DNA of 64,000 nucleotides from Bacillus sp. 103mf. GTDB taxonomy: Bacteria; Bacillota; Bacilli; Bacillales; Bacillaceae_G. Under the pieces are notes generated by a model. That model was not told the DNA's origin. It did not search any database and worked only from the letters and a program-made list of their open reading frames with translations. Shown one piece after another: positions 1-64,000 of the stretch; the first letter of the stretch is position 1; every line of letters starts with the position of its first letter. The stretch is from NCBI RefSeq assembly GCF_900116295.1, contig NZ_FPAF01000005.1, positions 186,001-250,000 of the forward strand, given 5' to 3'. A program made the translations under genes and the position numbers.

Positions 1-886
1 TGGTTATCCACTTATGTTAAAGGCATCCGCTGGTGGCGGGGGCATTGGTATGCAAGTGATAGAAACTGAACAAGCGCTCACTCAAGCGTTTGAAAGTAAT
101 CAAACGCGTGCAAAGAATTTTTTCGGCAACGGAGAAATGTATATGGAACGATTGATTACAAATGCGCATCATATTGAGATTCAAGTGCTTGCTGATAAAC
201 AAGGGAATACGGTGTATTTGTGGGAACGTGAATGTTCGGTGCAGCGCCGTAATCAAAAAGTAATTGAAGAAGCGCCATCTCCATTTTTAGATGAAGCAGC
301 GCGCATAGAAATGGGAGAGGTTGCAGTGAAAGCTGCGAAAGCGCTCGGTTATACAAATGCAGGAACGATTGAATTTCTTGTTGATGATGAGAAAAATTTC
401 TATTTCTTAGAAATGAATACGAGATTACAAGTAGAACATCCGGTAACAGAAGAAATTACTGGTCTTGATTTAGTTGAGCAGCAATTGCGAATTGCATCAG
501 GCGAAACCCTTTCGTTTACACAGGATGAAGTAAAGCGTAGTGGTCATGCCATTGAAGCGCGCATTTATGCTGAAGATCCAAAAACGTTTTTCCCATCACC
601 AGGGAAAATTACATCTCTGTCTCTTCCAACAGCAGTGCGCATTGATCATTTCTTAGAAGATGGTGTAGCAATTACTCCGTTTTATGATCCGATGATTGCA
701 AAAGTAATTGCACATGGGGAAACGCGAGGAGAAGCAATCCAAAAGCTACAAGCAGCATTAGAAGAACTAAAAGTAGAGGGTATTAAAACAAATACGCCGA
801 TGCTTCTGCAAGTCTTAGAAGATGAAGTATTCCAGAGTGGCATTTACACAACAAGCTTTGTAACGAAGCAGCTTGTGAAAAAATAA
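1..886 (+). CDS. yngH: Acyl-CoA carboxylase, biotin carboxylase subunit (5' end outside window)
   Basis: The reading frame is open from base 2, so the N-terminal part of the protein lies upstream. What remains begins in the glycine-rich ATP-grasp loop (KASAGGGGIGM) and includes the biotin-carboxylase signatures EAPSPFL, FLEMNTRLQVEHPVTE and the C-terminal domain starting HAIEARIYAEDP. Biotin carboxylases use ATP and bicarbonate to carboxylate biotin on a carrier protein. The carrier gene follows 28 bp downstream and the carboxyltransferase is the fifth gene of the run, so all three parts of a carboxylase are encoded together. With HMG-CoA lyase in the operon, the likely substrate is 3-methylcrotonyl-CoA, but the sequence cannot exclude another acyl-CoA. 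Confidence 0.93.
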   Translation, partial: GYPLMLKASAGGGGIGMQVIETEQALTQAFESNQTRAKNFFGNGEMYMERLITNAHHIEIQVLADKQGNTVYLWERECSVQRRNQKVIEEAPSPFLDEAARIEMGEVAVKAAKALGYTNAGTIEFLVDDEKNFYFLEMNTRLQVEHPVTEEITGLDLVEQQLRIASGETLSFTQDEVKRSGHAIEARIYAEDPKTFFPSPGKITSLSLPTAVRIDHFLEDGVAITPFYDPMIAKVIAHGETRGEAIQKLQAALEELKVEGIKTNTPMLLQVLEDEVFQSGIYTTSFVTKQLVKK

Positions 887-914
887 AGGTTACGAAATTT
901 AAAGGGGGAAATAA

Positions 915-1130
915 ATGATGACAAAAGTATATGCATCGATGGCAGGAAACGTTTGGAAAATTGTAGTGGGTGTAGGAGATACAGTAGAGGAAGATCAGGA
1001 TGTCGTCATTTTAGAATCTATGAAAATGGAAATTCCAATCGCTGTAGAAGAAGCTGGCACTGTTATGAAAATTCTTGTGCAGGAAGGCGATTTTGTTAAT
1101 GAGGGAGATGTATTAGTAGAAATCGAATAG
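915..1130 (+). CDS. yngHB: Biotin/lipoyl carrier protein of the acyl-CoA carboxylase
   Basis: A 71-residue stand-alone biotinyl domain. The biotin-accepting lysine is Lys37 in the motif ESMKMEI, and the second half (GTVMKILVQEGDFVNEGDVLVEIE) is the usual mirror repeat of the lipoyl/biotinyl fold. It shuttles carboxyl groups between the biotin carboxylase upstream and the carboxyltransferase at 2859. An AAAGGGGG ribosome site precedes tandem ATGs at 915 and 918, so the true start could be one codon later. Most biotin carriers are fused or longer (AccB is about 150 residues); this short free form is typical of the Bacillus yng operon. Confidence 0.92.
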   Translation: MMTKVYASMAGNVWKIVVGVGDTVEEDQDVVILESMKMEIPIAVEEAGTVMKILVQEGDFVNEGDVLVEIE

Positions 1131-1151
1131 TGAGAAACGGGGTGCAATCGA

Positions 1152-2063
1152 TTGAAATTACCTTCTTTTGCTTCTATTAAAGAAGTCGGGCCGCGTGATG
1201 GTTTGCAAAATGAAAAGAAAATTGTTGGTACAAAAGATAAAGTGAAATGGATTCATATGCTGGCAGACGCAGGTCTTTCCTATATTGAAGTTTCATCTTT
1301 CGTTCACCCTAAATGGATTCCTGCTTTGGCCGATGCACAAAATGTGTTTGCTGCGCTTGAGCGGAAACCGCACGTTACATATGCAGCTCTCGTTCCAAAT
1401 CAAAATGGTTTGGAACGGGCGCTGTTGCAAGATATAGATGAGGTGAACGTCTTTTTATCTGCTAGTGAAACTCATAATAAGAAAAATATTAATAAATCAA
1501 TTGATGAAGCACTTTCTGTTATTGAAGAGATAACGAAACAATCATTATTTTCTGGGAAAAAGGTACGTGGTTACGTATCAACTGTATTTGGTTGCCCATA
1601 TGAGGGCGAAGTGAACGTTCATACGGTTGATGAACTTTGTAACAAATTGTTTTCATATGGCATTTATGAAGTATCACTTGGGGATACGATCGGGGTGGCA
1701 AATCCAGCGCAAGTAGAGCGTGTATTAGAGCACTTACTCCCAAAATATGATTCTTCTAAGTTTGCGATGCATTTCCATAACACGTACGGCATGGCACTTG
1801 CTAATGTAGTAAAGTCATTGGAATGCGGTGTTACAACTTTTGATAGTTCATGCGGTGGTCTTGGCGGATGCCCGTATGCACCAGGTGCGTCTGGGAACGT
1901 TGCAACAAATGATTTAGTTCACATGCTTCATAAACTGGGTGTACAAACAAATGTAAATGAAGAAAAGCTATTACAAGCAACAAAATTTATCCAAAGCAAG
2001 CTAGGTACGCAGATTCCGAGTCATGTGTACCGCGCTTTGCAACATAAAACAGTGAGTAGGTGA
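1152..2063 (+). CDS. yngG: Hydroxymethylglutaryl-CoA lyase
   Basis: 303 residues of the DRE-TIM aldolase family. Near the N-terminus is the EVGPRDGLQNE motif that carries the catalytic Arg-Asp pair; the metal-binding HFHNTYG stretch and the GLGGCPYAPGASGN loop with the catalytic cysteine are all present. The enzyme cleaves HMG-CoA to acetyl-CoA and acetoacetate, the last step of leucine breakdown. Translation starts at TTG, placed about 10 bases after a purine-rich AACGGGGTG stretch; no better ATG lies before the DRE motif. It sits 21 bp after the carrier gene and 4 bp before the enoyl-CoA hydratase, as part of one operon. Confidence 0.93.
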   Translation: MKLPSFASIKEVGPRDGLQNEKKIVGTKDKVKWIHMLADAGLSYIEVSSFVHPKWIPALADAQNVFAALERKPHVTYAALVPNQNGLERALLQDIDEVNVFLSASETHNKKNINKSIDEALSVIEEITKQSLFSGKKVRGYVSTVFGCPYEGEVNVHTVDELCNKLFSYGIYEVSLGDTIGVANPAQVERVLEHLLPKYDSSKFAMHFHNTYGMALANVVKSLECGVTTFDSSCGGLGGCPYAPGASGNVATNDLVHMLHKLGVQTNVNEEKLLQATKFIQSKLGTQIPSHVYRALQHKTVSR

Positions 2064-2067
2064 TCCC

Positions 2068-2856
2068 ATGTTACAGCTGCAAAATATTTCAGTTGATTAC
2101 GTAACACCTCATATCGTGAAAGTGACATTAAATCGTGAAGGGCAAGCAAATGCTTTATCACTTGCTCTTTTAGAAGAACTACAAGAAACACTAAGTCGTA
2201 TTAACGAAGAAAACGATGTCCGTGTCGTAATGATTACAGGGGCAGGGGTAAAAGCATTTTGTGCAGGGGCAGATTTAAAAGAACGTGCCAATATGAACGA
2301 AGAACAAGTGCGTGATGCAGTTGGAATGATTCGCTCTACTATGGATATGGTAGAAGAATTATCACAACCTGTTCTTGCAGTTATCAATGGAATTGCGCTT
2401 GGCGGCGGTACAGAATTAAGTCTTGCTTGTGATATTCGAATCGCTTCGGAAACAGCAAGTCTTGGTTTAACAGAAACTTCGCTTGCAATTATTCCAGGAG
2501 CTGGCGGGACGCAGCGTCTCCCGCGTTTAATTGGAATGGGACGCGCAAAAGAATTAATTTATACAGCAAGACGTATTTCGGCTGTAGAAGCAAAGGAATA
2601 CGGACTTGTTGAATATGTTACTTCTGCTGAAGAATTAGAAGAAAAAGCAATTGAAATTGCCAAGCAAATTGCAGCGAACGGTCCAATTGCAGTTCGCCGT
2701 GCGAAAGAAGCAATTACAAATGGGATGCAAGTAGACTTGCAGACAGGTTTACAAATGGAAAAGCAAGCGTACGAAGGTGTTATTCATACGAAAGACCGCT
2801 TAGAAGGATTACAAGCATTTCGCGAAAAACGGAAGCCGATTTATAAGGGGGAATGA
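2068..2856 (+). CDS. yngF: Enoyl-CoA hydratase/isomerase family (probable methylglutaconyl-CoA hydratase)
   Basis: 262 residues of the crotonase superfamily. The oxyanion-hole segments are AFCAGADLKE and GIALGGGTELSLACD, followed by LPRLIGMGRAKELI and the C-terminal GLVEYV region. In this operon it most plausibly hydrates 3-methylglutaconyl-CoA to HMG-CoA, between the carboxylase and the lyase. It starts 4 bp after the lyase stop. Its TGA overlaps the first of two possible ATGs of the next gene, suggesting translational coupling. Substrate assignment is by context only. Confidence 0.88.
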   Translation: MLQLQNISVDYVTPHIVKVTLNREGQANALSLALLEELQETLSRINEENDVRVVMITGAGVKAFCAGADLKERANMNEEQVRDAVGMIRSTMDMVEELSQPVLAVINGIALGGGTELSLACDIRIASETASLGLTETSLAIIPGAGGTQRLPRLIGMGRAKELIYTARRISAVEAKEYGLVEYVTSAEELEEKAIEIAKQIAANGPIAVRRAKEAITNGMQVDLQTGLQMEKQAYEGVIHTKDRLEGLQAFREKRKPIYKGE

Positions 2857-2858
2857 AT

Positions 2859-4400
2859 ATGCTAGATCAAAAACAACAATCTCGTACATTAGAAGAGCGT
2901 GTAGAAACGATAAAGCAAGGCGGTGCACCGAAATATCATGAGCAAAATACAGCAAAAGGAAAACTATTTGTTCGTGAGCGTCTTGCGCTTTTGTTTGATA
3001 ACGGTGAGTACGTAGAAGATGCATTATTTGCAAACTGTGAACAAGAAGGACTGCCTGCGGATGGAGTTGTTACTGCAACTGGTAAAGTAAATGGACGCAC
3101 TGTTTGTGTAATGGCAAATGATTCTACTGTAAAAGCAGGATCATGGGGGTCTCGTACAGTAGAAAAAATTTTACGTATTCAAGAAACAGCTGAAAAATTA
3201 CGTGTACCACTTTTTTATCTTGTCGATTCCGCTGGCGCACGTATTACAGATCAAGTTGAAATGTTTCCAGGCAGACGCGGGGCAGGGCGCATTTTTTATA
3301 ACCAAGTGAAATTATCAGGAAAGGTGCCGCAAATTTGTTTACTATTTGGTCCATCTGCTGCAGGCGGTGCATACATTCCTGCTTTCTGTGACGTTGTGAT
3401 GATGGTCGAAGGAAATGCATCTATGTATCTTGGTTCGCCTCGTATGGCTGAAATGGTCATCGGTGAAAAAGTGACATTAGAAGAGATGGGCGGAGCACGT
3501 ATGCACTGCTCTGTATCTGGATGTGGAGATGTACTTTGCAAAACAGAAGAAGATGCCATTTCAAAAGCACGTCAATATATTTCTTACTTTCCAAGCAACT
3601 ATTTAGAAAAAGCTCCAATGACAGAACCTCAAGAACCGAAAGAATTCGAAAAAACATTAGAACAAATTATCCCAGAAAACCAAAATGCACCTTTTAATAT
3701 GCACGATTTAATTAAACGTGTAATTGATGAAGACTCTTTCTTTGAAGTGAAAAAGTTATTTGCACAAGAACTTATTACTGGATTTGCACGTATTAATGGT
3801 ATGCCAATTGGAATTATTGCGAATCAGCCTCGTATGAAAGGCGGCGTATTATTCCATGACTCTGCTGATAAAGCAGCGAAATTTATTACACTATGCGATG
3901 CTTACCACATTCCGCTTTTATTCTTAGCTGATGTACCAGGCTTTATGATTGGTACGAAGGTAGAGCGAGCTGGTATTATTCGTCACGGTGCGAAAATGAT
4001 TTCCGCTATGAGCGAAGCAACTGTGCCGAAAATTTCTATCGTTGTAAGAAAAGCATACGGTGCTGGTTTATATGCGATGGCAGGCCCAGCATTTGAACCT
4101 GATTGCTGCCTTGCTCTTCCGACAGCTTCAATTGCGGTAATGGGACCAGAAGCAGCGGTAAACGCAGTGTATGCAAATAAAATTGCAGCGCTACCAGAAG
4201 AAGAGCGCCAGGGCTTTATCGCGCAAAAACGTGAAGAGTATAAGCAAGATATTGATATTTATCGTCTTGCATCAGAAATGGTTATTGATGGTATTGTTCA
4301 TCCAAACCAATTACGCACTGAATTAAAGCAACGTTTTGATATGTATATGAGTAAATATCAAGTATTTACAGATCGTAAACATCCAGTTTATCCAGTATAA
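2859..4400 (+). CDS. yngE: Acyl-CoA carboxylase, carboxyltransferase subunit (methylcrotonyl-/propionyl-CoA type)
   Basis: About 513 residues with the two crotonase-like halves of the carboxyltransferase beta family. The N-terminal half shows VDSAGARI and GPSAAGGAY; the C-terminal half shows MKGGVLFHDSADKAAKF, LADVPGFMIG and the YGAGLYAMAGPAF segment. It transfers CO2 from carboxybiotin to an acyl-CoA. ATGs lie at 2853 and 2859; the AAGGGGG ribosome site at 2846-2851 is better spaced for 2859, which I chose. This is the last gene of the tightly spaced run beginning before the window. Confidence 0.93.
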   Translation: MLDQKQQSRTLEERVETIKQGGAPKYHEQNTAKGKLFVRERLALLFDNGEYVEDALFANCEQEGLPADGVVTATGKVNGRTVCVMANDSTVKAGSWGSRTVEKILRIQETAEKLRVPLFYLVDSAGARITDQVEMFPGRRGAGRIFYNQVKLSGKVPQICLLFGPSAAGGAYIPAFCDVVMMVEGNASMYLGSPRMAEMVIGEKVTLEEMGGARMHCSVSGCGDVLCKTEEDAISKARQYISYFPSNYLEKAPMTEPQEPKEFEKTLEQIIPENQNAPFNMHDLIKRVIDEDSFFEVKKLFAQELITGFARINGMPIGIIANQPRMKGGVLFHDSADKAAKFITLCDAYHIPLLFLADVPGFMIGTKVERAGIIRHGAKMISAMSEATVPKISIVVRKAYGAGLYAMAGPAFEPDCCLALPTASIAVMGPEAAVNAVYANKIAALPEEERQGFIAQKREEYKQDIDIYRLASEMVIDGIVHPNQLRTELKQRFDMYMSKYQVFTDRKHPVYPV

Positions 4401-4664
4401 AAATGAAGTAACTACTCAGTCACTTTATGAAAAAAGGAAGAAAAGCATTTTTTTTAATGGTTGAGAGGGACTGGCTATGTATAGTAGCGGTCAGGGCCTC
4501 TTTCTGCCACGTGCGGTGCGAAAACAAAGAGAGAAAACAAGTGCAGGTCACTTTTGTTCTGCATAGCAGTGACTTATATGTTGAAACATCAAAATAGATT
4601 TATATATTAGTGAGAGCGCCCTGTTAAAGGGCTTTCCTTTTCAAAACAGAAGGAGGGACAAATA
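4401..4664 (+). promoter_or_regulatory. Intergenic leader with several potential stem-loops
   Basis: 264 bp without a plausible gene. It contains an AGAGGGACTGGC stretch near 4466 that recalls the start of a SAM-I riboswitch core, a pairing between GGTCACT and AGTGACT around 4546-4574, and a GCCCT/AGGGC stem near 4619-4632 followed by a short T-rich tract just before the ribosome site of the next gene. The layout would suit an attenuator-like leader, but the remaining SAM-I conserved parts are not convincing, so I do not name a class. Confidence 0.3.
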
Positions 4665-6608
4665 GTGAAGCAAGCAGTTTGGTTTCCGGCCGAGGAATAT
4701 AAAGCAAACACACGCTTATATCAATGGATGCAATCGCTTGGTTATGATGATTATGAAACATTTTATGAAAAGTCTATTGAAGATCCAGCGTGGTTTTGGG
4801 AAGCAGCAGAGCGTGCTGTAGGTTATCAATGGATGCGACCATATACAGAAGTGTTAGACTTAGCAAATGGTATGCCATTTGCTAAGTGGTATGTCGATGG
4901 AACTTGCAATGTTGTAGAATCTGCACTATCTCGTTGGATTGCAGAAGATGATACGAAAACAAAGCAGGCGCTCATTTGGGAAGGTGAAAACGGTACATCA
5001 AAATCATTTACATATGAGGAACTAGACAATTGGGTAAGCCGCGTTGCGAATGGTTTAAAACATTTAGGAATTGAAAAAGGAGATCGTGTAACCATTTACA
5101 TGCCAATGATTCCAGAAACAGTAGTTGCCATGTTAGCTGTTATGAAAATTGGCGCAATCATTTCTCCTATTTTCTCAGGATTTGCTTCAGATGCAGTGAT
5201 GACGCGTGTACAAGCAGCAGGCTCTAAAATGATTATTACCGCAGATGGATTTGCGCGCCGCGGTAAAACAGTTTCTTTAAAAGAAGAAGTAGATAAAGCA
5301 TGTGAGCATTGTCCAAGTGTTGAAAAAGTCGTAATTGTTCGTCATGCGGGGAATGAGTTTACACCGCAGGATTATGATATTTCATGGAGTGTTCTTGAAA
5401 AAGACAAACCATTTACACACGCAGAAGAAATGAAAAGCGACGACCCGCTTATGCTTATTTATACATCTGGTACAACAGGTAAGCCGAAAGGAACGGTGCA
5501 TACGCATGCAGGATTTCCGTTAAAAGCAGCATTTGATGCTGGTTTTGGTATGAATGTCAAACAAGGCGACCGTGTGTTATGGATTACTGATATGGGCTGG
5601 ATGATGGGGCCGTTTTTACTATTTGGTTCTCTTCTTAACGGTGCGACAATGGTTATATATGAAGGTGTTCCTGATTATCCAGAAACAGATCGTTTATGGG
5701 AAATGGTTGATCGTTATGAAGTAACGCACCTTGGTATTTCACCAACGTTAATTCGTTCATTAATGGCAAAAGGCGATTCATGGGTGAAGAAGCATTCCTT
5801 GCATAGTTTGGAAGTAATCGGTTCAACAGGTGAGCCATGGAATCCAGATCCATGGATGTGGCTCTTTGAAACAGTTTGCAAAGGAAGGGTCCCAATTTGT
5901 AACTACTCTGGTGGTACTGAAATTTCTGGTGGTATTTTTGGAAATGTCCTCATTAAACCAATCGCGCCAATTAGTTTTAATGCATCGCTACCAGGAATGG
6001 CCGCTGTTGTATTAGATGAAAACGGTGTACCAGTTCAAAATGAGGTCGGAGAATTATGTCTAGAAAAGCCATGGGTCGGTATGACGAAGAGCTTCTGGGA
6101 AGAAGACGATCGGTATGTAAATACATACTGGTCTCGTTTTGAAAACAAATGGGTGCACGGTGACTGGGTGTTATATGATGGAGAACAATATATCATCACA
6201 GGTCGTTCTGATGATACGTTAAATATTGCTGGAAAACGCATTGGACCTGCGGAGTATGAATCCATTCTTGTAAAACACCATGATGTCATCGAAGCTGGGG
6301 CAATTGGAGTTCCAGATGAAGTGAAAGGCGAAGTGTGTCATTGTTTTGTTGTGTTACGTGAGGGTACTGTGTTTACACCAGAACTGAAAAAAGAGTTATT
6401 AAGTCTAGTAAACTCTCATATTGGGAAAGCATTGTGCCCGAAAGATATTCATGCTGTCGAAGATCTGCCGAAAACACGTAACTCAAAAGTGATGCGCCGC
6501 GTTATAAAAGCTGCGTATTTAGGAAAAGAACTTGGAGATTTATCTTCACTTGTGAATCCTGAGGTTGTGGCATATATTCAAGGGATACAGTCTCAGAAAC
6601 AACGGTGA
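4665..6608 (+). CDS. AMP-forming acyl-CoA synthetase, AcsA-like
   Basis: 647 residues of the ANL adenylating superfamily. The P-loop-like motif YTSGTTGKPKG (about residues 268-278) binds ATP, GDWVLYDGEQY leads into the hinge, and PKTRNSKVMRR near the C-terminus contains the lysine that is usually catalytic and regulated by acetylation. The N-terminal region resembles acetyl-CoA synthetase. It activates a short-chain acid; in this context acetoacetate, propionate or isovalerate are candidates, and the substrate cannot be read from sequence. Translation starts at GTG, seven bases after AGGAGGG. It is separated from the carboxylase operon by a 264-bp leader, so it may be regulated separately. 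Confidence 0.87.
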   Translation: MKQAVWFPAEEYKANTRLYQWMQSLGYDDYETFYEKSIEDPAWFWEAAERAVGYQWMRPYTEVLDLANGMPFAKWYVDGTCNVVESALSRWIAEDDTKTKQALIWEGENGTSKSFTYEELDNWVSRVANGLKHLGIEKGDRVTIYMPMIPETVVAMLAVMKIGAIISPIFSGFASDAVMTRVQAAGSKMIITADGFARRGKTVSLKEEVDKACEHCPSVEKVVIVRHAGNEFTPQDYDISWSVLEKDKPFTHAEEMKSDDPLMLIYTSGTTGKPKGTVHTHAGFPLKAAFDAGFGMNVKQGDRVLWITDMGWMMGPFLLFGSLLNGATMVIYEGVPDYPETDRLWEMVDRYEVTHLGISPTLIRSLMAKGDSWVKKHSLHSLEVIGSTGEPWNPDPWMWLFETVCKGRVPICNYSGGTEISGGIFGNVLIKPIAPISFNASLPGMAAVVLDENGVPVQNEVGELCLEKPWVGMTKSFWEEDDRYVNTYWSRFENKWVHGDWVLYDGEQYIITGRSDDTLNIAGKRIGPAEYESILVKHHDVIEAGAIGVPDEVKGEVCHCFVVLREGTVFTPELKKELLSLVNSHIGKALCPKDIHAVEDLPKTRNSKVMRRVIKAAYLGKELGDLSSLVNPEVVAYIQGIQSQKQR

Positions 6609-6613
6609 TTTTT

Positions 6614-6650
6614 AAAAGCAAACTCCTTCATATAGGGAGTTTGCTTTTTA
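6614..6650 (+). terminator. Rho-independent terminator of the acyl-CoA synthetase gene
   Basis: A perfect 13-bp stem (AAAAGCAAACTCC, 6614-6626, pairing with 6636-6648) with a 9-base loop, ending in T's, starts 6 bp after the stop codon. Confidence 0.9.
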
Positions 6651-6751
6651 GTTTGTGGTGATGAGTACTTTACTCAATATGAAATAACAAGAATATTTGA
6701 GAGAATGGAAGTCAATATTATAATTGTTAGACGAAAAAGGAGGTTATAATG

Positions 6752-6931
6752 ATGAATAAACAACGTGCACAAGAGATTGCCGCTTCACCAGTTATGGCTA
6801 ATGTAACCTACAACGGGGTTCAAATTTACATTCAAAATGTAGATGAAAATAATGAAACAGCTAGAATTTTCCCTTTAAGCGAACCAAATGATGAACAAGA
6901 GGTTCCTGTATCCAGCTTAATAGAGCATTAA
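6752..6931 (+). CDS. sspH: Small acid-soluble spore protein H
   Basis: 59 residues beginning MNKQRAQEIAASP and containing VTYNGVQIYIQ and ARIFPL, the pattern of the SspH family of minor SASPs found in the spore core. Two adjacent ATGs occur (6749, 6752); AAGGAGG at 6737-6743 gives the better spacing for 6752, which also matches the usual family length. It is a single-gene unit; such genes are normally transcribed in the forespore, though I could not assign a sigma-G promoter by eye. Confidence 0.93.
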   Translation: MNKQRAQEIAASPVMANVTYNGVQIYIQNVDENNETARIFPLSEPNDEQEVPVSSLIEH

Positions 6932-6950
6932 TTGCTTACATGTTTTCTTA

Positions 6951-7086
6951 ATAAAGTGAAACTTCCATCAGGGGGTTATTTTCATTCCTCACTGATGGTT
7001 AGTTGAACCAATCAGGCTTTTACGGGCAGTTATCCTCCACGTATCTTCCTCATTTCTCTTTGCATCGCCCATTAATGCAGGATAAA
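6951..7086 (-). repeat. bcr1-type repeat, minus orientation
   Basis: 136 bp bounded on both sides by ATAAA (TTTAT on the minus strand). The minus strand begins TTTATCCTGC and ends GAAGTTTCACTTTAT, the same ends as the copies at 12567 and 23089, with the shared inner block CTGCCCGTAAAAGCC and a stem around CATCAG/CTGATG. The B. cereus-group repeat bcr1 is known to have TTTAT at its ends; the family name rests on that recollection plus the match between copies here. Confidence 0.8.
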
Positions 7087-7154
7087 AACAGCTGCCGGAA
7101 AAATCTCGATAGCTGTAGCTTTAGAATATATTTTGCTCATTTATAGAAAAGATC

Positions 7155-7195
7155 GAGCGAAATCCAATATTGATTATGCAGGATTTCGCTCTTTT
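7155..7195. terminator. Isolated terminator-like hairpin
   Basis: GAGCGAAATCC (7155-7165) pairs with GGATTTCGCTC (7181-7191), followed by TTTTTA. No gene ends just before it, so it may close a transcript from sspH across the bcr1 repeat or an unrecognised RNA. Confidence 0.6.
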
Positions 7196-7196
7196 T

Positions 7197-7923
7197 ATTG
7201 TTACAAGGTTGGGGGTAGTATAGTTTATATGGGCACAACTTAGTTCAATACTTACAATGTAAGTATCTGTATGATAACGATTGTATGGATGCTGGTTTGA
7301 AAGAAAGTTGTACCGTTTTGAAATGATCAAGACCTAAAAGTTAAATCGTTTATAAAAAAGATGAACCCAACCAAATACCTTATCTTAATAATGGAGAGAT
7401 TTTTGTTTTTCTTAATTGTACTAACGGATTAGTTTAGTAAGTAAGGGTGAAATTTCCAACAATCTTTTCTGTATGGTTTTACATATTTGGTGATTCAGGA
7501 AAGTTTCTGCAACATTTAAGTTCCTGTAATTATTTTTCGTTTTCAGATAGAAAACTTTTACCTACAAATTTGGAGGTGTAAAACATCAATTTTAGGTAGG
7601 AGATGAATTATGTGTTAGGCGTGAGCATCAGATAATTGGTATAATATAGTAATATAAGTAGAAGGGAGAGGACAACTGATATCAGTAAATCAGGCATATA
7701 AATTCCATATACATCAAAATAAGTATTAAAAATTAAAGGAATTAGTTACAGTTGCGTTGTATTCAATTTTTTCCTTCATAGTTGGATTGATATATACATA
7801 AGGAGATATACAATGTTTTTTTATTGTCTGTATATAAATATTTTTATAGGTAATAAAGGTGTTATTTTTATAATATCGCCTTAAAATAATCAAAGCAGAC
7901 CATTCAAAGAAAGGGATGAAGAT
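7197..7923. other. Gene-free AT-rich stretch upstream of the RNPP regulator
   Basis: No credible coding region. A TATAAT box near 7640 within TGGTATAATATAG, followed by AGAAGGGAGAGG near 7661-7672, looks like a promoter and an SD-like stretch without a following long reading frame. The long leader may belong to the regulator gene at 7924. Confidence 0.4.
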
Positions 7924-9192
7924 ATGAATATTGGTGAACGTATTCGACAAATACGTATACATAAAAAATTCACACAAGGAGAACTAGTATCCGGAATCTG
8001 TTCTATAACTTATTTAAGTAGAATTGAAAATGGACAAATTAAACCTTCAGCTTCTTTTTTAGAAAAGGTCGCTGAAAAGCTAGATGTTGATTATAATTTT
8101 CTTATCGATGCAGATTATGAGGATATAGAACCTAAGCTTCTTGAAATATGTAATAAATATAAACAAGAAAATATTATATCTGAAAAGGATTTATCATTAT
8201 TAGAGCTTTATGTCCACGAAACAAGCTCAACTCTCCTACTACTTAAGGGTTACGGTGTTTTAATATACTATCATTCCCGAGGTAATAACTTAACATATAT
8301 AGAACCTATTGTGGATCAGGCTTCACAATTAATTCCCAATCGAGTCGAAGCTCAAAATAATGAGGATTTCATATACTACTTAATGGCCCGTGGTCTTTAT
8401 TACTGTAGCAAACAAGACAATATTACAGCCCATGAAATTTATGTTCAAGTAGAGAGTTTACTCGGTGTAGAAGAACATTTACATCACGCTAATGTATGTT
8501 ATAACCTAAGTGTAATAAAGCAACGTCTTTATAAAGATCCAAGTATTTGTCGCCTGTATTCTCAAAAAGCTTACACATTGTATAAAAAATTAAATCTAGA
8601 AGATCAAGCAATAGATGCTCTGATAATTCTTGCACTACAATATAATTTAGATAAGCTATATGATAAAGCATTTGAATCCTTAAAACAGGCAGAACTTGGA
8701 GCGAAAGTTATTAGTAATTCTATGTATTTGCCTATAATTTCATATAATTATGCGAAAATATATCAAGGCTTAAAAGACTATACCAATGCCATTAAATATT
8801 ATGAAGAGAGCTTACAATTTAGCGAATTTCTTCCTAACGAAGCAGACAAAGTGTATACATTACGTAGCTTAATAGAAATTTACATAGAACTTAAAGACTG
8901 GGAAAACGTTAATAGACTTATGGATGACGCATTTGAAATTTTAGCAATTTACGATGTTCCTTACGCACATGTTCAGTTATATGGTTTTAAAGCCGCCATA
9001 TTCAAATTACGTGGTGATTATTATGGATATGAGAAAGAGATGCATAAAGCAATTGAAATGGGCCTAGAAAAAAAACAATACCCTTTAGTTCGTGAACTCG
9101 CTACTGAACTAGGAAACCATTTTTATGATAATCGTTCTTATAAAATGTCAGCAAAATATCTTAAAATATCAAGCCAACTCCCTCCCATTTAA
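7924..9192 (+). CDS. RNPP-family (NprR-like) HTH/TPR transcriptional regulator
   Basis: 422 residues. An XRE-type helix-turn-helix occupies about residues 4-62 (IGERIRQIRIHKKFTQGEL ... YLSRIENGQIKPS), and the remainder is all-helical with tetratricopeptide-like units such as YNYAKIYQGLKDYTNAIKYY and ATELGNHFYDNRSYKMSAKY. That architecture and length match the Rap/NprR/PlcR/PrgX receptors, closest in size to NprR (about 423 residues), which bind short secreted signalling peptides in the cytoplasm. Start: ATG 9 bases after AAAGAAAGGGATG. A cognate pro-peptide gene is usually immediately downstream; none is evident here. An NprR paralogue rather than NprR itself is likely, since no nprA protease gene follows. 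Confidence 0.82.
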   Translation: MNIGERIRQIRIHKKFTQGELVSGICSITYLSRIENGQIKPSASFLEKVAEKLDVDYNFLIDADYEDIEPKLLEICNKYKQENIISEKDLSLLELYVHETSSTLLLLKGYGVLIYYHSRGNNLTYIEPIVDQASQLIPNRVEAQNNEDFIYYLMARGLYYCSKQDNITAHEIYVQVESLLGVEEHLHHANVCYNLSVIKQRLYKDPSICRLYSQKAYTLYKKLNLEDQAIDALIILALQYNLDKLYDKAFESLKQAELGAKVISNSMYLPIISYNYAKIYQGLKDYTNAIKYYEESLQFSEFLPNEADKVYTLRSLIEIYIELKDWENVNRLMDDAFEILAIYDVPYAHVQLYGFKAAIFKLRGDYYGYEKEMHKAIEMGLEKKQYPLVRELATELGNHFYDNRSYKMSAKYLKISSQLPPI

Positions 9193-9216
9193 ACGTAGCT
9201 TTAAGTGGGATTTCTT
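9184..9216 (+). terminator. Terminator overlapping the end of the RNPP regulator gene
   Basis: TCCCATTTAAA (9184-9194, including the stop codon) pairs with TTTAAGTGGGA (9200-9210) with one G-U pair, followed by TTTCTT. Confidence 0.65.
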
Positions 9217-9436
9217 ATGTATTCGTCCACGGCAGAACTCTTCCATACAAATGTATTACTTTCTTCAAATATACAGATTAAGTATTTCCTGATATTTTGA
9301 AATAAGTAAAATATTAAGGTTAAAACCAGTGATAATTCGCCAAAATTTTAATGGAATTTTACTAATTGTTATTAACATAAATGAACACGTATATTTTAAG
9401 TACAGAAAGTCAAACAGCAAGGAGGTGGTTATTCTG

Positions 9437-10069
9437 ATGCTAGAGACAAAACGTTCTACAAATATGATAGACAATATAAATTATCATTTGAATCAAAGTA
9501 AAGGCAATAATCAATATTCAAAAATCCTTTCAAATGAACGTGAAGTATTGCCATATCATGTTTATAAACAACCATTGCGTAAACATGCATCACAAAAAGA
9601 AATGATTAGTCTAGTGAAACCATTTATTCATATTAATACGTTAGCTCAAATTCTATATGAAGCATTTTACGATCAAACATTTACAACTTTAGTGCCTATT
9701 CTATTTGTTTTTCAACCAAATATAGTAACTGGTATATCTACACCAGGTGCTTATTCAATTGATTTTTATCATGATTATTTTGTTCATTTAAAGGATATCA
9801 ATATTCAAGAATTACAGGCGAGAATAGGCGAACAAAAAGGGCTAGTAGCTATCGAATATATGATAAACCAAAATGAAAGTATCCAGCATTCAAAAGAATT
9901 TATGTATCAAAGGTTAAAAGAACAAACTACAGAATGTATGTTAGCCTTACAAAAGAAATTGTATTTACACGGAGAGTTAGAAGAACAAATTCAGCTGTCA
10001 TTTGATTTCAAAAAAATAAGGATGCCTTTAATTGTCTTGCAATGGATTAAACAGACAGTATTACATTAA
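9437..10069 (+). CDS. Protein of unknown function, 210 residues
   Basis: I do not recognise a family. The ATG at 9437 is chosen because AAGGAGGTGG lies just upstream (9419-9428); a longer frame reaches back to 9329 but has no ribosome site. The protein has no signal peptide; a partly hydrophobic segment TFTTLVPILFVFQPNIVTG lies mid-protein, and the C-terminus is helical. It is the first gene after the RNPP regulator, same strand, 244 bp away, beyond a terminator, so it may be a regulated target, but that is inference. Confidence 0.65.
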   Translation: MLETKRSTNMIDNINYHLNQSKGNNQYSKILSNEREVLPYHVYKQPLRKHASQKEMISLVKPFIHINTLAQILYEAFYDQTFTTLVPILFVFQPNIVTGISTPGAYSIDFYHDYFVHLKDINIQELQARIGEQKGLVAIEYMINQNESIQHSKEFMYQRLKEQTTECMLALQKKLYLHGELEEQIQLSFDFKKIRMPLIVLQWIKQTVLH

Positions 10070-10121
10070 AGGAATAATAATGCAGCATACTTTACCTAAT
10101 AAATAAGAAAGAGGGATAAAT

Positions 10122-10328
10122 ATGGATACGAAAAGAAACAAAACGAGAAATAAGCAAAAAGTAGTAAGATATACAGGTGGAATTGCTATACTTATAATAT
10201 TGATATCCTTTATATATCAATGGAAAAACAGTTTAGAGGTTGATACTACTGAAAACTTGAGTCTTGCACTAATTGTTGCTATTTTCCTTTCTACTTTTAT
10301 TCCTGAAAGAAAAAGCAGTAGTAAATAA
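10122..10328 (+). CDS. Small membrane protein, 68 residues
   Basis: A lysine/arginine-rich N-terminus (MDTKRNKTRNKQK) is followed by two hydrophobic segments (about residues 18-34, IAILIILISFIYQW, and 43-60, LSLALIVAIFLSTFI) separated by an acidic loop. Ribosome site AAGAGGG upstream. Function unknown. It lies 52 bp after the 210-residue gene, so the two may be co-transcribed. Confidence 0.65.
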   Translation: MDTKRNKTRNKQKVVRYTGGIAILIILISFIYQWKNSLEVDTTENLSLALIVAIFLSTFIPERKSSSK

Positions 10329-10401
10329 TTTAATAAGCATTTGAGAGCTGGTATGATTTTAATTACAGCACGTTATTTAAAATCATTGAGAAAAACAGTA
10401 T

Positions 10402-10437
10402 AAAAAGAGTCCATCTAGTATGATGGACTCTTTTTAT
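10402..10437 (+). terminator. Strong terminator
   Basis: AAAAAGAGTCCATC (10402-10415) pairs perfectly with GATGGACTCTTTTT (10422-10435) around a 6-base loop; it closes the 9437-10328 gene pair. Confidence 0.9.
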
Positions 10438-10594
10438 GCTGTTTATCTGGAGTTTTTTTAGTGATAAGGATAATCATTTTAAGGTCAATGTGATATATAG
10501 AATTGAATTGTAAGCGATTAATATCTCTTGTTGCGAGCATGTCATAAGAGGAATTAGATTATAAGAGGCTAAACTAGAAATAGCCAGATTTGGC

Positions 10595-10647
10595 GGACTT
10601 TCCATCCAAGGGGGATGAAAAAAACACGGATCGAAGTTTCACTTTAT
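10595..10647 (+). repeat. bcr1 3' fragment
   Basis: Only the right-hand end of the bcr1-type repeat is preserved: GGGGGATGAAAAAAACAC, then GAAGTTTCACTTTAT, the conserved terminus seen at 12846 and 23184. Confidence 0.6.
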
Positions 10648-10705
10648 TGTAAGTTAATAATCGAATCATCTCATCGTCTTTGAAAGGAGAAGTAATATAT
10701 ACACA

Positions 10706-10825
10706 GTAGCAAACCTATCACTATTTCAATACATTGAAGGATGGTATAATCGTAGAAGAGTGCATGACGGCATTGATTATGAAACTTCTCAAGCAATAAT
10801 GAACTTGGTTAAAGAAGAAGCTTAG
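10706..10825 (+). pseudogene. IS3-family transposase (orfB) C-terminal remnant
   Basis: A 39-codon open stretch ending in TAG encodes LFQYIEGWYNRRRVHDGI followed by DYETSQAIMNL. The pattern 'YIE-x-WYN-x-R-R-x-H' is the C-terminal end of the integrase core in IS3/IS150-type transposases. The rest of the gene is absent, and bcr1 debris lies just upstream. Confidence 0.7.
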
Positions 10826-10878
10826 TTTTACTTATTTGTGTTCACTAAATCCGGTTATATTCTGAAGGAGAGAAATTT

Positions 10879-11607
10879 ATGAACGTGATGGAAAAAGGCA
10901 GTAATGCATTAAATGAAAACAAAGATAATATAGTTACGTTATATATTACTAGACACGGTAAAACCATGTTAAATGCTAGTGAGCGTGTGCAAGGTTGGGC
11001 GGATTCTCCATTAGTAGAAACGGGTGTTGAAGTAGCTAAAAATCTAGGAAATGGCTTAAAAGATATTCATTTTGTTGCTGCTTACAGTAGTGATAGTGGT
11101 CGCGCCATTGAAACTGCTAACTTAGTATTAAAATATAGTGAGCAATCAAAGTTAAAACTTGTACAAAGGAAAGACATACGTGAATTAAATTTCGGAATTT
11201 TTGAAGGCGATAAGAATGAAAATATGCAAAAAATGATCGGGGTTGTTGCTGGCGTGAAATCAGCAAAGGAATTCATGAAGTTATCTATTGAAGAAATTGT
11301 GAATTTCATTGCAGTGGCAGACGATACAAAGCAAGCTGAGGATTGGAAAACCTTTTCTACCCGTATAAAAAGAGAACTTGATAAAATTAGTGAAGAGACT
11401 GCCAAAAATGGGGGAGGTAACGTTTTAATCGTATCTCATGGAATTGCAATCACAGCATTAGTAGACATGATTGATAATAGTAAAATAAAACTTGGACTAG
11501 AAAATGCAAGTGTAACTAAAATTCACTATAAAGATGGAGAGTATAAAATCGAATCTGTTGGTGATATGAGTTATGTTGAAAAAGGTAAAGAAAGTGTAAT
11601 AGTATAA
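10879..11607 (+). CDS. Histidine phosphatase family protein (phosphoglycerate-mutase-like)
   Basis: 242 residues. The catalytic RHG motif is in YITRHGKTMLN (phospho-accepting His), with a second conserved Arg in SDSGRAIETA, a Glu in ELNFGIFEG and the second catalytic His in VSHGIAITAL. Such enzymes dephosphorylate small metabolites or act as broad-specificity phosphatases; the substrate is not evident. ATG at 10879 follows AAGGAGAG by 7 bases. A single-gene unit with its own terminator. Confidence 0.88.
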   Translation: MNVMEKGSNALNENKDNIVTLYITRHGKTMLNASERVQGWADSPLVETGVEVAKNLGNGLKDIHFVAAYSSDSGRAIETANLVLKYSEQSKLKLVQRKDIRELNFGIFEGDKNENMQKMIGVVAGVKSAKEFMKLSIEEIVNFIAVADDTKQAEDWKTFSTRIKRELDKISEETAKNGGGNVLIVSHGIAITALVDMIDNSKIKLGLENASVTKIHYKDGEYKIESVGDMSYVEKGKESVIV

Positions 11608-11632
11608 AGGATATATAAAGTAATAGAATGAG

Positions 11633-11677
11633 AAAAAGGCGGATTTCTTACGAGGATAAGGATCCGCCTTTTTTCTT
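11633..11677 (+). terminator. Terminator of the histidine phosphatase gene
   Basis: AAAAAGGCGGA (11633-11643) pairs with TCCGCCTTTTT (11663-11673) with extra T's following. Confidence 0.88.
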
Positions 11678-11770
11678 GTGTGAATTTTGTCGAATAAAGA
11701 AGGGAAAATAGCCTTTGAAAAGGAAATAAATAGAAGATGTATAACGAATTAATGAAAGTAGGACGAATCA

Positions 11771-12562
11771 ATGAAAGAAAAAATCGGAGCCGGAAATACG
11801 GCAGAGATTTATTTATGGAACGACAAAGAAATTGTAAAACTATTTCATGATAGTATTCATGAATCACTTATTGAAAGAGAATTTCTTGCAAGTCAAGAAA
11901 TTCAAAATCTTGGATTACCAGTTCCTAAAGTAGGGGGTAAGATATCTTATCAAAATAGAACGGGTATTATTTATGAAAAAATTGATGGTGTAACTTTAAC
12001 TGAGCTACTAGCAAAAGATCCATTGCATGTAGGGAAAGAAGCAAAAAGATTTGCTGAATTGCATTTTCAAATTCATAGCCGGAAATCTAGTGCATTTTCG
12101 GATATATGTGAAACTTTAATTTCGCATGTAAATTTTTGTAGTCGATTTACATCTGAGCAAAAAGAAAAGATCGCAACCTATATCGCAACATTACCGACGG
12201 ATCAAGCAGTGTGCCATATGGATTTTCATCCTGATAATATTTTAATCTCAGAGCAGGGACCGATTGTTATCGATTGGATGACAGCAGGCTTTGGGAATCC
12301 ATTTGCCGATGTAGCACGTACAGTTATTATATTAAAACATGCCCATCTACCGGCAAGTATACCAGAATCAGTGAAACAAGGTATTATGAAGCTGCGCCAT
12401 GCATTTTGTGAGGCGTACGTAAACGAGTATTTAACTTTATCAAAAGGTACGTGGAAAGACATAGAATCATGGTTTTTACCGATTATGGCAGCAAGATTAA
12501 TAGAAGGCATACCTGAAGGTGAGAAAGACGATTTGTATAAGCAAGTCATTTCTTTTCTCTAA
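11771..12562 (+). CDS. APH/ChoK-type phosphotransferase
   Basis: 263 residues with a protein-kinase-like fold of the aminoglycoside phosphotransferase family. The N-terminal loop GAGNTAEIYLW and the lysine in EIVKLF bind ATP; the catalytic loop is CHMDFHPDNIL (His-x-Asp, Asn) and the Mg-binding Asp is in VIDWM. The family phosphorylates antibiotics, choline or other small molecules; nothing here shows which. It is flanked downstream by a bcr1 repeat that begins 4 bp after its stop. Confidence 0.85.
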   Translation: MKEKIGAGNTAEIYLWNDKEIVKLFHDSIHESLIEREFLASQEIQNLGLPVPKVGGKISYQNRTGIIYEKIDGVTLTELLAKDPLHVGKEAKRFAELHFQIHSRKSSAFSDICETLISHVNFCSRFTSEQKEKIATYIATLPTDQAVCHMDFHPDNILISEQGPIVIDWMTAGFGNPFADVARTVIILKHAHLPASIPESVKQGIMKLRHAFCEAYVNEYLTLSKGTWKDIESWFLPIMAARLIEGIPEGEKDDLYKQVISFL

Positions 12563-12566
12563 AAAA

Positions 12567-12846
12567 TTTATCCCGCTATTCGTGGGCAGTAATACTCCCA
12601 CCTCAAAATTCAGCGAAAGCATTGTCCAGCTCTAGCGGCTAGAATCTCCGGTCGTTTCGCCCCCTCGGACGAGGAAAAAAGCGCCTCTCTGTCAGAGGCG
12701 TGGGCGTCCTGCGATTCTGGGCGAGCCGCTTCCGCTTTTCTAAAGAAGTTAGGTGGGAGATAAACTGCCCGTAAAAGCCCGATTGGTGAGGGCTGATAAT
12801 CAGTGGGGGATGAAGAAAACCCCCACTGATTAAAGTTTCACTTTAT
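12567..12846 (+). repeat. bcr1-type repeat carrying an inserted GC-rich palindrome
   Basis: Begins TTTATCCCGC and ends GTTTCACTTTAT, with the internal blocks ACTGCCCGTAAAAGCCC and a stem GTGGGGG/CCCCCAC near 12803-12825. The two halves of the outer stem (CCCACCT at 12597 and AGGTGGG at 12751) are separated by about 150 bp, much of it a self-complementary GC-rich unit (listed separately). The bounding TTTAT matches the other bcr1 copies. Confidence 0.8.
12624..12740. repeat. GC-rich imperfect palindrome nested in bcr1
   Basis: AGCGGCT (12634-12640) pairs with AGCCGCT (12724-12730) and GAATC with GATTC, while an inner GCCTCT/AGAGGC hairpin sits near 12673-12688. Composition is clearly more GC-rich than its surroundings. 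It looks like a separate small mobile repeat. Confidence 0.6.
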
Positions 12847-12866
12847 GAAGGAGGACATAATCTGAT

Positions 12867-13544
12867 ATGTGGCAAACATTATCTGAACCATGGAAAGAAT
12901 GTTTTAATCAAGCATGGTTATCGTATTGTAACAATTCATTTCCAATTGGTGCCGTTATTGTAGATGGAAGTGGGAATATTATTTCAAAAGGTAGAAATAC
13001 AGTGTACGAGACGGAAGCGGTGCCAAATGAAATATGTAATAACAAAATTGCTCACGCAGAGATTAATGCAATATTAAAAATAAATAATTTAGAAACAAAC
13101 GCAACGCGCAAGGAATATGAACTGTATTCTACAATGGAACCGTGCCCTTTATGTTTTGGTGCTATTGTTATGTCCGGGATTAGAAATATTTATTATGCAG
13201 CAAGAGATAAGGTGGTCGGAGCAACCAATTTGAAAGATGGAAATGCTTATTTACAAGGGAAAAATATAAAGGTTTTAGGTCCGTCCAAAGAACTTGAAAT
13301 CGTACAATTTGTTCTGAAAACAGATTTTGTATTGCGGAGAGGACATGCTGTAGACCGATTACTACAAACGTGGGAGCAAGATTGTCCGATTGGAATTGCG
13401 ATAGGTCGAAAATGGTATGAGTCAAATAAACTAGTACAAGCGAAACAAGAAAAGAAAGATATTTCAATTATTTTGGATGAAATTATAAGTGAAGTAGAAG
13501 TTTTTAAGAAAGAGGTGGAAGAAACGAGTGGATGTAAATTTTGA
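12867..13544 (+). CDS. Nucleoside/cytidine-type deaminase family protein
   Basis: 225 residues. The zinc-dependent deaminase motifs HAEINAI (His ligand and proton-shuttling Glu) and EPCPLCFGAIVMSGI (two Cys ligands) are intact, the arrangement of the TadA/guanine-deaminase branch. The C-terminal third extends past the usual 150-160-residue domain and contains RKWYESNK and a helical, lysine-rich tail. Ribosome site AAGGAGGAC precedes ATG 12867. Its 3' end overlaps the methyltransferase start by 17 bp, so the two are co-translated. Confidence 0.85.
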   Translation: MWQTLSEPWKECFNQAWLSYCNNSFPIGAVIVDGSGNIISKGRNTVYETEAVPNEICNNKIAHAEINAILKINNLETNATRKEYELYSTMEPCPLCFGAIVMSGIRNIYYAARDKVVGATNLKDGNAYLQGKNIKVLGPSKELEIVQFVLKTDFVLRRGHAVDRLLQTWEQDCPIGIAIGRKWYESNKLVQAKQEKKDISIILDEIISEVEVFKKEVEETSGCKF

Positions 13545-14319
13545 AGAAAGAAAATATACTTTTGATGATATTGCCGAAGAATACGAGAAAATAAGACCTA
13601 CATATCCAAAGGAGCTTTTTCAAGATTTGTTTACGTATGCAAATATTGAGAAGGAAGATCGAATTCTGGAAATTGGTTGTGGTACGGGTAAAGCAACGGA
13701 AGGACTTGTTGAATTAGGATATAAGCAGATTGATTGTATTGAGCTAGGAGAACGATTAGCTCAATTTACAGCTTCTAAATTTCAAAATGAGAATGGTATA
13801 CATGTGTATCAAGGAGATTTTGAAAATTGGAATCAGCAGGACGGATTATACGCACTTGCTGTCTCAGCAACAGCGTTTCATTTTATTAATCCTGAAATTG
13901 GCTATCTGAAAGTAGCCAATTTGCTGCGCGAACATGGGACAATGGCTTTCTTTTGGACATATCACATACAACCTGATACAGATGTTTTTCGAGAGATTGA
14001 AGATTGCTATGAAAAGTATGCACCGCATTTACATCCTAACAAGTTACCAACGCCAGAAGAGCTAATTGAAGAACGAACAAATCTGACAATACAGCATAAT
14101 TTGTTTCAAAATTTAGTTGTAAAAACCTATCAATGGACTGATACATATACAAGTGATGATTATATTGCGTTATTACATACTCAATCTGCCCATCGTTTGC
14201 TTTCACAAGAGGTAAAAGAAAAATTGTTTTATAGTATTCATAGCGTAATTGAAAAACATGGTGGGAAAATTGAAAAACCACAGTTTGTTGCGTTGTATTT
14301 AGCAAGAAAAAATTGGTAA
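13528..14319 (+). CDS. Class I SAM-dependent methyltransferase
   Basis: 263 residues. The SAM-binding motif I is ILEIGCGTGKATEGL (about residues 45-59), with the acidic end of strand 2 in IDCIELG and a motif near VYQGDFENW. The substrate is unknown; the family is often annotated as ubiquinone/menaquinone-type or generic methyltransferases. It starts at GTG 13528 inside the preceding deaminase gene, after GAGGTGG. Confidence 0.87.
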   Translation: MDVNFEERKYTFDDIAEEYEKIRPTYPKELFQDLFTYANIEKEDRILEIGCGTGKATEGLVELGYKQIDCIELGERLAQFTASKFQNENGIHVYQGDFENWNQQDGLYALAVSATAFHFINPEIGYLKVANLLREHGTMAFFWTYHIQPDTDVFREIEDCYEKYAPHLHPNKLPTPEELIEERTNLTIQHNLFQNLVVKTYQWTDTYTSDDYIALLHTQSAHRLLSQEVKEKLFYSIHSVIEKHGGKIEKPQFVALYLARKNW

Positions 14320-14376
14320 GGGATTTCTTAAAATACATTTTTCAGCAACGAATCTACATAAGGGAGGAAATATTTG

Positions 14377-14874
14377 ATGAGTCATTTTGAATGCAAAATG
14401 TTAACAATGTGTATGGTGCAAGATGGAGATAAAGTTTTACTTATAAATCGACCAGATCGTTTAGGTTTTCCAGGATACATTGCTCCTGGTGGAAAAGTCG
14501 ATTTTCCAGAAAGTATTGTAGACGGAGCAATCCGAGAAGTGCGTGAAGAAACAGGTTTAATCGTAAAAGACATTATCTTTAAAGGAATTACCGAGTTTTG
14601 TGAGCCAAACACAAAGTTACGATACATGGTGTTTAATTATTTGGCAACATCTTTTGAAGGAAAGCTACTTGAAGAGCCGCCTGAAGGAGAATTAGTATGG
14701 GTGGATAGAAAAGATGCGCTACATTTACCGATGCAAGATTGGTTTAGAACAAGGTTTCCGCTATTCTTTGAACCGGGAACATTTGAGTGGCATTCCGTAT
14801 GGGACAAAGAGCGTGATGTTGTTTTACATAGGGTGGAAAAACATTATAAACAATCGCTACTGCATGAAGTGTAA
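14377..14874 (+). CDS. Nudix hydrolase, MutT/8-oxo-dGTP diphosphatase-like
   Basis: 165 residues with a complete Nudix box, GGKVDFPESIVDGAIREV followed by REETGL (about residues 35-58). Such enzymes hydrolyse nucleoside diphosphates linked to another group, often oxidised nucleotides. ATG 14377 is preferred over the in-frame TTG at 14374 given AGGGAGG at 14361-14367. It lies 57 bp after the methyltransferase, same strand. Confidence 0.86.
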   Translation: MSHFECKMLTMCMVQDGDKVLLINRPDRLGFPGYIAPGGKVDFPESIVDGAIREVREETGLIVKDIIFKGITEFCEPNTKLRYMVFNYLATSFEGKLLEEPPEGELVWVDRKDALHLPMQDWFRTRFPLFFEPGTFEWHSVWDKERDVVLHRVEKHYKQSLLHEV

Positions 14875-14980
14875 TTCTTAATGAAAACTCCCTATTTTAA
14901 GCGTCTCTCTAAGATGGGGGATAGCCTATTTGTGAATATTGGAAATCAACTTATTATATAATTGACTGAATGGATCAATC

Positions 14981-15026
14981 AAAAAAGGGGTCAGCCCCGC
15001 AGCTTAAAAGCTGTGAGGATTGACCC
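14981..15026 (-). terminator. Terminator of the C69 dipeptidase gene
   Basis: On the minus strand GGGTCA...TGACCC encloses an inner AGCTT/AAGCT hairpin and is followed by a run of T's (14981-14986 on the plus strand are A's). Confidence 0.8.
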
Positions 15027-15057
15027 AAAAGTTTCTTCATTTCTTATAGATTATAGA

Positions 15058-16539
15058 TCATAGATCCGGGTTGAAGACGTCTTTTGATTTTTTTGAAATA
15101 TCCGTAATTAATTCATTTCTTAATTGTTTTGCTTTTGTAAATGCATCTGTAGCCGTGTCATTACTATATTTATTTAAATACTTAATTGCTTTTTGTTTGT
15201 CTTCCTTATAAAGCTCTGTAGCCTTTTTTTCAACCGAACTTTGTTTTGCAAATAACTGATCCTCGTATTTACCCCAATAGTTTTTCAATCCTACTCCAAG
15301 TGTGTCTGGGTTTGTTGCAGCTAAAGCAGCTGGTGCACGGAAAGCCCAGTAAGCTGATTGATCATCATATTTGTCATTACCAAGTTTAAAAGCAGTTGGG
15401 GTGTCATATGTTCCTTGATAGAATGGTAAATAAACACTATATTCCGGGTTTGCTAGGCTAAGCCACATAACATTGGCAATATCAGCAGGCATATTAGATC
15501 TTAGTTGAATAACATGGGATTCCACTGTACGATCTATACCAACAGCACGCTCATCTTTACCTGTACTTGTAGAAGGATCATATGGAGTACCTTCATAATG
15601 AGAGCCCAAGAATTTCATCACTTGTTTTGGCGTAATTTTCTGATCCGGAATCATAAATAATGGATAACGTGTTAATTCAGCATCTTGGTTTATGGATGGA
15701 GTAAATGTCTTTTGTCCCCACCATTCTCTACGTGTATTATATTTTTGACTAACATCACCGTAAGTTCCAGCAAAATCAAATTTTTGATTATTATCTTTGT
15801 CATTGTTTTGTATTAAGCCTTTTTCAACTGCATGAGAAATTAATGTTTTAGAGCCCATGAAGTTTTTCGTGTCGGAAAGATTCACATTATCGATTCTTAA
15901 TCCATTTGCAACAATTAAATAAGCATTATCAGGTACTCTTTCTGCTACCCATTGATGTCCTGTTCCAACCTCAAAGTACCAAATTTCATTCTTATCTGCG
16001 ATCGCAACGCCATTTGCTTCAGCAGAACCATACTTTTCAATGTACTGTCCTAGTAATTCAGCACCTTCACGGGCTGTTTTAACACGTGGTAAAATCAAGG
16101 TTGGAATAATCGATTCGCTAACACCTTTTTTCACAAATGGGTCAGATGCTTCTGCTTTTTTATTTGCATAAGCACTATTTGTAGCAGAAATAGCTACTCC
16201 GTATTCATTTATCCCTGCTTCTTCAAAAGGCCCTTTTGAAGGATCCCAGTCTGGTATTGCAATATACTTATAGGATACCTTTGGTTGATCTACTGTTAGT
16301 CCAGTTTCAAATTTTAGCTTTTCCCCTGATTTATGTGTTTTACGAGGGAATACCTTGACGTGTTTCGACCACGCACTAGATACGTCCTCATTTCGTGCAA
16401 CCATGACCGAATCATCTGCGGTTGCTTTTTTTCCTGCAAAAACCGATGTACAAGCGCTTGCAGGAATAGCAAATCCTCCAACTATTAAGGTAGTAATGGC
16501 TGCTGCTACACCTGCTTTTTTGATACCATGTAACTTCAT
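15058..16539 (-). CDS. Secreted C69-family dipeptidase (PepD-like)
   Basis: About 493 residues. The N-terminus MKLHGIKKAG followed by a hydrophobic stretch ending GGFAIPASA is a signal peptide, and the mature chain would begin CTSVFAGKKATADDS, where the first Cys is the N-terminal nucleophile of family C69 (Ntn-hydrolase fold). ARNEDVS and the central WYFEVGTGHQW are also family-typical. A longer frame starts at 16560, but the sequence AGGAGGAAGG lies inside it, seven bases before the ATG at 16539, so 16539 is the start. A cre-like site upstream suggests carbon catabolite control. The protein is probably exported or wall-associated. Confidence 0.9.
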   Translation of the reverse strand: MKLHGIKKAGVAAAITTLIVGGFAIPASACTSVFAGKKATADDSVMVARNEDVSSAWSKHVKVFPRKTHKSGEKLKFETGLTVDQPKVSYKYIAIPDWDPSKGPFEEAGINEYGVAISATNSAYANKKAEASDPFVKKGVSESIIPTLILPRVKTAREGAELLGQYIEKYGSAEANGVAIADKNEIWYFEVGTGHQWVAERVPDNAYLIVANGLRIDNVNLSDTKNFMGSKTLISHAVEKGLIQNNDKDNNQKFDFAGTYGDVSQKYNTRREWWGQKTFTPSINQDAELTRYPLFMIPDQKITPKQVMKFLGSHYEGTPYDPSTSTGKDERAVGIDRTVESHVIQLRSNMPADIANVMWLSLANPEYSVYLPFYQGTYDTPTAFKLGNDKYDDQSAYWAFRAPAALAATNPDTLGVGLKNYWGKYEDQLFAKQSSVEKKATELYKEDKQKAIKYLNKYSNDTATDAFTKAKQLRNELITDISKKSKDVFNPDL

Positions 16540-16604
16540 TTTGCCTTCCTCCTCTAACATTTCTGGATTTATTTCATCATTATTCTAACATAATATAATA
16601 ATTT

Positions 16605-16618
16605 TGTGAGCGCTTTCA
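16605..16618 (-). promoter_or_regulatory. Catabolite-responsive element (cre) candidate
   Basis: The minus strand reads TGAAAGCGCTCACA, a full match to the CcpA-site consensus TGWAANCGNTNWCA. It lies about 66-79 bp upstream of the C69 dipeptidase start, in the promoter region. Confidence 0.75.
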
Positions 16619-16765
16619 CATATTGTTCATATAGAAAAAAATTAGTCCAAAATCATTTATTCAGAGGAATGGATTATCCTATTACATCCCTCGCTTTTCT
16701 CCTGTTTCCTTCATAAAAAAGACCGAAGAATTACCAGGCATCTATCCTGATTTTCCTTCGATCTG

Positions 16766-16905
16766 GTTTAAACTTTTTTATCAAGAAGCGAATCGATTAT
16801 CTTAAATAAGAGCATGTTTTGATCAATCTTTTTTCAAAACATGCTCTTTATATTTGTCTCTATATCATGGTTATTAGTAGTAATTTAATCAAACTTTATT
16901 TCAAG
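16766..16905. repeat. Hairpin-containing repeat, copy A
   Basis: Shares the order 'AAACTTTTTTAT ... AAGAGC[A/G]TGTTTTGATCAATCT ... GCTCTT ... GGTTATTAGTA ... TCAAACTTTATT' with 56288-56435, and partly with 46350-46430. The hairpin AAGAGCATGTTTTGA/TCAAAACATGCTCTT at 16807-16849 can also act as a terminator for the MerR gene at 16977. Confidence 0.6.
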
Positions 16906-16976
16906 GCAACAACTAGGTCCATCAAAGTTGAATCTTGGCGTACACTTAAAGGGGTAAGCCGATGCTTACCTCTTTT

Positions 16977-17687
16977 TTAAGTGTTCATTTGTTGGTAAAA
17001 GTTTATATATTTCATCAGCTCTGCGATTCCTTTAAATTGAAGCAATAGTTGATCATTTAGATTTTCCAAAGCTAGCTGAAAGGAACATTCGATTTTATTA
17101 TAGTTTTGTGTGTTTAATTCATTTAAAAGCTTCTTCATATTTTCAACATAATAAACGGTTTTTCTCAAACTGCTGATGACCAGTATCTTACGTAGTTCTG
17201 TTATTGTAAACATTCTATAGCCGTTTTCTTTATTTCTTTCCGAATGGACTAACCCTTCATATTCCCAATAGCGAATAGCCGAAGCATTTACGCTTGCTAT
17301 TTCTGCAGCCTCTCCAATACTCATGTATTCTCTTAATTTTCTATTTTTATATTTCGTAAAATTAGCATTTTGAATCATTGTCAGTATTTCTTCCACCCTT
17401 TGTTTCTCCAGCTGTATATGAAATTGTTGTTCATTTACTAACCAAAGAGCTTGTTCAAAGCTTTCGTTTTTAGTCATTCTCATGACTTCATAGACAATGG
17501 GTGTCTCATACCCTTTTAATAAAGTCCTAATGGTAGTAAATGCTTGAAAGTGTATAGATGTATAGAATCGATGATTATTTTTCGTTCTTGGTACATCAGG
17601 AATGAGATTTTGTTCTTCGTATCTTCTCAAGGTTGTGGTACTAACATTTAAGGAATTTGCAATTTGTTTAGGGGTATATCTCTCCAT
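16977..17687 (-). CDS. MerR-like regulator with two DNA-binding domains
   Basis: About 236 residues. The first winged-HTH is YTPKQIANSLNVSTTTLRRYEEQ (residues 3-25) with wing NNHRFYT; a second complete one is MSIGEAAEIASVNASAIRYW plus EGLVHSERNKENGYRMFT (about 116-155). The C-terminal part is helical and lacks the cysteines of metal-sensing MerR proteins. ATG 17687 is preferred to the in-frame TTG at 17693 because AAGGAG precedes it by 6 bases. It is divergent from the alpha/beta hydrolase at 17837, a classic regulator-target arrangement. Confidence 0.85.
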   Translation of the reverse strand: MERYTPKQIANSLNVSTTTLRRYEEQNLIPDVPRTKNNHRFYTSIHFQAFTTIRTLLKGYETPIVYEVMRMTKNESFEQALWLVNEQQFHIQLEKQRVEEILTMIQNANFTKYKNRKLREYMSIGEAAEIASVNASAIRYWEYEGLVHSERNKENGYRMFTITELRKILVISSLRKTVYYVENMKKLLNELNTQNYNKIECSFQLALENLNDQLLLQFKGIAELMKYINFYQQMNT

Positions 17688-17836
17688 TTTCAACTCCTTA
17701 TTTAAAGTAAAACTTTCAAGTGCTACAATAACATATTTTTAATGAATTTCTAATATATCAAGAAAAAATAGCGCCAATCCGAAAGATTGCATGAATGTTA
17801 TATGATATGAGTATAAACAATTTAGGAGTGATACAA

Positions 17837-18715
17837 ATGGAGAAATTCATAAAACTTATGGATCAATCAGAATTAAAAGTTGGCTTAGTTGGTAATCCAA
17901 ATTTTAAAACAATCATGCTGCCAGTAGCTAAAGAATCCGTTTTTGGCGAAGAAGCTGAAAATTTAAAGGTGTGGGGAGTAGACCCTGAATTTGGAAAACA
18001 CTTTGTCGAGGGATTGCAAGATAAGTTTCAGGTTTTATATTTTGATTATGAAGGACATCGTTTGAAACATCCGAATCCAAAGAATTTAACATCTGAAAAT
18101 ATAGTAAAAGATCTATTATTAATTGCTGACGAGATGAACGTTAAGGGATTTACTTATTATGGATATTCTTGGTTAGCTTTAGTTGGACTACAATTAGCAA
18201 TTAGGACAAATAGATTAGAAAGCTTAATAATGGGTGGTTTTCCGCCAATGGATGGGCCATACAAGGAAATGTTAATTGTAACTAACAGAACATACGAACA
18301 GGCATTGAATAATCAAACTTCTCCTGTCTTTAATGAGCAAGATAAGACTAAAAGTCCAGAAAAGATTGATTGGGATAACATAAAGGTGAAAATTAACACG
18401 AATCAAACTAAACAGTTTGTAACGTTATATGAGAATTTAAAGGAATTTGATGATCGAGAAATTCAACACAAACTAGCTATTCCAAGGCTAGCGTTTGCTG
18501 GTGAAAAAGACACTATTATTTATGGAGAAAACTTTGGAAGTGTAACAGTTGATATTGTTGGTACAATACAAAAAAATAAACAAGTGCTCGAACACTTAGG
18601 ATGGGATGTAGAAATACTGGAAGGAGACGGCATGAATCATACCAAAGCCATGCAACCTGTAACGGTTCTGTCATTAATACAACCTTGGTTGGTCAAAAAT
18701 TCTAATAGGGGATAG
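17837..18715 (+). CDS. Alpha/beta hydrolase
   Basis: 292 residues. The nucleophile elbow is GYSWLALVG (Ser in G-x-S), with an upstream strand QVLYFDYEGHR and a likely catalytic His in DGMNHTKAM near the C-terminus; an acidic residue in FAGEKDTII is the third triad candidate. Ribosome site AGGAG seven bases before ATG 17837; an earlier ATG at 17795 lacks one. Substrate unknown. The divergent MerR-type gene probably regulates it. Confidence 0.8.
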   Translation: MEKFIKLMDQSELKVGLVGNPNFKTIMLPVAKESVFGEEAENLKVWGVDPEFGKHFVEGLQDKFQVLYFDYEGHRLKHPNPKNLTSENIVKDLLLIADEMNVKGFTYYGYSWLALVGLQLAIRTNRLESLIMGGFPPMDGPYKEMLIVTNRTYEQALNNQTSPVFNEQDKTKSPEKIDWDNIKVKINTNQTKQFVTLYENLKEFDDREIQHKLAIPRLAFAGEKDTIIYGENFGSVTVDIVGTIQKNKQVLEHLGWDVEILEGDGMNHTKAMQPVTVLSLIQPWLVKNSNRG

Positions 18716-18722
18716 CGCGCAC

Positions 18723-18798
18723 ATGCCTATCAAGTTAAGAAATTCGTTGTTCTCCAAAACGACAAGGGAGTACTTCAAAATCTTAGCTTGATGGGCAT
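18723..18798. mobile_element. Very short IS231-derived element (76 bp)
   Basis: ATGCCTATCAAGTTAAGA at the left and its near-complement TCTTAGCTTGATGGGCAT at the right are the terminal inverted repeats of the IS231 type seen elsewhere in this window (e.g. CATGCCCATCAACTTAAG at 56032). Only about 40 bp separate them, so no coding capacity remains. Confidence 0.65.
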
Positions 18799-18822
18799 TA
18801 GCTGCACCTCTAAAAGAAAAAT

Positions 18823-19329
18823 TTAATCTTCATATGGATCTTTTTCTACAACCTTGGAGGCTAATAATAAATTAGAAAACTTATCAGCAACTAATTCTCG
18901 ATTTTCTATAATTTCGTCTGTTTCTTCCCCATAATCATGAACTAATCTATATACTGGCGGATCTTCTCCTTCATGAATACAAATAAAATAAGGATTTCCG
19001 GTATGCATAAGACAGGAGCCAATAGAAATATAACCTTTTTCAAATACAGCATACCCAGGTATAGCTTCAATAGTTTCCATTATCATTTCATCTTTATCTA
19101 AAAGTAACATTAAAGACATTCCATCATCATCTTCAGAAGGTAAAAATTCTTGCCAAATTATTTTACTGGCACAAAGAGGAGTTGTTCTCATTAGATCTGT
19201 TAACCATTCTGGTAACAAATTCATTAACTTAGACTGTAATTCTTCTATTTCTTCTACAGTAGCAATTTTACCCGATGTAAGACTATTTTCTATCATATAT
19301 TTAGCTGCATCAAAAACTTGTAGACTCAT
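18823..19329 (-). CDS. SMI1/KNR4 (SUKH)-like protein
   Basis: 168 residues, acidic. The order of motifs (an N-terminal helical region with LPEWLTDLM, central strands GYISIGSCLM and NPYFICIHEG, then PPVYRLVHDYGE and a final helix) fits the SUKH superfamily, whose bacterial members are mostly immunity proteins against polymorphic toxins. No toxin gene is adjacent; an IS231 derivative is on one side. Starts ATG after AAAGGGTGAAT. Confidence 0.6.
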   Translation of the reverse strand: MSLQVFDAAKYMIENSLTSGKIATVEEIEELQSKLMNLLPEWLTDLMRTTPLCASKIIWQEFLPSEDDDGMSLMLLLDKDEMIMETIEAIPGYAVFEKGYISIGSCLMHTGNPYFICIHEGEDPPVYRLVHDYGEETDEIIENRELVADKFSNLLLASKVVEKDPYED

Positions 19330-19469
19330 ATGTATTCACCCTTTGTTATAATATGATATTTTATATATTACATTATTTTTAGATAAAACCTTTAGTTTTA
19401 ATTATTATGAACATATATCTTATTCTGGTAAGTTTTACATAATCTATTATTACGGAATATTGCGTGAGA

Positions 19470-19515
19470 TGTTGGTTGTGTGCAACGAACCAGTAAGTAA
19501 CTAGTTCGTTATCAC
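19470..19515. mobile_element. Tiny IS231-like transposase fragment
   Basis: GTGCAACGAACCAGTAAGTA is identical to a stretch inside the transposase relic at 25335-25354, with similarity extending a little upstream (GAGATGTTGG versus GAGATAATGG). Nothing else of the element remains. Confidence 0.5.
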
Positions 19516-19736
19516 CTTAAAATTTGGTATGCTAGACTGTTTCTGATTCTAAGAGCGGTCTTAACATTTTACATAATAAAAAGGGGATGCGCCATAGGTC
19601 AGTTACACTGACTCATGGGATATCCCCTTATATAGCAAATTCATTATTTTTATCGCTAGATTATATATCATTTAATAAACTATTATTTAGCTTTTTCACC
19701 ACATTATCGGAACTACTAAAGAAAATCTAATAGCTT

Positions 19737-20291
19737 CTATTTTTGAAATAAGGAATAACTCGTTATTTTGTTTATAAGATTCATTTTCATAATTCGATAG
19801 TGGACAAGTAGTGCAGTACATACTCCAAGGATTATCCCTGCCAATACATCTAGAGGATAATGTACACCAACCCAAATTCTTGAAAAAGCAATACCCATTC
19901 CAAAAATAATCCACATAAATGTATTTCCTCTACTACATAGCCAAATTGTTACAGTAATTACGAAAGCAGCTGTAGCATGATCACTCGGGAAAGAAGAATT
20001 TGCAGTGTGATCAACTAATTGTTTAATATGATGCGAGACGAATGGTCGATCGCGATAGAAAAACAGTTCAATTACTCTATTTATAGTAAATGCTAAGGAG
20101 CATGCGAATAAAGCTTGAAATACTGTCACTCTATTTTCTTTATTTGTAATCCATAAAACGAGTAATGCAACAATTAAAATGTACTGGGCATACTCGGCGA
20201 AAAAAATCATCATTTTATCTAGAAAAGGGTATTTATAAACATACGAGTTGATCCACTGAAAGATTTCATAATCGATAGACTGTAAAACCAT
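19737..20291 (-). CDS. bcrC: Undecaprenyl-diphosphatase, PAP2 family (BcrC-like)
   Basis: About 184 residues, polytopic membrane protein. The three PAP2 phosphatase motifs are present: the R-P of YRDRPF, SFPSDHA, and SRIWVGVHYPLDV. The family dephosphorylates undecaprenyl pyrophosphate outside the membrane, recycling the cell-wall lipid carrier and giving bacitracin tolerance. Candidate starts are at 20306 and 20291; neither has an ideal ribosome site, and I prefer 20291 (MVLQSIDYEIF) from the usual N-terminus of the family. Confidence 0.85.
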   Translation of the reverse strand: MVLQSIDYEIFQWINSYVYKYPFLDKMMIFFAEYAQYILIVALLVLWITNKENRVTVFQALFACSLAFTINRVIELFFYRDRPFVSHHIKQLVDHTANSSFPSDHATAAFVITVTIWLCSRGNTFMWIIFGMGIAFSRIWVGVHYPLDVLAGIILGVCTALLVHYRIMKMNLINKITSYSLFQK

Positions 20292-20565
20292 TGAATAAAA
20301 ACACATCCTAACATTTGATAAAGCATTTCTCTATTTTTACATAATATCAATTACTGATTATTGTTTAAAGGACGGATTGTAAAAATAAATGACATAGGAG
20401 TTCTATTTTTTGTAGCAAATAAAAAGAAAAATACATTTGTTAGTGTGTACATGGCTTTATATAATCTTTATTTAAAAATTTCATGTACCGTAATGAGAAG
20501 GGATTTTTTTATATTTCTAGAATAAAAACTAAGTAATTATAAGCATTTTTAAGGGGGATTATAGA

Positions 20566-21177
20566 ATGAATCAAATGATACACTCTATTTCTTTAACAGG
20601 AGATTGGGAGCTAGATATTCAACATATGCTAGAACAATATAATAAACCTCACACATATGAGCACTCTGTTAGGGTAGCGAATGAAGCAAAAAGAATTGCC
20701 AAGAGATTTGGATTAGATGAAGCAGCAGCAGCGATTGCTGGCTATCTTCATGATATTAGTGCCATTATCCCAAATGATGAACGTATTCAAGTGGCAGAAA
20801 AAATGCAAATTGAAGTATTACAAGAAGAAAGAATATTTCCGATGATTATTCATCAGAAAATATCAAGAAGAATTGCAGAAGATATTTTCAAAGTGAACAA
20901 TGAGGGAATATTAGATGCAATTAGCTGTCATACAACATTAAGGAAAAATGCGACACCTATAGATATGGTGTTATTTGTTGCAGATAAGATTGAATGGGAT
21001 CAAAACGGGACACCCCCATATATTGTAGAAATAAAAGAAGCGTTAGAGCAATCATTAGAACACGCTTGTTTTGCATACATTTCATACTTATGGGAGCGAA
21101 GAGAGAATTTAAAAGTTATTCATCCATGGCTTCAGGATGCTTATTTTGATCTAAAAGTGAAACTAGAAGTTGAGTAA
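20566..21177 (+). CDS. HD-domain phosphohydrolase, YqeK-like
   Basis: 203 residues. The HD metal site is spread over HTYEHSVRVA, GYLHDIS and the later ISCHTTL and FVADKIEWD, the pattern of YqeK-type symmetric Ap4A hydrolases. It has AAGGGGGATT before ATG 20566. The next frame, a decayed aminoglycoside-kinase gene, begins 4 bp after its stop. Confidence 0.82.
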   Translation: MNQMIHSISLTGDWELDIQHMLEQYNKPHTYEHSVRVANEAKRIAKRFGLDEAAAAIAGYLHDISAIIPNDERIQVAEKMQIEVLQEERIFPMIIHQKISRRIAEDIFKVNNEGILDAISCHTTLRKNATPIDMVLFVADKIEWDQNGTPPYIVEIKEALEQSLEHACFAYISYLWERRENLKVIHPWLQDAYFDLKVKLEVE

Positions 21178-21180
21178 ACG

Positions 21181-21595
21181 ATGTTACACATACCTTCATC
21201 TTTCAAAACGACCATACAAGATGTTCACGGAGAACGAGGGCAGCAATGGATTGAAAATCTGCCAAGTACGATTCAAGAGCTTGAAGAAAAACTATCACTA
21301 CAAATCATTCAAACGTTCCAAAATCTTTCTTATAACTATGTAAGTATAGCTCAAAAGAAAAATGGATAAGAGTTGTGTTAAAACTCGGTGTACCACGTGA
21401 GGAATTGGACAACGAAATAGAAGCGCTTCGTTATTTTCAAGGAGAAGGGGTAGTGACACTACTTGATTTGACTATGGATTTTTATTATTAGAATATATAA
21501 AACCGGGTATGTCACTTGCGCATATGGAAAATGAAGAAAAAGCAACGACTATTATAGGACAAACGATGAAAAAACTTTGGAGAACTGAGGAGTGA
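21181..21595 (+). pseudogene. Decayed streptomycin 6-kinase-like gene (APH(6) family)
   Basis: The first 62 codons (HIPSSFKTTIQDVHGERG ... LPSTIQELEEKL) look like the N-terminus of APH(6)-type kinases. The frame ends at 21369, then continues in another phase as LKLGVPREELDNEIEALRYF, GEGVVTLLDL, and, after a stop, KPGMSLAHMENEEKAT and TMKKLW. The second half of the enzyme, including the catalytic loop, is missing. At least one frameshift and one stop plus a large deletion: non-functional. Confidence 0.75.
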
Positions 21596-21601
21596 CTTTC
21601 G

Positions 21602-22165
21602 ATGTGCAATGTTGAGATAAGAAGACCGCGAATGAAAGACATTGAAGAGCTAAATCAATTTTTTAGTACAACTATTAAAGATACGTTTGCTAGAGAAGGC
21701 TTATCGGAACTACTGGATGATATAGAAAATGAAATTGAAAGTAAGAAAGAATATTTGAAATGTGACTTTGATAGCAATGGGAAAAATCGATATTTTTTGA
21801 TAGCTACAGATACAAATTGCAACAAAGTTATCGGTACAATTGAATATGGCCCAGCTAGTGAACTAATTAACAGCTGCACAAATAAAGTATTAAAAGATTT
21901 ACCTGAGATAGGAACTGTGTTTGTACATCCAGGTTATCAAAGGCGTGGTATAGGAAAATTACTTTTAAATACGATGTTTCTTACCTTATTAAGCAGGGGA
22001 ATTCAAGAATTTTGTTTAGATAGCGGATATACAAATGCACAGAAGGTATGGAAGGGGAAATTTGGAGAACCTGATTATTTAATGAAGGATTATTGGGGTA
22101 ATGGGTATGATCATATGATTTGGAAGAGATGTATTGATGATATACCAATAATATTTAGTAAATGA
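21602..22165 (+). CDS. GNAT-family N-acetyltransferase
   Basis: 187 residues. The acetyl-CoA binding motif is VHPGYQRRGIGKLLL (Q/RxxGxG/A) preceded by the beta-strand EIGTVFV, and VEIRRPRMKDIEELNQFF is the typical N-terminal strand-helix. Acceptor unknown. It starts 7 bp after the decayed kinase gene; GAGGAGTGA serves as ribosome site. Confidence 0.82.
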   Translation: MCNVEIRRPRMKDIEELNQFFSTTIKDTFAREGLSELLDDIENEIESKKEYLKCDFDSNGKNRYFLIATDTNCNKVIGTIEYGPASELINSCTNKVLKDLPEIGTVFVHPGYQRRGIGKLLLNTMFLTLLSRGIQEFCLDSGYTNAQKVWKGKFGEPDYLMKDYWGNGYDHMIWKRCIDDIPIIFSK

Positions 22166-22378
22166 GTAGGGTGAGTTTTGATGTAATGCTACATCACCAT
22201 TAATCTGGATTTATATAATTTTAGATGGGAGTATTCATTTTTTCTAGATGTCTAATTTTTGAATGTACAAGGTAACAACAATTGATTGAGCATGTATAAG
22301 CGAGCAACTTAAGTGCGAAAAAATATTAACATTTTTAGAGGACACTAGAAAGGGTCTATTAACAGGGAAATTACTAGT

Positions 22379-22551
22379 GATTATAATTTTGAACAATTAA
22401 ATTGTGGGAATAAAGAGGGACAAGGGATTTTTGATAATAATTTTCAAGGCTTATCCATGGTTGATACATGGAAACCACTGCAAATGAGGGAGAACCAACT
22501 GATTTATTAAGCACAATACCTCCTATTTTCACAAAGAAAGCAGATAAATAA
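22379..22551 (+). pseudogene. Fragment resembling the N-terminus of an Imm11/DUF1629-type protein
   Basis: An open stretch encodes LNCGNKEGQGIFDNNFQG and SMVDTWKPLQMRE, and after a one-base phase change GEPTDLLSTIPPIFTKKADK. The 'W-x-P ... G-x-P-x-D ... PPIFTKKA' order recalls Imm11-type immunity proteins. There is no plausible start, and the rest is missing. Family assignment is tentative. Confidence 0.4.
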
Positions 22552-22575
22552 AAAGAGGGATTTCCCTCCTTTTAT
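22550..22575 (-). terminator. Terminator of the secreted protein gene
   Basis: On the minus strand AAAGGAGGGA pairs with TCCCTCTTTT, followed by TATTT; it overlaps the stop codon of the gene at 22572. Confidence 0.6.
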
Positions 22576-22991
22576 TCATTAGTAACACTAAATAATACAC
22601 CTGTAGTAGCTACTTGATTTTTTGAATTTATTGCTTCCACTGCGAAATGATGAAAAATATTTTGATCCTCTTTAAAGTTCCACTTAAATGAAAATTTACC
22701 ATTCTTACCCTCAGAAATCCCAATTAACTTTCTTTGATTATAAGTTGCTGTTCCTGTCGGAATTAAATAAAATTTAATCCTTTTGGCATTTTTAGCTGTA
22801 ATACTAACAGTTAGAGTTCCAGCTGTTTTAGGGAGGGATATCCAACCGTTTTTAATACCGTAGGGGAAAGTAGTAACCTTGTCTATTGTAACACTTTCAA
22901 GTTCACTGGCGAATGCTTTAGAGAAACAGGTGGGATTAGAAAATACAATTGTTATTAAGAGAAGAAATAATAAATGCTTTGAAAGTTTCAA
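22572..22991 (-). CDS. Secreted protein of unknown function, 139 residues
   Basis: A lysine-containing start followed by LLFLLLITIVFS and a cleavage-like SKAFAS gives a clear signal peptide; the mature part of about 110 residues is predicted beta-rich (GTLTVSITAKNAKRIKFYLIP), like an Ig-type sandwich. The start is TTG 22991, six bases after GGAGGG. No family recognised. Confidence 0.7.
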   Translation of the reverse strand: MKLSKHLLFLLLITIVFSNPTCFSKAFASELESVTIDKVTTFPYGIKNGWISLPKTAGTLTVSITAKNAKRIKFYLIPTGTATYNQRKLIGISEGKNGKFSFKWNFKEDQNIFHHFAVEAINSKNQVATTGVLFSVTNE

Positions 22992-23088
22992 TTAACACCC
23001 TCCAGTTCTTGATGTTTAATTATGATTTCATAATCTTCTTGAATACATATTCCACATATATTTTTTATTTTTCGTAAAATAAATTTTA

Positions 23089-23184
23089 TTTATCCCGCAT
23101 TAACGGACAGTAAGACCCCGATTGGTTCAACTAACCATCAGTGGGAGATGAAAAAACTCTCCACTGATGGAAGTTTCACTTTAT
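23089..23184 (+). repeat. bcr1-type repeat, short form (96 bp)
   Basis: Begins TTTATCCCGC and ends AAGTTTCACTTTAT. It contains CCCGATTGGTTCAACTAACC and a strong CATCAGTGG.AGA/TCT.CCACTGATG stem but lacks the internal block seen in the longer copies. Confidence 0.8.
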
Positions 23185-23283
23185 CCAAAGAGACCTATTT
23201 TTCTTGCAAATTCCCTTTTTTAAAGATATCGTTTTTGATTCTACATGATCTTAGCGTGGGGTTTTTTCGATTTGCTGGCGGTA

Positions 23284-23325
23284 TTCCATTGCTATCAAGT
23301 TAAAGTTTTAATATACCCCTTAAAT
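23284..23325. mobile_element. IS231-type end fragment
   Basis: CCATTGCTATCAAGTTAA resembles the IS231-type inverted repeat (compare 37418 and 25140). No partner end nearby. Confidence 0.45.
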
Positions 23326-23386
23326 GAACATTTTCTTTTTCTACAGGTAGTTACTTTGAAACAGAATCTTTAATATTTAAAGGACG

Positions 23387-23430
23387 AAAAAAGAAACATA
23401 GAAGCGAAAAAACCTCTATGTTTCTTTTTA
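23387..23430 (+). terminator. Terminator-like hairpin
   Basis: AAAGAAACATAG (23390-23401) pairs with CTATGTTTCTTT (23416-23427) and is followed by T's. It has no intact gene upstream; a degraded copy precedes the duplicate locus at about 57105-57125. Confidence 0.6.
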
Positions 23431-23595
23431 ATTAATATATTTACTGGAAAATATTTCTTTTCCGGCACAGATCCTCCTTATACCCTATTATAGAAGCTAT
23501 TTTGAACGTAAGTAATTTGTAAGGAATGGGTAAGAAAAAAGAAAGTTTCATTGTGTATGATAAAAATATAACGAGGCGTGAAAGGCGGAACAGAT

Positions 23596-23763
23596 ATGAC
23601 GTATATATGAAAAACAAACCAGTTAACAAGAGTATTTCAAGGAAAATAAGTAATTTCTGGGGTTAACTTACATGTGAAAAAAGAGGAATTTATCGCTTGT
23701 TAGGACAGAATGGCGTTTGTAAAACAACAATTATAAAGATGATTACAAACTTAATGATGACAT
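23596..23763 (+). pseudogene. ABC-transporter ATPase N-terminal remnant (bacitracin/lantibiotic-export type)
   Basis: From ATG 23596 the codons give MTYI-stop-KTNQLTRVFQGK-stop-VISGVNLHVKK, then after a phase change GIYRLLGQNGVCKTTIIKMI and TNLMM. This is the N-terminus of an ABC ATPase with a damaged Walker A (GQNGVCKTT in place of GxNGAGKTT). Two stops and a frameshift make it inactive. The rest was lost before the serine-hydrolase gene. Confidence 0.75.
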
Positions 23764-23852
23764 TTTGTCATTGGTGGAGACGATAGCTGTGTGGTTAGTA
23801 TGAAACAGCAAGCAACCACCTATACAATATGAATAGAAGAGAGGGATGCCTT

Positions 23853-25022
23853 ATGAAAACACGTAGTCAAATTACATTTGCAAGTCTGGCCTTTTTAATA
23901 GCTGGAAGTTCCCTGTTATACACAACGCCAACCTCAATTGTAAAAGCAGAGCCCACTCAAAATGTATCTAGTTCGTTACAAACAAGCACTCAACGAGATC
24001 GTAATTCCGTCAAGCAAGCAATGCGGGATACATTGCAACTTGGATTTCCGGGGATACTTGCTAAAACTTCCAAGGGTGGAAAAACGTGGAGTTATGCCGC
24101 TGGGATAGCGGATCTGAGAACCAAGAAACCAATGAAAACAGATTTTCGCTTTCGTATTGGCAGCGTGACGAAGACGTTCACCGCAACGGTTGTACTTCAA
24201 TTAGCTGGAGAGAACCGCTTGAATCTAGACGACTCCATCGAAAAATGGTTGCCTGGTGTCATTCAAGGAAATGGATATGATGATAAACAGATTACTATCC
24301 GACAGATATTGAACCATACAAGTGGTATCGCTGAATACTCAAGGTCAAAAGACTTTGATCTTATGGATACAAAAAAATCGTATACGGCTGAAGAATTAGT
24401 AAAGATGGGGATTTCTCTTCCCCCAGACTTTGTCCCAGGAAAGGGCTGGTCTTATTCAAATACAGGATACGTATTACTGGGTATCCTTATTGAAAAAGTA
24501 ACCGGAAACAGCTATGCGGAAGAGATTGAAAATCGGATTATTGAACCACTTGAATTGTCGGATACATTCCTACCTGGCAATTCAAGCGTTATTCCAGGCA
24601 CCAAGCATGCACGTGGATATTTCCAACCAGACGGAGCAAGTGAGCTAAAAGACGTTACTTATTATAACCCAAGTATGGGTAGATCGGCTGGAGAGATGAT
24701 TTCTACTGCTGACGACTTAAACAAATTCTTCTCTTACTTACTCAGTGGCAAATTACTGAAGGAACAGCAACTAAAACAAATGCTTACTACAGTTCCTACA
24801 GAAATAGCTGAATTAGGAGAATGTGGTCTTGGAATCTTTGAAACTAAGCTTCCAAACGGTGTCTCGATATGGGGACACGGAGGTAGCATTCCAGGGTTTC
24901 TTACTTTTGCTGGAGGTACACTTGGAGGCAAGCATACGTTGGCCGTCAATTTGAACAGCATGGGTAAAGCTAACAGTCCTGACCCTTTTAAAAATATTTT
25001 ACTTGCTGAATTTAGCAAGTAG
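23853..25022 (+). CDS. Secreted beta-lactamase-fold serine hydrolase (class C / D-Ala-D-Ala carboxypeptidase type)
   Basis: About 389 residues with a signal peptide (MKTRSQITFASLAFLIAGSS ... VKAE). The serine active site motif SxxK is in IGSVTKTF, the YxN motif in YSNTGY, and the third motif is the HGGSIPG variant of KTG. It may cleave D-Ala-D-Ala peptides or related cell-wall substrates. ATG 23853 follows GAGAGGG; an earlier in-frame ATG at 23829 lacks a site. Its 3' half is duplicated as a pseudogene at 57297. Confidence 0.88.
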   Translation: MKTRSQITFASLAFLIAGSSLLYTTPTSIVKAEPTQNVSSSLQTSTQRDRNSVKQAMRDTLQLGFPGILAKTSKGGKTWSYAAGIADLRTKKPMKTDFRFRIGSVTKTFTATVVLQLAGENRLNLDDSIEKWLPGVIQGNGYDDKQITIRQILNHTSGIAEYSRSKDFDLMDTKKSYTAEELVKMGISLPPDFVPGKGWSYSNTGYVLLGILIEKVTGNSYAEEIENRIIEPLELSDTFLPGNSSVIPGTKHARGYFQPDGASELKDVTYYNPSMGRSAGEMISTADDLNKFFSYLLSGKLLKEQQLKQMLTTVPTEIAELGECGLGIFETKLPNGVSIWGHGGSIPGFLTFAGGTLGGKHTLAVNLNSMGKANSPDPFKNILLAEFSK

Positions 25023-25136
25023 GCAAAAAGGAAAACCGGATAAATTTTGTCATATTTTTTATAGTTAAACATATACCTTTCTGGTTCAAAAACCCCCAAC
25101 TTACTCTGAAAAATAAATTTGGGAATTTTGGTGGCA

Positions 25137-25430
25137 ACCCAATGCTATTAAGCTAATAAAACAAAATCCTCCCTAAAATGAAAAAATGCGCTATTCTTTC
25201 TGTAGAATCATAGGAAAGGGTGGCGTGTTTGTATGTCTATTTCTGTATCTGATGAATTACAACTATTTGCTCAAGAAATTCAAAAGTTTTTATCCCAAAA
25301 TATCTTACGAGCTCTTTCTAGAGATAATGGTTTTGTGCAACGAACCAGTAAGTACTAAGCAAAAGATTTATTCGCTTTATGTGTATGGATGAGTCAAAAT
25401 GTCGCAACGACTTCTTTAACTCATTTAATA
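25137..25430 (+). pseudogene. IS231-like element relic with transposase N-terminus
   Basis: After an end-like CAATGCTATTAAGCTAAT, the codons from ATG 25233 read MSISVSDELQLFAQEIQKF ... DNGFVQRTSKY, one TAA, then AKDLFALCVWMSQNVATTSL. It is homologous to the fragment at 45226 and to IS231-type (IS4 family) transposases. Truncated after about 65 codons. Confidence 0.75.
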
Positions 25431-25577
25431 TTGGTCTTAAGATGGGAAAACATATTCAGAATCAACCGATCGTAAAAAATTTAGAAATGTTAACAAAACC
25501 AGAAATAGATTATAAAAATATGAAATCTATTTATTCAACTTTCGTGCCCTTATTCTAGATACCAATCAAAGGCATTT

Positions 25578-26294
25578 TTATAAAGAATTTTTTTTTACGG
25601 CTTCTTCTTCAAAGTTATTTTTAATCAACTCTATATCTGAATATTGGAACGGTATCTTTGCCCTTGTTGAAGGTAGGTCAGTTCCAAACATTAACGCATC
25701 AGGATTAATCGAATAAATTGCTTTCATTGCTTCAGCAGCATCAAAGTCAATCCTTCCAAATCCAGTAGCTTTTACTCGAATACCTTTCTCTACTAAAGTT
25801 AATAAATTAGGGAAACCTTCTTTTGATAAACCTAGATGATCAATTGATACTTTTGGTAGTTTTTCTAATATATTAGTTATCTCTGGTAAGGCATTTGAAT
25901 TGATATAAAGTTCTGTGTGCCAATTTACTAATTCATATACTCTTCTAGCAAAATTGTTTAAACATGATATATCCTCTGAACCACCTCGATTTACATTAAA
26001 ACGAAGTGCCCTAACACCTTTCTCATTTAATTTAATGATTTCATCATCTGATGTATCATAGGGTAGCTGTGTGACACCAACAAAGTTCTTTCCTAATGTT
26101 TGTAATGCATTTACTAAGTAAGTTTGATCAAACTTTTGAAAGGAACCAGAGACAATTGCCCCACCAGTTACATTTAAATTGCTGACAGTTTGTAAATAAT
26201 CTTCAGACGTAAATGGATCTGGCATATATCCTTGATTTTCGTACAATGGAAATTTTGGATCAATAATATGTAAATGTGTGTCAAATATTTTCAT
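25578..26294 (-). CDS. Amidohydrolase-family protein (COG3618-like), frameshifted C-terminus
   Basis: 238 residues of a TIM-barrel metal-dependent hydrolase: DTHLHIIDP at the N-terminus, GVRALRFNVNRGG, SIDHLGLSK, and the late aspartate in MFGTDLPS. Substrates of relatives are lactones or aromatic acids. After the poly-T run at 25588-25596 (poly-A in the coding strand) the annotated frame ends KKNSL; one base fewer would continue as KKILYKNAFDWYLE to a stop at 25550, the normal end of this family. A one-base insertion, real or a sequencing artefact, is likely; the barrel itself is complete. Confidence 0.8.
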   Translation of the reverse strand: MKIFDTHLHIIDPKFPLYENQGYMPDPFTSEDYLQTVSNLNVTGGAIVSGSFQKFDQTYLVNALQTLGKNFVGVTQLPYDTSDDEIIKLNEKGVRALRFNVNRGGSEDISCLNNFARRVYELVNWHTELYINSNALPEITNILEKLPKVSIDHLGLSKEGFPNLLTLVEKGIRVKATGFGRIDFDAAEAMKAIYSINPDALMFGTDLPSTRAKIPFQYSDIELIKNNFEEEAVKKNSL

Positions 26295-26672
26295 AGGTTT
26301 ACTCCATTCAAACTAATTTATAAATAAAGCATAGCCTGCTTTTTTCCAGAAATAAATTTGTTATTGATTATTAAAACCTATAAGTATATCTAATTGAATA
26401 ACGATAATATAACGGATGTGAAATAAAGTTCCATTTTACCATCAATATTTTTAAAAAATTTTATTATTCACGAACAATTTATACACAAAAGATATTAAGA
26501 AAGAGTTAGAATTTAATGGGAAGTGTTTATAATTATTAATAATTTTCTTGGTTAAAATTTTAAAAATGAGCCGTTCTGTTGGAATATGTAGATTTTAGTT
26601 TTTTAAACTCTTGACCTATAAAATAGAAAGTAGATAAGCGTATAAATATTTTAATGGATTAGGAGGATTTAA
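26295..26672. other. Gene-free AT-rich stretch
   Basis: 378 bp between divergent genes. No coding signal or repeat; it must hold the promoters for both neighbours. TTGACCTATAAAATAGAAAGTAG near 26611 is the only promoter-like text I can point to. Confidence 0.5.
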
Positions 26673-27332
26673 ATGATAGACTTTCAAAAATTATCGACTT
26701 TCGAATTTTTCGAATTATTTCCTGCGGTTGATGAAGCTGAGATTGAAAAGACTGAAGAACGAATGGGGTTAATAATACCGAACTCTTATAAACAGTTGCT
26801 ACAGTACACGAATGGATTTGTAACTGACGAGGGTGTGATTATATTTGTTATTGATATAATTAATGAAAGAAATACAACATATGAGGTACGTGAATATGCG
26901 GAAGGGTATATTGCTGTAGGAAGTAAAGGTGGAGGAAAGTTTCTATTAATGGAAGCAAACGAGGACGCAACTGAATTATTACAGGTTGATTCTGGGGTCA
27001 TGAATCCGGCTTTTGCTACCACGGTAAGCGAGAATTTTGTAAAGTGGATAAATGATGGAGCGATAGATGTTGAATGTGTGAATGAAAAGCAAGAAATGCA
27101 CAAAGAAAAGCTTTGCAATCTTATATTAATTCGTTCGCCAATCGGAGGAGTTGTAGATTTAAAGAAGATACAGGAGGTATTTCACATTAAAAGAGGGTTA
27201 TTTGATTTGTTAAAGGGATCAAAACAGTTACCATTTGTGTTGATGAAGGACATTCCTGTTGAGTTGGCTATAAAAAACTTAAAACAGTTAGGTGAATTAG
27301 AGGAGATATTAAAAATCTCTAGTGTTGATTAA
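26673..27332 (+). CDS. SMI1/KNR4 (SUKH) family protein with C-terminal extension
   Basis: 219 residues. The first about 130 residues carry the SUKH pattern: EIEKTEERMGLIIPNSYKQLLQYTNGF, then strand GYIAVGSKGGGKFLLME and a terminal helix FVKWINDG. A second region (about 145-215) with CNLILIRSPIGGVVDLKKIQ looks like a ribosomal L7/L12-like or similar small domain attached to the immunity fold. Ribosome site AGGAGG. SUKH proteins neutralise nuclease and other toxins; no toxin is adjacent. Confidence 0.78.
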   Translation: MIDFQKLSTFEFFELFPAVDEAEIEKTEERMGLIIPNSYKQLLQYTNGFVTDEGVIIFVIDIINERNTTYEVREYAEGYIAVGSKGGGKFLLMEANEDATELLQVDSGVMNPAFATTVSENFVKWINDGAIDVECVNEKQEMHKEKLCNLILIRSPIGGVVDLKKIQEVFHIKRGLFDLLKGSKQLPFVLMKDIPVELAIKNLKQLGELEEILKISSVD

Positions 27333-27452
27333 CTAATTATATGTGGAAAAATTAAAATGGATTCATATAGTTTGTTGTTAACGATGAAGCGTGTTGTGTC
27401 GTTAAATTAAAAGGTTGTATTGCCAAAATACGTTTAGGAGAAAGGAGATTTT

Positions 27453-27872
27453 ATGGGATTAAAAAAGTGGCTTTTTTCAGATGAATCTTTAGATGAACAA
27501 GAAATTATTGAAGTTGAAAGGTTATTTGGATTTAAACTTCCTGATGATTATAAACAATGTATAACGAAAAATAATGGAGGGTTTCCGGAGCCCAATACCT
27601 TTGATTGTGATGATGGAAGAATTGAAGCTGTTTTCAATGATTTGATTAGTTTTACCGATGAAGATTTAAATATAAAAATGTTTTCTGAATTTTTATCACA
27701 AAAATTATTTCCTTTTGCTAGAGATCCTTTTGGAAATTTACTATGTTTTGACTATAATGACAATGCGGACTCGCCTAAAGTTGTTTTTTATAATTGCGAA
27801 GAAACTGGAAGTACATTAATTACCCCAATATGTCAGTCATTTACAGATTTATTAGATAGATTATATTCTTAA
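27453..27872 (+). CDS. SMI1/KNR4 (SUKH) family protein
   Basis: 139 residues, complete SUKH domain: EIIEVERLFGFKLPDDYKQC near the start, NNGGFPEPNTF, then FPFARDPFGNLLCFDY and VVFYNCEETG, and a final helix SFTDLLDRLY. A likely immunity protein, 120 bp after another SUKH gene on the same strand, with its own AGGAGAAAGGAG site. The pair probably descends from toxin cassettes whose toxin genes were lost. Confidence 0.82.
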   Translation: MGLKKWLFSDESLDEQEIIEVERLFGFKLPDDYKQCITKNNGGFPEPNTFDCDDGRIEAVFNDLISFTDEDLNIKMFSEFLSQKLFPFARDPFGNLLCFDYNDNADSPKVVFYNCEETGSTLITPICQSFTDLLDRLYS

Positions 27873-28070
27873 AAATAAAACGAACACTAACAAAAAGAAA
27901 AGTGGGCGAAATCAAATTTAATCCTAAAAGCTCTCTTCGTAATAGATAGATTAAAAAAATAAAACTCTATCTACTATAAAGAGATTATTTTAGGTTGAAA
28001 AGAATTTACTGAATTAAATCTTGAAACGGTATCGGCATAAATATTTGATTTTTCGAAAGGTTATAATAAT

Positions 28071-28169
28071 GTAGATGGATTTTTGTAAATAGTAGATAAC
28101 GTAACGATTAAAGAATTTGGCTATGATAGTGTTGAAGGGTTTAAGAAAGTAGTAGGACACATAGATTAG
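28071..28169 (+). pseudogene. C-terminal remnant of an unrecognised gene
   Basis: 33 codons: VDGFL-stop-IVDNVTIKEFGYDSVEGF, KKVVGHID-stop. A coding-like composition with one internal stop and no start. Family not recognised; it sits directly downstream of the SUKH pair. Confidence 0.4.
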
Positions 28170-28229
28170 TATTTAAACATGTCACATTACAAGCGTGTAT
28201 AAAAAAATAAATGGTAGGAGGGAAAAGGT

Positions 28230-28694
28230 TTGCAAAAACCATTTCATCATTTAGCAAGGGGAATCTTTATAAAAGATAATAAAATATTACTTGCACAAGC
28301 CAGAGGGTATACAAATACTTTTTTACCAGGCGGTCACATTGAATTTGGGGAGAGTGCAAAAGATGCATTGATAAGAGAGATTCAAGAAGAATTAGGAATT
28401 AGATGTACAGTAAATAAATTTCTTGGATTAGTTGAACACAAATGGGAGAAAAATGGAGAATTACATTGCGAAATAAATCAAGTATTTGAGGTTAATGGTA
28501 ATGAATTACCAAATAATTTAAAGTCTAGCGAATCACATCTTAAGTTTTTTTGGTGTGATGAAAAAGATTTGGATGATAGGAATTTACAACCTTATCCATT
28601 TAGGAAACTGATTAAAGGTTACTTAAACGGAAGAAAAGACGTTTGGTGGGAGAGTTCATTAAATTCAGAAATTGATGATTCAAACAGAAACTAA
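28230..28694 (+). CDS. Nudix hydrolase
   Basis: 154 residues with Nudix box GGHIEFGESAKDALIREI plus QEELGI (about residues 35-57). It starts at TTG 28230, following GGAGGGAAAAGG; the first downstream Met lies too far into the domain. Substrate unknown. Terminator downstream. Confidence 0.85.
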   Translation: MQKPFHHLARGIFIKDNKILLAQARGYTNTFLPGGHIEFGESAKDALIREIQEELGIRCTVNKFLGLVEHKWEKNGELHCEINQVFEVNGNELPNNLKSSESHLKFFWCDEKDLDDRNLQPYPFRKLIKGYLNGRKDVWWESSLNSEIDDSNRN

Positions 28695-28740
28695 ACTTTT
28701 TTATTCTACTAATGAGTACTTTAGTTTAATAAAATGAGAG

Positions 28741-28788
28741 AGGATAGCACATAATAGTCATGTATAATATGTGTTATCCTTTGTTTTT
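28741..28788 (+). terminator. Terminator downstream of the Nudix gene
   Basis: AGGATAGCACATA (28741-28753) pairs with TATGTGTTATCCT (28768-28780), followed by TTGTTTTT. Confidence 0.8.
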
Positions 28789-28940
28789 CGAAATTTTTTA
28801 TAATTCAGGTCTTGATAACGTACAATTTTCTTTTTTGATTTGTACTTACATCCCAGAGTGGCCCCTCATACTTTGAATCGTTTTCGTCTCCCTCATATAG
28901 TTACATCAGAACCAATTAGTCCTATATAGTCAACTACTCA

Positions 28941-29187
28941 CCACTTAAACGCTAACACGTTTTGAAGTGGGGGCTTGAAAAAAGCTCTGGTTGTCTAGCC
29001 TCAGTCTTTTGTGGACTTCGTTCGTAGGTTGCATACCCAAGAATGATTCCCTAGTTCTTAGCTCTATGGTGGCTCTGTAACAGTTCTGATTGGGAAGGAA
29101 CGGTCAACCACAAGCCTTCTTATACAAGAAGTTGCCAACACCTACAAACATTGGCGAAGGGAAACAAACTCTTAGGAGGGACAAAAC
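28941..29187 (+). ncRNA. Predicted omega-RNA (guide RNA scaffold) of IscB
   Basis: About 250 bp of non-coding sequence directly upstream of iscB, where IscB omega-RNAs are encoded. It is more structured and GC-rich than neighbouring intergenic DNA. Visible pairings include the left-end hairpin, GGTTG near 28989 with CAACC near 29104, and CTTCTT/AAGAAG at 29117-29133. In known systems the guide is the short segment at the RNA's 5' end, copied from DNA flanking the element's left end (here roughly 28918-28938). RNA boundaries are inferred. Confidence 0.7.
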
Positions 29188-30435
29188 ATGCGTGTATTTG
29201 TCAAGAATTTAAGAGGAGAACCGCTTATGCCTTGTAGTTCCCGTAAAGCCAGGCTTCTTCTCAAGCAAGGAAAAGCAATGATTGTCGGATATACTCCGTT
29301 TACAATCCAATTACAATATGCTACTGGAGAAACGGTACAACCCGTTACAATTGGTGTTGATAGTGGTGCAAAGCATATCGGCATTGCGATTACCACTGAA
29401 GACAAAGTGTTAGCAAAAGGAACCATTGAGTTACGTCAGGACGTCAAAGAAAACCTTACACTGAGAGCCACATTACGCAGAGGTAGAAGACAGCGAAAAA
29501 CAAGGTATCGCAAAGCACGTTTCCTCAATCGGAAAAAGAAAGAGGGATGGTTACCGCCATCGATTCAAAGCAGAGTGGATAACCAAGTTCATTGGATTGA
29601 AACTTTTTGTTCATTATTACCATCTCCAAAAGTGATTGTCGAAGTAGGAAAATTTGATGTACAAAAGCTAAAAAATCCCGATATACAAGGAACAGAATAT
29701 CAACAAGGAGATGCTTTTGGTTTTTGGAATACAAGATATTACGTATTTGCGAGAGATAACTATACGTGTCAAATTTGTAAGAAGAAAGGTGGCATTTTGC
29801 ATACGCATCATATTATCGAACGCTGCAAAGGTGGTTCAGATATGGAAGATAATCTTGTCACAGTACATGATGAATGCCATCAAAAATTTCATCAAGGGAA
29901 ACTCAAACACACTTTCAAGAAACCAAAACAATATAAAGAGACTGCTTTTATGAATATATTGCGGTTACAAATCATGAATCATTTAGATTGTGACATTACG
30001 TATGGCAGTTACACCACGCTAAAACGAAGAGGGTTAGATTTATCCAAAACACATGTAAATGACGCAATTGCGATTACCAATCCAACACACATACAAGAAT
30101 ATGATCAAAGCGGTGAATTTTGCATCAAGCAATTTAGAAAGAAAAAACGTTCCCTGCATGAAGCAACCGCAAGAAAAGGGAGGGAAACAAAGAATACAAA
30201 TGTAAAACGGAACAAGAAAAACACACCATATGTAGATGGAATCTATTTAGGTGATAAAGTGAAAGTATTTGGACAAGTAGGATTTGTGGCAGGGTTTACA
30301 GGGAAAATGGTATACGTACAAGATATACATGGACAATATATACAAAATCCGGCTAAATCTTATAAACAAGTGAAGGTATCAGATATAGAACGTATACACC
30401 ATACGAACAATTGGAAGTTCTTACAAATCAGTTAG
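29188..30435 (+). CDS. iscB: IscB RNA-guided DNA endonuclease
   Basis: 415 residues with the full IscB layout: N-terminal PLMP domain (EPLMPCSSRKARLLLKQGKA, residues 11-30), RuvC-I with Asp58 in IGVDSGAKHIGIAI, an arginine-rich bridge helix (about 92-118), RuvC-II with Glu152 in VIVEVGKFD, an inserted HNH domain (CQIC at 194-197, catalytic HTHH at 205-208, Asn222), RuvC-III with His289 and Asp292 in HVNDAIAI, then a C-terminal basic and beta-rich region. All catalytic residues are present, so nuclease activity is predicted. IscB is the ancestor-like relative of Cas9; the cognate RNA lies upstream. Ribosome site AGGAGG before ATG 29188. Confidence 0.93.
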   Translation: MRVFVKNLRGEPLMPCSSRKARLLLKQGKAMIVGYTPFTIQLQYATGETVQPVTIGVDSGAKHIGIAITTEDKVLAKGTIELRQDVKENLTLRATLRRGRRQRKTRYRKARFLNRKKKEGWLPPSIQSRVDNQVHWIETFCSLLPSPKVIVEVGKFDVQKLKNPDIQGTEYQQGDAFGFWNTRYYVFARDNYTCQICKKKGGILHTHHIIERCKGGSDMEDNLVTVHDECHQKFHQGKLKHTFKKPKQYKETAFMNILRLQIMNHLDCDITYGSYTTLKRRGLDLSKTHVNDAIAITNPTHIQEYDQSGEFCIKQFRKKKRSLHEATARKGRETKNTNVKRNKKNTPYVDGIYLGDKVKVFGQVGFVAGFTGKMVYVQDIHGQYIQNPAKSYKQVKVSDIERIHHTNNWKFLQIS

Positions 30436-30523
30436 GCTATACCTAACCGAAATTCATCCCCACCTTATCACTGGGCTCTTGCCTGTCACGCACTTGAAGA
30501 TGGGGACTTCTTTCGGAAATACG

Positions 30524-30859
30524 TTAAAAATTGCAATACCCGATGAGTGGACTTGATGAACCTATTCTAAGAAAATAATCAGGAATATAACCATAATCTT
30601 GATGACCACCATAACCATGATCATCAGCATAGGCCCAAACCTTACTTCCCATGTAATTCTCACTATTTACGTAGCAGTATAGGGAAATGGTATTTCCAGC
30701 TGGAATTATTTCTTTTTTACTGCTTATTGCTGGTATAGAATACATATTCAAATCCTTTTTTACTTGATAAAAATCTGCATATGTTACTGTTTGATTAGAA
30801 AATAAAATAGATCCAGATATTGCAAGTGAGAAAACAGAAAATAACACTTTTTTAAACAT
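30524..30859 (-). CDS. Secreted protein of unknown function, 111 residues
   Basis: Signal peptide MFKKVLFSVFSLAISGSILF with a cleavage region NQTVTYA. The mature part has SH3-like hints (SLYCYVNSENYMGSKVWAYA, GYIPDYFLRIG) and one pair of cysteines. GGAGGAG precedes the ATG. It begins outside the right end of the IscB element, so it is probably the original neighbour. No family recognised. Confidence 0.7.
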   Translation of the reverse strand: MFKKVLFSVFSLAISGSILFSNQTVTYADFYQVKKDLNMYSIPAISSKKEIIPAGNTISLYCYVNSENYMGSKVWAYADDHGYGGHQDYGYIPDYFLRIGSSSPLIGYCNF

Positions 30860-31466
30860 ATGTCTCCTCCTATTAATAAATTTGTAATGCCTACAGAAAA
30901 TCTCCTCATGTTTATAATGATGTTATAGATTGCTTGGTATGCATTAGGGAAGAACTCTTACGAGGTACAAGAATTAATAGTTTTTATACTTTAACATACA
31001 TGCTCTATAGTCCAAAATAGACCAAAGAATTCAATTCTATTTTTCACACAAGGAGAAACAATAAGATGATAACCATCATATTTGTATCATATTATATTAA
31101 CTGTAAACTATTAACATTAAAACCAGAATAATAACAATATCCAGATTGAGAAAATTAATACAAAATGAAAACGTTTGTTACTTTGCCCCTGGTTACAGCA
31201 ATGCTGGTACTGAGCCTATTTGTAACATAGTTCATAACTTAAGGAAATTTTAAATCATGAGATCATTAAGCTGGGTAAAGAAATAATGAAGAATGGAACT
31301 ATTGTCAACAGAACAGTTGATAGGACTACAGCTTATCAGTTACCTTGATGAAGGAGGTAACATTACTCATTTCCATCCAGTATTTCCAGAATAGTTACTT
31401 AGTATAGAAAAAGGTAATTTTTACTCCGTAAGTGCTCCTACAAGTGATGCAGGTGGTAAAGCAACA
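30860..31466. other. Stretch without an intact gene
   Basis: About 600 bp of mixed, decayed sequence. Short coding-like pieces occur near 31287-31350 (KNGTIVNRTVDRTTAYQLP) and 31402-31466 (SIEKGNFYSVSAPTSDAGGK, leading into the IS66-type fragment), but no gene can be named. Confidence 0.45.
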
Positions 31467-31590
31467 ATGATATCAGAGATCGTGATTGAAAAAGTATATC
31501 TTGCACAATGGGCAACAGATTTACGTAAATCAATTGATGGACTAGCGGCTATTGTAAAAGGGGTTTGGATAATTTTGTCGAATGGATTTA
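31467..31590 (+). pseudogene. IS66-family accessory gene (TnpB/Orf2) N-terminal remnant
   Basis: The codons give EIVIEKVYLAQWATDLRKS followed by IDGLAAIVK, the hallmark N-terminus of IS66 Orf2 ('KVYLA-x-G-x-TDLRKSIDGLA'). The homology stops after about 40 codons; the rest of the element is absent. A further coding-like piece near 31637-31710 (KLDEALKALLSRCRIPKKMK) is unassigned. Confidence 0.75.
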
Positions 31591-31792
31591 TCTATGAAAA
31601 CAACATTCTCACATTCAAAGTTAGGCGCATGCCAGACGTAAACTTGATGAAGCCTTGAAGGCTTTACTGTCTAGATGCAGAATACCGAAAAAAATGAAGC
31701 AAACAAATAATAACTCTAAAATATATGGAAAAAGTTATTTGTTTTGGAATTGTTTTACGTTTACAAAAATACTATACGAGGAGATGTAATAC

Positions 31793-32497
31793 GTGAAAAA
31801 GTTAATCGAATTCAAAAAAGTAACGAAAGAATACAAAATAGGAGAAGTGTCAATCAAGGCCCTTGATGGTGTTGATTTTTCCATATTTGAGGGAGAATTC
31901 GTCGTTATCTTGGGTGCAAGCGGTGCCGGTAAAAGTACGATTTTGAATATACTTGGCGGAATGGATACGGCTACCTCAGGTCAAGTGTTTGTTGGTGATC
32001 AAGAAATAACAAGATTCAGCGAAAAAAAGTTAACAGAATATCGTGGTGAGAAAGTTGGCTTTGTATTTCAATTCTATAACTTAATTCCCAATTTAAACGC
32101 TCTAGAAAATGTTGAGTTTGCCACTGAAGTATGTAAAAACCATCTGGATGCTAAAGATATTTTACATAAAGTCGGATTAAAGAATCGTATCAAGAACTTC
32201 CCTTCCCAACTCTCTGGGGGAGAACAACAAAGAGTTGCTATAGCTAGAGCTGTTGCAAAAAATCCTTTACTTTTACTTTGTGATGAACCAACCGGAGCAT
32301 TGGATTATGTTACAGGTAAGTCCGTATTAAAACTTCTTCAAGATTTGAACAAGGAAACGAAAAAATGTGTCGTTTTGGTCACACATAATTCTGCAATTGC
32401 TCCTATGGCTGATAAAATTATTAAGGTTAAAAGCGGAATGATAGAAGGCGTTACGATTAATGATGAAAAACAAAGTGTTGAAGGGATTGAGTGGTAA
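31793..32497 (+). CDS. ABC transporter ATP-binding protein (MacB/LolD type)
   Basis: 234 residues. Walker [10 protein letters not shown] (about residues 41-49), Q-loop VFQFYNLIP, signature [14 protein letters not shown], Walker [14 protein letters not shown] and H-loop VVLVTHN are intact. It powers the FtsX-like permease encoded next. It starts at GTG 31793 after GAGGAG. Its last codons overlap the potential GTG start of the permease, indicating translational coupling. The pair resembles exporters of peptides or antimicrobials rather than importers. Confidence 0.9.
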
Positions 32498-32499
32498 AC

Positions 32500-34824
32500 A
32501 TGAAATTATTTTTAAAATTATTAAGGGATATTAAACAATCTATAGGGCAATTTATAACCTTAGTTTTGGTTATCGCAGTAGGTTCTTTTTTCTATGCGGG
32601 TCTAGTAACTTATAGCAATAATTTGAGTGCGTATACTAAGGCTTACTTTAAAGAACATAATTTAAGTGACTTAAATGTGTATTACAGTCAACTTTCCAAA
32701 TATGATGTAGCTAGTTTAAGCGGAATTGAAGGCATAAATAAAATAGAAGGACGTTATACCTTTGATGCCAAGCAAGCCTTTGAAAATTACAAAACTTCCT
32801 TAAAAATTCATTCGATCCCTGTAAAGAATGGAATAAATACACCTACTATGATTGAGGGGAGTATCCCGTCAAAGAAAGATGAAATCTTATTAGATTCTCG
32901 TTATGCAAAAGAACATCATTATCGTGTCGGTGATCAAATCAGTATAAGTACGAATGAAAGAAATTTTGAGTTTACAATTAGCGGATTGGGTGAGAATGTT
33001 GAATATACAAAAAAGAACGAAATACAAGATCATAAAACCTATGGAGTAGCTTATATTGCTGAAGAGACAATACCTGAAATTGTAGACGGCTTTTACTATA
33101 ATGAAATCATTATTGATGCTAAAGAAGGGTACGACATTGACAAATTAGGTAAATCAATTGAAATACAATCCAAACAACTAACTTATTTGGATCAAGTAAG
33201 TAAAGAACGGACTTTCAATTATTCTAAAATAAGTCAAACGATATATAATAATGATTTAATGAGTAAAGTTATACCTTTAGTTCTTTTTTTGATTGAAGCC
33301 ACTATATTATTTCTTACAATGTCGAGAATTATAGATTCTCAAAGAAATCAAGTAGGAATTATGAAGGCTTTAGGTATAAAAAACAGAAATATCATGCTTC
33401 ATTATATGGGGTATCCTGTGCTGGTAGCCATAATAGGCTCAATTATAGGATGTGTTATTGCTGCTGTCGTATTTGTTCCATTAATAACTGAGTCTAGTGC
33501 AAGGGCCTACTCTCTTCCTAACATTAAATACCCACTTTCTCTTTATTCCATCATTCCTCCCATTATTTTCTCTAGTGCTTTCGGACTCCTATCATGTTAT
33601 TTAAGTGGTAGAACCATATTAAAAGAACGTGCGGCTCAGGCTATGCGTCCTAAACCGCCAAAGAAGATGAAAAAGCTATTTATAGAAAGAGTTCCGGGTC
33701 TATGGAGTCGTATTTCCTACAGCTATAAACTTATTTTGAGAAATATATTTTTAAATAAACAAAAAGCTTTGGCGAGCTCAATTGGTGTTGTTGTAAGCAC
33801 TGTTTTATTGATAACTGCTTTCGGCACTCAAGCAGCCTTGCTAAAAGTAGCTAACCAAATTGAAGATGTTTATACCTATGATTTAAGAGTCGATTATACG
33901 ATGGGGACATCTTCTGATACGATAAAACTACCCTCCGGTATTAAAAATAGTTATTTTTTATCCACTTTTCCTGTTGAATTCATAAAAGATGATGAAAAAG
34001 AAAATGCCACTTTAGTTATTACTGAAAAAGAAAACAATCTCATACATTTCTTTGACGAACATAACAATAAGATATCTTTAGAAAATAATGGTGTGCTGGT
34101 ACCAAAATCTTATGCTGACAAATATCATATTTCAGAAGGGTATATAATCAAAATAAAGTTCACAGCACCAGAGCTTAAAAATAAATCTGTAGATATGAAG
34201 GTTTTAAATATATCTACACAGTATTCGAATCCGTCGTTTTATAGCACACCAGCTTATTTAAAGAACTTTGGCATAGACTACATCCCAAACTCACTTTTAG
34301 TTGAAGCTAATAACTCTACAGATCTTACAAACGTTCGTAACTTCTTTGAACAAGATCATCATGTAAATACAATTGCAGATAAGAATGATCTAAAGAAATC
34401 AGCTCAATATATTTTGAAACAAAACAGTTTTGTATTCATCCTGTTTATCACTTGTGCCGTCATACTCTCCTTTGGCGCCATATATACGATATCTTCCATA
34501 AACATTTATGAAAGGAATCGTGAGCTTGCAACACTTAAGGTATTAGGCTATCAAAAAAATAAAATAAACAGATTAATATTTTTTGAAAACATTATACTAA
34601 CCACATTTGCGGTAATTGTAGCTTTACCGATAAGTGGCTATGTTTATACAATTGTTGTAAAGGCTCTGTCTAGTACCCATCAACAAATACCAGATAAATT
34701 AAATATTTTTATCATGTTAGTTTCTATTATTCTTGCGTTCTTACTTACCATTGTATCTAATTTACTACTTAAGAGAAAAGTTACCAAAATAAATATGATC
34801 GAATCATTAAAAAGTATAGAATAA
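32500..34824 (+). CDS. ABC transporter permease, FtsX/MacB-like
   Basis: About 774 residues. An N-terminal membrane helix (FITLVLVIAVGSFFYAGLV) is followed by a large extracytoplasmic domain, three helices (about 260-370), a linker with AAQAMRPKPPKKMKK, a second helix-domain unit starting near 425, and three C-terminal helices (FVFILFITCAVILSFGAIY onward). This duplicated FtsX arrangement is typical of exporters. Start ATG 32500 is preferred; GTG 32491 overlapping the ATPase gene is an alternative. No regulator gene is linked. Confidence 0.88.
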   Translation: MKLFLKLLRDIKQSIGQFITLVLVIAVGSFFYAGLVTYSNNLSAYTKAYFKEHNLSDLNVYYSQLSKYDVASLSGIEGINKIEGRYTFDAKQAFENYKTSLKIHSIPVKNGINTPTMIEGSIPSKKDEILLDSRYAKEHHYRVGDQISISTNERNFEFTISGLGENVEYTKKNEIQDHKTYGVAYIAEETIPEIVDGFYYNEIIIDAKEGYDIDKLGKSIEIQSKQLTYLDQVSKERTFNYSKISQTIYNNDLMSKVIPLVLFLIEATILFLTMSRIIDSQRNQVGIMKALGIKNRNIMLHYMGYPVLVAIIGSIIGCVIAAVVFVPLITESSARAYSLPNIKYPLSLYSIIPPIIFSSAFGLLSCYLSGRTILKERAAQAMRPKPPKKMKKLFIERVPGLWSRISYSYKLILRNIFLNKQKALASSIGVVVSTVLLITAFGTQAALLKVANQIEDVYTYDLRVDYTMGTSSDTIKLPSGIKNSYFLSTFPVEFIKDDEKENATLVITEKENNLIHFFDEHNNKISLENNGVLVPKSYADKYHISEGYIIKIKFTAPELKNKSVDMKVLNISTQYSNPSFYSTPAYLKNFGIDYIPNSLLVEANNSTDLTNVRNFFEQDHHVNTIADKNDLKKSAQYILKQNSFVFILFITCAVILSFGAIYTISSINIYERNRELATLKVLGYQKNKINRLIFFENIILTTFAVIVALPISGYVYTIVVKALSSTHQQIPDKLNIFIMLVSIILAFLLTIVSNLLLKRKVTKINMIESLKSIE

Positions 34825-35150
34825 ACCCCTTAAGGAAATGGACAAAAATGGGCGGTTTCACCCTAGCGCGAAAATAACCCGCTCCGAAATGATGACCATA
34901 ATTGTCAAATGGAAAAATCTTAGTAACACGTTGTAATCAGCTCGTTTCTCTGCTGCGGTTGAGCATTGAGCAGAAGGAAGAAGCACAACTGTGAGCGAGA
35001 AGAAATACATGAAAGGATATGCGGATAGAGCGTTCTGTTCGAATCAGCCGCTGACGCGAGTAAAAGCTGTAATTCTATTCAACTGATTGAGAGGCACAGG
35101 CCTAATTGCAGGAACGCTGCAGCAAATTCTGTTTACACATCTAGATGGGG
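34825..35150. other. Unassigned, more GC-rich stretch
   Basis: About 330 bp with no intact frame and visibly higher GC than neighbours (for example around 34960-35110). It ends where an IS231-type end begins, so it may be debris of another mobile element. No family recognised. Confidence 0.4.
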
Positions 35151-35153
35151 TAG

Positions 35154-35250
35154 CACCACACATCCATCAACTTAAGCTTTTAGGCTATTTTTAAAGTTAA
35201 AAGCACGTTACTATTCTCTTATATTAATAAGAGGGAGTGACGTGCTTTTT
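35154..35250 (+). mobile_element. IS231-type left end with transposase-leader hairpin
   Basis: CACCACACATCCATCAACTTAAG is an IS231-type inverted repeat. It is followed by AAAAGCACGT.ACT.. (35199-35222) pairing with ..AGT.ACGTGCTTTT (35227-35249), the hairpin that precedes the transposase gene in these elements (also near 44528 and 45190). No transposase follows. Confidence 0.6.
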
Positions 35251-35316
35251 ATGAATACTAACAAAATGACCGAGCATGGAAAACAGCTAAGTATGGCAAA
35301 TGACATGAGCTTATGA

Positions 35317-35546
35317 ATAGCTGTAAAAGAAACCGTAAGCATCATGTAGATTTTAGCCGGTTACAAGAGGATAATAGGAAATGAAATACAAGGCACCTTA
35401 ATTGATGAAATTGCAAATAGGGTTGTTGATACACAAAATCAAGACAAGGTTCCAGCAAGAAGAAAATGGGTCCTGAAGAATTAGCTCCAATAGAGAAAAA
35501 GGGATATGGGGATATGTGGTTAAATTATTATTACGATGAAAAATAA
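35317..35546 (+). pseudogene. Decayed gene, possibly a toxin C-terminus
   Basis: Codons give IAVKETVSIM-stop-ILAGYKRIIGNEI, then QGTLIDEIANRVVDTQNQDK and, after a phase change, KMGPEELAPIEKKGYGDMW with LNYYYDEK-stop. The pieces look like the 3' part of one gene. Its position just before a SUKH immunity gene is where polymorphic-toxin C-termini are found, but I recognise no toxin domain. Confidence 0.4.
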
Positions 35547-35574
35547 ATGATGAGATCAAGGAGCTTAAGGTTTC

Positions 35575-35658
35575 ACTTACGGTGCTAAAAGGGAATAGTG
35601 GTTCAGGTAAGTGAGATCGCGAGGCTAGTAAGATAATTGAAGCAAAAGGGGGAATTTG
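35575..35658 (+). pseudogene. P-loop kinase-like remnant
   Basis: VLKGNSGSGK-stop-DREASKIIEA carries a Walker A (GNSGSGK) as in small ATP-dependent kinases, with a stop directly after it. Only about 25 codons remain. Confidence 0.4.
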
Positions 35659-35665
35659 ATTTTTA

Positions 35666-36097
35666 ATGAATGTATTAGCTAATATGAGTAGCATGTATAG
35701 GATTGATGCTAGTAGAGCTCCATCTACAGAAGAAGAAATGAAAGCACTTCAAGAATTTTCAACAATAGATATACCTATGGAATATATAGATATAATCCGT
35801 TTAGGTTCAGACATAGAAATTAATATAGGTAATGAAATGTATATTCGTATTTGGGGAGCTTCGGGTTGTGTAGAATTGAATGAAGCTTATTTTATTCAAA
35901 AGTATATTCCGAACTCTCTTGCAATTGGTGATGATGAAGGTGGTAGAACGTTAATATATTTTAATGGGAAAAATGAGTTTGGATTATATATAGTTGACTT
36001 TAATGATTTAGATGTTGACGAGACTGTATTTGTAGCACCATCAATTAATGATTTATTGACTAAGAATGTAGGAGTAGAGAAGATATTACATTATTAA
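35666..36097 (+). CDS. SMI1/KNR4 (SUKH) family protein
   Basis: 143 residues: EEEMKALQEFSTIDIPMEYIDIIRLGS, then MYIRIWGASGCVELNEAY and SLAIGDDEGGRTLIYF, ending with a helix INDLLTKNVG. The core matches SUKH proteins that bind and neutralise toxins. ATG after AGGGGGAATTTG. It follows toxin-like debris, supporting an immunity origin. Confidence 0.75.
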   Translation: MNVLANMSSMYRIDASRAPSTEEEMKALQEFSTIDIPMEYIDIIRLGSDIEINIGNEMYIRIWGASGCVELNEAYFIQKYIPNSLAIGDDEGGRTLIYFNGKNEFGLYIVDFNDLDVDETVFVAPSINDLLTKNVGVEKILHY

Positions 36098-36318
36098 GGA
36101 GATATGTAAGCTATAAAGAATGATGAAAGATCTTAATGTCAAGCAGAAGAGTTGGAATAATTACAGTTCGAAAGCGTAGTCTCATTGAAAAGGGAGACCC
36201 TCTTTGGTAAACTACACAGAAGTGTGCCACGTAAGGTGAAATTTCCCTTTGAGGTATTTAAGAGGGTGGAGGGTTTGTTCAATTAGGAAACGGCTTTTAT
36301 CATCCTTTTTTTGTGTCT

Positions 36319-37206
36319 TTAACTGCTTGTTCTCATCCCTCCATTGACATGGATTATTTGACCAGTGACATAACTCGAATCATCACTGGCTAAGTACACA
36401 TACGCTGGGGCAAGTTCATATGGCTGACCGGCTCGCTTCATTGGTGTCCCATACCCAAAACTCATCATTTGTTCAGCAGGAAAACTGGAAGGTATGATTG
36501 GTGTCCAAATTGGCCCTGGCGAAACACCATTTACACGAATTCCATCATTAATTAAGTCGAGGGCTAATGAGCGGGTAAATGTAATAATGGCTCCCTTTGA
36601 TGTAGCGTAATCAAGATTTCCCTGCTGTCCTTCATATGCGGATGCTGATCCCGTATTTATAATCGAACCCCCTTGTTTTAAATAAGGTAAAGCGGCCTTC
36701 GTTAAATAAAAAAAAGAAAAAACATTGGATTGAAAAATTCGTAGAAGTTGCTCACCGGTAATTTCCGTTATTCGTTCTTTCGGGAAAGATTCCGCACAGT
36801 TATTTACAATAATATCTACTTTACCAAACGCATATAAAGTTTGCTGGACCACTTGATGGCTTGTTTTTTCTTGACCTAAATCTCCAGCAATGACAAGGCA
36901 ACGTTGTCCTAGTTGCTCAACACGCTGTTTCGTTTCTAATGCATCCATATGCTCATTTAAATATGCAATAACAATATTTGCCCCTTCCTTAGCAAATGCA
37001 TATGCAACTGCTCTTCCAATCCCACTATCTCCACCTGAAATAATTGCTACTTTTCCCTGCAATTTGCCTGCTGCTTTATAGGTGCTGCTTTCTGAAATAG
37101 GTCTTGGTACCATTAAGTATTCAAACCCTGGATGAAATGGCTGATGTTGAGGAGGGAATTGAACAGGTATCTTTTCTGTTCTTATTACGTATTGTTGTTG
37201 TTTCAT
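36319..37206 (-). CDS. Short-chain dehydrogenase (general-stress-protein-39/YhdF-like)
   Basis: 295 residues. Cofactor loop GGDSGIGRAVA (about residues 58-68), NNCAES at the NNAG position, catalytic Tyr-Lys in DYATSKGAII, and the SPGPIWTP and VTGQIIHVNGG motifs near the C-terminus. The about 45-residue N-terminal extension (PVQFPPQHQPFHPGFEYLM) is typical of Bacillus stress-induced SDRs. Substrate unknown; relatives are sigma-B dependent. Ribosome site GAGAGGAG. Single-gene unit. Confidence 0.87.
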   Translation of the reverse strand: MKQQQYVIRTEKIPVQFPPQHQPFHPGFEYLMVPRPISESSTYKAAGKLQGKVAIISGGDSGIGRAVAYAFAKEGANIVIAYLNEHMDALETKQRVEQLGQRCLVIAGDLGQEKTSHQVVQQTLYAFGKVDIIVNNCAESFPKERITEITGEQLLRIFQSNVFSFFYLTKAALPYLKQGGSIINTGSASAYEGQQGNLDYATSKGAIITFTRSLALDLINDGIRVNGVSPGPIWTPIIPSSFPAEQMMSFGYGTPMKRAGQPYELAPAYVYLASDDSSYVTGQIIHVNGGMRTSS

Positions 37207-37410
37207 TTTTCTTCTCCTCTCAAGGTCTTCTCTGTTAACTTATGCCTAGAAGGGGAGTTTAGTTCATCCCTCTTAATTTAATCATTTAGTGATGCGTACA
37301 GCCTAATACCTGTTAAAAGTGAAGGATAAATAGACAACTTCGATTTTAGCTTATAAAGAATCAAAAAAGTAAAATCAATAAATAATAAAAATAACGTTAT
37401 CAGAGGGGGC

Positions 37411-37445
37411 ACCTTGCATTGCTATCGAGTTAAGATTTTAATACC
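37411..37445. mobile_element. IS231-type end fragment
   Basis: GCATTGCTATCGAGTTAAGA matches the IS231-type ends at 23284 and 25137. It abuts the 3' break of the hydrolase fragment at 37497. Confidence 0.45.
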
Positions 37446-37496
37446 CCAGAGCGAAAATTTTGTGCATTTTGCTTGGGGTAATTCGTTCTTTTTATC

Positions 37497-37772
37497 TTAG
37501 GTATTGCTTGTTTTCCAAAAGTTATTTGTGACTCCTATCGCAGCTGTTAAAAGTATTTTATTGACTCTTTCTGGATATGTAGTTGTATAAAGTAAAGCAA
37601 GCATCGAACGCCATGATTCACCAAATAAGTTCATTTTCTCAAACCCTAATTGTATTCGTAGTGCTTCTAGGTTTTCTACTTCATTTTTCATGGAGTATTG
37701 ATTATTTTCTGATAGGTCCGATTTCCCACAGCCTCTTTGATCATAAAAGACTAGCTTAAACGTTCGTTTTTG
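37497..37772 (-). pseudogene. Alpha/beta hydrolase (proline iminopeptidase-like) fragment
   Basis: The minus-strand frame is open from 37772 and reads TFKLVFYDQRGCGKSD, then VENLEALRIQLGFEKMNLFG and ESWRSMLALLYTTTYPERV. This is the middle of a proline-iminopeptidase-type hydrolase: the YDQRGxGxS and GxSWxSxLAL motifs, with GESWRS where GGSWGS is usual. Both ends are missing. Confidence 0.7.
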
Positions 37773-37885
37773 TTACAAAACAAATCGCTTTGCTCCTAAG
37801 TGCAGTTACGCTAGTATCGGGCCTGGTACTGTTGACACATGCGCTATCTATCCCACTAGCTGAAAAAAAGAGAGCACCAAAGTAA
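37772..37885 (+). pseudogene. C-terminal fragment of a membrane transporter
   Basis: 38 codons: TKQIALLLSAVTLVSGLVLL, THALSIPLAEKKRAPK-stop. One complete hydrophobic helix followed by a basic tail, as at the end of an MFS transporter. It is fused tail-on to the truncated 5' end of the hydrolase fragment. Confidence 0.45.
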
Positions 37886-37958
37886 AATAGGTGCGATGGC
37901 ATGTCACCAATCCTCACATATTATTTGTTTTTGCATAATATTAACATGAGGTGATATA

Positions 37959-38981
37959 GTGAATAATATTAATTTTAATTCTATTCAAATGAAAACGAAT
38001 CAATTTGGATGGGCTGGTGTTCAATATTCTTCTAATAATAGACAAGCTATTTTATATACCAAAAACTCAGGAGCGAATTGGACTGTTGTGAATCCTCTTA
38101 ACACAATTGTTTTATCTATATGCGTAGTAGATAGCAACAGTTCTTGGGTTTACGGATTAACAAACACAAATGATCAACTAATTCCAACTGTGTTTTATAC
38201 AACTGATAAAGGGAATACATGGTATGAAATTAAAGTGCCAGTTATTAATGATTGGGAAAAAACTGCGAACGTTAAAGTTACCTTACATGCTGTAGATGCA
38301 AATAACATATGGATTATTCTATCTAGACAATCTGGCATCAATACGTTTGAGAATAATCTCTACTACACTAAAAATAGAGGTCAAGGTTGGATGATAAAGA
38401 AAGATTTAACCATTGTTGATTTTATTACAGGTCTAACATTTATTGATTCTTTAAATGGTTTTATATCTATTCAAAAATCTTATAAAAATCCAACTGTATA
38501 TAAGACTCAAGATGGAGGAAAAACTTGGATTCCCATAGACAACATTCTATATCCTCCAAATACCAACCAAGGGTTTGTTATTTCTTATAAACCGATTTAT
38601 AAAGGCGATATATTAATTATCCCTACTAAAATTTTTAATAATACAAGCATATTCTATTTGAATATCTCATACGATCAAGGAAAAACTTGGACAATTTCAA
38701 ATAAAATATTAGATACAGGAAAAACAGCTGTTTCATTTTTTAATTCAGAGTTTGGTTGGGTTATTGATAGTCAAACAGGAACAACATATGGAATAAAAAA
38801 TAAAGGGTTAGATTGGACAGGCCTATCTAATAGCCCTATTTTAAAAGACATATTTTGTCTACATTTTTTTGATCCACAAAATGGTTGGGCATGTAATCAT
38901 ACAGGAATTTTTAAAACAACAAATGGTGGAACTTTATGGACCGCTGTTCCTTATACAATAGACGGTACTAACTTGTTATAA
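37959..38981 (+). CDS. Asp-box (BNR) repeat beta-propeller protein
   Basis: 340 residues built of about seven repeats, each with an Asp-box-like turn: NSGANW, DKGNTW, NRGQGW, DGGKTW, DQGKTW, NKGLDW and NGGTLW. Such repeats form sialidase-like or Ycf48-like propellers. There is no signal peptide, so it would be cytosolic unless exported otherwise, which is unusual for this type. GTG 37959 follows ATGAGGTGAT. Neighbours are pseudogenes and an IS231 derivative; function unknown. Confidence 0.8.
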   Translation: MNNINFNSIQMKTNQFGWAGVQYSSNNRQAILYTKNSGANWTVVNPLNTIVLSICVVDSNSSWVYGLTNTNDQLIPTVFYTTDKGNTWYEIKVPVINDWEKTANVKVTLHAVDANNIWIILSRQSGINTFENNLYYTKNRGQGWMIKKDLTIVDFITGLTFIDSLNGFISIQKSYKNPTVYKTQDGGKTWIPIDNILYPPNTNQGFVISYKPIYKGDILIIPTKIFNNTSIFYLNISYDQGKTWTISNKILDTGKTAVSFFNSEFGWVIDSQTGTTYGIKNKGLDWTGLSNSPILKDIFCLHFFDPQNGWACNHTGIFKTTNGGTLWTAVPYTIDGTNLL

Positions 38982-39212
38982 TTAATCTTCTAATGTATAA
39001 GCAAATTCCTTTTTAAATTTTAAAGCTAAATAGCTATCAACGGTAAGCGGAATGAAGTAAGCATTAAGAGAATGAGTCAATGGATGACCCGTTCCCCTGA
39101 AAGGTAGTTTTGTTGTTTATATAATTGTTATTGGTAATCAGTAAATAGTCTAATCATTTTCCAGACAATATGAATATCTTAGTAGTGGAAAAGACAATTA
39201 AGAGGTCTCGCC

Positions 39213-39341
39213 ACACATCTATCAACTTAAGAAATTAATTGTTTCTTAAAACGAAAAAATGAGCAGAATTCTCATGAATAGCTGTAAAAAGGTAAAATTT
39301 CATTATGGGGGATGTATCAAAATATTAGCTTGATGGGTATA
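39213..39341. mobile_element. Non-autonomous IS231 derivative (MIC231-like), about 130 bp
   Basis: Left end CACATCTATCAACTTAAG, right end TATTAGCTTGATGGGTATA. The interior (AAACGAAAAAATGAGCAGAATTCTCA) matches the one at 56030 and part of 42715. No transposase. Confidence 0.65.
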
Positions 39342-39483
39342 CGGCAGGACCCCTATTTTTTTGAAACAGAACAAATTTATATAATGAGGAAATCTCCACC
39401 ATACTATATATATAAGTATGGTGGAGATTTGATTTTAAAGTGTTTTCCAGAAATCGGGTCTGATAAATTTATATTAAGTTATT

Positions 39484-40119
39484 TTACTTGCTAAGCTCTC
39501 TTTGAGCTCCCCTATAGCTTCCGATGATATTTTGATAACTAGGAAGATATTTAGCAAGTAAGGCTCCAAAGCCTTCAACGTCATTTCGCCAGTCACGCTG
39601 TAATTCTGCTGCAACGCTAAACCAGTTCATTAATTGGACCCCTCCATGAGCCATACGCATAAGGGCAGCATCTGCAACTTGTTTACTAAAAGTTCCTGAT
39701 GCATCGGTTACAACGAACACCTCATACCCCGCGTTTACAGCAGATAGTGCTGGGAATGCAACACAAACATCAGTAACAACTCCTGCGATAATTAGTTGTT
39801 TTTTACCTGTTGCTTCAATGGCTTTAACAAATTCTTCATTGTCCCATGCGTTAATTTGTCCAGACCGAGCTATTTTTGGTGCACCAGGAAAGAGCTCAAG
39901 CAATTCTTGCATTAGTGGTCCGTTAGGTCCGTCTTCAAAGCTTGTTGTTAAAATAACTGGTAAGTCAAAAAACTTAGCGGTATTAGCAAGAGCCAAAACA
40001 TTGTTCTTGAATTCATCAACACCATAGTCACGCACTAGGCCGGAAATAAGACCAGTTTGATGATCCACTAGAAGAACGGCGGCATCATTTTTGGAAAGAC
40101 GAGAATAGAGATCAGACAT
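39484..40119 (-). CDS. Isochorismatase-family hydrolase (YcaC-like)
   Basis: About 211 residues. The cysteine-hydrolase triad candidates are Asp in AVLLVDHQTGL, Lys in APKIARSGQ and Cys in GVVTDVCVAFPA, the last in the family's typical TDVC motif. Members hydrolyse amides or unknown substrates; YcaC itself is uncharacterised. ATG 40119 follows AAGGAGGATT; the longer frame to 40161 has no ribosome site. Same strand as the FMN reductase at 40312 but 190 bp apart. Confidence 0.87.
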   Translation of the reverse strand: MSDLYSRLSKNDAAVLLVDHQTGLISGLVRDYGVDEFKNNVLALANTAKFFDLPVILTTSFEDGPNGPLMQELLELFPGAPKIARSGQINAWDNEEFVKAIEATGKKQLIIAGVVTDVCVAFPALSAVNAGYEVFVVTDASGTFSKQVADAALMRMAHGGVQLMNWFSVAAELQRDWRNDVEGFGALLAKYLPSYQNIIGSYRGAQRELSK

Positions 40120-40311
40120 TTTATAATCCTCCTTTAATTCATGTAATAGAAGAAAGTTCATATAGCGGGAGATTTACGTTAAACTCCTTTATTCGTTACA
40201 ATTCGTTTATGATTAAATGGATTGTTGACATTGGTTTATCTATAAAGTGTCAATAGTATTTTTAACAATAAAAAATCATCATAAAAAAGTACTTAATGCG
40301 GTATTCTTTAG

Positions 40312-40872
40312 TTAATCTAGAACAGGAGTATGATCGATCCAATGAATAAATTGTTGTAAATAACGCTGAAGATATTGTTTTGTTTTTTCGTCAGTAAGCA
40401 CTTTTTGATCGGAGTCAATCTTTTCATGTACTTGCGAAATCAGTACTTTTTGAAATGGAAGAACATGAGCTTGCATGGCTTCTAGTATTTGTCTGATTTG
40501 CATCTGAGCAAAGACAGTCCCTAATCCCCCAGGAGTTGATCCGATTAAGCCAACCGGTTTTCCACTAAGAACGGAGGACTCCCGAGGTCTTGATGCCCAG
40601 TCCAGTGCATTTTTTAGTGCGCCTGGAATTCCAGAATTGTACTCTGGACTTACGATAATGATACCGTCAACGCCCTGAATAGCGGATTTAAAAGATGTTA
40701 TTGTTTCTAGAGCACCGCCAATTTCTAAATCTTCGTTAAACAAGGGAAGATCGTTTATTTCGATCCAGCGAAATTGAGCGGCATTACTCATATCTGTCAA
40801 TGATTGGGCAATGATTCGATTATAAGAATTTTCTCGTAAACTTCCACAAATAAGGCCAATGGTTTTGGGCAT
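40312..40872 (-). CDS. NADPH-dependent FMN reductase
   Basis: About 186 residues, flavodoxin-like. The phosphate-binding loop is GLICGSLRENSYNR, the second conserved motif is VSPEYNSGIPGALKNALDW, and PVGLIGSTPGGLGTV follows. Such enzymes reduce FMN, azo dyes, chromate or quinones. ATG 40872 follows AAGGAGGAAAT; the in-frame ATG 27 bp upstream has none. Confidence 0.9.
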   Translation of the reverse strand: MPKTIGLICGSLRENSYNRIIAQSLTDMSNAAQFRWIEINDLPLFNEDLEIGGALETITSFKSAIQGVDGIIIVSPEYNSGIPGALKNALDWASRPRESSVLSGKPVGLIGSTPGGLGTVFAQMQIRQILEAMQAHVLPFQKVLISQVHEKIDSDQKVLTDEKTKQYLQRYLQQFIHWIDHTPVLD

Positions 40873-40899
40873 ACAGATTTCCTCCTTGTTTGCACTCAC

Positions 40900-42641
<1,742 letters not shown>

Positions 42642-42711
42642 TTAAGGTAAATAAAAGATCATTTTATGGTATATTGAAATAATCTTTTATAGAAATTTAT
42701 TGTTACCCAAA

Positions 42712-42862
42712 ACTAAAAAATGAGCTGAATTGTTATAAATAATTGTAATTCATCAGATATAGAAACTGACATACAAAAACGCTATCCTTTCTTATGATTC
42801 TATAGAAAGAATAGCTCATTTTTCATTTTAGGGGATATTTTGTTGTATTAGCTTGATAGTAC
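42712..42862. mobile_element. IS231-derived remnant
   Basis: AAAAAATGAGCTGAATTGT resembles the interior of the elements at 39213 and 56030; AAAACGCTATCCTTTCTTAT pairs with the later AGAAAGAATAGC as in the IS231 leader hairpin; the right end is TTAGCTTGATAG. Confidence 0.55.
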
Positions 42863-42909
42863 TCCTATAAGGTCTTTAAATGTTGAAAGAAATGGATGTG
42901 AAAAAAGTG

Positions 42910-43494
42910 TTAGTTGGTATCCTGTTTATATATAATTCGATACTTTTTGAACAATATACTGTATTGTGGATTCCATTTTCGAATCATCTGTCTCGTCCTT
43001 ATATTTATGATGAATGACTTGTTGCTTTTAAGAATATAATAATCAAAAAGTGCTTGATATAAAATCATATTGTTTTGAATTAAAATTGTAGGTTCAAAGA
43101 GCTTCCGCAGTAGTACATTATCTTGGATAAGGATGAGTGCAGGGTTTATAGCGTTGAACACTTCTTTTTTTATATGTTCTTCATAGAATTTTTTTAATTT
43201 ATTATTTCGTTCGTTTTGAGCTTGTATGGTTTGCTCATATAGCACAGGAGCATTATGTTTTAAATCTAATATAAAGGTATCAGATATATAAAAGGCAATG
43301 AGTAATGACTGCTCAAATGTTTTTTGAAATTGCTCCCCGAACGGGACTGTTTCTTCGAAAATGGTTTGGTCAATACTAGTAATATATTCGGCATAAATCT
43401 TGACGATGTATGGGATAATCTCATCTTTTGATGAGAAATATTTGTACATAGTTGCTTTGCTAATATCCATATAACGAGCAATATCATCTGTTCA
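42910..43494 (-). pseudogene. TetR-family regulator lacking its N-terminus
   Basis: The frame reads TDDIARYMDISKATMYKYFSS and then SKDEIIPYIVKIYAEY followed by a helical ligand-binding domain of about 165 residues. The ISKATMYKYF segment is the recognition helix region of TetR proteins; the preceding about 25 residues are gone and an in-frame stop (TGA) precedes Thr. The break coincides with the 5' break of the reductase fragment at 43500. An internal ATG at 43470 could still be translated but would lack most of the HTH. Confidence 0.8.
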
Positions 43495-43499
43495 TAACG

Positions 43500-43985
43500 G
43501 GTAAACAATTAAAAACAGCTCATGCAATTCATCCAATTTCAGCTGTTCAAACAGAATATTCCCTTTGGTCTTGCGATCCAGAGAAAGATATTTTACAGGC
43601 TTATCGTGAATTAGGCGTTGGATTTGTTACGTATAGTCCACTTGGTCGTGGCTTTTTAACGGGGAATTTAACAAGTCGTGATCAATTAACACCTGATGAT
43701 TGGAGATACTATAATCCGCGTTTTTCAGAAGAAGCATTTGCTTCTAATATGAAAATTGTTGAAGGCATTAAGCAGCTTACGCTAAAGAAAGAATGCGCGC
43801 CTGCACAATTAGCACTTGTTTGGGGTGTTGTGCAAGGTGAAGGAATCGTACCAATTCCGGGTACAAAGCGAGTGAAATATTTGGAACAAAATGTAGCAGC
43901 TCTTGAAATCACTTTAACAGAAGAAGAACTAGCATATTTAAATACAATTACGCCAATTGGTGGTACGATTGGTAACCGATCTTAA
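43500..43985 (+). pseudogene. Aldo/keto reductase C-terminal half
   Basis: Open frame of about 161 codons: TAHAIHPISAVQTEYSLW, YSPLGRGFLTGNL, PAQLALVWGVVQGEGIVPIP and GTKRVKYLEQN. These are the second half of an AKR barrel including the NADP-binding IPGT loop. The N-terminal half with the catalytic Tyr and Asp is missing; the break is at 43494-43500, adjoining the TetR fragment. Confidence 0.85.
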
Positions 43986-44344
43986 GACTGATAATCATGT
44001 GAAAAATCAAATTGCTCGTATGAAAATAATGAAAGTAACTCAAACAAAGCCATTTCAAACAGTAGAATAATTAAAAATATAGTCTTGATACGAACAGAAC
44101 AAGAAAATTGTATGGTAAGGTACCATTTAAATAAAAATCACCAGAAGTTGGTGATTCTTATTAGGGATAGAAGGAGAACCGTGCCGGGAGTTTTCATCAA
44201 CATATGGACACAATACAGATACATTATTTTGACGAAACAAGAACATAATTGAAACTTGCAATAATGGAAAAAAGCAAAAGAAGATTTCGCTGAATTAGAG
44301 GATTATAGAATAAATGTAAAAATAAAAGATAAGATAGCTGTGTT

Positions 44345-44390
44345 CCACCCATTAACATCTACTAAAAGAATAAAAGATGTTAATGGGTGG
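44345..44390. repeat. Perfect 16-bp inverted repeat
   Basis: CCACCCATTAACATCT (44345-44360) and its exact complement AGATGTTAATGGGTGG (44375-44390) around a 14-base A-rich loop. It is not followed by a T-run, so a simple terminator role is unlikely. Confidence 0.6.
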
Positions 44391-44480
44391 TACTTTAATT
44401 ACACTGTTTAGTTCCCGAATATCTAAAGAAGAGTTAATTAAGATCGCTGAGTCCATGAAAGAGATTTTAAAGGGGTCACC
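44380..44480 (+). pseudogene. DUF4367-like C-terminal remnant
   Basis: Codons read LMGGTLITLFSSRISKEELI, then KIAESMKEILKGS. The 'ISKEELIKIAESM' end is typical of DUF4367 proteins. It is cut by the IS231 derivative starting near 44480. Confidence 0.5.
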
Positions 44481-44634
44481 ATACATGCATGCCCATCAAC
44501 TTAAGAATACCCATGACCCCCAAGTGTAAAAAACGCCATCCTTTCTGTATATTTCTACAAAAAGAATAGCGTTTTTTCGTTATAGTAATATGGATATATA
44601 TTTATCTTAACTTGATGAAGATGTATGGTGATCC
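44480..44634. mobile_element. Non-autonomous IS231 derivative (MIC231-like)
   Basis: Left end ACCATACATGCATGCCCAT then CAACTTAAG; right end CTTAACTTGATGAAGATG then TATGGT. An internal hairpin AAAACGCCATCCTTTCTGTA/AAGAATAGCGTTTT (44528-44575) equals the IS231 leader. No transposase. Confidence 0.65.
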
Positions 44635-44690
44635 CTATATTATAATTATCTATGTGATAAAACCGATATCTAAAAAGGAGTGCCTCTAAT

Positions 44691-45113
44691 ATGTACAAAC
44701 TCAAAACAACAGAAACCAATAATAGTGTAATTGAGTTCATTGAAAGTGTTGAAAGTCTTAAAAAACGAGAAAATGCATATCAATTATTAGATATATTTAC
44801 TGAAACAACAGGCTATGCAGCAAAGATGTGGGGATCGAGCATTATCGGATTTGGTACATACCATTATAAATATGAATCTGGTCATGAAGGAGATGCCCCA
44901 TTAGTAGGCTTTTCTCCCAGAAAAGCCAAAATTAGTTTGTATTTTGCAGCTGGTGATCCTAGGCGAGAAGAACTATTGGAAAACTTCGGAAAATATACAT
45001 CTGGAAAATCGTGTATATATATTAATAAAGTAGCAGACATTGATATTAATGTTCTAAAATCGCTAATCAAACAATCTGTAAGTTTTTTAAAAGAGACGTA
45101 TCCAAATCATTAA
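44691..45113 (+). CDS. DUF1801 family protein
   Basis: 140 residues of the YdhG-like fold: TGYAAKMWGSSIIGFGTYHY, then GFSPRKAKISLYF and a C-terminal helix DINVLKSLIKQSVSF. The family is small, cytosolic and of unknown function. AAAGGAG before ATG. It lies between two IS231 derivatives. Confidence 0.85.
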   Translation: MYKLKTTETNNSVIEFIESVESLKKRENAYQLLDIFTETTGYAAKMWGSSIIGFGTYHYKYESGHEGDAPLVGFSPRKAKISLYFAAGDPRREELLENFGKYTSGKSCIYINKVADIDINVLKSLIKQSVSFLKETYPNH

Positions 45114-45149
45114 TGAGATTTATAAGAAATTATTTAAATAGAGGGGTCC

Positions 45150-45525
45150 ATGCCACACCCCTCAACTTAAGAGATTTTAATACCCTCAAAACGTTATCCT
45201 TTCTAAACAAGCTAGATTAGAAAGGGTGACGTTTTTTACGAATCTTTCGATTCAAAATGAACTACAACCATTTGTGGAAGAATTACATCAACACCTTACT
45301 CCTGCATTTTTAGAAAATCTTGCGAGAGAACTAGGTTTTGTACAACGGAAGCGTAAGTTTTCAGGTCATGATTTGACTACTATTTGTGTCTGGATCAGTC
45401 AACGAGTAGCAACTGATTCTTTAGTGCGGCTTAGTGGTCATTTTCTAAATTTTTAAGTTGAACCAGGAAAAAATAATAATAAGGGTTCAGTCACATCTCC
45501 ATTTTTAAGTTGATGGATATGTGTG
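45150..45525 (+). mobile_element. Internally deleted IS231 element with transposase N-terminus
   Basis: Left end CCACACCCCTCAACTTAAG, leader hairpin (ACGT.ATCCTTTCTA with TAGAAAGG.GACGT, 45194-45232), then from about 45226 codons reading [39 protein letters not shown] and [18 protein letters not shown], the N-terminus of an IS231 transposase. The frame stops at 45456 and the right end TTTTTAAGTTGATGGATATGTG follows. About 1.2 kb of the usual element is missing. Confidence 0.8.
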
Positions 45526-45745
45526 GCGGTACCCTAACAAGAGATATAATAGGTCTGACACAACCGAAATTTTGATTTTGTGTCAGTTTAAAACAAATAT
45601 ACACCGTTTATAAGAAAGTCGTACCGTATTGAAAAAGTTTACCCGGAATTACTTATATTTCGTTTTTCTTATTGAACCAACGACGTAAGCTTAGTTAAAC
45701 ATCAATAATTAAAATATGGGAACTTTAGGAAGAAGAGGGGGTATT

Positions 45746-46270
45746 ATGCTGAATAAAGAAATTCAAGAGTTGTTTGACGATCTCAATTTATTTGCCAGAC
45801 AAATTGCAAACGTAAGATTGTCAAATTTATTATTTGATGTGTATGAATTTAAAGATGAATATGCAATACAAGTAGACTTAATATTCGCTAGAAAAGGTCA
45901 ATTTAATAACATTCAAGAGGCATTTTCTGCACTATTTAAAAAGGAATTGTTCGATGGAGAGGAATGGGATATTAGTGATGAGCCAGACCCTTCAGATGAA
46001 CAATGGATAACAGCACTAAAAGATATCTGGATTAATGCATATTATGCAAGAGTATGTGCTTGCATAGAGTTAGTAAACAAAGATGGTTTTATAAGTAGAT
46101 TTAAAAGGGATTTAGCTGATGTCAATGCACCAAAATCAGTTGTTAAAGAACTTTTAATTAGACTAAATCATATTGAAACAGTACAAGTACAAAAAGGGTA
46201 TATCTATGATTACATATTCGGACAATCTGATAGCCATTACTTTTTGTTTGAATGGGGAATATATGATTAG
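45746..46270 (+). CDS. Protein of unknown function, 174 residues
   Basis: Acidic, predicted mostly helical with a beta segment YAIQVDLIFARKG; contains DISDEPDPSDEQW and ends YFLFEWGIYD. ATG 45746 follows GAGGGGG. It has the size and composition of immunity-type accessory proteins in the neighbourhood, but I recognise no family. Confidence 0.6.
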   Translation: MLNKEIQELFDDLNLFARQIANVRLSNLLFDVYEFKDEYAIQVDLIFARKGQFNNIQEAFSALFKKELFDGEEWDISDEPDPSDEQWITALKDIWINAYYARVCACIELVNKDGFISRFKRDLADVNAPKSVVKELLIRLNHIETVQVQKGYIYDYIFGQSDSHYFLFEWGIYD

Positions 46271-46349
46271 AATTATTACGACTATTAAGAGTGTGAAGAA
46301 ACGTACTTAACGTAACGGGGACGTTAGTGAAATAACGGATAACAAACCA

Positions 46350-46430
46350 ATCAAACTTTTTTATAAAATTTTTATACCAATTAGCAAGAAAAGACTTCAT
46401 TTTAATCAATCTTTTTTCAAAATGGAGTAA
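46350..46430. repeat. Hairpin-containing repeat, partial copy B
   Basis: AATCAAACTTTTTTATAAA followed by CTTCATTTTAATCAATCT and TTTTTTCAAAATGGAG shares the left end and the ATCAATCTTTTTT loop with copies at 16766 and 56288; the right half is missing. Confidence 0.5.
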
Positions 46431-46646
46431 AGGACGGAAGGATTACTAAAAACACCAATTTATGAATGGAGAGAATGTGAACTAAAAAAGTATTTGATTC
46501 ATAAAACTAGGGTTTGATGTAAAAGTATTCGAATTAAAGTTAAATAAAATATAGAAAAATTTATATAGTGTAACAAATAAATAGAGAGTATGAAATACTT
46601 TGTATAATGGTTTTATCTAGTAAGAAAATAGGGTGGAGGGGAAAGA

Positions 46647-47120
46647 ATGTCTTTAGAGAATATGATAGTAACTTTAAAAAAGATACGTTTTTTGGAGCAT
46701 GAAGATGATAGTGTAGAAGTATTTGAGGAAACTTTAAATGAAATAGCACAAACTGCTGACAATAAAGTCATTATTGATCTGTGTAGTGTATTTCATGATG
46801 AAATAGATGAACCTTCAATAATTGGTGATTTGATTGAAACCATTTTTTATATTATGGAACAAAATAGAATTGAAGAGGGGTTAAGTGAATTAATTGAAGG
46901 AATAAGCCGCGTTTTACCACAGGCTAGATATTGTGCTAAAAGGTTGTATAAAAGCGTTTTAGATACAGACGATTTATTTGTTCCATATATAAACGTCTTA
47001 AGAAATGTTACACCTTCCAAGAAAGCAGAAGTAGTTACGATTTTGAAAGAAATAAGTGATAAACATCCAAAACAATACTCCGACAAAGTTAATTTTATAC
47101 TTAAGGAAGTTAGTTGTTAA
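46647..47120 (+). CDS. Imm30-like immunity protein
   Basis: 157 residues, all-helical and acidic. The segment VIIDLCSVFHDEIDEPSI with IIGDLIETIFYIME resembles Imm30, a family in polymorphic-toxin immunity loci. GGTGGAGGGG before ATG. No toxin gene is adjacent; downstream lies coding debris. Confidence 0.6.
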   Translation: MSLENMIVTLKKIRFLEHEDDSVEVFEETLNEIAQTADNKVIIDLCSVFHDEIDEPSIIGDLIETIFYIMEQNRIEEGLSELIEGISRVLPQARYCAKRLYKSVLDTDDLFVPYINVLRNVTPSKKAEVVTILKEISDKHPKQYSDKVNFILKEVSC

Positions 47121-47130
47121 GTTATTTGGG

Positions 47131-47324
47131 GTGATATTAAATCCTCAGAAAGTGCAGAGATAATTGGAAAATTGTTTGAAAAAATGCGAGTCATTCTATT
47201 CAACAATCGGACCGAATTGTTGAGGAATTATAGACAGTAGACATCCTACTTGAATAAGATTAATGATAAAATTGAGAAGTATGGAAGACTTGATAAAGAG
47301 CATAAACTAGTTGGTTATAATTAA
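47131..47324 (+). pseudogene. Coding debris downstream of the Imm30-like gene
   Basis: Two coding-like pieces: GDIKSSESAEIIGKLFEKMR plus VILFNNRTELLRNYRQ-stop, and YLNKINDKIEKYGRLDKEHK plus LVGYN-stop. They could be the 3' end of one gene with a frameshift. Not identified. Confidence 0.4.
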
Positions 47325-47359
47325 AAGGGTCTTAATATTAAGGAAGGAAGTGCAAAACT

Positions 47360-48067
47360 ATGGATTTCGAAACAGTTATGCAGGAGCTTGAAGCCCTCAG
47401 TAAGGAACGAACTAAAAAAATGTACATATCCAATGGTGCGCACGAGCCGCTTTTTGGCGTAGCTACAGGTGTTATGAAACCAATCGCAAAGAAAATAAAA
47501 ATAAATCAACGTTTAGCTGAAGAGCTTTATTCTACAGGTAACTACGATGCAATGTACTTTGCAGGCATTATTGCAAACCCAAAAGCTATGAGTGAGTCGG
47601 ATTTTGATCGTTGGATGGATGGGGCGTATTTTTATATGCTGTCTGATTTTGTGGTGGCAGTAACTTTATCAGAGTCAGATTTTGCACAAGACGTTGCTGA
47701 TAAATGGATTGCAAGCGGTGACGAGCTGAGAATGTCAGCGGGCTGGAGTTGCTACTGCTGGCTTTTAGGTAATCGCCTAGACAATGAATTTTCCGAAAGT
47801 AAGATTTCCAATATGCTTGAAATTGTGAAAAATACGATTCATGATTCGCCAGAACGAACGAAATCTGCTATGAATAATTTTCTATACACTGTGGGGGTTT
47901 CATATTTGCCGCTACATGAAAAGGCAGTCGAGACCGCAAAGGAAATAGGTACAGTAGAAGTAAAACGGGACAAGAAAAAAAGCAGTTTCCTAAATGCTTA
48001 CGAAAGTATTCATAAAGAAATTGATAGAGGGAGGCTTGGTTTCAAACGTAAATATGTAAGATGTTAA
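47360..48067 (+). CDS. DNA alkylation repair protein, AlkD-like
   Basis: 235 residues of HEAT-like helices. Motifs include EPLFGVATGVMKPIAKKI, YDAMYFAGIIANP, YFYMLSDFVVA and AMNNFLYTVGVSYLPL, which match the AlkD/YhaZ-type glycosylase family that removes bulky or cationic alkylated bases; the sub-branch may have a different role. Ribosome site AAGGAAGG. Confidence 0.8.
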   Translation: MDFETVMQELEALSKERTKKMYISNGAHEPLFGVATGVMKPIAKKIKINQRLAEELYSTGNYDAMYFAGIIANPKAMSESDFDRWMDGAYFYMLSDFVVAVTLSESDFAQDVADKWIASGDELRMSAGWSCYCWLLGNRLDNEFSESKISNMLEIVKNTIHDSPERTKSAMNNFLYTVGVSYLPLHEKAVETAKEIGTVEVKRDKKKSSFLNAYESIHKEIDRGRLGFKRKYVRC

Positions 48068-48635
48068 AAATTAGCTTAGTATTTGGGGGTTGATCTAAGA
48101 AGGATTGATACTCTTTTTGTTGAAGCTACTGAACTAACGGGCAGAAGGGTGAAAGAGAATTTAGACCATAACTTTATAAATACCATTGACTTGGAGTTCA
48201 CTTCAGCTGTTATGATTTCGAGAGAAATTAGCTGAAAAATTAGGATTCGGAAATCCTGTAAAATATTCAATCTTTGTATAAATACATCTATTCCTTTATT
48301 CCAGAAAAGGGCACTATTGTTGAATGAAATTTAGATTTTTAAACGACTTTATTGTTATATTTTTTAGTGTAGTGAAGTATCTTACATCAAAAATTAAAAA
48401 ACTTTATTGATTGTGAATGTAATTTTATCTTAATGTTTTTGATAGTAGATTAAATAATGAAACTACTGTTTTTCTATAATCTTTGAAAAGTGGGAAGAAT
48501 TGAATATTCGGAGGCATACAATGTTAGATACCTTTAAATCTTTAGATTCAAAGTAAGGGTCAAATATTCCCCACCTACTAGTTGTAAATAACTCATGAGA
48601 TAATCTCCTTACATACTACATGTGGAAGTTTTTTT
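48068..48635. other. Stretch without an intact gene
   Basis: Decayed coding-like text around 48090-48250 without a continuous frame. CGGAGGCATACA before ATG 48521 starts an 11-codon frame (MLDTFKSLDSK-stop) with a good ribosome site; it may be a gene start whose body is lost. Confidence 0.4.
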
Positions 48636-48722
48636 ATGAAAAGACACCTATTAAAGAAAGAATGGGAAACTTATATTCAAGACTATATTGTACTTTCAAG
48701 TACTAAAGTCAATATTACATAA
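48636..48722 (+). CDS. Possible 28-residue peptide
   Basis: ATG 48636 to TAA: KRHLLKKEWETYIQDYIVLS, STKVNIT. A GGAAG sequence lies 8 bases upstream. It ends 20 bp before the membrane protein gene and could be its leader or a remnant. Weak support. Confidence 0.25.
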   Translation: MKRHLLKKEWETYIQDYIVLSSTKVNIT

Positions 48723-48742
48723 ATAAAAGGGGTACAGACGAA

Positions 48743-49162
48743 ATGAACGGTATAGGGAACTTAATTGAAAATCATGTCGAAACTTTGTTTCTTATCTTTG
48801 TAAATATAATTGTACTGGTATTTCAAAGTATTGTCTTTGTAAGAATAGCAAGAGACTGGTTTAAAAGTAAAGATATAGAGAAGTTAAAAGAAGATAAACA
48901 GTATATTAAGAAGTTAACTATAGTATATATAGGAATTATGGTAATAGGTACTATAACAAACTTACCTTTATTCGGATTTATATTGTTAGGTTTTATGTCT
49001 AACACTATTATATTAACGTCTTTAAAGATAGAATTGTCTGATACAAAGTCAAATCAGTTGAAGACTGTAAAGAACTCAAATTTCATGTTATGGTTTGTAA
49101 TAAACGCTATGCACTTAGTATTATTCTTTATTGAGGAAATAAAACTTATTAAAAGTATTTAG
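48743..49162 (+). CDS. Membrane protein of unknown function, 139 residues
   Basis: Four predicted membrane helices (TLFLIFVNIIVLVFQSIVFV; LTIVYIGIMVIGTITNL; FGFILLGFMSNTIILTSL; FMLWFVINAMHLVLFFI) with charged loops. AAAGGGGT upstream of ATG. No family recognised. Confidence 0.65.
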   Translation: MNGIGNLIENHVETLFLIFVNIIVLVFQSIVFVRIARDWFKSKDIEKLKEDKQYIKKLTIVYIGIMVIGTITNLPLFGFILLGFMSNTIILTSLKIELSDTKSNQLKTVKNSNFMLWFVINAMHLVLFFIEEIKLIKSI

Positions 49163-49189
49163 GGGGTAGACTTATGGATAACTTTTGTT

Positions 49190-49262
49190 ATGGAGCACGC
49201 AATTGGTATAGATGTAGGACTAAACAAATATGCTGTTCTTTCCAATGATAAGAAAAGATGTA
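49190..49262 (+). pseudogene. TnpB (IS605 OrfB) RuvC-I fragment
   Basis: MEHAIGIDVGLNKYAVLSND is the RuvC-I segment of TnpB nucleases (IGIDVGLNKYAVLS, with the catalytic Asp). Only about 22 codons remain. Confidence 0.65.
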
Positions 49263-49315
49263 GAATAATCTACATCTTTTTTTGTCTTACATATTCAAAA
49301 ATTTTTGTATAAGCG

Positions 49316-49539
49316 CGACGATGATGGGAATGGACTTTACTTATTAGGAGCATCCGGTGCAATGTATACGAATGAAGGCTGGGTTCAGTACGAGGGAGAA
49401 TGGTATTACGTTCACATAAAGATGAAGGAGTGGTTACACTTGAAATGGTAAAGAATTTAATTGAAGCAATAGAAGGGATTGCAAAAGACAGGAGAAAAAT
49501 TGATAATGTAATGTTTGGTGATGACTCTGATGAATTGTA
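49316..49539 (+). pseudogene. Remnant of an unrecognised gene
   Basis: DDGNGLYLLGASGAMYTNEG and WVQYEGEWYYVH, then in another phase KDEGVVTLEMVKNLIEAIEG and IAKDRRKIDNVM ending FGDDSDEL-stop. A frameshifted 3' end of a gene with a natural-looking stop and a terminator directly after. Confidence 0.45.
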
Positions 49540-49550
49540 GCCCTGAAATA

Positions 49551-49592
49551 AATAGAAAACTAGCAAAATGAAATGTGCTAGTTTTCTATTTG
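49551..49592. terminator. Bidirectional terminator
   Basis: AATAGAAAACTAGCA (49551-49565) pairs with TGCTAGTTTTCTATT (49576-49590). It lies between convergent units and serves the hydrolase gene on the minus strand. Confidence 0.8.
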
Positions 49593-49595
49593 TCT

Positions 49596-50417
49596 TTATA
49601 AATGTGAAGAACAAATCTTGTGTAACTTCTCAGCAAATTCTTTATAATGACTTGTATTATAGCCTCCATGATGTCCGGGAAACTCCACGATCTCTGTTCC
49701 TATTTGTTCTGTTAATGCGACTGCGCAGCGATAAGCGAAAAAATCCCGTGAGGCACTTCCGCCAGCTGGAAGTACCTGCATTGATGAAGATTTTAATGCA
49801 GTCTTCAAAGCATTGATATCAAGCGAATGATTAAGAATTCCTAGGATTTCATACTCGACGAAATACGTTGAATTACTGAAAATACGCTTTGTTTGCACAT
49901 CCTTTGAGTGCTCGAGATTGTTAGTGTCCACTTCTAAATTTGATAATAACTTTACGACCTCATTTCGATGATTCTTCTTAAGGTCTTCCATAAATTTTCT
50001 GGCCTGCATCTGCTCCTCGCCGAATAAAAGTTGCAATAAGACTGGTTCATGAGGGATCAGTAGCTTTACTTGCTCCGGGTGGTGTATACATAGATTAAGT
50101 CCGATGACAGCACCGGAACTGCTTCCGAATACGTACGCCGGTTCATCGGTCAATTTGGCTATGAGGCGATGAGCGTCGTCACTGTGCGTTTCCACGGAGT
50201 AATCTTCAGTTCGATTGGCGAGATTACTGCGGGAATGGCCCCGGCGGTCGTAAGTAACAACTGTATACCGATCAGCAAGATGGTCAGCAACACTAAGGAA
50301 TTTGTCAGCGTCACCACCACCGCCATGAATGAAAAGAAGTACAGGGCCATTTCCGCGTACTTCATAGTAGATGCTTGCTCCAGGTACTTGCAATGTTCCA
50401 TTCTTTACTACAATCAT
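49596..50417 (-). CDS. Alpha/beta hydrolase
   Basis: About 273 residues. Oxyanion region LFIHGGGGDADKF, YDRRGHSRS, nucleophile elbow FGSSSGAVIGL and a late catalytic His in PGHHGGY. The start at 50417 follows AAAGGAGT at a spacing of 11; the longer frame to 50447 has no site. Substrate unknown; resembles haloperoxidase/esterase-type hydrolases. Confidence 0.85.
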   Translation of the reverse strand: MIVVKNGTLQVPGASIYYEVRGNGPVLLFIHGGGGDADKFLSVADHLADRYTVVTYDRRGHSRSNLANRTEDYSVETHSDDAHRLIAKLTDEPAYVFGSSSGAVIGLNLCIHHPEQVKLLIPHEPVLLQLLFGEEQMQARKFMEDLKKNHRNEVVKLLSNLEVDTNNLEHSKDVQTKRIFSNSTYFVEYEILGILNHSLDINALKTALKSSSMQVLPAGGSASRDFFAYRCAVALTEQIGTEIVEFPGHHGGYNTSHYKEFAEKLHKICSSHL

Positions 50418-50642
50418 TGATAAACTTACTCCTTTCTTCTTATTCATTGTGAAATTTTTAATAAGGTTTTCCGATTTTTACCACTTTTAACTATGGCTAT
50501 ATTCATAAATCGCTAGACTTCTTTACTTTATATGATTGACGAATTATATAAAATGCAGAAATTAACTAAGAAACAAACTCACCATTTCTCAATGCAACGA
50601 TGAAATTGCTACGTTGAAATAGTGAGGGATTCATTATAATTG

Positions 50643-50789
50643 TTGAATGATATAGGCGATACATATTATATGAGAAAAGATTTTACTGCTTCTAAAGAGC
50701 TTTTGCTAAGGGCATATATTCTTGAAGGATACTCGATTTTTGATAACGAAGACGACAAATATTTTGATGTAATTAAAGATGCAATTTAG
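50643..50789 (+). pseudogene. Remnant of a helical (TPR-like) protein
   Basis: Codons give LNDIGDTYYMRKDFTASKEL, LLRAYILEGYSIFDNEDDKY and FDVIKDAI-stop. The pattern resembles B. cereus-group proteins of unknown function with paired helices. No start and no upstream part. Confidence 0.4.
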
Positions 50790-50850
50790 AGGCAGATTTG
50801 TTTAAGAAGGATATAAATTTAATAATTGAGAAAATCAATGACATTTTTTC

Positions 50851-50882
50851 TTGACCCTAACGCCTACGTTAGGGTTTAATAT
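50851..50882 (+). promoter_or_regulatory. MerR-type operator/promoter
   Basis: TTGACC (-35) and TAATAT (-10, 50877-50882) are separated by about 20 bp that contain a perfect 9+9 palindrome, ACCCTAACG (50854-50862) and CGTTAGGGT (50867-50875). A long spacer filled by a dyad is the hallmark of MerR-activated promoters; this one precedes a truncated merR-like gene. Confidence 0.75.
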
Positions 50883-50921
50883 TTAATTGTATTTTTAATC
50901 CAGTTTAGAAAGGAAGATAAT

Positions 50922-51010
50922 ATGTATTTAGTCGGCCAACTCTCTAAAATTACAAATATAAGCGTTCGAACACTTCATTATTACGAGGAAATTGGAATCT
51001 TAATACCATA
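50922..51010 (+). pseudogene. MerR-family regulator, N-terminal fragment
   Basis: ATG 50922 follows AAAGGAAG and encodes MYLVGQLSKITNISVRTLHY then YEEIGILIP, a MerR helix-turn-helix. Homology ends after about 29 codons; the frame runs on into sequence complementary to the SASP gene and stops at 51068. Confidence 0.75.
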
Positions 51011-51029
51011 TATCCATTACTATATCAAG

Positions 51030-51242
51030 TTAACGAGTAACTCCACCGCCAAGTTGTTGTTCAGCTAATGATACTAGACGTTTTGTAATTTCTCCACCAA
51101 CAGATCCATTTGCACGAGCTGTTACGTCTGCACCAAGTTGCACACCAAATTCTTGTGCGATTTCATATTTCATTTGATCAAGAGCTTGTTCAGCCCCACG
51201 TATTAATAATTGATTGCTGCTTCCACTGTTATTGTTCGACAT
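51030..51242 (-). CDS. Alpha/beta-type small acid-soluble spore protein
   Basis: 70 residues with the family core [30 protein letters not shown], including the GPR-protease site region (E/F in EFGV). These proteins coat spore DNA and protect it from UV and chemicals. GGAGGTGAC before ATG. A close paralogue lies at 52899; they differ at only a few positions. Confidence 0.95.
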
Positions 51243-51438
51243 GTTATGTCACCTCCTTCACTCTTTAATATGTGAAAAAGCATTCGGAAATATATGGTCC
51301 TTTTTAGGTATTGATTTTTATTGTTTTAACACATAATTCATACTTATATTTCACAAAATAGTATTGTGTAGGAGAGCAAAAATTTTTTTGCCATATGGGT
51401 ATCATGTAGTGAGTAAACCTCCTGAACATGATGAAACG

Positions 51439-51480
51439 GGTTGTACTTTATGAAAGTGCAACCTGTTTTTATTGAAAAGT
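51439..51480. terminator. Terminator-like hairpin
   Basis: AACGGGTTGTACTTT pairs with AAAGTGCAACCTGTT (one G-U pair) around a 3-base loop, followed by TTTTA. No gene on the plus strand ends just before it. Confidence 0.55.
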
Positions 51481-51520
51481 ACTATTTCTACATGAAAATT
51501 AAAAGATAGGAGAATCATTT

Positions 51521-52015
51521 ATGAAACATATTGTGGCATTATTAATTAAATATACCGCTATCAGTGCCGTATTATTGATGATATTAGGTATATTCCAGAA
51601 CATCTCGATCCCTAGAATATTACTGATTTCATTACTAATTACAGGATCGGCCTACTTAATAGGAGATTTATTTGTTCTACCTAAGTATGGGAATATGGTT
51701 GCTACAATTGCAGATTTTGGGTTAAGTTTTTTAGGAATCTGGGTGTTAACTTATCTTCTTACAGACAACAATTTCGCTCGTAATATTGTTGCATCTTCAT
51801 TTTGGTCGGCGCTTCTTATCGGTGTGATAGAAGTATTTTTTCACATTTATATGAAAAAAGCGGTTTTATATGAAAACAATGATTCACGAGAATCAACTAA
51901 CATACATCATGATAGATATGCTATGGAGATCTCACATGAATATTTAAACCGTTCTGAAATAGAAAAAGTAAGATCCATGCAAAAGGAAAACGAGATAAAA
52001 AATAAAACGAAATAA
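51521..52015 (+). CDS. YndM/DUF2512 family membrane protein
   Basis: 164 residues with four membrane helices (YTAISAVLLMILGIF; ILLISLLITGSAYLIGDLFV; MVATIADFGLSFLGIWVL; SSFWSALLIGVIEVFFHIYM) and a charged tail. The family is widespread in spore-formers and of unknown role. ATAGGAGAATC before ATG. Confidence 0.82.
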   Translation: MKHIVALLIKYTAISAVLLMILGIFQNISIPRILLISLLITGSAYLIGDLFVLPKYGNMVATIADFGLSFLGIWVLTYLLTDNNFARNIVASSFWSALLIGVIEVFFHIYMKKAVLYENNDSRESTNIHHDRYAMEISHEYLNRSEIEKVRSMQKENEIKNKTK

Positions 52016-52042
52016 AAAAAGTGGCTTTTAGCCACTTTTTTT
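52014..52042. terminator. Bidirectional terminator
   Basis: AAAAAAGTGGCT pairs with AGCCACTTTTTT around TT; it separates the convergent YndM and DUF3231 genes. Confidence 0.85.
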
Positions 52043-52043
52043 A

Positions 52044-52559
52044 TTAAGCTTGTTCAGTATTTTTAACATGTAATGGCGGAGGAACTACCCAGCCTTTTTT
52101 CTTACTTAGACGTAGTAAAGTTACCCCAGCTTGTGCTTTTTTCATATGGAATTGTCCAAAAAGCATTCCTACATCTTCTCGAAGACATTTTCCCATTATT
52201 TGACTACAAGTTACTAATCCTGCCGCTAGACCTGCAGAAACTGCTGCTGCAATTTCAGCATCATTGATGCGTGCCCCAGGAGGAATATCTTCAATAGATG
52301 CAACTGGTCTTTCTGGAGGTGCTGGCGGTAAAGCCACTCCATTTACCTTTAAAAGAGTTTTTAGTTCATCTATTTCAGAAGTCATATCATTCTCAATTAG
52401 GTTTTCTAAGAACTTTTTTAAATCTTCATCACCCGTGTGATTCATAAATACTTGATGTCCAGCAACAGCCCCTTGTGTTGCAAGAAGATAACTCCAAATA
52501 TCAAATACTTCTCCATAATGCAAAGGCTCATTTTGAGGATTTCCACTTAATACACCCAT
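52044..52559 (-). CDS. DUF3231 family protein
   Basis: About 172 residues: EVFDIWSYLLATQGAVAGHQ, then GVALPPAPPERP and a helical second half with AAAVSAGLAAGLVTCSQIMG. DUF3231 proteins have a ferritin-like, spore-coat-CotF-like helical fold and are common in spore-formers. The ATG at 52559 follows AAAGGGAGG; a longer frame to 52682 lacks a ribosome site. Confidence 0.82.
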   Translation of the reverse strand: MGVLSGNPQNEPLHYGEVFDIWSYLLATQGAVAGHQVFMNHTGDEDLKKFLENLIENDMTSEIDELKTLLKVNGVALPPAPPERPVASIEDIPPGARINDAEIAAAVSAGLAAGLVTCSQIMGKCLREDVGMLFGQFHMKKAQAGVTLLRLSKKKGWVVPPPLHVKNTEQA

Positions 52560-52898
52560 TTTAAGATGCCTCCCTTTTGTAAATATCATAGTTAGTATGC
52601 TTTTCAATATTGAAAATAAATTTTTAAGTATATTTGTTCCTGTAAAAGACTTTTTAATATTCATGGGAAACACCTTCCCCACAAGATATGTGTTTGTAAT
52701 CTAGAAAGGAATTTTTTTAATAAAATACTCAAAGATTATTATTTAAAATTATCAACAATCTTTGAATACAAATGTATTCATTATTAGAGATTATTTTAAA
52801 CCACATGGAAAAAATAGATATGCTAACTACTGTAACTTGCTATGTTTCCAATAATCAACCATATCGCTCACCCTAATCTTTTCCACTTTTAGGTGAAG
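52560..52898. other. Stretch without a gene
   Basis: 339 bp. The frame of the DUF3231 gene stays open upstream to 52682 (a basic, partly hydrophobic stretch) but without a start signal. Nothing else seen. Confidence 0.4.
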
Positions 52899-53111
52899 TT
52901 AACGAGTAAATCCACCACCAAGTTGTTGCTCTGCCATTGCTACTAAACGTTTAGTGATTTCACCACCAACAGAACCGTTTGCACGAGCTGTTGTATCTGC
53001 ACCAAGTTGTACACCAAACTCTTGCGCGATTTCATATTTCATTTGATCAAGTGCACTTTCAGCTCCTTGAACCAATAATTCATTACGATTTCCGCTTTTA
53101 TTGTTTGCCAT
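52899..53111 (-). CDS. Alpha/beta-type small acid-soluble spore protein
   Basis: 70 residues, nearly identical to the protein at 51030 (core [13 protein letters not shown] and [17 protein letters not shown]). AGGAGGTGAT before ATG. Same strand as its paralogue with the DUF3231 gene between, all with spore roles. Confidence 0.95.
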
Positions 53112-53352
53112 ATTGTATCACCTCCTATGTTTTTAATATGCTACGAACCACAGAAAAACAAGTATTCCTTTTTATGGTATTTTTTTGACCTGAATTTGAG
53201 TATAAGTTTTATTTTTCTACTTAAAATATGGCTGGGAGAGTCAAGAAGGGGAATTGTTCTAATATCTTTTCATAACAAGGTTTGTTTGAAATGATTGTGT
53301 TATTCTTCCTTTTCTCTTGCTTGAATTCATATGGAAAAGGAGTGATAAGTAA

Positions 53353-53544
53353 ATGGGATCTAATACAAAAGGTGTTCATGAAGTGAATGAGTTGCATGAA
53401 ATGTTAACATTTAAAAATGTATGTATGACAAAATCAGCTGTTATCGCTGGCGTAGCACAAGATCCAGCTCTACAAAGTTTATTACAACAAGATGTGAACA
53501 TGTCTATGAAACATTGCCAAGACTTAAAGAATTTACTATCTTAA
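53353..53544 (+). CDS. Small CotF-like spore coat-type protein
   Basis: 63 residues: GVHEVNELHEMLTFKNVCMT, then QDPALQSLLQQDVNMSMK and HCQDLKNLLS. The pattern matches short YraG-type proteins related to CotF. AAAGGAGTGAT before ATG. In CotF-type loci a longer partner usually follows; only debris does here. Confidence 0.75.
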   Translation: MGSNTKGVHEVNELHEMLTFKNVCMTKSAVIAGVAQDPALQSLLQQDVNMSMKHCQDLKNLLS

Positions 53545-53632
53545 AAACTAATATACAAGAATAGTTACAAGTAGATCTAATGACTACACAAACAAATCAA
53601 CAACGCCCTCTTTGAGATTTTTCAATGTTGAT

Positions 53633-53716
53633 TGAAGAGCAATACTATCGACTTCTTTTAACCAAATTGTATCCGGTTGATTCTTTAATTAGGTTAGCGC
53701 AGCAGGACATATATGA
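53633..53716 (+). pseudogene. Short C-terminal remnant
   Basis: EEQYYRLLLTKLYPVDSLIR, LAQQDIYE-stop, without a start; possibly the lost partner of the CotF-like gene. Weak. Confidence 0.3.
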
Positions 53717-53775
53717 ATGATTTAAACTATATATATTTATATTCAAAATTCATTCAGTATTTATTTTTCAAAGTA

Positions 53776-53811
53776 AAAAAGATAAGATCTTGGAATGGAA
53801 TCTTATCTTTA
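53776..53811 (-). terminator. Terminator of the alcohol dehydrogenase gene
   Basis: AAAGATAAGAT (53778-53788) pairs with ATCTTATCTTT (53800-53810); on the minus strand it is followed by TTTTTTAC. Confidence 0.7.
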
Positions 53812-53855
53812 GTATAAAGAATAATTAAAAAGGATTAATGAGAAAGAACAGATTT

Positions 53856-54989
53856 TTAAGGTTTCAGAATAACTTTTATACAATTATCTTCACGATTATT
53901 AAAAATTTGATAACCATAACTTGCTTCTTCAAGGGGGAGTTTGTGTGTAATGATCTCCTTTGGATCAAATTCACTTTTTGCTATTTTTTCAAACAATTCG
54001 GGCATGAAATGAATGACTGGGGCTTGTCCCATTCTAAGATTAATATTCCTACTCCAAAATGCACCTAGTGGAAATGCATTATAGTTGCCACCATAAACAC
54101 CTGTCATTTGGACCGTTCCATATTTTCGTACGGCTTTTGTAGCAATTTGTATAGGACCAAGCGTTCCCCCTTGTAATTTTAATTTTTGTTCAATAAACTC
54201 CAAAGGCGATTTCTTTCCATCCATACCTACACAATCGATGACGACATCCGCGCCACCATACGTAATTTCTTTTAAATGTTCTCCCATATCCGGGTATTTT
54301 GTAAACTCAAATACCTCAACATTGTTAATCTTTTTTGCATATTTTATTCGATAATCCAAATAATCAACTGCAATTACACGCTTGGCACCTTTCATCCAAG
54401 CAAATTTTTGTGTCATTAATCCAACAGGTCCACAACCAAGCACGATAACAGTATCACCTGATTTTACACCTGCATTTATTACACTCCAATAAGCTGTTGG
54501 TAAAACATCGGATAAAAAAAGTAGTGACTCATCCTCAAGCTCGCATGATTCTGGTATAAGAAAGGGAGTGAAGTTACCAAAAGGAACTTTTAAATATTCA
54601 GCTTGACCACCTGGGTGGTTACCAAATTTCTCTGTATAACCAAAGTATCCACCAGAATCATAATGAGGATTTGAGTTATCACATTGACTTTCCATTTCAT
54701 GTTGGCAATAAAAACAATGTCCGCAAGCAACATTGAAGGGGATAACAACACGATCTCCTTTTTTTACTTTAGTGACATCAGGACCCACCTCTTCAACAAT
54801 CCCCATTGGTTCATGACCGATAATGTATCCTGGGGATAAAGGCATATTACCTTGGTATAAATGTAAATCGGATCCGCAAATAGCAGTTGAAGTAATCTTT
54901 ACAATAATATCATCTTTTTTTTCTAATCTCGCATCATCAACTTGTTTAACCTGTACTTGATTCGGCCCTTGATAAGTTACAGCTTTCAT
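53856..54989 (-). CDS. Zinc-dependent alcohol dehydrogenase (formaldehyde-dehydrogenase-like)
   Basis: About 377 residues of the MDR superfamily. Catalytic zinc ligands: Cys in TAICGSDLH, His-Glu in GHEPMG; the structural zinc lobe is partly changed (CGHCFYCQHEMESQC, four cysteines). The cofactor loop is VLGCGPVGLM and the acidic D in AVDYLDYR suggests NAD. The C-terminal half resembles glutathione-independent formaldehyde dehydrogenases. ATG 54989 follows AAGGAGG; a GTG at 54995 is possible. Confidence 0.88.
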   Translation of the reverse strand: MKAVTYQGPNQVQVKQVDDARLEKKDDIIVKITSTAICGSDLHLYQGNMPLSPGYIIGHEPMGIVEEVGPDVTKVKKGDRVVIPFNVACGHCFYCQHEMESQCDNSNPHYDSGGYFGYTEKFGNHPGGQAEYLKVPFGNFTPFLIPESCELEDESLLFLSDVLPTAYWSVINAGVKSGDTVIVLGCGPVGLMTQKFAWMKGAKRVIAVDYLDYRIKYAKKINNVEVFEFTKYPDMGEHLKEITYGGADVVIDCVGMDGKKSPLEFIEQKLKLQGGTLGPIQIATKAVRKYGTVQMTGVYGGNYNAFPLGAFWSRNINLRMGQAPVIHFMPELFEKIAKSEFDPKEIITHKLPLEEASYGYQIFNNREDNCIKVILKP

Positions 54990-55097
54990 ATTCACATGCC
55001 TCCTTTTATAAAACTTTAATTTATTAATGAATAAAATATTTTTATTGTAAATTAAGCAAGAACTTTAGGCTTTTAATGTTTCATATAAGGATTATTG

Positions 55098-55955
55098 TTA
55101 AATATATCTTCCGTAATCAGGAATAGCTACTTTATCAAAATTCTTTACTAAACGATGCAATTTATTTCTTAATTCTTCCCCAAACATAGGTAGACCGTGC
55201 CCTGTCACTACAGATTTAGGATTTAACTTCTCAAGTATTTTTATAGACTCCCAGGCGTTCTCCCAATCGGTAGTAAGATATCTTGGTGGACCATTTAATT
55301 CTTTTTGTTGAATCAATACTTTATACAATGAATCTTGTCTTACGGTAACAAAAGCATCTCCAGCGATTAAAAAACCGTCCATATTTCGAAACAGAGATAT
55401 ATGTCCAGGAGTATGCCCTGGAGTATGTATCCAACTCCATCCAGGCATATGGGGAACACTACCATCTGGAGGCAACTCATGTATACAGTTACCTAAATCA
55501 ATGCCTTCATTTGGAAACAAAGGAGAAATTTTCGCTACAAATCCACCCTCCACAGATCCATCTGGATCTGGATAGTCTTTTTCACCATTTAAATAGGGGA
55601 TTTCTAGCTTATGTGCATAAACTGGAACATCCCATTTTTTTATCAATTCAATTGCAGAACCAACATGATCAAAATGACCATGAGTCAATATAATTGCTTT
55701 GGGTGTACTATGTTTACCAAATTTTTCTTCTGCAAAATCTATGATGAGATTCATCGATTTTGGCATTCCCGTATCAATTAGAACCCATTCGTTTGGATTT
55801 GTAGAATCACCAACAAAACATACATTAACAATTTTTATACATAAACAATAGATGTTGGATGTAACTTCGATGCTATTTCCATTGCCAAGAGAAGTTAAAG
55901 GTAAAATTGTTTCATCTAAATTACTTTTCAATTCTTGATTCAATTTTTCATTCAT
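55098..55955 (-). CDS. MBL-fold metallo-hydrolase
   Basis: 285 residues. The metal site LTHGHFDHVG (HxHxDH), the later HTPGHTPGH and IAGDAF, and VTGHGLP are intact. Members include glyoxalase II-like, lactonase and other hydrolases; the substrate is unknown. AAAGGAG before ATG. It lies 109 bp upstream of the dehydrogenase on the same strand and may be co-transcribed with it, suggesting linked aldehyde/thioester chemistry, which is inference. Confidence 0.87.
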   Translation of the reverse strand: MNEKLNQELKSNLDETILPLTSLGNGNSIEVTSNIYCLCIKIVNVCFVGDSTNPNEWVLIDTGMPKSMNLIIDFAEEKFGKHSTPKAIILTHGHFDHVGSAIELIKKWDVPVYAHKLEIPYLNGEKDYPDPDGSVEGGFVAKISPLFPNEGIDLGNCIHELPPDGSVPHMPGWSWIHTPGHTPGHISLFRNMDGFLIAGDAFVTVRQDSLYKVLIQQKELNGPPRYLTTDWENAWESIKILEKLNPKSVVTGHGLPMFGEELRNKLHRLVKNFDKVAIPDYGRYI

Positions 55956-56029
55956 AAGAGCAAACTCCTTTTTACATTATGCTCTTTAGTATGTAGAATT
56001 ACTAAAATAATATTACCATTGGGTTCAGC

Positions 56030-56170
56030 CGCATGCCCATCAACTTAAGAAATTCATTATTCCCCAAAACGAAAAAATGAACTGAATTCTCAAAAATAAC
56101 TAACTTTAGAGAAGGAAAAACTTTGTTTAGGCGGTACTTCAAAAAACTAGCTTGATAGCGGTGTGGCGAT
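56030..56170. mobile_element. Non-autonomous IS231 derivative (MIC231-like), about 140 bp
   Basis: Left end GCATGCCCATCAACTTAAGA, right end CTAGCTTGATAGCGGTGTGG. Interior AAAACGAAAAAATGAACTGAA matches 39213. No coding capacity. Confidence 0.7.
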
Positions 56171-56287
56171 ACCCCTAAAGGGGATTTAGTTAAATAAAAA
56201 TAAGTGATTGTTGTTTTTAGGTCTCGTTCATAATTTGGGTTATTCCATTTAAAGGGCGCGATTGTGGAGCAAAATAGATAGGAAATG

Positions 56288-56435
56288 ATCAAACTTTTTT
56301 ATAAAAAAATAAACCAACTGAAAGTATTAAGAGCGTGTTTTGATCAATCTGTTTTTTTTTAACACGCTCTTTTTTATGATTGTTTATCAAGGTTATTAGT
56401 ATTAATTTGGTCAAACTTTATTTTAAAGCAACAGC
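56288..56435. repeat. Hairpin-containing repeat, copy C
   Basis: CAAACTTTTTTATAAA at the left, the hairpin AAGAGCGTGTT/AACACGCTCTT (56330-56371), then GGTTATTAGTATTAATTTGG and TCAAACTTTATT. Same order as 16766-16905. Confidence 0.6.
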
Positions 56436-56565
56436 TTTATCAAGTTACTTTTAAGATTCATTTATATATGAAAGATGATTTTTATTCATCTTGAACGATT
56501 TGAATTGGATATAAAATGTTATGAGTTCTATAATTATTTTCGTTGTGTTTGAATTAAAACTTATA

Positions 56566-56685
56566 TTACATAAAAATTCGTTGAGAAACTTCTATAATTG
56601 CAGCAATACCGGATAATAATACGAAACCACCTAGGCAGGACATAACAACAACTTGATTGAATAATAAATCTTGATTTTCTTTCAT
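56566..56685 (-). CDS. Small hydrophobic protein, 39 residues
   Basis: MKENQDLLFNQVVVMSCLGG followed by FVLLSGIAAIIEVSQRIFM: one membrane helix flanked by short polar ends. AAGGAGCG lies 9 bases before ATG 56685, a strong ribosome site. It may be a spore- or envelope-associated small protein; no family recognised. Confidence 0.55.
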   Translation of the reverse strand: MKENQDLLFNQVVVMSCLGGFVLLSGIAAIIEVSQRIFM

Positions 56686-56973
56686 GAGAATTCGCTCCTT
56701 TAGCATATTTTTTAGGTTTGATTGGTTATCTACTATTAGTTTATATGGAACCTGATAGTAGAACCATCAATCAAGAGGATAAACTGAGTGAACCCGAACT
56801 GTTCTCTACCGTCCATAGACGCTTCCCAGATTTAAAATTGGCGATTGATCCAGATGAGTTGATTTATAACCATAATGGAGTGGTACGTTTCATTGCTAGT
56901 ATGCCAATGATTTTCTAACCTTTGGTGATATGTTGTTTTTAAATTAGATACAAAGCCTAGCTGAAAAAACAGG

Positions 56974-57080
56974 GAATCGATGATGCCCTCATTCAGCCTT
57001 GTTCTGGACATACAAGTAGGCAATCGCTTGAAGTGTATTCGAAATTAGCTATAACAGAAGCGCAAGAAGAATATAACTAA
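56974..57080 (+). pseudogene. Tyrosine recombinase C-terminal remnant
   Basis: [20 protein letters not shown] with [15 protein letters not shown]-stop: the GHxS...Y ending (nucleophile Tyr in VYSKL) of a phage-type integrase. The preceding region (56718-56918, with SEPELFSTVHRRFPDLKLAI) is coding-like but unidentified. No catalytic Arg remains. Confidence 0.5.
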
Positions 57081-57104
57081 GTGATTTCTTCCTTTCCTGT
57101 GTGA

Positions 57105-57690
57105 AAAACTTCTGTGTTTCTTTATGATTCATATATTTATTGGGAAATACTTTGAACTTTGAGGCACAGATACTCCTTCTACCCTATTATAGAAGCTATT
57201 TTGAACGTAAGGAATTTGTAAGGAATAGGTAAGGAAAAAGAAATTTTCATTGTGTATGATCAAAATATAAATAAGCATGAAAGGTGGAACAGATATATGA
57301 TTTCTACTGCTGACGACTTAAACAAATTCTTCTCTTACTTACTCAGTGGCAAATGACTGAAGGAACAGCAACTAAAACAAATGGTTACTACAGTTCCTAC
57401 AGGAAGAAAAGGAATCGATGGATATGGTCTTGCAATCTATGAAATTAAGCTTCCAAACGGTGTCTCGGTATGGGGGACACACGGGTGGTGTTCCAGGGTT
57501 TTCTATTCTTACCGGAGGTACACTTGGAGCCAATCATACGTTGGCCATCAATTTGAACAGTTCGGGTAGAGCTAACATTACTAATCCTTTTAAAAATATT
57601 TTACTTGCTGAATTTAGCAAGTAGGCAAAGAGGAAAAACGGATAAATTTTGTCATATTTTTTATAGCTAAACAAATAAGTGATGAAATCG
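57105..57690 (+). repeat. Partial duplicate of the 23.4-25.1 kb locus
   Basis: 57110-57295 matches 23410-23605 (shared text such as CCCTATTATAGAAGCTATTT), and 57297-57680 matches 24696-25070. The intervening about 1.1 kb is missing in this copy. The junction lies in an ATGA shared by both parents. Confidence 0.8.
57297..57624 (+). pseudogene. Truncated copy of the serine hydrolase gene
   Basis: Encodes ISTADDLNKFFSYLLSGK-stop, then KEQQLKQMVTTVPTGRKGID and YEIKLPNGVSVWG, and, after a one-base shift at the run of G's near 57472, GGVPGFSILTGGTLGANHT to the natural end AEFSK. It corresponds to the C-terminal third of the protein at 23853. One stop and one frameshift. Confidence 0.85.
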
Positions 57691-57718
57691 ATTACTTATC
57701 TAAGGAGGCAATTCTCTC

Positions 57719-59803
57719 ATGAAAAATAAACTCTCTGGGGCATTAGCCGCTACATTGGCACTAACGATGACCCTACCAACAGGGGCGATAGCGTCTTCTA
57801 GCAGTAAGACTCCGGTTGTAGCTAACCAAGAAGTTGCTAGCCAAGAACTGGAGAAGATTGCGGCAGAGAAGGCTGCGCTACTCACGAAGTCCCATGGTAC
57901 GACTAGCGTGCAGTATGCGCTAATTGATAATGGAAAACTTATTTTGTCGGGTCAGACAGGCAAGAACGATATGGAAGGGGAACAGCGGCTGACTAAAGAT
58001 ACTATATACGGGGTTGGTTCAGTCAGTAAAGTGTATGCAGCAGCGGCTGTAATGAAATTGGTTGACGAAGAAAAAGTCGATTTGGATGCTCCTGTCGTCC
58101 ACTATGTTCCTGATTTCAAGATGAAAGACGAGCGGTACAAACGCATTACGCCGCGTATGCTGTTGAACCACTCCTCCGGCTTGCAAGGTTCCACGTTTAG
58201 TAATGCATTTTTATTTAACGATAATGATCCCTATGCCCATGATGTCTTGTTGCGGCAATTGTCCAACCAGAGCTTGAAGGCGGATCCTGGCGCGTTCTCG
58301 GTATACTGCAACGACGGCTTTACGCTGGCCGAGATTTTGGTGGAAAGAGTCAGCGGTATGAGCTTTACCGAATTTCTACATCAACGGTTTACAGAACCCT
58401 TAAAGCTGAATCATACGAAAACGCCGCAGGACAAATGGGAAGACGAAAAGCGGGCTGGACTTTATTTTCCGGCGTACCAAGGGCAGCTTCCCATTGAATC
58501 GGTGAATGTGATTGGTTCGGGAGGGATCTCTTCCACGGCAGGAGATATGGTACGATTCTCACAATTATTTATGGGACAGGGAAAAGGGATCCTCTCTGAT
58601 AAGGCAGTCAAGGCGATGGAGCAAGAGGAATATAAAAAAGGAATGTGGCCGGGGGATGGAGATAATATTTTCAACTATGGTCTTGGCTGGGATAGTGTGA
58701 AACTATACCCATTCAGTGAATATGGGATAAAAGGCTTGGCTAAGGGCGGCGACACGGCACTGCAACATGCTATACTGGTCGTGCTTCCGGAACAGAAGAT
58801 GGCAGCGGCTGTGTTGTCATCCGGCGGCCAAAGCTCTACAAATCAACTGATGGCAACTGAATTGCTGCTCGCCGCGCTCAAAGAGAAGGGCACAATTAAG
58901 GACATCAAGCCGAACAAATCCTTTGGCAAGCCGATCAAGGCCAAGATGCCTCAAGACGTGGCGAAGAAAGCGGGTTTTTACGGCAATAGCGAAAGTCATT
59001 TCAAAATAGAAATTACAAAGAATGGAGAACTGTTCTTACCATCTAATCGAGAAGAAAAATATGTATATACTGCGAATGGAAGCTTTATTAATGAGAAGGG
59101 TACTTCCAAGCTCAACTTCGTCACCGAGAAGAATGGAAGAACTTATTTGAGGGAGAGCACATATAAATCGACGCCAGGCTTAGGGCAAGATGTGATGACT
59201 CACTATTTAGCCGAGAAACTAGAAGACAACGTGCTATCGAAGAAAACCGCTGCCACATGGGCGAAGCGGGAAGGCGTCAAGTTCTATCTCGTGAACGAGA
59301 AATTTAGTTCTATTGAATATCTCGTTCAACCGAAACTTCTTACCAAACAAATTACTCGCAAGGAAGGCCTGGCGGGCTATTGGGACGGCAGAAAAATTAC
59401 AGGCCCGAACACCGCGGCGCATCAGCTCCAGATTCCTGTGATGAACGGCCGTGATACGACGGAAACGCATTTCTATACAGAAGGCGACAATGAATATATG
59501 GAGATGACCGGATTGTTATACGTAAGTGGATCCAACGTAAAACCGCTTGATGCAGGCCAATCATCCAAAGTTACGCTGCAAGCAAATGGGCATGCGAAAT
59601 GGTTTACGATTCCGCAAGCGGCAGCAGGGAAAACGATGACCGTGGCGTTGTCATCGAAGAGTTCGTTCGCGGTGTATGATGAGAAGGGAGTATGCGTCAA
59701 TTTTACCGTTGTGAGCGGCAATAACAAAGTAAAACTGCCGAATAACGGAACGGTTGTATTTGCTGGCGCGCCGAATTCGGAATTTGCAATCACGTTGAAC
59801 TAG
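57719..59803 (+). CDS. Large secreted serine hydrolase (penicillin-binding-protein/beta-lactamase fold)
   Basis: 694 residues. Signal peptide MKNKLSGALAATLALTMTLP with cleavage near AIAS. The N-terminal half is a class C-type catalytic domain: SxxK in GVGSVSKVY, YxN in VYCNDGF, third motif KGGDT. The C-terminal half (about 390-694) holds beta-rich domains, including YTEGDNEYMEMTGLLYVSG, found in secreted esterase/peptidase-like relatives. Base composition and codon use (many GCG, CTG, GGC) are clearly more GC-rich than neighbours, suggesting acquisition from another Firmicute. AAGGAGG before ATG. Confidence 0.86.
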   Translation: MKNKLSGALAATLALTMTLPTGAIASSSSKTPVVANQEVASQELEKIAAEKAALLTKSHGTTSVQYALIDNGKLILSGQTGKNDMEGEQRLTKDTIYGVGSVSKVYAAAAVMKLVDEEKVDLDAPVVHYVPDFKMKDERYKRITPRMLLNHSSGLQGSTFSNAFLFNDNDPYAHDVLLRQLSNQSLKADPGAFSVYCNDGFTLAEILVERVSGMSFTEFLHQRFTEPLKLNHTKTPQDKWEDEKRAGLYFPAYQGQLPIESVNVIGSGGISSTAGDMVRFSQLFMGQGKGILSDKAVKAMEQEEYKKGMWPGDGDNIFNYGLGWDSVKLYPFSEYGIKGLAKGGDTALQHAILVVLPEQKMAAAVLSSGGQSSTNQLMATELLLAALKEKGTIKDIKPNKSFGKPIKAKMPQDVAKKAGFYGNSESHFKIEITKNGELFLPSNREEKYVYTANGSFINEKGTSKLNFVTEKNGRTYLRESTYKSTPGLGQDVMTHYLAEKLEDNVLSKKTAATWAKREGVKFYLVNEKFSSIEYLVQPKLLTKQITRKEGLAGYWDGRKITGPNTAAHQLQIPVMNGRDTTETHFYTEGDNEYMEMTGLLYVSGSNVKPLDAGQSSKVTLQANGHAKWFTIPQAAAGKTMTVALSSKSSFAVYDEKGVCVNFTVVSGNNKVKLPNNGTVVFAGAPNSEFAITLN

Positions 59804-59824
59804 CTACAATTCAAGATGAACTTC

Positions 59825-59872
59825 AACAAAACCAGTACGACACAGAAAAGGTGTTTTGCTGGTTTTGTTTGT
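59825..59872 (+). terminator. Terminator of the large serine hydrolase gene
   Basis: AACAAAACCAG (59825-59835) pairs with CTGGTTTTGTT (59859-59869), followed by T's. Confidence 0.8.
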
Positions 59873-59880
59873 ATTTACGC

Positions 59881-59990
59881 ATTATCTTTACGAAGAGGCT
59901 TTCCACGAATAATATCACGCTCAAACTATGCAAGAACAGCTAGCATACCAGTTTTCAGGTGAAGTAAATTATTCGATTTATAATTCATTG
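59881..59990 (-). pseudogene. Serine recombinase (resolvase) remnant
   Basis: Minus-strand codons LKTGMLAVLA-stop-FERDIIRGKPLRKDN recall the 'G-x-L ... AEFERD-I-R-E' helix of resolvases. Short and interrupted; tentative. Confidence 0.35.
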
Positions 59991-60090
59991 CAACATTGAC
60001 AATTATACGAGAAATAGTTGGCACGTTATTTCATCTCCTCTCTATAAGATTTTCTATAAAATTAATATCTAAAAGAAAGGTGAATTTAAT

Positions 60091-60600
60091 ATGAAGCTTG
60101 AAACTAATAGATTGTTGTTAAAAGCTCTTGATCTTAATCTAATCGAGGTTGCAACCCAGCGTGATATACAGGCAATCGAAGCAATGGGATACAAAACCAA
60201 CGGGGAATGGCCAGGCGCTGACTTTTTTGAAGCTTTGCCTTACTTTCGAGCACTTTTGATTAAAAATAATGGAACTAAAAGATTTGACTCCTGGATTATT
60301 GTGGAGAAAGGTACTAAAGAAATAGTTGGCGGTATTGGTTTTTTTGGTGATCCCGATTCGGGCGGTATGATTGAAATGGGCTTTGCTACTAATGAAAGCC
60401 AACGCCGTAAAGGTTATTGTTTTGAAGCTGCCTAAAAATTATTAAACTGGCCCTCGAACCAGGATGAGGTCAAATGTATTACTGCTAGATGTGAACGGGA
60501 CAACATCAATTCTAACAATGTTTTAGAGAAGTTAGGATTCCAAATTACTTACAGAGATACAGAACTAATTTATTGGAAATATAGCAATGGACAACTATAG
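60091..60600 (+). pseudogene. GNAT N-acetyltransferase with an in-frame stop
   Basis: A 170-codon frame from ATG 60091 is interrupted only by TAA at 60433-60435. Before it: LETNRLLLKALDLNLIEVAT, MIEMGFATNESQRRKGYCFE (acetyl-CoA loop region). After it: CITARCERDNINSNNVLEKL, GFQITYRDTELIYW. It is a RimJ/RimL-type GNAT. The first 114 residues could still be made but would lack the last strands. Confidence 0.8.
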
Positions 60601-60677
60601 GGAAATTTGTCCATTATTATATCCTGTTTATATAACCATAAAAATTTACCTTATACCTTTACTAGGAGACATATAAA

Positions 60678-61025
60678 ATAAAAGTATTAATAACTGGGGA
60701 AAATCGAGGTCTTGGTTTTGAGTTAGCCAACATATTTTCTAACAATGGGCATATTATTTTCCCAGTTGTTAGAAAGCAGCAAGAACTTCAGAAGCTTACG
60801 CATATATTTCCAGACCGCTGCTATCCAATTTTAGCAGATTTAAACGATGATAAGAGTGTAGAGAAAATCCAAACTTCTCTTAACAAATATACAGGTTGTA
60901 TCGATTTAGTCATTAATAATGCTATTCAAAATAATAAATTCAATGTAGACGAACTTTCTGGAATTAGTAAAAATGAGCAGCTAGTAGAAGATAAATTGAA
61001 ATTAAGGAGGGTTTGTATTGGGTAA
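60678..61025 (+). pseudogene. Short-chain dehydrogenase, N-terminal half without a valid start
   Basis: Codons from 60678 give KVLITGENRGLGFELANIFS, NNGHIIFPVVRKQQELQKL and CIDLVINNAI, the Rossmann part of an SDR. The position where ATG is expected reads ATA, 6-7 bases after TAGGAGA. The catalytic Tyr-Lys half is missing; the frame runs into the ribosome site of the ankyrin gene. Confidence 0.75.
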
Positions 61026-61524
61026 AAAAAGTATAAACAAAGCAATAGGGAATGCAATTAAACTTGGTGATATTAATGAGGTGAAACAATTAATAGGAAA
61101 TGATACAGAAACCTTGAATACTATGACTCCGTTTGGTACATGGTTGCATGTAGCAGCAAAGAATGGACACCTTGAAATAGTAAAGTATCTAATTGAAAAA
61201 GGTATAGATATTGATGCTAGAGGTGGTACATTTAATGCTTCTGCATTAAATTTGGCAGCAGGAGCAGGGCATTTCGGAATAGTAAAGTATCTAATAGAAG
61301 TTGGCACAGAATTAGATGTGAGCTTAGCAAAAAGAAACCCACTATTTGGAGCGATTTACGGCGGGCATAAAGAAGTAGTCGAATTTCTAGTTGAAAAAGG
61401 TATAGATATTTCAATTAGGTATACTGGTGAAAAGATTAACAAGATAGGTGCCTATGAATATGCTAGAGAATTTGGACAAACAGAAATTGCTGAATATCTA
61501 AAGGGAAAATTAGAAGAAAAGTAG
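61018..61524 (+). CDS. Ankyrin-repeat protein
   Basis: 168 residues with about four ankyrin units: LHVAAKNGHLEIVKYLIEKG, LNLAAGAGHFGIVKYLIEVG, LFGAIYGGHKEVVEFLVEKG and a last partial YEYAREFGQTEIAEYL. TTG 61018 is the start, 7 bases after AAGGAGG; no ATG is well placed. Small ankyrin proteins in Firmicutes often sit in toxin-immunity loci, as here (DUF2247, SUKH follow). Confidence 0.85.
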   Translation: MGKKSINKAIGNAIKLGDINEVKQLIGNDTETLNTMTPFGTWLHVAAKNGHLEIVKYLIEKGIDIDARGGTFNASALNLAAGAGHFGIVKYLIEVGTELDVSLAKRNPLFGAIYGGHKEVVEFLVEKGIDISIRYTGEKINKIGAYEYAREFGQTEIAEYLKGKLEEK

Positions 61525-61709
61525 TACTAGTTATTAGTTCTCAGTTGAAACATGGGGACATTCTAAAGTAAAGGGTAAAAATATTTCACATAATGAAGTA
61601 CTACAGTTATAAAGATTTATGAATTACAGAGAGAATAACAACAGTTAAATCTTAATAGGAAAATTACAGGTTCTTCTAATCAAAATCCAAAAGGTCAAAG
61701 GTGAATATA

Positions 61710-62252
61710 ATGGATTATTCTATAGATATTTTAAAGCAAAGCAAAATAAAATATGACTGGAAAACAATATATGTAGGTTTAGAGCTTAGTATAATTAAAA
61801 ATAACGACATAACTAATTATGCCGTGGAATTTTTATCTACTCATCAAGAATGTAATAATCCGTTCATTATAGAACTTGCTTGGGGAAAAAATGATATTGA
61901 ATATCGGAGAATACTGAAGAACATATTGGAAGAGCTAAATGGTGAAGAACTATTAAAGGATTCCGGTTTATGGAAATTCGAAAAAAGAAAATGGAGGTTT
62001 AGTATTCTGAAACATTTTAAAGTAATGCATCAAGATGAACCTAAAGAATTATTAAATAAAATTGTTGAAGTATTTGCTGACTTTGACTATCCAGAAGATA
62101 TGGAAAGGCTTATTAATTATATGCCTTCTAAAGACGGCTATAACCCATTGCTATACTCCGAAGAAGAAAATATAGTAAGATTAATCAGTTTTTTTAATGA
62201 CTTTTTACATAAAGAACAACAATACTTACAAAACAGAAAGGTGAAAAGATGA
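61710..62252 (+). CDS. DUF2247 family protein
   Basis: About 180 residues, helical: IKYDWKTIYVGLELSIIKND, AVEFLSTHQECNNPFIIELA, ending DFLHKEQQYLQNR. DUF2247 proteins occur in polymorphic-toxin immunity neighbourhoods. ATG 61710 follows AAAGGTGAATAT; GTG 61701 is an alternative. Its last codons overlap the next gene by 4 bp (ATGA), so the two are translationally coupled. Confidence 0.7.
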   Translation: MDYSIDILKQSKIKYDWKTIYVGLELSIIKNNDITNYAVEFLSTHQECNNPFIIELAWGKNDIEYRRILKNILEELNGEELLKDSGLWKFEKRKWRFSILKHFKVMHQDEPKELLNKIVEVFADFDYPEDMERLINYMPSKDGYNPLLYSEEENIVRLISFFNDFLHKEQQYLQNRKVKR

Positions 62253-62800
62253 TTTTACCAGAGGAGTTTAATGAGAAATGGGATGTAAGCAAAAATGGTC
62301 CGCTAATAAAATTTAATTATGAGCATTTAGTGGACACAGATTTTTCTGATGAAGTAAAGAGATTTTTGTCTATAGGAGGATTACCTGAAAATCCTGCACC
62401 ATATTTAGAATTTATTTCTTCACAAGCGTTATTAAAATCTATTACAAGTATACTCAATATACCAGAAGAATTTCAAAAATATTGGTTTTTGGGATCGACA
62501 GGTTCTGGAGATCCAATATGTATAATTGAGAAAAAAGAAAATGTAATGTTTCTTAATAATAGTGATGGTTATAAAGAAGAATTTATAAATTCTTCTTTAA
62601 GTCAATTTGCAGAATGTTTATTAGTATATTCAAGAATGATTGACAAGGCAATACAAACAAATGGTGAGGATGCCTTTATTAATAATGATATACCACAATC
62701 TGTGATTAATTGGTTAAGAGAAGAGTTAGAAAGAATTGACCCTAAGTGTATGGAAAAGGGATGTTTTTGGTTTACTGAGATTGGAAATTTATATGAATAA
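62249..62800 (+). CDS. SUKH-4-like immunity protein
   Basis: 183 residues: FSDEVKRFLSIGGLPENPAP, YWFLGSTGSGDPICIIEKKE, FINSSLSQFAECLLVYSRMI. The order of motifs (G-LP, LG-x-x-G-x-x-I, N-x-SL-x-x-F) fits the SUKH-4 branch. It overlaps the DUF2247 gene by ATGA, forming a two-gene unit with no toxin. Confidence 0.72.
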   Translation: MILPEEFNEKWDVSKNGPLIKFNYEHLVDTDFSDEVKRFLSIGGLPENPAPYLEFISSQALLKSITSILNIPEEFQKYWFLGSTGSGDPICIIEKKENVMFLNNSDGYKEEFINSSLSQFAECLLVYSRMIDKAIQTNGEDAFINNDIPQSVINWLREELERIDPKCMEKGCFWFTEIGNLYE

Positions 62801-62839
62801 TTGATAAGTACATTATTTTAGGGAGGTTATTGTTTTTAA

Positions 62840-62983
62840 AGGTTTTTAAGTTGTAAGGTTGAAAATTCCGAATGGTTAGATAAGATTGGAGATTTAAATC
62901 TAGAAGAATTAGATTTTTGGGATTTGCATCATTTTGCAATCTTCCTTGAAAATAGCAAAATGTATGCATTTATAGCTGAATAA
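62840..62983 (+). pseudogene. C-terminal fragment of an unrecognised gene
   Basis: 48 codons: FLSCKVENSEWLDKIGDLNL, EELDFWDLHHFAIFLENSK, MYAFIAE-stop. Coding-like, with a stop codon immediately upstream of the homologous-looking stretch and no start. Size and acidity recall immunity proteins. Confidence 0.4.
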
Positions 62984-63011
62984 GTAGAGGTTTTGGTAGG
63001 AGGGAAAATGT

Positions 63012-63554
63012 ATGAATTACCAAAAAATGAGCAAAGAAATTTCTTATGCGCTTCGTCATGCTCCATGGAAGTATGAATTAGAATTAGATGACGAAGGATG
63101 GGTGCCAGTTAATCAGTTATTAACTGCATTGCATCAATCAAAAGAATGGGAAAATATTACACAAGAAGATATAGAAAAAATGATTTTAATATCAGAAAAA
63201 AAGCGGCACGAATTATCAAATGGAAAAATTAGAGCTTTATATGGTCATTCTGTTCCAATGAAGATTATTAAGAAGAAAGCTATACCGCCTAGAAAACTAT
63301 ATCATGGAACTTCACCAAAATTTATGGAGTCCATTAGCGAATCTGGTTTGTTACCAATGTCCAGGCAATATGTTCATCTTTCAGAAGATATAGAGACAGC
63401 TAAACTAGTTGGTAAACGAAAAACCTCTGTTCCTGTTATCTTAATAATTGATACAGAAGAAGCTCAAAAAAAGGGAATTAAATTTTATCTAGGAAATGAA
63501 AAGGTATGGCTTGCAGATTCTATTCCAATAGAATGTATATCGATTAAGAAATGA
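63012..63554 (+). CDS. kptA: RNA 2'-phosphotransferase (KptA/Tpt1)
   Basis: 180 residues. N-terminal winged-helix domain (MSKEISYALRHAPWKYELEL, GWVPVNQLL), then the ADP-ribosyltransferase-like domain with IRALYGHSVPMK, YHGTSP, and YVHLSEDIETAKLVGKR. The usual R-H-R-R residues (Arg in ALRHAP, Arg in IRALYGHS, His in YHGT) are present. KptA uses NAD+ to remove an internal 2'-phosphate from RNA; its bacterial role is unclear because bacteria lack the tRNA-splicing pathway that needs it. AGGAGGG before ATG. Confidence 0.9.
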   Translation: MNYQKMSKEISYALRHAPWKYELELDDEGWVPVNQLLTALHQSKEWENITQEDIEKMILISEKKRHELSNGKIRALYGHSVPMKIIKKKAIPPRKLYHGTSPKFMESISESGLLPMSRQYVHLSEDIETAKLVGKRKTSVPVILIIDTEEAQKKGIKFYLGNEKVWLADSIPIECISIKK

Positions 63555-63728
63555 ATGGTTTTTGAAATGTTATTTTGCTAGATTCTGAGGATGAAGAAAG
63601 AAAATTTTAAAAGAACAAGCTAAAAAGCTAATGAAAACAGTGGACATGTTAAGTAGAAAGTGATTAAATTGCTATTTTGTGAGTTCATCGGGGACTGATA
63701 AAAAACATGCTTAATAAGGAGAGGGATT

Positions 63729-64000
63729 ATGAATTTAGAGAATATGGTGAAAGATATTTGGTATGGAGAAATTCCTAATGATACAATTCAAACCCTTAAA
63801 TCTCAGCTTAAGAATGCTACAACTGAGGAAGAATGCTTTCGCCTTATTAATGAATTGTTAAAATTAGGTGATTTTTCTGTAAAGGAATTGCTAGTACAAC
63901 TAATGAATAGTACCCAAGATGAGGTTATTCTCAATTTATGTACAAGACTTTTTTGCTCGATAGCTACTCACGATGACCTATTAGATACTAATAAATTGAA
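63729..64000 (+). CDS. Imm47-like immunity protein (3' end outside window)
   Basis: 90 codons to the window edge: NLENMVKDIWYGEIPNDTIQ, EEECFRLINELLKLGDFSVK, LNLCTRLFCSIATHDDLL. The 'LLKLGD-x-S-x-KELL ... LF-x-S-x-ATHDDL' order is that of Imm47, an all-helical immunity family. GGAGAGGG before ATG 63729. Confidence 0.7.
   Translation, partial: MNLENMVKDIWYGEIPNDTIQTLKSQLKNATTEEECFRLINELLKLGDFSVKELLVQLMNSTQDEVILNLCTRLFCSIATHDDLLDTNKL

Follow-up and report, generated by a model that had tools for sequence, protein, structure and literature searches.

The iscB locus in this stretch of DNA raises the question of whether a nuclease gene with no transposase attached can still belong to a working mobile element, and how such an element would move and keep its place. 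Cas9 descends from the IscB group. The original prediction held that positions 28920 to 30522 of the window (the whole 64-kb stretch analysed) contain an intact IscB preceded by an omega-RNA region and flanked by hairpin ends. The features on which the argument turns are as follows.

28909 to 28928, plus strand: predicted native guide, 20 nt outside the left end, at the expected 5' end of the omega-RNA
28929 to 28990, plus strand: left terminal hairpin, common to tnpB elements of the IS200/IS605 family, where it lies downstream of tnpB
28929 to 29169, plus strand: omega-RNA scaffold (HEARO, RF02033) located with cmscan, its 5' end coinciding with the left end of the element
29174 to 29180, plus strand: Shine-Dalgarno-like AGGAGGG upstream of iscB, read from the sequence
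29188 to 30435, plus strand: iscB, RNA-guided endonuclease family, 415 aa, ATG start, RuvC and HNH residues intact
30440 to 30523, plus strand: right end with a subterminal imperfect hairpin, corresponding, in reverse complement, to the end of IS200/IS605 elements that lies beside tnpA
30524 to 30528, plus strand: TTAAA, predicted to act as target site of IS200/IS605 and, on the 3' side of the target, as TAM of IscB
30524 to 30859, minus strand: flanking ORF of 111 aa, its stop codon TAA inside the predicted target site

The protein leaves little doubt about its family. The ORF at 29188–30435 runs through 415 codons without stop or frameshift and matches the NCBIfam equivalog NF040563 (guided_IscB) with 363.8 bits (cut-off 175; E 6.8e-109); its score against the Cas9d model NF049971 is only 30.5 bits, far below the cut-off of 375. 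Pfam recognises RRXRR (4.1e-64) and HNH (PF01844, 2.3e-08), and both an arginine-rich helix and HNH interrupt the RuvC domain. The N-terminal domain, known as PLMP (PMC9755519), is present with LMPC at residues 13–16. The seven residues named in the original prediction (D58, E152, H207, H208, N222, H289, and D292) are invariant in all 18 rows of an alignment of IscB-type proteins. Of three solved chains compared, two (11hr and 7xht, OgeuIscB) have identical residues at these positions; the third, the TbaIscB chain 9k30, differs at the positions of D58 and the two histidines and may represent an inactivated construct. The claim of an intact IscB was thus borne out, and neither the alignment nor the comparison with solved chains revealed a substitution of a named residue in the window protein.

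IscB chains, such as those of TbaIscB and OgeuIscB, are the solved structures nearest to the window IscB. From the 18-sequence alignment, AlphaFold2 produced a model of moderate quality (pLDDT 75.8, pTM 0.62), whose top Foldseek matches are IscB complexes (best 8csz, E 8e-25). The protein is shorter than the 496-aa chain of OgeuIscB, as might be expected of an IsrB-like nickase or RNA-binding variant that has lost its HNH domain and no longer cuts both strands. However, the HNH domain is there (34.5 bits versus 21.4) and H207, H208, and N222 are invariant, which makes such a variant hardly credible. Length differences occur also among the relatives: the IscBs of loci L160 (genome G520) and L162 (G721) carry 21 extra residues after the arginine-rich helix, a stretch absent from the window IscB and nearly all aligned rows, and L070 has two extra residues at the same place.

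The RNA partner is equally recognisable. HEARO (RF02033) matches 28929–29169 (241 nt) on the same strand as iscB over the full length of the model (1–211 of 211) with 92.2 bits, above the gathering score of 83 (E 1.8e-17; cmscan against Rfam), and is the sole match at gathering level within the window. Several relatives score higher (up to 153.3), and cmscan flags 20 positions as belonging to non-standard pairs. All helices named on the omega-RNA can nevertheless form in the window; the single mismatch is located in the first helix, at one of its eight pairs. Folding energy is unremarkable (z -0.96), with 32 of 200 shuffles folding equally well. The argument from energy was therefore dropped, and the claim of a structured upstream region rests on the covariance model and on covariation.

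Covariation was assessed for 55 named pairs in 15 sequences including the window, which were selected among loci matching HEARO, with five rows of the prior alignment omitted. Two-sided changes occur in 38 of the 55 pairs, compared to a mean of 24.1 after shuffling, and none of 500 shuffles reached the observed value; when the structure was slid along the alignment as a control, only 12–17 pairs changed on both sides. In total, 83.7% of the cells are paired, a figure favoured by the choice of helices, which were read from those possible in the window and exclude the Rfam pairs that it cannot form; the changes on both sides carry more weight. The helix 28998–29000/29153–29155 is paired in 97.8% of the cells, with two-sided changes in each of its three pairs. 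Near the 3' part of the RNA, an extra hairpin (29116–29131) has letters in only five of the 15 rows, with 66.7% of their cells paired.

The upstream omega-RNA is therefore real, but the match ends at 29169, short of the predicted 29187, and is followed by the ribosome-binding-like site. Of 20 further IscB loci, 17 match the same model at the gathering score, whereas L001, L004, and L013 gave no match. In the order whose genomes were searched, it is found at E ≤ 0.01 in seven of eight IscB loci, five of them above the gathering score; the exception is L186 (genome G669). In this broken element, an IscB fragment corresponding to window residues 32–231 lies in a frame of 303 codons whose start is not IscB-like, about 8.5 kb from an omega-RNA-like stretch.

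RNA and gene have been separated by other genes in two of the loci. In L179 (genome G089; 2056–5384), an IS110-family transposase gene (2454–3683, minus strand; Pfam DEDD_Tnp_IS110) splits the omega-RNA from iscB by approximately 1.8 kb. In L180 (G627; 1988–3618), a second, different IscB with RRXRR and HNH domains and a weak HEARO match of its own (2073–2272) has come to lie between the omega-RNA and iscB of another element; the counterpart without this insertion is found at 1908/1909 of L181 (G605), which makes L180 a case of an IscB nested in an IscB. A separate candidate, an exchange of RNA and protein modules with G089 (87% identity of the RNA versus 57–58% of the protein), was rejected because other rows are similar: RNA identity far exceeds protein identity in most rows compared (one row, with 10 aligned bases, was unusable). 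The high identity of the RNA relative to the protein is probably a general constraint.

The limits of the element are best read from a relative. An IscB element of a Lactobacillus sp. MAG (L010) was chosen over another relative, L199, because of the neighbour genes of the latter, which in our reading resemble secretion-associated ones. The flanks of L010 (2178–2670 and 4367–4881) match adjacent bases (1–493 and 494–1001) of the reverse complement of locus L200 in Agrilactobacillus composti (genome G004) with 98% and 94% identity, contiguous to the base. This exact empty site places the start of the element at nucleotide 1 of the omega-RNA (L010 position 2671) and its end just before TTGAA, which remains in the empty site. 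In this relative, insertion thus takes place behind a fixed short target without duplication. The right end is readable in 10 of 13 such loci (not in L008, L015, and L022); it adjoins TTGAN in seven and, shifted by one base, TTAAA in three.

By analogy, the element in the window would span 28929 to about 30523, which shifts the original limits of 28920 and 30522 while leaving the element itself in place. The guide of this copy would then be the flank ending at 28928 (with a presumed length of 20 nt), and TTAAA at 30524–30528 would be its target site and TAM. TTAA(A) is present at the right end of most of the relatives compared, and the window motif fits the TAM measured for OrufIscB, NTAAA (PMC13180657). 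An empty site of the window copy was not found among 397 genomes of one order, where the right flank had no long match, nor did this flank match any of 43 genomes of a nearer family at E ≤ 1e-30. The order is presumably Bacillales, to judge by its position within the class to which Agrilactobacillus belongs and by its IS elements. Near DNA matches to 27500–32500 are absent from plasmids and phages, and the window itself contains only one copy of the element.

Both ends fold as subterminal hairpins of the IS200/IS605 family, in agreement with the predicted hairpin ends, and their kinship became evident from a DNA search with 26600–31790 against the 397 genomes. Roughly the last 100 bases before 30530 and the first 50 from 28929 recur in many of them. 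From these matches, 12 loci (L187–L198) were picked for their right end, whose presence in all of them (77–84% identity to 30440–30523 over 84–101 nt) is thus by choice. Eight of these 12 loci also have the left end (77–82% identity to 28929–28990 over 48–53 nt), 10 contain tnpB or a piece of it, and five contain tnpA or a piece of it. Among the proteins selected for analysis, Pfam identified Y1_Tnp in L189, L193, and L197, and OrfB_IS605 in L187, L189, L193, and L194. A 343-bp MITE-like element in L191 (2408–2750) has both ends of the lineage with neither tnpA, tnpB, nor iscB between them.

The window holds no TnpA detectable by tblastn with one TnpA query, and hence no Y1 transposase of the element's own. 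As to the original remark that nearly all other mobile elements of the window are relics, a search with this TnpA and two TnpBs yielded, besides the absence of TnpA, a TnpB-like scrap of 17 residues at 49196–49246 (plus strand; 82% identity to the TnpB of L194), probably the relic of a tnpB element. Because no TnpA was found in the window and the ends are common to elements with tnpA and tnpB, the IscB element is, as judged from its sequence, a non-autonomous member of the IS200/IS605 lineage, which a Y1 TnpA supplied by another element probably mobilises in trans.

The orientation of tnpB relative to the ends is opposite to that of iscB in all 10 tnpB loci among the 12 examined. This arrangement, seen in one lineage and in chosen loci, permits a tentative reading that we hold to be possible though not the favoured outcome. 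One pair of ends would serve tnpA-tnpB in some elements and iscB in others, the nuclease gene being turned round between them; one strand of the terminal hairpin would provide the 5' part of the IscB omega-RNA and the opposite strand the 3' part of the TnpB guide RNA; and the two nucleases would read the same flank in opposite directions, have a common TAM (TTAAA/TTTAA), and protect donor sites of one kind. If so, in a cell with both nucleases the hairpins of the two guide RNAs would be complementary, and one RNA might disturb the other. Meers et al. 2023 (Nature), on IS605 nucleases and their selfish spread, may already describe the shared ends and the flipped arrangement. No description of a flipped iscB inside tnpB ends was found in the accessible parts of PMC8987985 and PMC9956272.

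The surroundings of the element bear on a different question, whether the host has put the nuclease to its own use. On one side of the element lies a Nudix gene (28230–28694), which is followed by a strong hairpin (28698–28818), a terminator-bearing small repeat or MITE that is single-copy in the window, with parts that are 71–81% identical in several genomes of the order searched. On the other side, the element is located directly behind the stop codon of the ORF at 30524–30859, which ends in TTT TAA. This TAA falls inside the predicted target, so insertion would keep the frame of the gene whole. Neither Pfam nor NCBIfam matches the ORF at E 0.001, and its N-terminus appears, in our reading, signal-peptide-like.

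IscB is encoded in eight of the 397 genomes of the order (E ≤ 1e-60; best identity 58%) and in none of three further genome groups at strict limits (0 of 41 at 1e-60, 0 of 15 at 1e-80, and 0 of 14 at 1e-60). A pattern search of genome_contigs returned 69 loci: the first 26 in the list resemble IscB over long stretches, and most of the remainder are short HNH stretches; the best matches (61–68% identity) are on contigs of metagenome bins. Matches occur also in 78 plasmid records, all below 60% identity, and at 75 loci in viral_contigs, where the best long match has 45–46%.

In G089 (L179 1034–6312) and the near-identical G627 (L180 429–5331) and G605 (L181 254–3620), iscB lies between genes of the UDG family and DUF423. 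The IscBs of G089 and G605/G627 at this place are 47% identical and their neighbours 67–69%, which reflects either long retention or repeated insertion.

Long retention at a conserved place, together with an intact iscB that has no transposase attached, would suit a domesticated IscB that serves host defence or regulation with a guide aimed elsewhere than at its own empty site. The window copy, however, is not at the UDG-DUF423 place but between the Nudix gene and the ORF at 30524–30859, and it has kept full transposon ends with a target-like TTAAA. Moreover, the 20-mer at 28909–28928 has no exact match in viral_contigs, and its last 12, 14, and 16 nt match no second place within the window. 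Taken together, these observations render domestication very unlikely.

Considering protein, RNA, and ends jointly, we regard it as highly probable that 28929 to about 30523 is a non-autonomous IS200/IS605-type element with IscB and omega-RNA that is moved in trans by TnpA and whose IscB cuts the empty donor site. The omega-RNA would start at the transposon end, with the host DNA next to it as guide. Supplied by another element with the same ends, a Y1 TnpA would move the IscB element as single-stranded DNA, and the rejoined flanks left behind would re-create the guide match together with the TAM (TTAAA). IscB would then cut the site that has lost the element, and repair with the sister copy as template would bring the element back. 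Such cutting of the empty donor site after TnpA-driven excision, with repair restoring the element, has been described for TnpB (PMC11870625); its application to the window IscB, which would have to be expressed, cleave DNA, and be mobilised in trans, is made by analogy.

Alternatively, the copy may have died recently, its parts still readable but unexpressed, or unmoved for want of a host TnpA. The window has no TnpA and a single copy of the element, the TnpB-like scrap suggests that related elements there have decayed, and the promoter-like sites in 28600–30700 are at shuffle level (six found versus 6.4 expected); the 20 positions of the omega-RNA in non-standard pairs point the same way. 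By contrast, 415 codons without stop, frameshift, or substitution of a named catalytic residue, helices that can form with one mismatch in the first, and the presence of a Shine-Dalgarno-like site argue against decay. A dead copy is thus unlikely, and the element retained by trans-mobilisation and IscB cleavage is the preferred reading. The original suggestion that this IscB may be functional finds support at the sequence level. Ends in common with tnpA-bearing elements offer a concrete route by which lone copies of iscB could still move, given a host TnpA. Small intact IscBs with a defined RNA, defined ends, and a predicted TAM are also useful for comparison and screening.

The element is a well-preserved example of a known family and not a new kind. 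It resembles the IscB/HEARO systems of OgeuIscB, TbaIscB, and OrufIscB in its PLMP-type start, in a RuvC domain interrupted by the arginine-rich helix and HNH, in the omega-RNA directly upstream whose 5' end is the end of the element, and in the predicted 5' guide and NTAAA-kind TAM. It differs from them by its shorter protein (415 aa; 63–64% identical to the nearest aligned sequences and 57% to the closest copy in the order whose genomes were searched) and by the extra hairpin of its omega-RNA. With IS200/IS605 elements that carry tnpA and tnpB (e.g., L189, L193, and L197), it shares the terminal hairpins (77–84% identical) and the TTAA-like site at the tnpA-side end, whereas it lacks both tnpA and tnpB and carries iscB in the opposite orientation. 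The IscB elements of Agrilactobacillus composti and the related Lactobacillus sp. MAG (L005–L015) differ in having several copies per genome and TTGAN or TTAAA as target. Their IscBs are 48–49% identical to that of the window (four rows aligned), and they have the omega-RNA at the end of the element and the same organisation.
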